Part shown: piece after piece, positions 1 through 26,714 of the stretch
How the letters are laid out: every line of letters begins with the position of its first letter
Numbering within the stretch: position 1 is the stretch's first letter
Origin: a virus
Virus record (IMG/VR): IMGVR_UViG_3300032086_001528
Location: 1 to 26,714 of that record
Length of the DNA stretch: 26,714 nt
Reading direction: 5' to 3' (one strand)
Position numbers and translations under genes: made by a program
Notes under the pieces: generated by a model
The model's database searches: none
Seen by the model: the letters and a program-made list of their open reading frames with translations, nothing else
Told to the model about the DNA's origin: nothing

Positions 1-56
1 TCAGTACCGCTGTTGTCATATACAAGGGTATCTGATTTAATTTTTCCGTAAGCCAT
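1..56 (-). CDS. Tail fibre-like protein, N-terminal 18 codons only (partial)
   Basis: The gene starts two bases after the tail fibre stop codon and runs off the left edge of the window. The visible residues read MAYGKIKSDTLVYDNSGT. This opening resembles the N-terminus of short cyanophage tail-fibre or virion structural proteins as I remember them, but 18 residues are too few for a firm family call. Its position right after the T7 gp17-like fibre suggests a second fibre or fibre-associated protein. There is no Shine-Dalgarno sequence in the short gap, so translation probably depends on re-initiation after the upstream gene. Confidence 0.6.
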   Translation of the reverse strand, partial: MAYGKIKSDTLVYDNSGT

Positions 57-58
57 GA

Positions 59-2911
59 TTAAGTAAGAACGACGAGTTTAGAGTTTGCACCAACAGTTAA
101 CGTGACGCCTGAAGCAAGTGCCATTGGACCGACACAAGCGGCATTTACATTTGTACTGATAGTTTTATCAGCAGCAAGAGTTTGAGCAGTCTCGATAAAG
201 GCTGCATCAATGTTGCCGACAGTATTATCGACATATGTTTTGTTAGCCGCATCACCACCAGCAGTAGGTGCAGCGAGATTAACTATCTTGTTATTAAGAG
301 CATCTAGCTGACCACCAAGTTGTGGTGTGGTGTCGTCGCTAAGGTCTTGCATCCCAGCGCCTTGCAGCGTTGTAATGCCGACAAAACTAAGGTTACCGTT
401 ACCGTCAGTCTTCAGGACTTGATCAACAGCACCGTCAGAAGACGGATAAATCAAGCCATTAAGTTTGACAGTACCAGTAATGTCTTTGTTGTTGACATCA
501 AGATCAGCACCGAGTTGAGGGCTAAGATCATTGACAAGCTCAGGACGATAAGCATCAAGACTGATGTTTACCTGACCAGTACGTTGGTCAACTACAAACG
601 TATCACCAACTTTGAACTTACCGTTGTGGTCAGTACTTGATTGGAATACCTTACCGCTGTTTAGGTTCTTAACTTGATTGGCTTCAACAGGTACACCACC
701 GTTAGCAGGGTCTGCACGGTAGTCAGTACCAGAGCCTACATACTCAAAGGTGTGACCACCAGTAGAGATATAGGAACGATAGAAGAAGCTAACAGGATCA
801 CCGCTAGTAATAGCTGCAGCTAAACCAAGGTTTGTTGCAAGTGCTGTTGGATCGGGGTTCTCGATGTAGACATCCCACCCAGGACCATTTGCCGTAGCAG
901 ATTTGACTGGATAGGTATTAGAGCCAATCGTCACAAGCATGTTGTCTTGTGGACGAGTAGCAGAACCATGCCAGGCAGATCCAGCAATCTGTGCACCAAT
1001 AGTGAAGAACAGGTCTCCAGTAGATGCATCCGCAGCTGCAGAAGCAGTGAAGATTGCAGTAGAAGATTTACCGTCAGCAATCAAACCATATCGACCGTAG
1101 TCAGTCGTACAGTTGCTGAGGTTTAGCTGACCGCCATTAAGTGCCTTTGCGTGGTAGTGACAGAACGTGCCAAAGAACGACACAAGCTGTGCATAACCGT
1201 TGTTGCAGCAAAGGATGCCTGGACCGTCAAGCGTAACTTGAGTGAACGAATCCACCACCATCGAACGGAGTGGTGAGTTAGTAGCAACGGCAGAGCCGTC
1301 AACCAAAAGACCACCACCAGTAGGACCGGAAGTAAGGTCACCACCAAAGCCGCCTTGCTGAACGTTGTTAGGGTCAAAGAAACCACCAAGGCTGTTGTCA
1401 GCGTTGTATTCAGCTTGTGTGTGGTTGTAGATACCAGAGTCAGCAAAGTTCGTACAGTTCTGGATGTACGGAGACTTATAGATAACTGAGTTAGGATAGA
1501 ACGCACATACGAAAGCCTGGTTAGTAGGAAGTCCGTAAGTGCTATCAGAGTCAATAGCGTGACCACCACGTGTACCGCTAGCTTTAAGACCACCGAATGA
1601 GAAGTTAGCAATCTGTGTACCGCTGTTAACGCGGAACATGATGTTTTCTTCTGTTGCAGGAGTCGGGTGAATAAAGCAACTACGAAGAGATTGACCAACA
1701 ATTGACAGGTTGTTGACAGTGATGTCGATAGGAAGAGTTTCCCGATAGACACCAGGAGCCACAAGGACGATGTCACCATGGCTTGCTGAAGCAACAGCAG
1801 CCTTAATGGTCTTCATCGAGTCGATGATTCGGTGACCATCGTTATTGTCATCTCCGTTCGCCTGGTCAACCCAGATCACAGTTGGCTGGGTAACAAAGGT
1901 GCCACCAGACGAAATGCCTAGCCAGTTAGTACCACTCCAAACAGACAGGGTCTGATCGTTAACGTGGTCATACCACAGCTTACCGACAGGCCAATCTGTA
2001 CCAGCAGGTGTTCCAGTTTGATAGACAGTATCAAACCGTTTGTTGTTAGCAGCAGTAGTCGCGATCTCGTCGTCATTACCTGCATCATTAGGACCTGCGT
2101 TTTGTTCAGCAAGAGTTCTGAAGTCAACAGCAAGTACAGACTGAATGTCCAAAGTGCCATTAGTGATCTTGGCACCATCAATAGATCCGTCAGCAATCTG
2201 TCGGTTGGTAACTGAGTTAGGAGCAAGCTTAGGCTCTGTTACGTTGTCGTCAGCAATCTTGACTGTTGTGACAGCATTGTCAGCTAGTTTTGCTGTCGTG
2301 ACGTTGAGGTCAATAATCTCAGCAGTGCCGACGGAGTCGTCCTGCATCTTGCTTTGACTAACAGAGTTATCCGCAAGTTTGACGTTAGTAACAGCAGCAT
2401 CGACAAGCTCAGGTGTATCTACCGAGTTGTCTTGCATCTGTTCAATAGCAACAGAGTTGTCAGCCAACTTTGCGTTAGTGACAGCATCAGCAGCAATCTT
2501 GACGGTAGTTACACTGCCATCAGCAAGTTTAGCTGTAGTGACATTTAGATCACGTATAGCATCAGTAGTAACAGCAGCAGTAGCGATGTTAGAAGCATCA
2601 ATCTTTTCCTCAAGTTTATAACGAAGCTGCCTATTGTTTTCGTTGAGGTCGTTAGCCTTGATAGAAGCACCCGGAGCAAACGCAGCTTCAGGAGTGGTGA
2701 TGTCAGTATCACGGAAGATACGGACGATGTCACCAGTGTTAACGGTGGAGGTAATACTTACAGTACCGCCGCCAGAGGTCGAGTAACCGGAAATGGAGTA
2801 GTTACTGGTAGATAGTTCTGCTCCATTAACACTTACCTTGACCTCAGCTTGAGACAACGAAGGAAAAGTAATAGTGTAAGTGGCTGGAGCTGTGTATTGA
2901 GATTCAGCCAT
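59..2911 (-). CDS. Tail fibre protein (T7 gp17-like N-terminus, decapeptide repeats, beta-helix)
   Basis: This 950-aa fibre should bind the host surface. Residues 1-105 match the T7 gp17 N-terminal domain that attaches the fibre to the tail (TYTITFPSLSQAEVKVSVNG, then NDLNENNRQLRYKLEEKI). Residues 114-253 are fourteen consecutive 10-residue repeats of the type VTTAKLADGS, likely an extended trimeric shaft. A short module at about 300-335 (KLWYDHVNDQ, SVWSGTNW) leads into a pectin-lyase-like right-handed beta-helix from about 345 (WVDQANGDDNNDG, then GDIVLVAPGVYRE). That fold is common in receptor-binding or polysaccharide-degrading fibres; I see no diagnostic catalytic residues. The C-terminus ends in a compact glycine- and alanine-rich domain. 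The start overlaps the gp16 stop by one base (TAATG). Confidence 0.93.
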   Translation of the reverse strand: MAESQYTAPATYTITFPSLSQAEVKVSVNGAELSTSNYSISGYSTSGGGTVSITSTVNTGDIVRIFRDTDITTPEAAFAPGASIKANDLNENNRQLRYKLEEKIDASNIATAAVTTDAIRDLNVTTAKLADGSVTTVKIAADAVTNAKLADNSVAIEQMQDNSVDTPELVDAAVTNVKLADNSVSQSKMQDDSVGTAEIIDLNVTTAKLADNAVTTVKIADDNVTEPKLAPNSVTNRQIADGSIDGAKITNGTLDIQSVLAVDFRTLAEQNAGPNDAGNDDEIATTAANNKRFDTVYQTGTPAGTDWPVGKLWYDHVNDQTLSVWSGTNWLGISSGGTFVTQPTVIWVDQANGDDNNDGHRIIDSMKTIKAAVASASHGDIVLVAPGVYRETLPIDITVNNLSIVGQSLRSCFIHPTPATEENIMFRVNSGTQIANFSFGGLKASGTRGGHAIDSDSTYGLPTNQAFVCAFYPNSVIYKSPYIQNCTNFADSGIYNHTQAEYNADNSLGGFFDPNNVQQGGFGGDLTSGPTGGGLLVDGSAVATNSPLRSMVVDSFTQVTLDGPGILCCNNGYAQLVSFFGTFCHYHAKALNGGQLNLSNCTTDYGRYGLIADGKSSTAIFTASAAADASTGDLFFTIGAQIAGSAWHGSATRPQDNMLVTIGSNTYPVKSATANGPGWDVYIENPDPTALATNLGLAAAITSGDPVSFFYRSYISTGGHTFEYVGSGTDYRADPANGGVPVEANQVKNLNSGKVFQSSTDHNGKFKVGDTFVVDQRTGQVNISLDAYRPELVNDLSPQLGADLDVNNKDITGTVKLNGLIYPSSDGAVDQVLKTDGNGNLSFVGITTLQGAGMQDLSDDTTPQLGGQLDALNNKIVNLAAPTAGGDAANKTYVDNTVGNIDAAFIETAQTLAADKTISTNVNAACVGPMALASGVTLTVGANSKLVVLT
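2153..2572 (-). repeat. Fourteen 10-residue (30-nt) repeats in the tail fibre shaft
   Basis: Fibre residues 114-253 divide exactly into fourteen 10-residue units with no slippage of register. Typical units are VTTAKLADGS, VTNAKLADNS, VTTVKIADDN and VSQSKMQDDS. The consensus is V-T-x-x-K-(L/I/M)-A-D-(N/D/G)-(S/A/N), with hydrophobic residues at positions 1 and 6 of each unit. The matching DNA units have diverged, so this is an old protein repeat rather than a fresh tandem duplication. Confidence 0.9.
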
Positions 2912-5900
2912 TAGTTGTTCTGTAGTTGTCTAATACGTTCAATTTGCCCTAAACGAGTTGCCTCTTCAATTTGGTTGTTAGTAAACTCAAGTTCAGCAAT
3001 TTCAGGAGCAAGTTCTACACGAGACATAGCGTACTTTTGTTCAGCACGAAGTCGTTGTGTAAGGAGGCGGTGGACGTTTTTGTAGTCAGCAAGCTTTGGA
3101 TAAACGCCAGTGCTAGCTGCTTCTTTCCATTGTTCACGAAAAGCTTTGCCTTCAGGTGTGTTCATAACTTCACGAATAGCCTGCTTGAAGCCACCGTTCT
3201 TACCCATTTCATTAGTAATCTGTGAACGCATTTCAGGGGTAAGTTCTACACCTTTGCCGTTAGTACTTAGGGTAGGACGAGCATCAAATTCAATGTCGAT
3301 CAAGAACTGCTTTTCATCGCTGAGGCTATCGCTCTGCTTCATGAAAGGCGAATAGGTGTTCCAAGCTCTCTGGAAGAAGTTAGAAGGCTCACCTACCTTG
3401 CCACCGTCAATCCAATCGTAGACATCAGGCAGTTGGTCTTTAAAGACTGGGTTACGGTTAGCCAAGAGTTGCAAGAAATCCTGCTGCATCTCTTTGAGCT
3501 GTGGCGTCATAAGACGTGCAAACTCATTACGGAAACCACTACCAGGAACAAGACCACTAAGGAAACTTGCACCCCAGCGTGATAATGCAGCAGGGTTACC
3601 AGCCAACACATCATTCATAGGCTCAAGACCAGCCATAAATGACTTGTTAGTTAGGTTGGCAGCAAGAACATGAGCAGATTTATTTAGCATTAGCTCTAGG
3701 GACGGCTCATCCAGAGTGTCGAAGTGATCCATAACGTCGGCTGTAAAAGCCAGCCAATCGCTAATAGCACCAAGGTTTTCATAGCTATACCATTTGCCGT
3801 CAAGACCTTTATAAGTACGTGGTTGCCATCCAGCTTCACGGCGCACCTTTTGCTTTTCTTTATCGAACAAGCCGTTGCCACGTAAGCGGTCTCCGGTAAA
3901 CAGAGCACCGGCACCAAGAACAGACAACGTACCGATAGCACGACGTCCTTTGAGTTCAGCAGCAATAGTGTTGTAAGCAGCTTCAGCAGTCTCTGGGCTG
4001 TAAGGAACACCACGAGCCTCTAGTAGAGACCGGACATTTTCTTTGCTTTGACGTGCATAAGGTGTACTAAAGGTGTCTACATCACGCACAAACAATCCCA
4101 AAGGAGTATGGCTGCGGGTAAACGAAATCATGCTCATAGATGTCTTAGGGAACATCATGAACGGTTTGACAATGGGATACCGAGAAATCAATGCATTAAG
4201 ACTGCGAAGACCTGGAGCATCCAAGTTCATTGCAATCTCACGGCTAGCATAATCAACAGCTTCATCTGTGATCATTCCAGATTCGTCAAACATCTGACCA
4301 TACGTATTACGAGCCATAGCTCGAACACGCTTAGCGCTTACCTTGTCACCAGCATTCATCAGAGTGTCGTAGGCACGACCTCTTGCCTCAATGTTGGCAA
4401 TAAAAGAACGAGTAAAGCCGTCAAACGCTGTCATAGCGTTAGCACTGAAGCGAAGCAGAGGATGCTCTGCCAAGTCATTCATAGCTTCAACCTGCACCAT
4501 CATTGCTTTTGGTGCTGATTCACCGCGCTGTTCTGCAGCTTCTGCAAAAGAGTTCAGCAAGGCAATCTTGTCATCGTTCTTACGTACAATGTCATCACGC
4601 ATGATGTAACCAACAGAAGCAGGGTCAGCAGATGCACGTTTAAAGACTTGACTCATGTGGTTAAAGGATCGACCTAAGGTCTCACCAATACCAACGGTGT
4701 ACATATAGTGTGCTTTGCGGAGAGTCGCTCCGTCACCAGACAGCATTGCGCCAGCATACGTAGCAATAGGACGCTCAATCATTAGAGCGATGTTGCTGAA
4801 CGTAGCTTTCAAAGGCGTACCGAGTGAAGAAAGAACAGAGTTATAGATGTTTGACCACACACCTTGAAGCCATACAGACTCCAAATCAGGACTACTGTCA
4901 AAGAACATCTTGCTGACAGTACCGGTGGTATTCCGTACGTACTGATTTAGCTTCGACATAGAGCTGACACTGCCATCAGTGATGTCATAAGCAAGCATCA
5001 ACGGTCCCAGCATTTCAGGACGTTGTTCTTTTACTGCACGAAGAGTATCGATAGTGTCTGAGGCTTCCTCAGAAATCTCTTTTAGTTTGTCAATGGTGTC
5101 CTTCTTAGTGTTCTGGACTGCTTCTTTGGCTTTCTTCGGATCAAACTTTCGCCCCCAAAGATTCAGCATGTTCAAAGAACGACCACGTACATAGGAGGTT
5201 TGTCCTTTGACTTGCATCAGGAACTCAATACGATCAAGTACCTGTTCTTGTGCACGGCTTACAGCAGACACGCTGTCGGCTAGACGAGACGCCTGAGCCA
5301 TGTCAGAGATCTGACCAGCAGTAGAAGTAGCTACGTATCCTGCCGCACGGAAGTGATCCATGTTGGCAAACTCTTTGGTGTAGTCACCAATAGCCTTCAT
5401 TACACCTGCATAGGCTTCGGAGTTCAGCTCACTAAGTCCAGTGTCAATGTCTTTGCCAGACAGGTTGCGAAGCATCCGCTTCATTTCGGAGACATCCATC
5501 TCCAACAAGTCAGCAGCAATCTTGTCGCCAGAAGCCATCACCTCTTTGTGAGAGATATAACGACCACCATCAGTGCGATAGCCGTACTCACCAGCTTCAA
5601 TCAGTGTCTCTTTAAGACCTTTGATAACAGCAAGACCTGCATCACCAGCTTTATTAGAGAACTTGATCGCACCTTCAGTCATAACACTGCCAAGCCGTCC
5701 GTAGACGGTGTCAATGTTCTTGTCGATGCGTACTGCGTCTACAGAAGCTCCAAGCACCCCTTTGGGGTCAGCACTCCTAGAGCCACTTTCAACGGCATCG
5801 TAGGCTTCATGAAGGCCAAATACAGGCTCATTAAGCTGACCATCAGAGATGGAATAGTTGTACCCACCTGTTTGATCTAGCGCTTCAGTCCGACGCTTAG

Positions 5901-6882
5901 CAGAATTAAGAACCGTGTTCTCTACAGGATCATCAGAAAGAAAGTCTTCTGGATCCTCTTGCCAGACCTTGGCATTCTTTGCCTTTTCATTTTCAGGGAT
6001 CCACTTGGTAACTTCTTTGATACCTTTCCTGATTTTGAAAAGCTTTGCTGCACCTTGCAGGAAGTCACTAAACAATCCAGCAAAGATACCTTCGTTGATG
6101 TTTTTGTTGCGTTTAACGTCAGGACTATCGGAGTCGAGAGTAGCCCAATCGTCAGAGATCCAGCTATAGGTTCTAGGCCAACTCTTTTTAAGAGTGCCGC
6201 CTAGGTTGTCGTCAGTACTGGCTTCAGACACGTAGTCAACACCAGCACCAATACCGGCGGTCAAACCAGTAGAAGCAAACCATTGGAAGGCTTTGTCGCT
6301 ACCGAGTCTCCAGCCAACACCTTTACTGGCGATGTTTGCAGCATTAACAGCTCTAGCACCTTGCAATGCTTTACCAGCAAGAAAGATATTAGGAGCAACC
6401 ACGGAGGAGATCTCACGTGTAGCTTGTGCTACTTTGCTTTCAAACTTAGGAAGCTTCGGGATATTTACGGCACCTTTCTTATAGTGAAAGTTTCCAGAGT
6501 CATCAATAGTAACTCCAGGATCACGAAGAACAATGTTACCGATGGTGTTAATAGAATCAACAGCGAAGTCAACCACACCTGCAGGAATGGCTAACTTCTC
6601 CTCTTGACTATTTTTAATGCTTTTGGTTGCTTCAGAAAGAAACTGATCGGACAACAGTCCTGAGTTTCCTGCCTCTTCAACGGGTTGAGCGGGTTCCGTA
6701 GAACCGCTATCTTGTGGAGATTCAGAAGTTTGTACAGCGTTAGCAGCCTCAACTTCATCTGCACCCTCTAGTACTTTTGTTTGTTCAGCAGTAGCTAGAT
6801 CTTGTGCATTTAAAGTTTCGATTGCTCCCTCTACTAACTCCGGCGTACCGTTAAGAATCTCATCCAGAAATTCATTTGCCAT
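2911..6882 (-). CDS. Internal core protein (T7 gp16-like ejection protein)
   Basis: This 1323-aa protein sits where T7 places gp16, the largest protein of the internal core that is ejected into the host envelope to form the DNA conduit. The assignment rests on size, order and overall character: an acidic low-complexity N-terminus (about residues 1-85, rich in E, A, Q, P), then long helical stretches and some hydrophobic segments. T7 gp16 carries a lytic transglycosylase domain at its N-terminus. I do not see one here; that domain is instead at the C-terminus of the preceding gene. The start lies 6 bases after the upstream stop, in the sequence AACAACTAATGGC, which is also used at the tail fibre start. 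No Shine-Dalgarno sequence is evident. Confidence 0.88.
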   Translation of the reverse strand: MANEFLDEILNGTPELVEGAIETLNAQDLATAEQTKVLEGADEVEAANAVQTSESPQDSGSTEPAQPVEEAGNSGLLSDQFLSEATKSIKNSQEEKLAIPAGVVDFAVDSINTIGNIVLRDPGVTIDDSGNFHYKKGAVNIPKLPKFESKVAQATREISSVVAPNIFLAGKALQGARAVNAANIASKGVGWRLGSDKAFQWFASTGLTAGIGAGVDYVSEASTDDNLGGTLKKSWPRTYSWISDDWATLDSDSPDVKRNKNINEGIFAGLFSDFLQGAAKLFKIRKGIKEVTKWIPENEKAKNAKVWQEDPEDFLSDDPVENTVLNSAKRRTEALDQTGGYNYSISDGQLNEPVFGLHEAYDAVESGSRSADPKGVLGASVDAVRIDKNIDTVYGRLGSVMTEGAIKFSNKAGDAGLAVIKGLKETLIEAGEYGYRTDGGRYISHKEVMASGDKIAADLLEMDVSEMKRMLRNLSGKDIDTGLSELNSEAYAGVMKAIGDYTKEFANMDHFRAAGYVATSTAGQISDMAQASRLADSVSAVSRAQEQVLDRIEFLMQVKGQTSYVRGRSLNMLNLWGRKFDPKKAKEAVQNTKKDTIDKLKEISEEASDTIDTLRAVKEQRPEMLGPLMLAYDITDGSVSSMSKLNQYVRNTTGTVSKMFFDSSPDLESVWLQGVWSNIYNSVLSSLGTPLKATFSNIALMIERPIATYAGAMLSGDGATLRKAHYMYTVGIGETLGRSFNHMSQVFKRASADPASVGYIMRDDIVRKNDDKIALLNSFAEAAEQRGESAPKAMMVQVEAMNDLAEHPLLRFSANAMTAFDGFTRSFIANIEARGRAYDTLMNAGDKVSAKRVRAMARNTYGQMFDESGMITDEAVDYASREIAMNLDAPGLRSLNALISRYPIVKPFMMFPKTSMSMISFTRSHTPLGLFVRDVDTFSTPYARQSKENVRSLLEARGVPYSPETAEAAYNTIAAELKGRRAIGTLSVLGAGALFTGDRLRGNGLFDKEKQKVRREAGWQPRTYKGLDGKWYSYENLGAISDWLAFTADVMDHFDTLDEPSLELMLNKSAHVLAANLTNKSFMAGLEPMNDVLAGNPAALSRWGASFLSGLVPGSGFRNEFARLMTPQLKEMQQDFLQLLANRNPVFKDQLPDVYDWIDGGKVGEPSNFFQRAWNTYSPFMKQSDSLSDEKQFLIDIEFDARPTLSTNGKGVELTPEMRSQITNEMGKNGGFKQAIREVMNTPEGKAFREQWKEAASTGVYPKLADYKNVHRLLTQRLRAEQKYAMSRVELAPEIAELEFTNNQIEEATRLGQIERIRQLQNN

Positions 6883-6888
6883 TAGTTG

Positions 6889-9381
6889 TTATTGAAAGAC
6901 AGGACGCATCATTGACGGGTCACGGAAGGCAGTTTTATATCCATACTTGGCAGCTCTTTTAATGATGCCAGGATAGTATTTTGCGTTTTCTTCGGTAGCA
7001 CCTACGCCGTAGCGTTGAACTGTTCCAGGTCCAGCGTTGTAAGCATATATAGCTGTACGAAGGTCAAACCCATAGTTGTCCATAAGGTGGCGAAGATATT
7101 TTGCAGCACCCGGAATCGCAGACTCAGGGTTAACGGGATCAACTCCCATCTGCTCTGCAGTACCTGGCAGGAACTGAGCAATACCGATCGCACCAGAACG
7201 ACTAAGTCGCTTACCTTTAATTACTTCAGGCAGATAGCCGCTTTCTTGTTCTAGCAATCCGGCCAAAATAGCAGGAGGAATGTCGTATTGCTCAGCAGCT
7301 TTAGCAACAAGATCACCATAACCCATAGGCACCATCTCAGGACGGTAGTCACCAGGAAGCTGGGACAACACCTGAAGTGATGTCTCAGGAGTCATCTGAT
7401 GTTGTCTACTAAGGTAAGTAGCCTTAGCTTGGGAAGGAAGATCATCTCTAATAGCCTCAGCAGCAGGAGACAAAGAAATCAAAGGTATAGGATTACCTTG
7501 CGCTTGGTTAGCTAAGTTGTAAGCTTCAATCATTTTATTAGTTGCTGTAATCGGATCTACTTGCAATATCCGGCTAATACGTTGGATCTGTGGGTGATGT
7601 TTAAATCCCCGTTGTCCGAAGTTAGCTGCGTCGTTACGAAGAACAGTGGAGTTAACTAGACCCACTTGATCCAAAGAACGGACACCAAAGGTACGAATAA
7701 CACTGTTAACTCTTTCTTGCTCTACACGTGCATTAGCTTGTAGGTTCTGTGCGGTAGCAGCATCAGCAAAGATGTTGAAACCGTTATTGGTAAAGTTTGC
7801 AGGGTCAGCAGACCAAGTATTAAACTCTTGAAGAGTGATGCTTAAAGCATCCTGCAGTGCATTGGGGTTGCCTGCTTCAAGCTGTTGACGAAGGTTATCG
7901 TGAAACTTGGACTGATAAATAGAAACGACAGGTCCAACACTTGGATCACGTGTACCGAGAGGCGTGACGCTAGCCTTCTTTTCAACAGCATCTTTAATAG
8001 CGTCTTCCTGCACCTTGTAATTATCACCAGCAACTCTGTCCGTAGCTGAAGCAATATCGCTGTACTGTCGTTGAATCTGCCAAGGAAATTGTCTAAGACG
8101 TTCAGATGTCAAGCTATTGCTTTCAATCAGACGTTGAGCTGCTTTGTCAGCTTCTTTGAGTTGGACAGCGTCAACAGACAAATGAAGCTTGTATTGATCT
8201 AGCTTTGAACTGCGCTTGCCATATGTTTGGATAAACTGGTTTTGACGTGCATCAATCTGATCATTTGTCAGCGTAGAAGGATCGGTGGTCTGCATCCACT
8301 CTTCTTCTTCTGCAATAAAGGCATTATTTCTTGCTGTTTGATTACGGCTAAAATCAGCGTTGATGTCAGCTTCTGCTGTCTCGATCAACGTATTCATGTC
8401 AACCTTTTTTAGGTCAGCATATTTTTTGCCATTCATGCCAGGCATTTCACTCTTGGCAAACATCTCTTGCACGTCAGTGACGCTGACAAGGTTTGCTTTG
8501 ATTGCCTTAGGCAGGACAGTTTCTACGAGATAGTTGTAGGCTGCAGCAGGACCACGTACATTGCCTTTAGAGTCAACAGTGGTAGCAAGCGAGTTGACTG
8601 CATTACCAATGTTGCCGTCAACAAGCAATGTGTTGATAGCACGGTCAGCAGTTTGTGCACTTGTCGTTTGTGTCCACTGGAAGTCAATCTTTTCTCGCTG
8701 TTCATCCCTGAACTTATTAAGAACAGGTAAGCCATATTTGGTAATAAAACCAGGATTAAAACCAGAAAACCTTTCGTAGTTGTCAGTTAAAAACTGACCA
8801 GGAAGTGCCATTTGGTCAGCACGTGACATGCTGGCACCACCTTTGTCTTCGTAGTACTGAGGGAACTCTGAGGTAACTACAGTTGCAATGTCCGCAATCT
8901 GAATCTTCTGGATTTCGTCTAAGTGATAGGCATTAAGTTTTTTGATTCCATTAATAACATGGAAAGGTTTTTCATCCTTAGCTGCTTTATCAGCAACAGC
9001 GTCTAACTGTTCTTGAGTCCTTCGCTGTTCAACTTCGTACTTTTCCTGAGCTTCTAGAAGTTCCTCTTGGTTAGTGATGCCAAGAGCAGCAAGAGCCTGA
9101 CCTTCAGATTGGTATTTCTTGATCTGCTCTGCCTGGTACATGCCTAGGGCGTTACCTAAGGTTTTTGACAGGTCACCAAGGGCTCTAGCAGTGTCACCAG
9201 CCTGTTTAGCATTAGCCAAACGAGCTGCATCGTTAGCATTGACCGACTGATTAAATCGATCAATACCTTGTTGTAGTCTTTGATTAGCTTGCTGTTGAGC
9301 AGGGAGGAAGTCAGCAGTTGGGTCTGCTCCAGCACTACGATTGCCAGCTAATCCTTGATAAGATGATGTCATTAGGCTCAA
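6889..9381 (-). CDS. Internal virion protein (T7 gp15-like) with C-terminal lytic transglycosylase domain
   Basis: This 830-aa protein is in the gp15 position of the T7 ejection core. Residues 1 to about 680 are helical and Gln/Ala-rich, with a likely coiled coil near residues 50-135. Residues 686-810 form a clear soluble lytic transglycosylase (SLT, goose-lysozyme-like) domain. It shows the catalytic-Glu motif EQESGYLPEV (E713), then SGAIGIAQFLPGTAEQMG, and the signature AIYAYNAGPGTVQRYG. Such domains cleave peptidoglycan between MurNAc and GlcNAc, here presumably opening the cell wall during DNA entry. In T7 this activity belongs to gp16, so the domain is on a different protein in this phage. 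The start overlaps the gp14-like stop as ATGA. Confidence 0.9.
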   Translation of the reverse strand: MSLMTSSYQGLAGNRSAGADPTADFLPAQQQANQRLQQGIDRFNQSVNANDAARLANAKQAGDTARALGDLSKTLGNALGMYQAEQIKKYQSEGQALAALGITNQEELLEAQEKYEVEQRRTQEQLDAVADKAAKDEKPFHVINGIKKLNAYHLDEIQKIQIADIATVVTSEFPQYYEDKGGASMSRADQMALPGQFLTDNYERFSGFNPGFITKYGLPVLNKFRDEQREKIDFQWTQTTSAQTADRAINTLLVDGNIGNAVNSLATTVDSKGNVRGPAAAYNYLVETVLPKAIKANLVSVTDVQEMFAKSEMPGMNGKKYADLKKVDMNTLIETAEADINADFSRNQTARNNAFIAEEEEWMQTTDPSTLTNDQIDARQNQFIQTYGKRSSKLDQYKLHLSVDAVQLKEADKAAQRLIESNSLTSERLRQFPWQIQRQYSDIASATDRVAGDNYKVQEDAIKDAVEKKASVTPLGTRDPSVGPVVSIYQSKFHDNLRQQLEAGNPNALQDALSITLQEFNTWSADPANFTNNGFNIFADAATAQNLQANARVEQERVNSVIRTFGVRSLDQVGLVNSTVLRNDAANFGQRGFKHHPQIQRISRILQVDPITATNKMIEAYNLANQAQGNPIPLISLSPAAEAIRDDLPSQAKATYLSRQHQMTPETSLQVLSQLPGDYRPEMVPMGYGDLVAKAAEQYDIPPAILAGLLEQESGYLPEVIKGKRLSRSGAIGIAQFLPGTAEQMGVDPVNPESAIPGAAKYLRHLMDNYGFDLRTAIYAYNAGPGTVQRYGVGATEENAKYYPGIIKRAAKYGYKTAFRDPSMMRPVFQ

Positions 9382-10043
9382 ATTTTCTTAGTTGCAGGTG
9401 CAAATTGGTTGTATGTAGAAGCGCCTTGTACAGCAGCACCAGCAAGCCCACCAATGAGACCCAATGGTGAAGGACCTTTAACGAATTCAATATCTTGACT
9501 AGGTGCAGGACCTGGACGATATGGATTGGCTACAGACTCATACAAGCTTTGGCGTTCTTTGTTAGCTCTACGTCGAGCATCATTAAGTCGAATCGTAGAA
9601 GCAATACGACCACGTGCAAGATTAGCAACGTTAGATCCACGCTGTCTGCCAATAGCAAGCTTGAGGTTTTTGCCACGGCTACGTGCACGACCACCTTCAT
9701 CTACTTCACTACCAGCCATTAACTTGACTGCTAGCTCTTGATCTTGCATCAAGTATTGGCTTACTTCATCGTCTTCTTTTAGTTGTTCCTCAGAACCAAG
9801 ACGTGAAAATTCTAAACCGACCTGTCTCTGCTTTTCTTTAACATCTAGTTTGGCAGTATTATATTCAGCTACACCTTGAAGTGATTCAAGTTCGTACTGT
9901 CTATTTCTTTGATTGGCTCGATTAGCAATAGAGCGGTTCTGAGCAGCGGCTTGGGCTGACGCACTTTGGTATTGACCAACAGCACTAGCAGCACCAGATA
10001 CGGCAGACAGAACGCCTAGAGTTCCACTAACGGGTTCGCACAC
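9378..10043 (-). CDS. Internal virion protein (T7 gp14-like)
   Basis: This 221-aa protein lies between the gp13-like and gp15-like genes, as gp14 does in T7. Features are a short N-terminal Ala/Gly/Ser-rich segment (GTLGVLSAVSGAASAVGQ) that could insert into or cross a membrane, a long Gln/Arg/Glu-rich helical middle, and a hydrophobic Gly/Ala-rich stretch near the C-terminus (SPLGLIGGLAGAAVQGAS). In T7 gp14 is ejected first and is found in the host outer membrane; the two hydrophobic ends fit that role. Its start overlaps the end of the gp13-like gene by 17 nt and its stop overlaps the next start (ATGA). Confidence 0.9.
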   Translation of the reverse strand: MCEPVSGTLGVLSAVSGAASAVGQYQSASAQAAAQNRSIANRANQRNRQYELESLQGVAEYNTAKLDVKEKQRQVGLEFSRLGSEEQLKEDDEVSQYLMQDQELAVKLMAGSEVDEGGRARSRGKNLKLAIGRQRGSNVANLARGRIASTIRLNDARRRANKERQSLYESVANPYRPGPAPSQDIEFVKGPSPLGLIGGLAGAAVQGASTYNQFAPATKKI

Positions 10044-10467
10044 GGCAAAATTCTATAAAGGTTAAATTGTTAGGTCCATGAGGAAACTCCCGAAGGAATT
10101 TAAAACCTAGAAATTTGAGAAGCTTTAGATGGGTGGTGTTTCGCTTATCAACTATGTTCCAAAGAAGCTTTTCGGATCGACCTTCTACATAGCGTTTCGC
10201 TTCTCTGGCGAATGTAATTGGGTATTTGTGTATAGCAGGAGTACAGAGCATCCATATGGCACCCTGTGGGTTAACTCCTGCACATCCAGCAAGCTCACCG
10301 TTCGGTACTGTGAAGTAGACAGAGTCGCCATACTTAGCACCTACCGGCAGGCTGCGTTTAGGGTCATGTCCATGACCTTCCACAACCTCTTTGTAGTCTT
10401 CTGGAAGTAGGTTACAGGCCACCTCATAGGCAGCCTGCATTGTGATTGGATGAATGTATTTAGACAC
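10027..10467 (-). CDS. T7 gp13-like protein (DUF2833, acetyltransferase-like fold)
   Basis: The product aligns by eye with T7 gp13, an internal virion or morphogenesis protein. Shared features include the central strand-rich part (KYGDSVYFTVPNGELAGCAG), the block KLLWNIVDKRNTTHLKLLKF and the ending FLREFPHGPNNLTF. The family resembles GNAT acetyltransferases, but no activity can be inferred. The start is uncertain. I chose GTG at 10467 because it begins the protein at SKYIHPIT, matching the first strand of the fold, and overlaps the upstream stop by only 8 nt. An in-frame GTG at 10494 would add nine residues, and an ATG at 10440 would remove that strand. Confidence 0.8.
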   Translation of the reverse strand: MSKYIHPITMQAAYEVACNLLPEDYKEVVEGHGHDPKRSLPVGAKYGDSVYFTVPNGELAGCAGVNPQGAIWMLCTPAIHKYPITFAREAKRYVEGRSEKLLWNIVDKRNTTHLKLLKFLGFKFLREFPHGPNNLTFIEFCRVRTR

Positions 10468-13339
10468 GCTTGTGGTGCATGGGTGTGTAGTCACCCTCCC
10501 AAGTCATTGAGATAAACTGAGCAGGTCCAGGGTGAAGTGATTTCAATACAAGATTACAGTTTTTATTACGCTCATACACAGGGACTGTTTGAGTTTTCTC
10601 TGGAACAAACGTAGCTTCATCAGCGTCGTAGTAATCCATAGGTGTGGATTCATACGTCGTTTCGATGTGGTCTTTACCTAAGCGTTTGAGCCTGACATGA
10701 ATCTGTCCAACGGGTCCAAAACGAAGATGAACACGTTGAATAGTTAAGGAAGCAGTGACGTCAGATGTAGTAATTTCACCTGCTTTTTGTTTGACATAGA
10801 TACGAGGTAGGTTGACGTTCAGCTCAAACAACCAGCCAACGACAACAGTATCACCAGCAAAATCACCGTTGAACTTGTAAGTACTCCCGCTCCGTTGGGT
10901 CTCGTCTTCCATAAAGACTTCACCAGTGGACAGGTTGACTGCACCAAGTTTGGTTCCAGTACCTGTAAAACTATGTGAGACAGTCGTGTATGTACCGTCA
11001 TAGGAACCTGCTGTCAGAGAGACAGAGGAGTCAAGATGAACTGAGTAACCACCATCAAGAATGTTCTCGTAAAAGTTATCACCGACAACATCGCGAGAAG
11101 TATCAAGCTTCTGCAAAGCAATCTTCAACAGCTTGTAGTCACTACTAATGATGTACAGCTCGTCATCAAGTACAAACAAATGTGCAATGTTATGTGGCAA
11201 GGTCCACTTGAACCAAGCTGACTGTGCACGTTTGTCTCCAGTATTAAAGTAGCGATAACCAAAGATCTCTGCCGTACCAGACTTAGAGAAAAATATAGTG
11301 TTATTTTCTCTGCTGTTTGTCATGACGTCTAAATCATGAGGCAGCAGCTTAGGTGCAACTTTGGTTTGTTCAACCATATTGGGTTCACCTTCACGCCGAA
11401 TATCAAAGACCTCAAAGAAACGTCCGTTGACACCAGCACTGTCAATAAACCCTAAGGTTGTTCCAAGGGAGACGGGCTCAGTTTTAGGGCTGTATCTATA
11501 AGTAGATATATTCGACAGCTTACCTGTCTCAGGTGTCAGCGAATCACTGTCAGTATGCAGCAAGAACTGCTGTGTTTCTGCAAAGATAACAAGACCAGTG
11601 TTTGTTTCAATTGCAGATTTGAGCTGTGTAGGTTGAGTGGAGCTTGCTTGAATATCAATAGGATCTGATCCACCAATAACCAAAGATGATTCTTGAAAGA
11701 AATTACCTGGCTCACCTGCACGGCTCAGGATGACATTGTCTTCACATAGGAATCCAAGCCTGTTTCGGTGAAAAAATGTTTGACTAATTTTTCTCCCTTG
11801 ATTATTAGAAACAGGTGTTTTAATTAAAGAAGGAAATGGATTAGTTGTATTGTCACCAGTTTCACGTGCTACATAACTGTATGTACCTACCGTAAAGCTG
11901 CCGTCAGATTGACGTTGGATAATGTGAGGCAATGTGTTTGCATCAAGCGACGTCAAAAGACCTGGACCTTGACATTCCTCCCAACTACCCGGACCGTCAG
12001 CATTGTTGTTGCCTACAAACTTAAGATAGAAATCATCGTCAACAGAGTCAGCGCTGCTGATGACTTTGAGAATCATCCCATGCTTACACTGTCTAGGCAG
12101 TTCAGATGCATCGTTGACCTCCATAGGAGTGATGCGCCACAAGTCAGGGTTAGAAGTTTCAACAGTAAAAGGCGAATTATGCGCGAGAAATAAACCGTTG
12201 CCGATTTTTTCAACAACATTTAAATTGATTTCACCGCTGTTGACATTTGTTCCTTTTACAACCTGACTAAGAATACTGTCAGCAGAAACCTCTACATTTG
12301 CATCAAAGGAAGATGGCTGTGGTCTGAAGAATCCAAACGCTCTTTTAGCTTTGATTTCTTGTACACTTTTAACATGTACAGTATAGTTAACGTTTCGCAT
12401 CTGAACGGTAACGGTGTCGTCATTGCCTGCATTGCTACCGTCATACACTCTCCATCCATATCCACCATTCAAAAGCTCACAAGTAACGTTGTAAACACCA
12501 ACGTAGTCATTACCATTAATAGTGTCATTACCCATATTTTCACGAACAACTACCTGACAAGTAGCTGTTAAACGGAATACAAGGTTTTTACCACTGCCAC
12601 TGTTTACAGTAAATACCTCAGATGCTTGATGTTGACAGTTAGGATTGATGCCAGTTGTCCCATCACCACGGTTAATAGTTTGATAACCGTTAGGAGCATT
12701 ACCGCCGCCTGGTGTATCTACAACGATTGAAGTTGCTCTGCCTTCGCCAGAGCTAGTGATGTTTACTTCACTATCGCTAGTACTGGCAACGTTAAAGCTA
12801 TATTCTCTACCGTGAGCCAGTTGTCTAAGCTCTACAAATGCTTGGTATTTATTATCGTTAGAATCTCCAATACTTTCAGCACGGTCGTCTGAACGTACGC
12901 TTGTATTAACTGAAACCGTTTGACTGACGTTAGTAACAAACGTAGTATCAGCAATAGTCAGGAACTTGATGTCTTCGTCGTTGCTGTGTTGGAGGTAAGG
13001 AACAGCGCTACCACTGTGTGCTACATCACCAGCAGAGTCAGTTTTATTGCCGTTGCTGTCGTAGACATCATTAGCATGCCAAATCTTTACCGCACCGTTT
13101 CTTTGAACCTGACCAATGTAAGCGCCTTCACTTGCATCACGGTAATAACTAAACCAAGTACCAGTAGATGCACCAGACAAAGAGTTGATAAACCTACTGC
13201 CAGGACGCTTTACCAGACCATCCGTGATGTCAGGGATACCATTAACTAGATCTTTCACCTGTCCTGGTAGTACCAGTTCATCAGGTTGTTGTGAGATACC
13301 ACCAGTAAAACTAGGGATAGTCTGAGTAATGCTTGCCAT
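10460..13339 (-). CDS. Tail tubular protein B (T7 gp12-like nozzle)
   Basis: This 959-aa protein has the typical gp12 opening ITQTIPSFTGGISQQPDELV followed by DITDGLVKRPGSRFI, the most conserved signature of this family. It also has internal family-like blocks such as KISQTFFHRNRLGFLCEDNV and QTVPVYERNKNCNLVL. In T7 six copies form the lower tail nozzle to which the fibres attach. It is longer than T7 gp12 (794 aa), as in other cyanopodoviruses. The start overlaps the stop of tail tubular protein A by one base (TAATG), and its end overlaps the gp13-like gene. Confidence 0.95.
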   Translation of the reverse strand: MASITQTIPSFTGGISQQPDELVLPGQVKDLVNGIPDITDGLVKRPGSRFINSLSGASTGTWFSYYRDASEGAYIGQVQRNGAVKIWHANDVYDSNGNKTDSAGDVAHSGSAVPYLQHSNDEDIKFLTIADTTFVTNVSQTVSVNTSVRSDDRAESIGDSNDNKYQAFVELRQLAHGREYSFNVASTSDSEVNITSSGEGRATSIVVDTPGGGNAPNGYQTINRGDGTTGINPNCQHQASEVFTVNSGSGKNLVFRLTATCQVVVRENMGNDTINGNDYVGVYNVTCELLNGGYGWRVYDGSNAGNDDTVTVQMRNVNYTVHVKSVQEIKAKRAFGFFRPQPSSFDANVEVSADSILSQVVKGTNVNSGEINLNVVEKIGNGLFLAHNSPFTVETSNPDLWRITPMEVNDASELPRQCKHGMILKVISSADSVDDDFYLKFVGNNNADGPGSWEECQGPGLLTSLDANTLPHIIQRQSDGSFTVGTYSYVARETGDNTTNPFPSLIKTPVSNNQGRKISQTFFHRNRLGFLCEDNVILSRAGEPGNFFQESSLVIGGSDPIDIQASSTQPTQLKSAIETNTGLVIFAETQQFLLHTDSDSLTPETGKLSNISTYRYSPKTEPVSLGTTLGFIDSAGVNGRFFEVFDIRREGEPNMVEQTKVAPKLLPHDLDVMTNSRENNTIFFSKSGTAEIFGYRYFNTGDKRAQSAWFKWTLPHNIAHLFVLDDELYIISSDYKLLKIALQKLDTSRDVVGDNFYENILDGGYSVHLDSSVSLTAGSYDGTYTTVSHSFTGTGTKLGAVNLSTGEVFMEDETQRSGSTYKFNGDFAGDTVVVGWLFELNVNLPRIYVKQKAGEITTSDVTASLTIQRVHLRFGPVGQIHVRLKRLGKDHIETTYESTPMDYYDADEATFVPEKTQTVPVYERNKNCNLVLKSLHPGPAQFISMTWEGDYTPMHHKRV

Positions 13340-13980
13340 TAGCGACGTAGTGCGTGATGAGGTTTATATGCGTTGTATGAGGTGCCATCAGGCCAACCCA
13401 TAAAGGTGTGATCGCCTTGATCACATTCGTATTCCATACAGGCAGCACGTGCCTGAGCTTCCTGTGTACCTAAAAGCTGAACCAACTGAGGGTTAGCTAC
13501 AAGCTGAGCAGCAGCTCTGCCAGCAGCACGGTAAGTAATGTAGCGTTGAAAGACAGAAGGAAGATCGCTGAACTCGTAAAGCGTGACGACGTCGAGATCA
13601 AGATCTGCGGTGAATACATCGGTGTGGTTGTACTTGTCATAGAGCCTTCCGTTGCGTTTAACTACATCAGTAGTTTTGATGTTTTGATTATCATGTACGT
13701 CAAACCTAATTACGTTAGGAGGAATGACGAAATAACCATTAGTGTCAGGTGAATACGTGACGTGATATTCAGTGTTAAAAGACCAGCCTTCATTCTGAAC
13801 ATCGACATTAACTTCACGAAGAAGGTTATAGATGTAAGCAATCTCAGGGTTTACAAACTCTAATTGATCATTGCTATTGACAGAAGCAAGAGAAGTAACT
13901 GGAGACTGACCGATACTCCCCAGAATAGAGTTGACTGCGGATAGTTCGGTATCGAGTGAAATCGTAGAGGGAGTAGTCAT
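13339..13980 (-). CDS. Tail tubular protein A (T7 gp11-like adaptor)
   Basis: This 213-aa protein matches T7 gp11, whose twelve copies form the ring joining portal and nozzle. Diagnostic parts are the N-terminal LDTELSAVNSILGSIGQSPV, the block VQNEGWSFNTEY, and YRAAGRAAAQLVANPQLVQL near the C-terminus. It is the first gene after the capsid terminator, so its transcript comes either from read-through or from a promoter I could not identify in the 59-bp gap. Its stop overlaps the next ATG. Confidence 0.95.
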   Translation of the reverse strand: MTTPSTISLDTELSAVNSILGSIGQSPVTSLASVNSNDQLEFVNPEIAYIYNLLREVNVDVQNEGWSFNTEYHVTYSPDTNGYFVIPPNVIRFDVHDNQNIKTTDVVKRNGRLYDKYNHTDVFTADLDLDVVTLYEFSDLPSVFQRYITYRAAGRAAAQLVANPQLVQLLGTQEAQARAACMEYECDQGDHTFMGWPDGTSYNAYKPHHALRR

Positions 13981-13986
13981 ATAAAT

Positions 13987-14012
13987 AAAAAAAAGGGGAC
14001 CCGAAGGTCCCC
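13987..14012 (-). terminator. Intrinsic terminator after the major capsid gene
   Basis: On the minus strand a perfect 7-bp GC-rich stem GGGGACC/GGTCCCC closes a TTCG tetraloop and is followed by eight T residues. This is a textbook rho-independent terminator. It sits where T7 places T-phi, just after gene 10, and probably sets capsid mRNA above tail mRNA. Confidence 0.95.
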
Positions 14013-14039
14013 CGTAGATCTAATGAATAGATAGGTAAA

Positions 14040-15170
14040 TCAGAATGCAGCAGCACCGGTGGTAGCCACAGCGCCAGAGGTAACGGTAGGAGCAACGTCA
14101 CACACGAACTCCACAGCAGCTGCGGGGTTCAGGTAGTCAGCGCCCATAGCGAGACGGCCAACGATCAGGTCGCCCTGATACATCACGGACACGTCGTTAC
14201 TGGTCACTTGGACTTGAGGTCCGATAGCTTCCACAACACCTGCGGCTTCCTTCTGGAAGATCAATCCGCAGGACTTGCCGAAGACTTGACCACCGTAGTT
14301 GTTACGGGAGCCATAGTTGTCGCCAGACACAGCAGTGTCAGCAGGCATGGTTTCGCCAACGAAGTCGCCAGCCAAAGGCAGGCTGGAGTTAGTACCGAAC
14401 TTGCCCAGGAACGGAATGTTCATGGACTTGTAGATCTTGATACCAGCGATTTCGATGATGCCGTTGCCGGACTGCAGAGCGGTGCCCTGGACGTCACGGT
14501 TCACCAGGCCGTTGGAACCAACAGCTTGGATCAGCTCGTAGTACTGACGGGGGTTGATAACAGCCACACGTCCGTCAGAGCTGACACCCTTCTCGTCGAG
14601 AGCAGCAGCAGCGTCATAGAAGCCTGCAATCAGAGAAGTGGGGTTGGTAGCGTCAGAGCTGTCGGTAGCAGTACCGAGACGGATCTGGGTGCCACCGGGC
14701 TCTTTGTAGTTGGTAGCGGTGATCGGGGAGACCTGACGTGCACCACGAGTGATGCTGCGGAAGATCTTCCGGTCATAGGTCTCAGCGAGGGCGTAGCCGA
14801 TCTTGCGTGAGATCTCGCCGCGCAGCTCGTAGTGAGCAAGGGTCTCGTCCAGCTCATACAGGAAAGCGGAGCTGATCAACAGGTCATCGACCGTGATGGT
14901 CTTCTCAGCCACCGGAGGAGCTTTGTCGGAGTTACCGAGGATCGGGGTGCCAGGGGTGTGATACTCCGCCTTGGTACGACCCGTGTAGATGAACTGAAGA
15001 CTCTTGCCGTTCTTCAGGGTGCGCTTCATGACGAGGTCACGAGCGATAGAGTTGTATTGGAAACCTTTGAAGACCTCACCTGAAAATAGGTCAAGGTAAA
15101 GATCGCGGTTGTTAGAGGCGTTGCCTGTCAGATTAGCGCGACCAAGGTTTACCTGATTGGTATTAGCCAT
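14040..15170 (-). CDS. Major capsid protein (T7 gp10-like)
   Basis: This 376-aa protein is the HK97-fold capsid subunit. Evidence includes the gp10-type sequence LDLFSGEVFKGFQYNSIARD, the block KSLQFIYTGRTKAEYHTPGT, the conserved DDLLISSAFLYELDETLAHY, and the C-terminal GRLAMGADYLNPAAAVEF. The gene follows a 148-bp structured non-coding leader and is followed at once by a strong terminator, so it can be transcribed as a separate abundant message. Its codons are visibly richer in G and C than those of neighbouring structural genes, as expected for the most highly expressed protein. There is no Shine-Dalgarno sequence; the start is preceded by an A/T-rich stretch. Confidence 0.97.
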   Translation of the reverse strand: MANTNQVNLGRANLTGNASNNRDLYLDLFSGEVFKGFQYNSIARDLVMKRTLKNGKSLQFIYTGRTKAEYHTPGTPILGNSDKAPPVAEKTITVDDLLISSAFLYELDETLAHYELRGEISRKIGYALAETYDRKIFRSITRGARQVSPITATNYKEPGGTQIRLGTATDSSDATNPTSLIAGFYDAAAALDEKGVSSDGRVAVINPRQYYELIQAVGSNGLVNRDVQGTALQSGNGIIEIAGIKIYKSMNIPFLGKFGTNSSLPLAGDFVGETMPADTAVSGDNYGSRNNYGGQVFGKSCGLIFQKEAAGVVEAIGPQVQVTSNDVSVMYQGDLIVGRLAMGADYLNPAAAVEFVCDVAPTVTSGAVATTGAAAF

Positions 15171-15318
15171 TGGTAGTAAATAAAATAATTAGAGATATGT
15201 AGCCTTTTCGATCGATCAAAATTTTTGTGGTCTATTCCCACCGTCTAGACGGCGAAGGGTATCTTCCGTAGAAGGCCAACGCCAAGACTGGCGGGAGGAC
15301 TTGCACCTCCCAGTAAGC
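15171..15318 (-). other. Structured non-coding leader upstream of the capsid gene
   Basis: No ORF is convincing here. Reading toward capsid, there are three tandem hairpins: a 6-bp stem with 7-nt loop at 15293-15311, a 5-bp stem with 4-nt loop at 15280-15293, and a 4-bp stem at 15263-15274. These are followed by a perfect 12-bp palindrome CCGTCTAGACGG at 15241-15252 and an imperfect palindrome around GATCGATC at 15206-15221. The last 30 bases before the ATG are A/T-rich. Possible roles are transcript end or processing for the psbA unit, a capsid promoter, or a stabilising 5' leader. I cannot choose between them from sequence. Confidence 0.6.
15293..15311 (-). other. Hairpin resembling a tRNA T-arm
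   Basis: On the minus strand, GGGAGG-TGCAAGT-CCTCCC forms a 6-bp stem with a 7-nt loop. The loop and closing pair match the tRNA T-loop pattern (GTTCRANYC) at all but one position. No matching acceptor strand or anticodon arm exists upstream, so this is not a complete tRNA. It could be a tRNA relic, a processing signal, or simply a hairpin without a T-tract. Confidence 0.4.
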
Positions 15319-15429
15319 TTACTTAACCAGTTGCTTGTAAACTACACCACGATAACGAAGAGCGTCGACTTTATAGTTGTCAGCTTTTTTCTTAGCGTTT
15401 TGGATGTAGCGGATAACGATGTTGGACAT
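15319..15429 (-). CDS. Small protein of 36 aa with a YRGVxY motif (DUF4278-like)
   Basis: This short gene lies in the gap between psbA and capsid. The product begins MSNIVIRYIQNAKKKADNYK and ends in the block ALRYRGVVYKQLVK. The YRGVxY core is characteristic of small cyanobacterial and cyanophage proteins of the DUF4278 type, whose function is unknown. The protein is basic and has no signal peptide or membrane segment. The ATG lies 18 nt after a hairpin that follows psbA. The stop codon sits inside a 12-bp palindrome (AGTAAGCTTACT). The family match makes this more than a chance ORF. Confidence 0.7.
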   Translation of the reverse strand: MSNIVIRYIQNAKKKADNYKVDALRYRGVVYKQLVK

Positions 15430-15447
15430 GAGTTCGTACTAGATAAA

Positions 15448-15471
15448 CCTAAGCCCCGTTCCATGCTTAGG
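15448..15471 (-). terminator. Hairpin downstream of psbA (possible weak terminator)
   Basis: A perfect 7-bp stem CCTAAGC/GCTTAGG with a 10-nt loop begins 36 nt after the psbA stop on the minus strand and is followed by TTTATCTAG. The T-tract is short, so termination would be partial. The hairpin could instead protect the 3' end of psbA mRNA. Confidence 0.5.
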
Positions 15472-15507
15472 CAACATGCGTCCCGATGGGATGAACGTAC
15501 GAAGTAA

Positions 15508-16584
15508 TTAACCGATTGCAGGAGCCTGCAGTGCCACGGGAGTTGTCTCCACGGACGCAAGATCAAGCGGGAAGTTATGTGCATTCCGCTCATGCATCAC
15601 CTCGAAGCCGAGGTTGGCACGGTTGAGAATGTCAGCCCAGGTGTTCACCACATGACCTTGACTCTCAGTAATGGATTGGTTGAAGTTAAATCCGTTGAGG
15701 TTGAATGCCATGGTGCTGACGCCGAGGGCGGCAAACCAGATACCCACGACAGGCCACGCTGCGAGGAAGAAGTGCAGCGACCTAGAATTGTTAAAAGATG
15801 CATATTGGAAGATCAGTCGTCCGAAGTAACCGTGAGCGGCGACGATGTTGTACGTCTCTTCCTCTTGACCAAACTTGTAGCCATAGTTCTGGCTGACCTC
15901 TTCAGTCGTCTCACGGATAAGAGAAGAAGTAACCAGGCTTCCATGCATAGCGCTAAACAAAGCTCCCCCAAATACACCAGCAACTCCCAACATGTGAAAG
16001 GGGTGCATGAGGATGTTATGTTCCGCTTGAAACACAAGCATGTAATTAAAAGTACCGGAAATGCCAAGAGGCATACCGTCTGAAAAGCTACCTTGTCCAA
16101 AAGGATAAACAAGGAAAACAGCAGTCGCCGCAGCAACCGGAGCAGAGTAAGCAACAAAGATCCAAGGGCGCATCCCTAGTCGATAACTAAGTTCCCATTC
16201 GCGTCCCATGTAAGCAAAGACGCCAATGAGGAAGTGGAATACGACGAGCTGATATGGACCCCCGTTGTAGAGCCATTCATCAAGTGTATTAGCTTCCCAA
16301 ATTGGGTAGAAGTGTAGTCCGATGGCATTGCTGCTCGGAACGACGGCTCCCGATATGATGTTGTTTCCCCACATGAGGGATCCCGATACGGGTTCACGAA
16401 TTCCATCGATGTCTACAGGTGGTGCTGCAACGAATGCAGTCACAAAGCAAATGGTGGCAGCCAGCAAGCAAGGAATCATGAGGATTCCAAACCAGCCAAC
16501 ATAAAGTCGATTGTTTGTTGAGGTTACCCAGGAGCAAAACTCATCCCAGGTAGACCTCTGTTGTTGTTGAAGTACAGCGGTCAT
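15508..16584 (-). CDS. psbA: Photosystem II reaction-centre protein D1
   Basis: This is a complete, apparently functional 358-aa D1. Conserved functional residues are present: the YZ tyrosine in [12 protein letters not shown], the Mn-ligand aspartate in [10 protein letters not shown], the chlorophyll and iron histidines in [11 protein letters not shown] and [13 protein letters not shown], and the Mn-cluster cluster in [16 protein letters not shown]. The last is followed by the usual C-terminal extension that is cleaved after Ala344. The residue equivalent to position 130 is Glu ([11 protein letters not shown]), as in the high-light D1:2 form. Phage psbA keeps photosystem II repaired during infection while host synthesis fails. 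The gene lies in the head cluster and is flanked by hairpins on both sides, so it may be its own transcription unit. It starts without a Shine-Dalgarno sequence. Confidence 0.99.
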
Positions 16585-16682
16585 TAAAAGTGCAGGGTTT
16601 TTGTTGTTGTTTAGGGTATGTATTTGAGCACTTTAATGAAGCCCTCCCAAGGCTCACGTCCAGTGGAGGGCTGTATTAAAAA
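16585..16682 (-). promoter_or_regulatory. psbA upstream region with hairpin
   Basis: This 98-bp gap separates the secreted-protein gene from psbA. It contains a strong hairpin (16640-16672) and then an A-rich stretch with repeated CAA units before the psbA ATG. I could not find a convincing sigma-70 promoter pair. The sequence is compatible with the end of one transcript and the 5' leader of the next. Confidence 0.4.
16640..16672 (-). terminator. Hairpin between the secreted-protein gene and psbA
   Basis: On the minus strand AGCCCTCC and GGAGGGCT form a perfect 8-bp stem around a 17-nt loop, beginning 11 nt after the stop codon of the upstream gene. The following sequence TTCATTAAAG is not a good T-tract, so this is either an inefficient terminator or a transcript-processing or stabilising element. 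Confidence 0.55.
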
Positions 16683-17024
16683 TCAGAAGTTGTACTTAGC
16701 GCCGACCTTAGTGCCGTAGCTGTTGTCGTCTTCGCCAGTCAAGAAAGAGAACTCGCCATATACAGACAGCTTTTCCGACACGGGGTAGCTACCACCGATC
16801 TTGCCGGACAGTTCAACATCACCATCTTCACCATCAGGTGCCAGCAGAGCAGGTCCACCTTGGACATACCAGTTAGAACCTTCGTAACCAACGTGGACGT
16901 CAGTTGCAGAGCCACCATAATCAGATCCAACAAAACCAGAGTTGGCTTCGATGTTTGCGTAGGGACCAGCAATAGCGCCTTGAGCACAGCCGAGGAGGAA
17001 ACCGGCAGCAATAATAGATTTCAT
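16683..17024 (-). CDS. Small secreted beta-rich protein, probable outer-membrane barrel fragment
   Basis: This 113-aa product starts with a typical Sec signal peptide (MKSIIAAGFLLGCAQGAIAG; cleavage expected after AIA at residue 19). The LLGC within it could alternatively act as a weak lipobox. The mature 94 residues alternate polar and hydrophobic or aromatic residues in about six strands (for example ATDVHVGYEG, NWYVQGGPALL, LSVYGEFSFL) and end in KVGAKYNF. A terminal Phe after alternating residues is the classic signature recognised by the BAM outer-membrane assembly machinery. Six strands is small for a barrel, so it may oligomerise. Function is unknown; placement beside psbA and hli suggests a role in infected-cell physiology rather than virion structure. 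The start lies 2 bases after the preceding stop. Confidence 0.75.
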   Translation of the reverse strand: MKSIIAAGFLLGCAQGAIAGPYANIEANSGFVGSDYGGSATDVHVGYEGSNWYVQGGPALLAPDGEDGDVELSGKIGGSYPVSEKLSVYGEFSFLTGEDDNSYGTKVGAKYNF

Positions 17025-17026
17025 AA

Positions 17027-17173
17027 TTAGTGTGTTACTTTTTTTTTGGGTTTAGATTTCTTAGGGAAGCCAGCCTTCATGTTGGCGTAAGCCGTTTTGC
17101 TGACAGTAGATTTAGATTTAGGGCGAGAAGTACCAGCCTTCTTTCGCTTGTTGATGTTTGCGTAGAGACTCAT
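17027..17173 (-). CDS. Small basic protein, 48 aa (MSLYANINKRKKAG type)
   Basis: This short gene encodes a very basic protein: it begins MSLYANINKRKKAGTSRPKS, continues with SKTAYANMKAGFPKKSK, and ends in KPKKKVTH. Small marine-phage proteins with a YANIN(x)KRK start are familiar to me, but their function is not known. The charge suggests DNA or RNA binding or packaging in the head. The ATG overlaps the preceding stop (TGATG), and the stop is 2 bases from the next gene, so it belongs to a coupled cluster. The coding sequence ends with a run of nine A residues. Confidence 0.75.
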   Translation of the reverse strand: MSLYANINKRKKAGTSRPKSKSTVSKTAYANMKAGFPKKSKPKKKVTH

Positions 17174-17295
17174 CAGGAAGAAAGTGTAGTTACGGACATG
17201 TTGTCAGACTCTTCTTTTTTTTTAGCAGGTGCTTTTTTAGCAGGTGCTTTAGGTTCAGCAGGACGCTGAGTTTCTTCGTAGGGTCGTACTGTCAT
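17173..17295 (-). CDS. Small Lys/Ala/Pro-rich protein, 40 aa
   Basis: The gene begins in a TAATG overlap with the hli stop and ends in a TGATG overlap with the next gene, so translation is probably coupled. The product starts MTVRPYEETQRPAEP, contains two tandem copies of KAPAK/KAPAKK encoded by near-identical 15-nt units, and ends SVTTLSS. Such Lys-Ala-Pro tails occur in nucleic-acid-binding proteins, but I recognise no family. A run of nine A residues lies in the coding sequence. The overlapping start and stop on both sides are the main evidence that it is real. Confidence 0.65.
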   Translation of the reverse strand: MTVRPYEETQRPAEPKAPAKKAPAKKKEESDNMSVTTLSS

Positions 17296-17486
17296 TACCA
17301 AATACCAGGAATAATTTGACCAGTCAATGCATAAGCGCCCAGAGCAGCCATGACGCCCAGCATCGCGAGACGACCATTAAGCTTTTCAGCCTTTTCATTG
17401 TGGGTTTCAGTCACATCCATAATTGTCATAGGTGGTTCTTTTGCGTAGATGTTTGTGCGACCGCCGTCTTCAGTAATAGTTGTCAT
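17295..17486 (-). CDS. hli: High-light-inducible protein (Hli, one-helix chlorophyll-binding)
   Basis: This 63-aa protein has the diagnostic chlorophyll a/b-binding helix EKLNGRLAMLGVMAALGAYA followed by LTGQIIPGIW. The ExxNGRxAMxG motif supplies the chlorophyll ligands. Hli proteins sit in thylakoid membranes, bind chlorophyll and carotenoid, and protect photosystem II during assembly and light stress, which complements phage-made D1. The N-terminal 28 residues are variable and soluble. The start overlaps the scaffold stop (ATGA) and the stop overlaps the next start (TAATG). It lies between scaffold and psbA, the usual place in marine cyanopodoviruses. Confidence 0.97.
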   Translation of the reverse strand: MTTITEDGGRTNIYAKEPPMTIMDVTETHNEKAEKLNGRLAMLGVMAALGAYALTGQIIPGIW

Positions 17487-18259
17487 CGGAAGGTCACATC
17501 AGATCGTTCAAGTTTTTCAAGGACGTCGTTGCGGTAAGCAGGGTCACGGTCATACCGTGGATCAGCAATAGCAGAGACAACTTCTTCCTGACTACGGAAG
17601 ACATCACTACTATTGTTGGCAGCTTTACCAGTCAGCATTCGTCCTTCAAATCCATTAGCAGAATCGTATTTTGCTTTAAGACCATCAACCATCATCTGGA
17701 TCACGTCAGTGTTACCAGTAGAGATGATGTCGTCGTAGGCTTCGATCTGTGATTCGGACAGGTTGGTGGTAGCCCAGTTGATTACTTTGTCGTACTCAGC
17801 TTCACCACCAACAGAATTCTTGATGGTATTAATATCGTTGTCAGAAAGTTCAACTGGCTCAGCAGCTTCAGCCTGAGGTGCATTGGCTTGCATCTCCATG
17901 TATGCCTGGACAAGGTCTTGGCTGCTCATCTCTGAGAACTTAGACATCATGTCTTCAGACAGCTCACCCTTCTCTGCATACTCAGCAGATGCATCAGTGA
18001 TCAAAGACTGGGCAGGAGAGACTTCAGGAGCTTCCTCTTCGGAAGGCTCAGCTTCTCCCTGCTCTTCTTCAGAACCTTCACCAAGTTTCTTTTGAAGTTC
18101 GACGTACGCTTTTTCAAGGTCTGCGGCTGACTTATATTTACCAGCCAGCAATTGTTCTTGTTGTTCTTTAAGCTCCTGACCTACCTGAAGTGAATCCTGT
18201 TCTTCTTCAGACAGTACTTCAGCTTCAGGGGTGGGATCGTAGGAAAGTGTTTCTGCCAT
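17483..18259 (-). CDS. Capsid assembly scaffolding protein (T7 gp9-like)
   Basis: This 258-aa, strongly acidic, helical protein follows the portal gene, as gp9 does in T7. The N-terminus is Glu/Ser/Pro-rich (LSYDPTPEAEVLSEEEQDSL), followed by a Gln/Glu/Lys helical segment (KSAADLEKAYVELQKKLGEG). The C-terminal portion has the arrangement usual for phage scaffolds that bind capsid protein (DPRYDRDPAYRNDVLEKLER). It should direct procapsid assembly and then leave the head. It overlaps portal by one base (TAATG) and hli by four (ATGA). Confidence 0.9.
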   Translation of the reverse strand: MAETLSYDPTPEAEVLSEEEQDSLQVGQELKEQQEQLLAGKYKSAADLEKAYVELQKKLGEGSEEEQGEAEPSEEEAPEVSPAQSLITDASAEYAEKGELSEDMMSKFSEMSSQDLVQAYMEMQANAPQAEAAEPVELSDNDINTIKNSVGGEAEYDKVINWATTNLSESQIEAYDDIISTGNTDVIQMMVDGLKAKYDSANGFEGRMLTGKAANNSSDVFRSQEEVVSAIADPRYDRDPAYRNDVLEKLERSDVTFR

Positions 18260-19806
18260 TATTCAGTAGGTTGTTCTTCGGGTTGACCCATCATGGCTTG
18301 TTCAGCCATTGGTGTTTTTGCAAGTTGACCAGCCTGACCAACCAACGATTGACCAATCTGATCTTGCTGTTGTTGCTGCATCTCTTGTGCTATCTGCTCT
18401 TCAGTCTTAATTAGGTTGAGAGCATCGATGCCTTGTGCAGCAGCCAAACGCTTAATGACTTCAGAAGGATTGATGTACTTCATCAACGCTTCAGGTCCAA
18501 GTGTCTGTGCAATCGTACCCATGAAGTTTGCAAGACTTTCTCTGTCTTGACCACGACCCAATGCATTCACACCAGCAACAATCTGTGGTCGTACAAACTC
18601 CTTTGGAATTTTGGGTAACTGTCCATTCCTTTGCAGAACCATCATGGTCCTGTTCAGGTATGGCACAAGGAACTCAACGGTCAGCAGACTGAAGAGACCA
18701 CCAAGCTGTTGCTCTAGTTCGAGCTGTGTGAGGCGTACCTCTTCAGCAGTGGTTCGTTCTGACTGACGGATGTTGAGTTGCAGGAAGGCTTCACCAATAC
18801 GACGTTCAATCTGCTGAGCCATGTTGGCAGCAGTAGCGAAGTCGGCTGTCTTACCAACCTGTACGACAGACACATCATCAGGTCGTCCCTGAATGATGGC
18901 ACCGTTGCCAGCCTTAGCCAGTGAACCTGGCTTGGTAGTGCTAGATGGTGACACCATAAACACAACCTTTGCAGCAGCTGCACTGCCTTCGATGAGTGCC
19001 TGGCTAAGTGAGTCAAGTGCACGGAAGTCACCAAGGAATTCCTCAACGCGACCCCTGCCGTAGTCTTCACCATCAACAGTGTTGAAGCGAAGAGGCAGCC
19101 AAGGACTTGCATTCTTAGGAGCGGTGCTACGGCTACCAGGGATGACCTTGTCAAAGACCTCCTGGTGCCACACCCAGCGGCCACTCTCTAGCTTGACATG
19201 GGTATAGACATCGCACTCTTTTTCGTTGCTCTGAGAGTCATCTACGACACTCTCGTCGTCGTAACCAATCTCACCTAGCAACTCTTTACTGATCATTTCT
19301 TTCGTAACGATCTCAAGAACATTGCCGTTGCCGTCACGGTTAATAACAAACCGATTCAGTGGAAAGTTCTTTAGACCATCTTTGCCCATAAAAATAAGAG
19401 CGTTACCAGAGACAATCAAATGCTTGATTGCTTGGTGTACTACAACGCGGTCATTAGAAGCGGCGATGTAATCCATGATGGTCCGCTCAATTTTGCTGAA
19501 CGAAAGGTCCAGCTCACTGCGGATCTCTGGGGAATCCATCTCACCCAACTTATCGTCACGTACCTGTAGCTTGAAGAAGGAAGTCTGGGGTGGTAACAAC
19601 GCCAGCATCAGTTTGGATGCAAGCGTTACAACAGCTTTGGCTCCCACGGACTGCCAAGGAAGAGGCAGTCGCTTGCGGGAGTTAACTGATGAAGTGTCTT
19701 CAGTGAGCAGGTACGGCAACGTCAGCTCAGAACAATCAACAGCAGTACTCAAGAACGAGTTGCGGTGTGAAGAGAGCCGGTCGTAGCACATACGTGCACT
19801 AGACAT
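18259..19806 (-). CDS. Portal protein (T7 gp8-like head-tail connector)
   Basis: This 515-aa protein aligns along its length with T7 gp8 (536 aa). Shared blocks include LPWQSVGAKAVVTLASKLML followed by ALLPPQTSFFKL, VYTHVKLESGRWVW, GRVEEFLGDFRALDSLSQAL and RTTAEEVRLTQLELEQQLGG. The C-terminus is Gln-rich (QEMQQQQQDQIGQ), as in T7. Twelve copies form the ring through which DNA is packaged and ejected. The start has the best ribosome-binding site in the window (GGAGGT, 4 nt before ATG) and overlaps the upstream gene by 8 nt. Confidence 0.97.
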   Translation of the reverse strand: MSSARMCYDRLSSHRNSFLSTAVDCSELTLPYLLTEDTSSVNSRKRLPLPWQSVGAKAVVTLASKLMLALLPPQTSFFKLQVRDDKLGEMDSPEIRSELDLSFSKIERTIMDYIAASNDRVVVHQAIKHLIVSGNALIFMGKDGLKNFPLNRFVINRDGNGNVLEIVTKEMISKELLGEIGYDDESVVDDSQSNEKECDVYTHVKLESGRWVWHQEVFDKVIPGSRSTAPKNASPWLPLRFNTVDGEDYGRGRVEEFLGDFRALDSLSQALIEGSAAAAKVVFMVSPSSTTKPGSLAKAGNGAIIQGRPDDVSVVQVGKTADFATAANMAQQIERRIGEAFLQLNIRQSERTTAEEVRLTQLELEQQLGGLFSLLTVEFLVPYLNRTMMVLQRNGQLPKIPKEFVRPQIVAGVNALGRGQDRESLANFMGTIAQTLGPEALMKYINPSEVIKRLAAAQGIDALNLIKTEEQIAQEMQQQQQDQIGQSLVGQAGQLAKTPMAEQAMMGQPEEQPTE

Positions 19807-20053
19807 TTAGACCTCCAGTATTACCACCACCTTGAGGTGTGTTCAGAGGGATCTTCAGTGAGTCAGTACCTTTACGTGCACGGACATCAGCTGATTTCTT
19901 TCGACCATACTGAACATTTGGCTTGGTCTTTTCTTCCGCTTCAAGCTTTTTAGTTTGTTGTGGAAGAGGCTTAGGTGCTTCCGGCGGCGGCGGTGTTGGC
20001 GGTGGAGGAGCAGGAGGTTTAACTTCAGGAGGTTTAGGTTGATTAAAGCACAT
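19799..20053 (-). CDS. Proline-rich virion or assembly protein (T7 gp7.3-like)
   Basis: The product is 84 aa from the ATG at 20053, which overlaps the upstream stop as TAATG; an upstream in-frame start would add nine residues but lies inside the previous gene. It begins MCFNQPKPPEVKPPAPPPPT, continues through a Pro/Lys/Glu-rich segment, and ends KGTDSLKIPLNTPQGGGNTG-GLNV. The C-terminus, with a basic patch, a short beta-like stretch and a Gly-rich end in G(L/I)N(V/I), matches T7 gp7.3, a minor virion protein linked to tail assembly and host adsorption. Its position just before portal agrees. The protein is probably disordered. Confidence 0.75.
   Translation of the reverse strand: MCFNQPKPPEVKPPAPPPPTPPPPEAPKPLPQQTKKLEAEEKTKPNVQYGRKKSADVRARKGTDSLKIPLNTPQGGGNTGGLNV
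19811..19816 (-). promoter_or_regulatory. Strong Shine-Dalgarno site for the portal gene
   Basis: GGAGGT lies 4 nt upstream of the portal ATG and inside the end of the preceding gene. Most other genes here lack a recognisable site and rely on stop-start overlap, so this one stands out and supports the chosen portal start. Confidence 0.7.
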
Positions 20054-20235
20054 TAGAATTGCATTCGTTGTTTGAACCATTCGACGACATGACGTTGTCC
20101 AGCTCTATACATGAGCTGGCTTAGGTCATCGCCAGGAGTGGGATTAACAGGTGGAAAGATCTCTTCAAGTTCTTCGTATATCTGCTCAAGGTTTGGTCCG
20201 AGGATTGCCTCAAGCGTATTGGGGGAGGTTGACAT
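20053..20235 (-). CDS. Conserved-looking small protein, 60 aa, function unknown
   Basis: The product begins MSTSPNTLEAILGPNLEQIY and has an acidic helical first half (EELEEIF), a Pro-rich turn and a second helix DLSQLMYRAGQRHVVEWFKQ. The MYRAGQRxVVEW stretch resembles a motif I associate with small phage proteins between replication and head genes, but I know no function. A longer form starting at 20304 is possible on paper; I prefer 20235 because the extra residues lie entirely in RNR small-subunit coding sequence and look like a frame shadow. It overlaps the RNR small-subunit end by 26 nt and the next gene by one base. Confidence 0.7.
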   Translation of the reverse strand: MSTSPNTLEAILGPNLEQIYEELEEIFPPVNPTPGDDLSQLMYRAGQRHVVEWFKQRMQF

Positions 20236-20923
20236 TTGAATGTTCAAAGAAAGCTGGCATCCGAGCTGCTTTTGTTTCAGCAAGCTGAGGAGCTTTGCCC
20301 TCATACATCAGCCGATCACTGGATTCCAACCAAAATTTTTTGCTTAGATATTTATCAGTGTGCTCACCGAGAGGTTGCATCACCCAATTGATAGTTGCCT
20401 TCCTGAGTTTATCAAGAGAAGGACTGATGTTATACCCCAGCTCAGTATGAACCAGACTATTGGTAGCCACATGAATTTGTTCATCTCGACTAATATCAGC
20501 AGATACAGTTCTCATACCAGCGTCACCATTAAAGCGAAAGAATGGTAGAAGAACGAAGAAGATTGCACGTTCGGCCACCAATGCTTTGGTGATCGTGTGA
20601 TCAGGATGTGCCTCCCACGCGGACTTAAGCCGTAGGGCTTCAGCTTCAGCTTGTTCATCAACGCCGTAAGCATTGGCGATGTAACTAAGTGCGAGGTCGT
20701 GGTTCTCTTCGTCTTTGACATTGGACCCCAGAATCTCCCGTGCAGCGCTTGGTACTTCAGAGGCGAGGGCATCAGTAATAAAATCTCCCACAGGTAGTTC
20801 CATATGCCTTAATGCAAGTGCACGGAGGATCGCTTCCTCCGCACCTTCTTTGCATGTACCGGCAGTTGTCTGGACCGGAGTCCATTTTCTTTTTCGATTG
20901 ATTAGTTTTTCGTACGGATTCAT
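20210..20923 (-). CDS. nrdB: Ribonucleotide reductase small (beta) subunit, ferritin-like, lacking the radical tyrosine
   Basis: This 237-aa gene overlaps the RNR large-subunit stop as ATGA. It has the ferritin-like metal-site pattern of class I RNR small subunits: EExxH-type motif DEENHDLALSYI (E72, H75), a lone Glu in TKALVAERAIFFVLLPFF (E118), and RDEQIHVATN (E148, H151). The first carboxylate ligand could not be placed with certainty. The radical-bearing Tyr of E. coli R2 lies four residues after the first ligand His; here that position is Leu79, so a standard tyrosyl radical is not possible. A Tyr is the penultimate residue (NLPQYA). It is much shorter than E. coli R2 (about 375 aa). Subclass assignment needs a proper alignment. 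Confidence 0.82.
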   Translation of the reverse strand: MNPYEKLINRKRKWTPVQTTAGTCKEGAEEAILRALALRHMELPVGDFITDALASEVPSAAREILGSNVKDEENHDLALSYIANAYGVDEQAEAEALRLKSAWEAHPDHTITKALVAERAIFFVLLPFFRFNGDAGMRTVSADISRDEQIHVATNSLVHTELGYNISPSLDKLRKATINWVMQPLGEHTDKYLSKKFWLESSDRLMYEGKAPQLAETKAARMPAFFEHSNVNLPQYA

Positions 20924-22311
20924 TCTTGACAGTCACATTGAGGTTCATCAGTTAGCTCCTCATTGATTAGGCTGGCAAGATAGTCTTCGACTTCAGTCTC
21001 TTCTAAGGCTGCATAAGCACTGGACTTATCTTGCACATCGCCCATCACTTGAAGCGAGTAATAAAGGGAGGTTTGCGGTGACGCCAACCACTCTTCGATA
21101 AAGGCGTTGTCGTAGGTGACAACATCACTCCAACTGTTGAAGCTATACCCGTGAAGAAGTCCCGTGCGGTTGAGCAAGGTCATGATGCCGTCGGCAACAC
21201 GCTTGTAGTTTTCCCAACCGACTTCACTAGCGATCTCTACATCGCCATAGTTATATGTTTGTACACCGAACGTGCCGCTGTCGCGGTCAACCGTCCGGCT
21301 AATAGGTGGTGCAATCTCAGGTGTAGCAGTGAAACCATCAACGTCCTTTGAGCGATAGCTACAAGACGCTGTGGGAGCAATAGCAAAGGCACGGACCATG
21401 TTGTGTACACGTGCAATGCCAGCCGCTTGTTCAATGCCAGAGGCAATAGCTACAACCAACTCATAAGCAGGAGTTCGTACTGTATTGCCGTTGTTGTAGT
21501 CCTCAAGAGCTACACCAAACTGTTCGTAAGTTACGCCGTACCGCCGTAGAAGATTGGCAAGTCCGAGCATTCCGAGTCCGACTTGTCGGTCGGTTTCGCT
21601 GGGCAGATATTCTCCTGAATCGCCGACGCCAGTTCGACCATGGAGTTTGCACAGTTCGGACATCCCTTCAGCAAAAGCTCTTGGAATGTCGTCATATTCA
21701 CAGGCAGAGAGATTGACATGCTGTAAAAGGCAGGTTCCCCGAGACGGCAGGTACACCTCAAGACAAACGTTTCCTCGAATTCGTTTTCCATCGTTGTCGT
21801 ACTTAACTTTGTTTAGCCAGATGTCACCCGACTTGATTCCGTAAAGGAGGTCCTCCTTAAACGAACACCCCTTCCACCATTCGGCGGTGATGTTGATGCA
21901 TCGTTTGACCCACGGCAACTCGGATCGAGGAGCGAGAATAAAGTCACGAGCATCAGGGTGGGATAAATCAAGGTGACAAACAATCGCACCATTCCGATAG
22001 GTCCCACCACGACGGAGGATCTCATTTAGTGTCGAATAGATTTTTGCAAAGGAGACGGGTCCGCTAGCAATGAGCTTGTCATTTCCTTTTGTTGATTCCG
22101 TTCCTTTGGGTCGCAGTTTCGACAGGTGGATCGCGCAGCCTGCTCCATTTCGTAGAGCATGACTAGCAAATTTCCAGCTTGCTTCAATTCCATTGGGACC
22201 CTCCATTGAGTCTTCAACAGTGAACACCGTGCACGACACCGGTAGCCTGGACGTTGGGTTATCCATCCAAGATTGGACACGTCCCGTGCGAGAAATATAT
22301 GAGGTGGTCAT
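20920..22311 (-). CDS. nrdA: Ribonucleotide reductase large (alpha) subunit, class I type
   Basis: This 463-aa protein reduces ribonucleotides to deoxyribonucleotides for phage DNA synthesis. Catalytic positions are recognisable: the first active-site Cys in RLPVSCTVF (C27); NVCLEVYLPS with Asn181, the radical Cys183 and Glu185; and the second redox Cys in GTCLLQHVNL (C194). Two features mark it as class I rather than class II: the adjacent tyrosines that relay the radical (SLYYSL, Y417-Y418) and a C-terminal redox Cys pair (QCDCQE). The following gene is a matching small subunit. The N-terminal ATP-cone is absent, so overall activity control by dATP is probably lost. Cyanopodovirus enzymes of this type were long labelled class II and later reassigned. 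The start overlaps mazG as ATGA. Confidence 0.93.
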   Translation of the reverse strand: MTTSYISRTGRVQSWMDNPTSRLPVSCTVFTVEDSMEGPNGIEASWKFASHALRNGAGCAIHLSKLRPKGTESTKGNDKLIASGPVSFAKIYSTLNEILRRGGTYRNGAIVCHLDLSHPDARDFILAPRSELPWVKRCINITAEWWKGCSFKEDLLYGIKSGDIWLNKVKYDNDGKRIRGNVCLEVYLPSRGTCLLQHVNLSACEYDDIPRAFAEGMSELCKLHGRTGVGDSGEYLPSETDRQVGLGMLGLANLLRRYGVTYEQFGVALEDYNNGNTVRTPAYELVVAIASGIEQAAGIARVHNMVRAFAIAPTASCSYRSKDVDGFTATPEIAPPISRTVDRDSGTFGVQTYNYGDVEIASEVGWENYKRVADGIMTLLNRTGLLHGYSFNSWSDVVTYDNAFIEEWLASPQTSLYYSLQVMGDVQDKSSAYAALEETEVEDYLASLINEELTDEPQCDCQE

Positions 22312-22691
22312 GGATTAACTAGATCGTTCAATACAGGTGGTTGATAATTAGGTCCCTTCAGGACTTTGCCGTCAACACGACGGATAGGTGTGCCATCCAA
22401 ACCAAGCTTGGACATGTTTGATTTATGGACACGGTCTAGTGCTTCCTCTAGATCCCATTCCATGTTTTCTGCATACTGAAAGCAGACATAGACAAGATCT
22501 GCCAGCTCTTTCAGTTCGTTTTCGTAGGGTTCATTGTGAAATGCATTACGGAACTCTTGGTATTCCTCATCGATCAAAGTCAGTTGCATAGTCCGGTTCT
22601 CCGAACTGTTCTGGATCCCATAGGCTGAACGGAATTGTATTGCTTGATCGCTCAGACTGTTCGAGGTGCAATGTTGTGTGGTGGAGTTCAT
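22308..22691 (-). CDS. mazG: MazG-like nucleoside triphosphate pyrophosphohydrolase
   Basis: The 127-aa product has the all-alpha NTP-PPase pattern: an N-terminal helix (DQAIQFRSAYGIQ), the metal-binding EEYQEF, then ELADLVYVCFQYAENM with the second acidic pair, and the C-terminal VHKSNMSKLGLDG common in phage MazG proteins. Such enzymes hydrolyse (d)NTPs to monophosphates, and cyanophage versions may alter alarmone or nucleotide pools. The start is uncertain. I chose the ATG at 22691 because it includes the first family helix; the longer form from 22778 adds residues that look like a shadow of the overlapping gene, and the ATG at 22589 would cut the helix off. The chosen start gives a long 125-nt overlap with the DUF3310 gene. 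It ends in an ATGA overlap with RNR. Confidence 0.85.
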   Translation of the reverse strand: MNSTTQHCTSNSLSDQAIQFRSAYGIQNSSENRTMQLTLIDEEYQEFRNAFHNEPYENELKELADLVYVCFQYAENMEWDLEEALDRVHKSNMSKLGLDGTPIRRVDGKVLKGPNYQPPVLNDLVNP

Positions 22692-22866
22692 TTTCAAGAT
22701 AATGGATAGCCTTCTTAAGGTCTTCAATCTCTGTGTGAATACTTTTGAAACCGGCTCGGCAAATATATTTAATAGCATTGCCTCGGTGATAACCTAAACC
22801 CTGATCTCTGATGAAGTCCCAGACTTCTATTTGACCTCGGGTGTAGTGGAGGGGTGATTCGGCCAC
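22567..22866 (-). CDS. DUF3310 protein (T7 gp1.7-like nucleotide kinase domain)
   Basis: The 99-aa product matches the DUF3310 pattern closely: SPLHYTRGQIEVWDFIRDQG, LGYHRGNAIKYICRAGFKS, then EIEDLKKAIHYLENEL. In T7 this domain is found in gp1.7, a nucleotide kinase acting on dTMP/dGMP, so a role in nucleotide metabolism is plausible but not shown for such a short protein. The start codon is GTG, which gives the conserved beginning and overlaps the NblA-like gene by 40 nt. The C-terminal 30 residues fall outside the domain and overlap mazG in another frame. Confidence 0.88.
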   Translation of the reverse strand: MAESPLHYTRGQIEVWDFIRDQGLGYHRGNAIKYICRAGFKSIHTEIEDLKKAIHYLENELHHTTLHLEQSERSSNTIPFSLWDPEQFGEPDYATDFDR

Positions 22867-23066
22867 TGTGTTACTAGATTGGATACGGTGTTAGCAAGGC
22901 AGAAGTTCTGCTTCTGCAACGCAAGAAAGATAGTGATGATGTCTTTCTTATCTGCTTCGGGAAGAAGATCCTCAAGCCTGCGTAGCTTGAAGCTCTGCTC
23001 CATCGTCAGATCTGTCACTGGCATCGGTGGGACACCAGGGTATGACTGATTGTTTGTCGAAGTCAT
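22827..23066 (-). CDS. nblA: Probable NblA-like phycobilisome degradation adaptor
   Basis: This 79-aa protein has a disordered N-terminus (about 19 residues, Pro-rich) followed by DLTMEQSFKLRRLEDLLPEA and a second helix DKKDIITIFLALQKQNFCLA with an amphipathic tail. The LTxEQxFxLR opening followed by a helix-turn-helix of about 60 residues is the hallmark arrangement of NblA (PF04485). NblA binds phycobiliproteins and brings them to the ClpC protease, dismantling the light-harvesting antenna. Known freshwater cyanophages carry nblA, and a marine phage form has been reported. The start could be 23066, 23024 or 23003; all lie within the end of the exonuclease gene, giving up to 95 nt of overlap. 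I rate family membership likely but unproven without a profile search. Confidence 0.65.
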   Translation of the reverse strand: MTSTNNQSYPGVPPMPVTDLTMEQSFKLRRLEDLLPEADKKDIITIFLALQKQNFCLANTVSNLVTQWPNHPSTTPEVK

Positions 23067-23742
23067 ATTCTTTGTTGGTAAGAATCTTTGCTAGTCGTGC
23101 ATTGATAAGTGCGTCGTCTTCAGTCAAGTCTTTGTCTGTGAACGCTTTAACTACTGTGTTCCAGCAGTAATCACACTCATCAAACAATGCAACAGCTCGC
23201 TTGATTCCAATACCAGGCACGCCGCTGTAGCCATCGGTCTGGTCACCAGCAAGTGTCTGAATTAGGTGCCATTGCCTGCCTTCTTCTTCAGTAATCTCGA
23301 CAAGCTCGTCCATGTTGAACAACTTGCCAGGGATTTGGCGCATGTCTTTGTCAGGAGAGACGATGACATTGCCTGGGTTGGCAGTGGCATAGATACCCAT
23401 GGCATCATCAGCTTCCAGCGTTGGCATACGAATAACTTCGTACTGCTTTGCTAGTTCTGAAATTACACGCCTGTAACCACAAGGCTTCTTTCTATTTCGA
23501 TGACCCTTGTAACTTGGATAAATTTTTTTCCTGAAATTTACAGAGTCACTAAAAAAGAGGATCATCTCCGGTACATCCCACATGAAGTGACCTTTGATCT
23601 TGGTCAGCTCACGTTGGACGTTTGTCATCGCCTCACTGAACTTGCTGACGACCATGATGACGTCGTCACCCCAGTCAATGTCTGTCTCAGCGCCTGCACA
23701 GGATTTATAGACAATGAAGTCAGCATCAATGAGTAGTTTCAT
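22972..23742 (-). CDS. 5'-3' exonuclease (T7 gp6-like, FEN/PIN family)
   Basis: This 256-aa nuclease shows the family acidic residues in order: MKLLIDADFIVY at the N-terminus, the basic arch region YPSYKGHRNRKK, EADDAMGIYA, VSPDKDMRQIPG, and AGDQTDGYSGVPGIGIKRAV with the helix-3-turn-helix DNA-binding loop. Gene 6 of T7 removes RNA primers and degrades host DNA to supply nucleotides. It directly follows the polymerase gene with an ATGA overlap, as in the T7 gene order. The C-terminal 30 residues are rich in Asp/Ala/Thr and overlap the NblA-like gene in another frame. Confidence 0.95.
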   Translation of the reverse strand: MKLLIDADFIVYKSCAGAETDIDWGDDVIMVVSKFSEAMTNVQRELTKIKGHFMWDVPEMILFFSDSVNFRKKIYPSYKGHRNRKKPCGYRRVISELAKQYEVIRMPTLEADDAMGIYATANPGNVIVSPDKDMRQIPGKLFNMDELVEITEEEGRQWHLIQTLAGDQTDGYSGVPGIGIKRAVALFDECDYCWNTVVKAFTDKDLTEDDALINARLAKILTNKEYDFDKQSVIPWCPTDASDRSDDGAELQATQA

Positions 23743-25010
23743 CAGTGGACCTCCGCCCAGTTCTTCCCTTGTTTCGCTTCTGCTGCGATTGGGACTCGTA
23801 GTTTGTAGTACTCGCCAGCCGCTGCAGCGCTATATACCAGGGATGCTGATAGGTCGTCTGCGTGGTCAGGGTGGCATTCAAATTGCAATTCGTCATGTAC
23901 AAAAGCAAGCTGTGCACAGCACAACTTTGTTGATTCAATAGTTTGTTGATTGATAAGCATCCACCGCTTCGCAACGGTGCCGGCTCCTGACTGGAGCAAG
24001 TAGTTCAAAGCTTTGTGAGGGCTGTCTAGAAGGATCTTGCGACCGTCTATCGATCGGACAAAGCCCTTCTCAGACGCCTTTTTAATTGCCTCAAGTAGTT
24101 CCGACAGTCCATCAATAGCAGATACAAACGCTTCCCTGATTTCCTTACCTTTAATCTTAGCGGTACGATCATTTAGGGAAGAGTCATAGGAATGACCGAT
24201 TTTGGCGTCACCTGCTCCATAGATGAAGGCGTAGGTAATAGTTTTGATTTGCCGCCTAGAAACTCCAACCCGGTCAGCATTCTGTTGATGGATGTCACCG
24301 TTGAGGAGAGTGTCGGCAAAAGACTCAGACCACCGGCCAAGATAATGACCAAGCATCCTGAGTTCAATACCTGCAAGATCAGCACCAACCATAATTTGAC
24401 CTGGCGAGGCTGTGAAGAGTTCTCTGAATTCATGATTACTGGGTACTTGCGCGAGATTTGGTTTGCGATGTGCACATCTGTGCGTGTTTGTAGCAACTGA
24501 ACAATGATGATGAATACGATTAGCACTCGTACATAGCTTCAGCCATGCGTTCGTGCCTTCCGAGATCATCCCCAATTTCTTTGTAATATCGAGACACTTC
24601 AGAAAATCCATAGCAATCGGTGTCCCAATATCCTTGAGAATCACTTCGTCGATGATGGGCTTCCCAGTAGGACTCATCTCCGTTGGATTCCAACCATGAA
24701 ATGTTTGCAGGATCCATGAAATATGGTCGCGAGAGGTCGGGTTTAGTTCTTTCAGTTTGGTGAAGGTACATCCCTCAACGTATCCTGATGTTTTGTTATT
24801 TCGTTTAGGAGTAAATTCCGATCCTTTAACGAAAGGGTGCCTGTTACGTAGTAGCTCACAAGTTTGCTCAAGCTCTCCTCTGAGAGTTGATGCAAGTTGC
24901 CATGCAGCCTTTGTGTCAAAGTGCCATCCATGTAGTTCTTGTGTAGTTAGTATTTGTGCAACGTCGTGCTCTAACGCGACCCAATCAGGTAGGGGTGGAA
25001 GTGATCGCAT
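23742..25010 (-). CDS. DNA polymerase, family A polymerase domain (C-terminal half of a split T7 gp5-like enzyme)
   Basis: This 422-aa ORF carries the thumb, palm and fingers of a T7-like polymerase. Motif A is VGADLAGIELRMLGHYL (catalytic D211), the O-helix motif B is RRQIKTITYAFIYGAG (R252, K256, Y260, Y264) and motif C is AFVHDELQFEC (H372, D373, E374), so the active site is complete. Tyr260 is at the T7 Tyr526 position that allows dideoxynucleotide use. The region corresponding to the thioredoxin-binding insertion in the thumb is only about half the T7 length. It lacks an exonuclease domain, which is in the upstream ORF. The ATG lies inside the last 40 nt of that ORF, in the -1 frame. Confidence 0.93.
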   Translation of the reverse strand: MRSLPPLPDWVALEHDVAQILTTQELHGWHFDTKAAWQLASTLRGELEQTCELLRNRHPFVKGSEFTPKRNNKTSGYVEGCTFTKLKELNPTSRDHISWILQTFHGWNPTEMSPTGKPIIDEVILKDIGTPIAMDFLKCLDITKKLGMISEGTNAWLKLCTSANRIHHHCSVATNTHRCAHRKPNLAQVPSNHEFRELFTASPGQIMVGADLAGIELRMLGHYLGRWSESFADTLLNGDIHQQNADRVGVSRRQIKTITYAFIYGAGDAKIGHSYDSSLNDRTAKIKGKEIREAFVSAIDGLSELLEAIKKASEKGFVRSIDGRKILLDSPHKALNYLLQSGAGTVAKRWMLINQQTIESTKLCCAQLAFVHDELQFECHPDHADDLSASLVYSAAAAGEYYKLRVPIAAEAKQGKNWAEVH

Positions 25011-25513
25011 AGTTTTTTGGTAACGTTTACATCTTGTATGCAGTAGTCCTGCATATCTTGTGACCAGCTTTGCCAGTCAGTGTCTTTCCCGAATTGACCT
25101 TTGAACTCACTTAGTCGGTAGCCATAGCTCTCAAGACTGTGACGCCCCCACATGTATGAAGGCATGTTCTTCCAACGACCTACAAACTTGCCGTCTTTAG
25201 TCTTTGGACCACGGTCAGTGTCAAGAATGTCTGTGTGATAGAGCCTAGACAACAACAATGTGTCTACAACCAAGGCGGTTGGCTCGAACCACGCATAGAT
25301 CTTTTTAAGGACAGGTATGTCATAACCGATGACATTATGTCCGCAGATAGTTTCTGCCTCTTGGAGGATTTGTACACCACGGACAATAGGTTCCTGATCA
25401 CCTTCGTCGTTGTAGACAAGGGTTTGGTCAGTCTCCGTGTCGTAGATGACAAGACAGTGAATACGGGTAACATCATCTAGAAGACCGTCACTTTCCAGGT
25501 CGAATACCAGCAT
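24971..25513 (-). CDS. DNA polymerase 3'-5' proofreading exonuclease domain (N-terminal half of a split T7 gp5-like enzyme)
   Basis: The 180-aa product aligns with residues 1 to about 190 of T7 DNA polymerase. The proofreading carboxylates are retained: MLVFDLESDG (D5, E7, the same numbering as T7), GHNVIGYDIPVL (D65) and DYCIQDVNVTK (D161). It ends HFHPYLIGSR and then stops, while the polymerase continues in the -1 frame from an ATG 40 nt earlier. A single extra base near 24975 would give a continuous sequence HPYLIGS.ALEHD that matches normal polymerases. So this is a genuine split, a programmed frameshift, or a one-base sequencing or assembly error. The start gives the conserved first residue of the family. 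Confidence 0.9.
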   Translation of the reverse strand: MLVFDLESDGLLDDVTRIHCLVIYDTETDQTLVYNDEGDQEPIVRGVQILQEAETICGHNVIGYDIPVLKKIYAWFEPTALVVDTLLLSRLYHTDILDTDRGPKTKDGKFVGRWKNMPSYMWGRHSLESYGYRLSEFKGQFGKDTDWQSWSQDMQDYCIQDVNVTKKLCDHFHPYLIGSR

Positions 25514-25581
25514 TCTTCCAAACGTATGTTTTGTCGATGAACTGGGCTTTGCGTACCATCTCCTCAGTAGGAGGATTAGGT

Positions 25582-26714
25582 TTAGAAATCGGTAGTTGCG
25601 TCGAACTCTGATTCGATTGCAGTTTCATTAAATTTGCAGGTAGATAAGTCGTAAGTCAGTTTTGAGGCGACGCCAACTTCGCCTGAATAACGATTTTTAA
25701 GCACTCGCACAGTCGTAGCACTTCCATCTTTGTCGGATTGTTGATCTCGTTCCAATCCAATGACCGCGTCGCTGAGTTGAGCGATTGCAGCAGATCCGCG
25801 CAGTTGTCCGAGCGTAACTCGTGCACCTTCTTCATGATTAACATCTCCTGATGTTCTTCGTAAATGTGAAACTAGAAAGAGTGATATGCCTGTTCTTTCA
25901 ACCAATGACCTCAAGCGAGTCATTGTGTTGTCAATCATCCGGCGTTCGTCGCCGTCAAGGCCAGACAGCAAAATAGACAGGTGATCAAGGAAAACAACAC
26001 GGGTTTCAAGAGCAGACGCCATGTACTCGATCCGGTTGTAGATGTGATCCGGGTCATACGATCCGAAGCCATCAAATAGGTGGAGATTCCACGTTGCGAT
26101 GGTTTCATCGAACGCTTTAACTAGCTCAGATCGATCATGTTCTCCAAGGTGGAGACTTCGTCCTGTTGCTGCGGACATAAGTCCGAGAGCTGTACGACGG
26201 TTTGATTCTTCAAGTGCCAAATAACCGACCCGTTCTCCTTTGTTAAGAAGGTGAGTTGCAAGGTCACGACAGAAGGACGATTTTCCAATACCACTTCCTG
26301 CAGTAATTGTGACAAGCTCTCCGTACCGGATCCCGTGAAGCTTTTGTTGTAGTCCTTGAAAGGGGTAGTCATGATCTGAGGGTGGTGTTGGTGTTGTGAC
26401 GAGTTCAAGTAGTTGTTTTGCGTCAACAATCCCGTCTGGTTTGTACTGTTCGTGTTCAAAACTCAGAAGATTACGAATGGCCTCTGAATCTTTAGCTTGT
26501 AAAGCTTCTGAGGCATCCTTGTAATCGGCTAGAAAACCTATGAAAGCTTTGCCAGGTGGTAACACCCCGGCAGCTTCAATTGCAGCCTCTCTACCCGGTT
26601 TATCGTTATCGAAGAAAAGGATTACTTTGTCGAAACTTGTGATGTAATCGAAGTTGTCCTGCATCGCTTTCTTTGCAGATGCAGCACCATTCGGAATCGA
26701 AGTGATTGCGTAGT
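25582..26714 (-). CDS. Primase/helicase, C-terminal part (T7 gp4-like), partial
   Basis: The reading frame is open to the right edge (the residues upstream of the first internal Met, AITSIPNGASAKKA, match T7 gp4), so only the N-terminal zinc-binding and primase part is missing. Visible parts are the end of the TOPRIM domain (VILFFDNDKPGREAA), the RecA-like helicase core with Walker A (TAGSGIGKSSF), the catalytic EES motif, Walker B (VVFLDHLSILLSG), the motif 3 region (ISLFLVSHLRR) and the H4-type GQLRGSAAIAQLSD. The protein unwinds DNA and primes the lagging strand. The C-terminus is acidic and ends DATTDF, like T7 NDTDF, whose terminal Phe contacts the polymerase. It is followed by a 68-bp gap and the polymerase exonuclease ORF. 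Confidence 0.97.
   Translation of the reverse strand, partial: YAITSIPNGAASAKKAMQDNFDYITSFDKVILFFDNDKPGREAAIEAAGVLPPGKAFIGFLADYKDASEALQAKDSEAIRNLLSFEHEQYKPDGIVDAKQLLELVTTPTPPSDHDYPFQGLQQKLHGIRYGELVTITAGSGIGKSSFCRDLATHLLNKGERVGYLALEESNRRTALGLMSAATGRSLHLGEHDRSELVKAFDETIATWNLHLFDGFGSYDPDHIYNRIEYMASALETRVVFLDHLSILLSGLDGDERRMIDNTMTRLRSLVERTGISLFLVSHLRRTSGDVNHEEGARVTLGQLRGSAAIAQLSDAVIGLERDQQSDKDGSATTVRVLKNRYSGEVGVASKLTYDLSTCKFNETAIESEFDATTDF

Follow-up and report, generated by a model that had tools for sequence, protein, structure and literature searches.

The gene and the question

What does the short reading frame wedged between the exonuclease and DUF3310 genes of this phage encode, and is it a gene at all? 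The frame was noticed in a virus record 26,714 bases long, the whole of which we refer to as the window, and an earlier note made from its letters had proposed that the product is NblA, an adaptor for the breakdown of the phycobilisome. Phage-borne nblA is known from the freshwater phages Ma-LMM01, MaMV-DC and PaV-LD. We put a probability of about 0.88 on the reading that the frame is a genuine gene, encoding a viral protein that belongs to the NblA superfamily but has diverged, in a T7-like cyanophage most closely related to phages of marine Synechococcus, with antenna breakdown through an adaptor as the likely mechanism. This matters because a phage that carries psbA and hli, sustaining photosystem II, would also carry a predicted adaptor for dismantling the antenna.

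The product of the frame is MTSTNNQSYPGVPPMPVTDLTMEQSFKLRRLEDLLPEADKKDIITIFLALQKQNFCLANTVSNLVTQWPNHPSTTPEVK, and the features of the region are collected in Table 1. The earlier note had placed a 79-residue frame here, with an LTxEQxFxLR-type opening, a Pro-rich extension and overlaps with both neighbours, and all of this proved accurate, the frame being on the minus strand: the opening reads LTMEQSFKLR (residues 20-29), the N-terminus is rich in proline (P10, P13, P14 and P16, with P14 and P16 invariant in 35 relatives), its first 95 nt are shared with the exonuclease frame and its last 40 nt with the DUF3310 frame. A product of the plus strand over the same interval is ruled out by two internal in-frame stops (frame 1). 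A scan for terminators and promoters near the gene found a terminator-like hairpin at 22992-22970, inside the nblA-like reading frame, and promoter-like sites in a number at chance level.

Table 1. Coordinates of the nblA-like gene, its parts, its neighbours and the companion photosynthesis genes in the window
Feature	Position	Strand	Evidence and remarks
nblA-like gene	22827..23066	-	79 aa, ATG start, TAG stop; Pfam NblA, PHROG phrog_27006, IMG/VR relatives, purifying selection
NblA domain, helix-loop-helix core	22872..23012	-	residues 19-65; Pfam alignment 1-47 of 50, AlphaFold2, hhalign
Proline-containing N-terminal extension	23013..23066	-	residues 1-18; entirely within the exonuclease reading frame
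T7 gp6-like 5'-3' exonuclease, upstream neighbour	22972..23742	-	256 aa; Pfam 5_3_exonuc_N E=3.9e-11; PHROG exonuclease E=2.4e-66
DUF3310 protein, downstream neighbour	22567..22866	-	99 aa, GTG start; Pfam DUF3310 E=3.6e-14; PHROG phrog_236 E=5.9e-21
ORF in the slot of a MazG-type nucleotide pyrophosphohydrolase, further downstream	22308..22778	-	position only, as in S-SBP1, S-CBP4 and others
psbA, photosystem II D1	15508..16584	-	D1 90-95% identical to Synechococcus T7-like phages and a related marine contig
hli, high-light inducible protein	17295..17486	-	PHROG phrog_178 high light inducible protein, E=9.5e-29

The window belongs with the T7-like cyanophages. Among reference genomes its nucleotide sequence is most similar to that of Synechococcus phage S-TIP37 (81% over 34% of the query); next come S-SBP1, KBS-P-1A and S-RIP2. 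All four were obtained from Synechococcus, and strains WH8109 and WH7803 are the hosts of these nearest relatives. The D1 protein shows 91-93% identity to its counterparts in S-TIP37, S-SBP1, KBS-P-1A and S-RIP2, and with a related uncultured marine contig the value is 94.7%; the exonuclease neighbour is 83% identical to its S-TIP37 counterpart, and the DUF3310 neighbour carries the name 'nucleotide kinase' in PHROGs. The DNA polymerase (window 23742-25513) lies in two overlapping ORFs, an exonuclease part at 24971-25513 and a polymerase part at 23742-25010, an arrangement also annotated in S-TIP37 and P-SSP7, which may represent a split gene or a programmed frameshift.

The reading frame is a genuine gene

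Relatives of the protein are encoded in an uninterrupted frame at 72 IMG/VR loci, with 61-99% identity, and a tblastn search of phage records matched 40 records, 37 of them cyanophages or related uncultured contigs; the three remaining matches (E at least 2), among them two very weak ones from Polaribacter and Vibrio phages, were taken as chance. The uncorrected pN/pS, computed over 29 sequences, is 0.19 where the gene overlaps neither neighbour, 0.39 where it overlaps the exonuclease and 0.55 in the short tail. Stops number 5.2 and 3.7 per homologue on average in the two other forward frames. Low pN/pS and a conserved frame together mean that the protein is maintained for its own sake: the ORF is genuine and under purifying selection.

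The gene has nevertheless been passed over, as the earlier note had expected of an ORF so easily left as hypothetical: in eight reference records it is unlabelled, truncated or hypothetical, with no feature of its own in S-TIP37, S-SBP1, S-RIP2, P-SSP3 and S-CBP3, and a truncated or hypothetical call in KBS-P-1A, S-B28 and S-CBP4. Its absence from several annotations comes from the overlapping exonuclease. We give next to no credence to the idea that the ORF is spurious, a by-product of the overlapping exonuclease and DUF3310 frames, since the overlap with both neighbours and the five records that omit it are outweighed by the frame kept at 72 loci and the low pN/pS of the non-overlapping stretch, which refute it.

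Homology to NblA

A match to the Pfam NblA profile (PF04485), which the earlier note had named as supporting evidence, is significant (E=2e-4) though, at 22.2 bits, just below the curated cut-off of 25 bits; it is the sole Pfam match of the window protein, aligns residues 19-65 with positions 1-47 of the 50-position profile, and has E=5.3e-6 when the search is made within the window's own record. The S-TIP37 orthologue, 75% identical, exceeds the cut-off at 27.8-28 bits, as does that of S-SRP01, and 33 of the 35 family members match the profile (best E=4.3e-7), the next Pfam family being matched by 3 members. The window protein also matches PHROG phrog_27006 (E=7.8e-20), with its slot between the exonuclease and the DUF3310/MazG/nrd genes.

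Other comparisons lead to the same family. (i) When the family profile was searched against 177,635 PDB sequences, NblA crystal structures ranked 1, 2, 4 and 5, the entries found being 3cs5 (E=1.2e-5), 1ojh, 2q8v and 2qdo. (ii) Alignment of the family with hhalign to six canonical NblAs, five from cyanobacterial genomes and one from the 3cs5 alignment, covered 56 columns at a probability of 95% (E=2.7e-8); identity over the full alignment is 14%, with helix 2 poorly conserved relative to canonical NblA. (iii) Against a profile of canonical cyanobacterial NblA the window ORF scores 19.1 bits, a value reached by none of 20,000 composition-preserving shuffles (best 10.2), and among the 279 frames of the window it stands far ahead of all others (E=2e-5, the next having E=1.2). 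(iv) The NblA motif L-[ST]-x-E-Q-x-F is present as LTMEQSF (residues 20-26); E23, Q24 and R29 are invariant in 35 relatives, F26 is kept in 33 of 35, and L64 and W68, close to the end of helix 2, are again invariant. In the alignment from the PDB search, L64 pairs with L51 of Anabaena NblA and T66 with K53, so that one of the two residues is kept; position 66 is K in 23 of the 35 relatives and T in 5, T being the residue in both the window and S-TIP37. Bienert and colleagues are said to have found in 2006 that these two Anabaena residues, L51 and K53, matter for phycobilisome binding.

The protein does not reach the NCBIfam equivalog for canonical NblA, NF045916 (18.3 bits, E=0.0019, against a cut-off of 100), and for this reason we file it as a diverged viral NblA subfamily. 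From these profile comparisons we regard its homology to NblA as secure. An unrelated small helical phage protein, resembling NblA only through a short amphipathic-helix motif, would fit the sub-threshold Pfam score of the window protein and the presence in other T7-like phages (Syn5, S-CBP42, HTVC119P) of other small ORFs after the exonuclease, which gave no NblA match where tested, as in Syn5 and S-CBP42; but such a protein would hardly account for profile searches that are specific for NblA in the Pfam scan, the PDB and hhalign, nor for the shuffle test, and the PDB ranks together with the S-TIP37 score largely refute this reading, which we hold to be highly improbable.

Predicted structure

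AlphaFold2, run with the family alignment, predicts a helix-loop-helix monomer with helices at residues 22-37 and 40-67 (mean pLDDT 80, block means in the core above 90, pTM 0.50; pLDDT is low at residues 1-5 of the N-terminal extension). The helical hairpin anticipated by the earlier note is thus borne out by the model, the call being one of secondary structure in a single chain only, without superposition on NblA coordinates. Foldseek searches of the model against PDB and BFVD returned only weak and unrelated matches; the search for solved NblA structures gave four, all with E of at least 6 and none to NblA. This search is uncalibrated because the control, an authentic NblA encoded on a viral contig (L198), was folded without an alignment as a single long helix and was therefore unusable as a standard. 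A VIA re-alignment, restricted to Foldseek's six chains, gave a best Z of 2.0, to a chain of a ribosome complex, which is uninformative.

Relation to known NblA proteins

Viral NblA of this kind is already published, and the window gene is an additional, unlabelled member of a described group. According to PMC9602691, Nadel et al. (2019) predicted the gene for S-TIM5 and for 14 isolates of cyanopodoviruses, and expression of a marine viral nblA in S. elongatus led to loss of phycobilins; Nadel et al. (2025, Nature) are reported to have tested viral NblA function, and PMC12892361 cites that work for the degradation of host light-harvesting complexes by viral NblA.

The window protein shares features with, and differs from, each of the known groups: (i) The nblA of S-TIP37 (12467-12703 of MH540083.1, unannotated) has the same slot, the same 79-aa length and the same overlap with the exonuclease, and differs in sequence only, with the S-TIP37 copy passing the Pfam cut-off. 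The slot is common to the window, S-TIP37, S-SBP1, S-RIP2, S-CBP1, S-CBP3, S-CBP4 and others. (ii) Cyanobacterial NblA, as represented by PF04485 and the four crystal structures, shares the L-[ST]-x-EQ-x-F opening, the two helices and a similar core length, whereas the window protein is longer, with a proline-rich N-terminal extension and a W-P-containing tail, and has a diverged helix 2. (iii) The NblA of the freshwater cyanophages is likewise phage-borne, but it belongs to other phage types and to PHROG 23930 rather than 27006; its relative L198 matches phrog_23930 and is much nearer to the Pfam NblA profile, and the window protein touches phrog_23930 weakly (E=0.025). (iv) The homologues of P-SSP7, P-SSP3, NATL1A-7 and P-GSP1 occupy the same slot as in the window, and those of P-SSP7 and NATL1A-7 also fall in PHROG 27006 but have two extra residues in the loop between the helices and are extended at the C-terminus.

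Both PHROG 27006, the marine T7-like type, and PHROG 23930, the freshwater type, are listed as being of unknown function; L198, an NblA that hits phrog_23930, matches Pfam NblA with E=1.9e-20, and both groups could be labelled NblA.

Proposed function

By analogy with characterized NblA, the window protein may dimerise, bind ClpC and phycobiliproteins, and cause bleaching. After infection the small protein would form helical-hairpin dimers, which would bind the phycobiliproteins of the host phycobilisome through residues near the end of helix 2, in the neighbourhood of the invariant L64, and would hand them to the host ClpC-Clp protease through the conserved segment around LTMEQ near the N-terminus. 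Dismantling of the antenna would free amino acids for phage protein synthesis and lower the light input, and the psbA and hli of the phage would meanwhile protect photosystem II. According to a second proposal, NblA uses mimicry to loosen the rods (PMC4103541; PMC7966870).

Host range and the homologues in Prochlorococcus phages

In a survey of 24 whole phage records both the family profile and PF04485 were run, the latter at a permissive threshold (E<=1). PF04485 matched in eight, every one a phage of Synechococcus. S-TIP37 and S-SRP01 exceed the cut-off, S-RIP2 and S-SBP1 fall just short of it, and S-CBP4, DSL-LC07, S-CBP1 and S-CBP3 match more weakly (E 6e-5 to 1e-3), three of these last four matches spanning only 16-19 profile positions. 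S-B28 and S-RIP1 have the family gene and no PF04485 match; the S-RIP1 homologue (L165, NC_020867.1 34755-34978) is split over two reading frames, either a sequencing error or a broken gene. Five further records, P-SSP3, P-SSP7, NATL1A-7, P-GSP1 and P-SSP2, carry a homologue by the family profile (E 1e-34 to 5e-14) and gave no PF04485 match, nor did the four that were rechecked as single proteins. Recorded hosts are MIT9312 for P-SSP3, Prochlorococcus for P-SSP7 and MED4 for P-GSP1; the P-SSP2 record (L168) lists Synechococcus WH8017. Pfam-negative homologues in the same slot were seen at L074:2995-3303, L076:2001-2273, L168:1474-1782 and L170:1480-1704.

Within the same 24 records neither profile matched P-SSP10, 9515-10a, NATL2A-133 and SS120-1, or the Synechococcus phages S-TIP28, Syn5 and S-CBP42. 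A profile match in the Pelagibacter phage HTVC119P (E=0.002), with three internal stops, was taken as chance. The T4-like S-SCSM1 was matched by neither profile despite the distant nblA published for it (PMC9602691), and both profiles can therefore overlook very distant copies.

Prochlorococcus has neither phycobilisomes nor nblA orthologues (PMC7439483), and the earlier note had named, among the grounds on which its proposal would be refuted, a close homologue in phages whose hosts are without phycobilisomes. Such homologues exist, those of P-SSP7, P-SSP3 and NATL1A-7 being about 50% identical to the window protein, but in them the Pfam match is lost, whereas the near relatives of the window protein, at 67-75% identity, infect phycobilisome-bearing Synechococcus; the proposal is weakened by this and not refuted. 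That Prochlorococcus phages keep the homologue suggests that the conserved function may in part be independent of phycobilisomes. On the simplest reading, phages of hosts with an antenna to attack retain the NblA-like sequence, and in phages of hosts without one it drifts or is retargeted. Since the sample is small, the phages are phylogenetically non-independent and the hosts are isolation hosts only, we take this host pattern as a lead rather than a demonstrated correlation.

The same homologues raise the alternative that the protein descends from NblA but now serves as a Clp adaptor for host proteins other than, or besides, the phycobilisome, with the forms in Prochlorococcus phages fully retargeted. 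This would agree with their occurrence in phages of a host that lacks the antenna, and with their retention of the N-terminal half of the motif (T-x-E-Q) and of the A-L-Q-x-Q segment despite the loss of the Pfam match. We nevertheless think it unlikely for the window protein, which, like all its close relatives in Synechococcus phages, still matches NblA, and the published marine phage NblA bleaches S. elongatus, according to PMC9602691. An antenna-breakdown adaptor remains our preferred reading. A broader and more tentative idea, doubtful but worth stating, is that the phage NblA of this lineage may be a retargetable Clp adaptor, directed at phycobiliproteins in Synechococcus phages and at other host proteins in Prochlorococcus phages, and that the Synechococcus form may also remove targets outside the antenna.

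Search for a host donor

PF04485 matches were found in 5 of 151 host-family genomes centred on Synechococcus sp. RCC307, one of them over the cut-off, so that in most possible hosts Pfam detects no NblA. A divergent nblA-like gene, which Pfam may overlook, has been reported from the marine Synechococcus WH8102 (PMC7439483). No recent host donor of the phage gene was found among the 151 genomes, because the only match to the phage-family profile, in genome G033, is itself a T7-like phage contig. On this contig (G033:C3; ORF at L197:1420-1707) the DNA polymerase, the exonuclease, the NblA-like ORF and a MazG-type ORF follow one another in the same order; the NblA-like ORF is about 30% identical to the known phage copies, and the contig is probably a distant T7-like cyanophage binned with a picocyanobacterial host genome.

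Follow-up and report, generated by a model that had tools for sequence, protein, structure and literature searches.

The split of the DNA polymerase in clade-B cyanopodoviruses is already on record in database entries, which treat it in different ways. The S-TIP37 record notes that 'The DNA polymerase may be translated in two frames. This may be a split variant or a frameshift', and the P-SSP7 record that its product 'may be a split variant of DNA polymerase, or a programmed ...'; the records of S-SBP1, DSL-LC07, and 7B11-B plainly annotate a DnaQ-like exonuclease plus a polymerase, while those of KBS-P-1A, S-RIP2, and S-RIP1 leave the split unannotated. One article states, with reference to the genome paper of Sullivan and others from 2005, that proteomics 'confirmed' the P-SSP7 enzyme to have 'a putative frameshift' or to be 'a split variant' (PMC3350473), by which wording both readings stay open for that phage. 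The part that appears to have been overlooked consists of two further candidate proteins, deduced from the comparison of sequences, in the polymerase half.

We analyzed a stretch of 26,714 bases—hereafter the window—comprising the virus record IMGVR_UViG_3300032086_001528. The phage is a relative of Synechococcus phage S-TIP37, the two polymerases being 89% identical and sister to each other in the polymerase tree with a support of 100/100. As in P-SSP7 (PSSP7_017A/017B) and S-TIP37 (STIP37_17A/17B), the enzyme lies in two ORFs with a 40-nt overlap in the -1 frame and with the same gene order, between the primase/helicase and the gp6-like exonuclease, as is proper to the clade-B split polymerase; those two records differ in leaving the mechanism open and the nested ORFs described below unannotated, though both phages have them. 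A first-pass annotation of the window had reported the overlap, whose coordinates (Table 1) proved exact and whose arrangement is repeated in 192 distinct loci, and had offered three readings of it: two separate subunits, a programmed -1 frameshift, or a sequencing or assembly indel.

Residues 1-170 of the exonuclease align to residues 1-183 of the T7 DNA polymerase, and residues 11-69 plus 74-422 of the polymerase to the remainder of that enzyme; the break therefore falls in the inter-domain linker. The polymerase domain is thus of the T7-type family A by the DNA_pol_A profile and by homology to T7, but the enzyme departs from the single chain of that type in having two ORFs in different frames. 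Between the halves the window holds no intervening insert of the kind that would mark a polymerase interrupted by an intron or intein.

Table 1. Positions of the features in the window and in the related sequences that are discussed
Feature	Sequence	Position	Strand	Basis or remark
DnaQ-like 3'-5' exonuclease subunit, 180 aa	Window	24971..25513	(-)	ATG; T7 polymerase residues 1-183, E 1.1e-20; PF13482; PHROG 17/403
Family-A DNA polymerase subunit, 422 aa, lacking the exonuclease domain	Window	23742..25010	(-)	ATG; PF00476 E 8.5e-37; T7 polymerase E 6.4e-48
Overlap of both ORFs, 40 nt, polymerase in the -1 frame	Window	24971..25010	(-)	ORF list
Polymerase ATG start codon	Window	25008..25010	(-)	Homologous start in 192/192 loci: 168 ATG, 24 TTG
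A6 run, proposed slip site, not conserved	Window	25013..25018	(-)	Exonuclease codons AAA-AAA; 37/170 loci
Nested ORF1, 59 aa, in the +1 frame relative to the polymerase, beginning at its codon 27	Window	24752..24931	(-)	Openness in relatives; third-position constraint
Nested ORF2, 65 aa, in the +2 frame relative to the polymerase, over its codons ~98-163	Window	24520..24717	(-)	Constraint over polymerase codons 141-162
Primase/helicase, upstream neighbor, truncated by the window end	Window	25582..26714	(-)	ORF list and PHROG
5'-3' exonuclease (T7 gp6-like), downstream neighbor	Window	22972..23742	(-)	One-base overlap with polymerase stop
Insert ORF	L145	3477-3782		HNH-type motifs; Pfam HNH above cut-off
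Insert ORF	L207	2062-2523		Weak sub-threshold NinG match only; HNH by our own reading of motifs
C5 cytosine methylase gene	L200	1687-2526		PF00145 E 9e-50; exactly between exonuclease and polymerase, slight overlap with both
PCR pol gene records of S-CBP3 and S-CBP1	L162 (EF535233), L179 (EF535232)			Compared with L178, L180; one extra base gives a continuous ORF
Sister-group contigs, up to 82 kb	L248, L250-L251, L254-L255, L258-L259, L342-L415			Split, varied spacing; small ORF between halves in some

Recurrence and ancestry of the split

The sequence set comprised 416 members, including the window, from five protein scans of viral contigs and from phage records, of which we removed 57 duplicates, 11 members without a usable exonuclease, and 4 without a polymerase. 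The polymerase is split in 197 of the 199 distinct clade-B loci, which come from isolates, fosmids, and metagenomes, with cultured phages sequenced by different groups among them. The -1 overlap is present in 192 loci (the window included), the genes are separate in 4, and 1 (P-GSP1) has more frame breaks, the other 2 being single-ORF PCR records. The split thus recurs among the related cyanopodoviruses, which was the check that the first-pass annotation had proposed. The enzyme is fused in 75/75 members of clade A (Syn5, P60, S-CBP2, and their kin, with T7 counted in) and split in 70/70 members of a third, sister group having no close cultured member (best match to a phage record, 47%), in which group the distance from the exonuclease stop to the aligned polymerase ranges from -17 to +952 nt. 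A glutamine riboswitch was observed in four of the seven members of the sister group that were scanned. Further apparent frame breaks within the exonuclease or the polymerase, possibly sequencing errors, were seen in P-GSP1 (L172), S-RIP1 (L164), NATL2A-133 (L165), and GU943068 (L176).

The tree, built from 76 polymerase domains, has a single branch (99/94) that parts the fused from the split rows, and all 200 bootstrap trees recover that partition. The direction from fused to split is likely, with other readings being possible, since the T7 branch is long. Comparison of the loci within the clade shows the split to be of long standing, stable, and inherited, with a separate start codon retained for the polymerase and a separate stop for the exonuclease.

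Two proteins or a frameshifted chain

The homologous polymerase start is kept in every one of the overlapping loci, and the exonuclease stop follows it by 34-52 nt in all 192, by exactly 40 nt in 170. That start spans a leucine codon of the exonuclease, which in 188/188 cases is CTA, TTA, or CTT, these being the leucine choices that give ATG or TTG with the TG that follows; the share of CTA plus TTA in this column is 0.87, as against 0.04-0.47 in ten other conserved leucine columns. Moreover, a comparison of synonymous sites indicated that both frames are constrained within the overlap. Upstream of the polymerase start a motif resembling the Shine–Dalgarno sequence was found in none of the 170 loci with an overlap of exactly 40 nt, and upstream of the exonuclease start in 5/114. 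The lysine codon preceding the polymerase start is AAA in 176 and AAG in 9 of 185 loci, compared with 882 to 688 (56% AAA) elsewhere. Polymerase initiation is therefore probably independent of a Shine–Dalgarno motif and may be coupled to the translation of the exonuclease.

Four clade-B relatives, scattered over the tree, have the two genes either separated or sharing one frame with the stop between them. L145 and L207, belonging to two separate clade-B lineages, carry an inserted ORF between the exonuclease and the polymerase, and L200 carries a methylase gene there; in L146 the polymerase ATG lies 3 nt past the exonuclease stop in the same frame, so that a -1 shift cannot join the two genes. 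No Rfam intron family was matched in the 11 loci with a separated or odd arrangement, and we rejected an interrupting intron on that ground.

Because the start codon is kept, the slip site is not conserved, and the genes are naturally separated in relatives, the comparison argues strongly that the proofreading and the polymerizing halves of this T7-type DNA polymerase are two genes and two proteins in this phage and throughout its clade; of the three original readings, that of two separate subunits is thus the one that fits best.

The P-SSP7 and S-TIP37 records leave room for another outcome, in which programmed -1 frameshifting, at AAA-AAA or at another place in the overlap, would yield a fused exonuclease-polymerase chain. 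In favor of that possibility, the two frames stand in the relation that a -1 shift requires, and the relatives keep the overlap. Furthermore, the A6 run noticed in the first pass is indeed present in the window just ahead of the ATG, where the -1 frame is open, so that a -1 slip would formally join the frames; the enrichment of AAA before the start can likewise be read in favor of slippage. Nevertheless, among the 170 loci with an overlap of exactly 40 nt the A6 run occurs in 37 and a canonical X_XXY_YYZ heptamer ahead of the 0-frame stop in only 4, which rarity led us to reject either one as a general mechanism, while a stop in the polymerase frame lies one or two codons ahead of the start in 53. 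Nor did third-position change reveal a conserved nucleotide element just downstream, since in polymerase codons 14-25 that change is at the baseline (0.297 vs 0.300). The four relatives with genes apart or in frame behind a stop and the varied spacing in the sister group likewise speak against such a mechanism, under which, in addition, the conserved polymerase start codon would be superfluous. We therefore consider frameshifting quite improbable, and the proposal of slippage at the A6 is not supported, though a minor frameshift product is possible in those phages that have the run.

An error of sequencing or assembly in one genome—suggested by the observation, made by eye in the first pass, that the reading becomes continuous with one extra base in the overlap, as well as by the PCR records of S-CBP1 and S-CBP3, which read through and in the overlap are one base longer than the same phages' genomes while otherwise identical—has practically no chance of being correct, in view of the recurrence in 197/199 clade-B loci of the diverse origins given above, the constraint on both frames in the overlap, and the contradiction of both single-gene records, which look to have been joined in deposition, by the genomes of their own phages.

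An indel may nonetheless account for the geometry, as a mutation of ancient date rather than an error. Arising in a fused ancestor, within the linker that joins the domains, it would have put the halves out of frame, whereupon an out-of-frame ATG 40 nt ahead of the new stop could have become the polymerase start. By eye both frames resemble the fused linkers, so that we place the indel no more closely than within the linker. The polymerase would now be started independently from an A-rich leader devoid of a Shine–Dalgarno motif, probably with the aid of ribosomes crossing the exonuclease gene, and the two chains would come together again as a proofreading polymerase with no covalent bond between them.

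Reading frames nested in the polymerase gene

During the search for a frameshift signal we found synonymous sites to be constrained not only in the overlap, as expected, but also over the polymerase codons ~26-78 and ~141-163. These segments correspond to two ORFs that lie within the polymerase ORF in other frames (Table 1) and had escaped the first-pass annotation. In the relatives ORF1 likewise starts at polymerase codon 27 in the +1 frame, mostly has 50-73 aa, and is open for at least 50 aa in 158/164 clade-B polymerase genes, compared with 23% in synonymous shuffles, a null that is liberal because it ignores shared descent. It is absent only from the 9515-10a branch (L155, L166, L240, L241, L245) and from L238; among the 164 its start varies, with an ATG one codon later in four rows and another codon in three. 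ORF2, in the +2 frame, has ~65 aa and ends at codon ~163, with an ATG and at least 55 aa in 130/164; in the window a second in-frame ATG lies upstream of its start, at 24771.

The +1 frame was also poor in stops relative to synonymous shuffles at polymerase codons 191-260, 281-320, and 381-420 (window 23751-24440), without constraint at the third positions. Stop depletion was therefore rejected as a proof in itself, since at codons 191-260 and 281-320 it occurs in the absence of constraint, and the argument for the nested ORFs rests on the change by codon position, which we measured in independent pairs with polymerase codons 164-422 as the baseline. Over codons 27-78, in the clade-B phages having ORF1, the third-position differences per codon were 0.149 vs 0.300, a ratio of 0.50; the corresponding ratio was 0.97 in the sister group and 0.78 in clade A (p 3e-7, the chi-square values being a guide only because codons are treated as independent), which mild drop in a lineage other than clade B limits how firmly ORF1 can be classed as an overprinted gene. 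Clade-B phages lacking ORF1 provided 2 pairs only, too few to weigh. The first positions of the polymerase were not reduced over ORF1 (0.139 vs 0.122), as expected if these are the third positions of ORF1. Over codons 141-162, at the end of ORF2, the phages having that ORF gave 0.099 vs 0.293, a ratio of 0.34, whereas the ratio was 0.96 in the clade-B phages with ORF1 but without ORF2, 0.81 in clade A, and 0.77 in the sister group, the latter two being milder drops that count against the coding reading. Here the change is lowered at positions 1 and 3 but not at position 2 (pos2/pos1 1.52 vs 0.58), again as expected if the second positions are the third positions of ORF2. Conserved ORFs in alternative frames, with a frame-specific constraint that tracks their presence, are what overprinted genes would leave, and both ORFs show this pattern, which is weaker over the first 40 codons of ORF2. 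An all-lineage scan of the antisense and the alternative forward frames gave no run of at least 40 codons open in nearly all relatives; by that criterion ORF1 and ORF2 are missed too, both emerging only when lineages without them are allowed for.

The constraint might alternatively reflect RNA or DNA elements within the polymerase gene, such as a promoter or a processing site, rather than proteins; the confinement of the ORF2 constraint to its end and the putative nature of both products are compatible with such elements. The codon-position pattern, however, agrees with the frames, the change over ORF1 being halved at polymerase position 3 and unreduced at position 1, and the ORF2 signal vanishes (0.96) in the clade-B relatives having ORF1 without ORF2, so that we regard this alternative as unlikely.

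On the tree, with 58 clade-B rows scored, the presence of ORF1 requires 1 change and that of ORF2 requires 5. Both ORFs are found in P-SSP7, S-TIP37, S-SBP1, KBS-P-1A, S-B28, NATL1A-7, S-RIP1, and 7B11-B, and also in the separated variants L146, L200, and L207. A tblastn search with the ORF1 consensus retrieved 40 phage records, all from cyanophages or uncultured marine phages, all with a split polymerase, and none from clade A. Of these 40, GU943054 gives ORF1 and, next to it, ORF2 as hypothetical proteins, and GU943068 has a hypothetical CDS at the place of ORF2; a limited search of the open literature for genes that overlap or lie nested, whether in cyanophages or in the polymerase genes of phages, gave no report of these ORFs. 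No homologue of known function was found for either one, the Pfam and PHROG matches of ORF1 being weak (phrog_1095, 3/39 members, best E 0.0009). The predicted structure of ORF1 has three helices at a modest confidence (pLDDT 70), with which model Foldseek returned nothing below E 3.7, and the prediction for ORF2 was poor (pLDDT 57), giving no usable model.

ORF1 and ORF2 thus appear to be coding, as candidate proteins whose status rests on the frame-specific constraint. We consider it probable that the polymerase gene is coded in all three forward frames, having gained ORF1 by overprinting on one branch after the split and ORF2 later, each in one of its two other frames, and that both persisted while the clade radiated and went unnoticed in the members brought into culture. 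Their location in the replication operon prompts the best guess, made with low confidence, of a role in replication—perhaps as helpers or regulators of the replicase—or in host takeover.

Significance and relation to known polymerases

The split-or-frameshift question posed in the P-SSP7 and S-TIP37 records can now be weighed, and the comparison points to two proteins, by which reading the clade would offer a natural two-chain T7-type replicase with proofreading and synthesis separable. The nested ORFs, moreover, would furnish in a phage a succession of stages in which genes are born by overprinting, from the fused enzyme to the split one, then with ORF1 added and finally ORF2, and they are carried by the laboratory members P-SSP7 and S-TIP37. 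The DNA polymerase gene is a marker for counting these phages in the sea (PMC9381782). That part of this marker gene is seemingly constrained by two further genes would affect the polymerase-based estimates of diversity.

With the polymerases of T7 and of clade A (Syn5/P60-type) the window enzyme shares the same two domains, in the same order and with homologous sequence, but those polymerases are single chains. In the alignment to T7 the clade-B enzyme also lacks most of the segment of T7 residues ~262 to ~311 (window 24789-24827, polymerase residues ~62-74), where the thioredoxin-binding loop of T7 lies; the clade-B processivity factor may accordingly differ. A two-chain replicative polymerase is found as well in some T4-related Aeromonas phages, as gp43A/gp43B, which resembles the window in that respect and differs in being of family B and in having another break point. 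Finally, in the MEP401-type OM43 phages a family-A polymerase likewise lies in two ORFs across a phage group, but there a small ORF, which may be an intron, makes the break within the polymerase domain itself, whereas in the window it falls between the domains and the ORFs overlap (PMC10580990).
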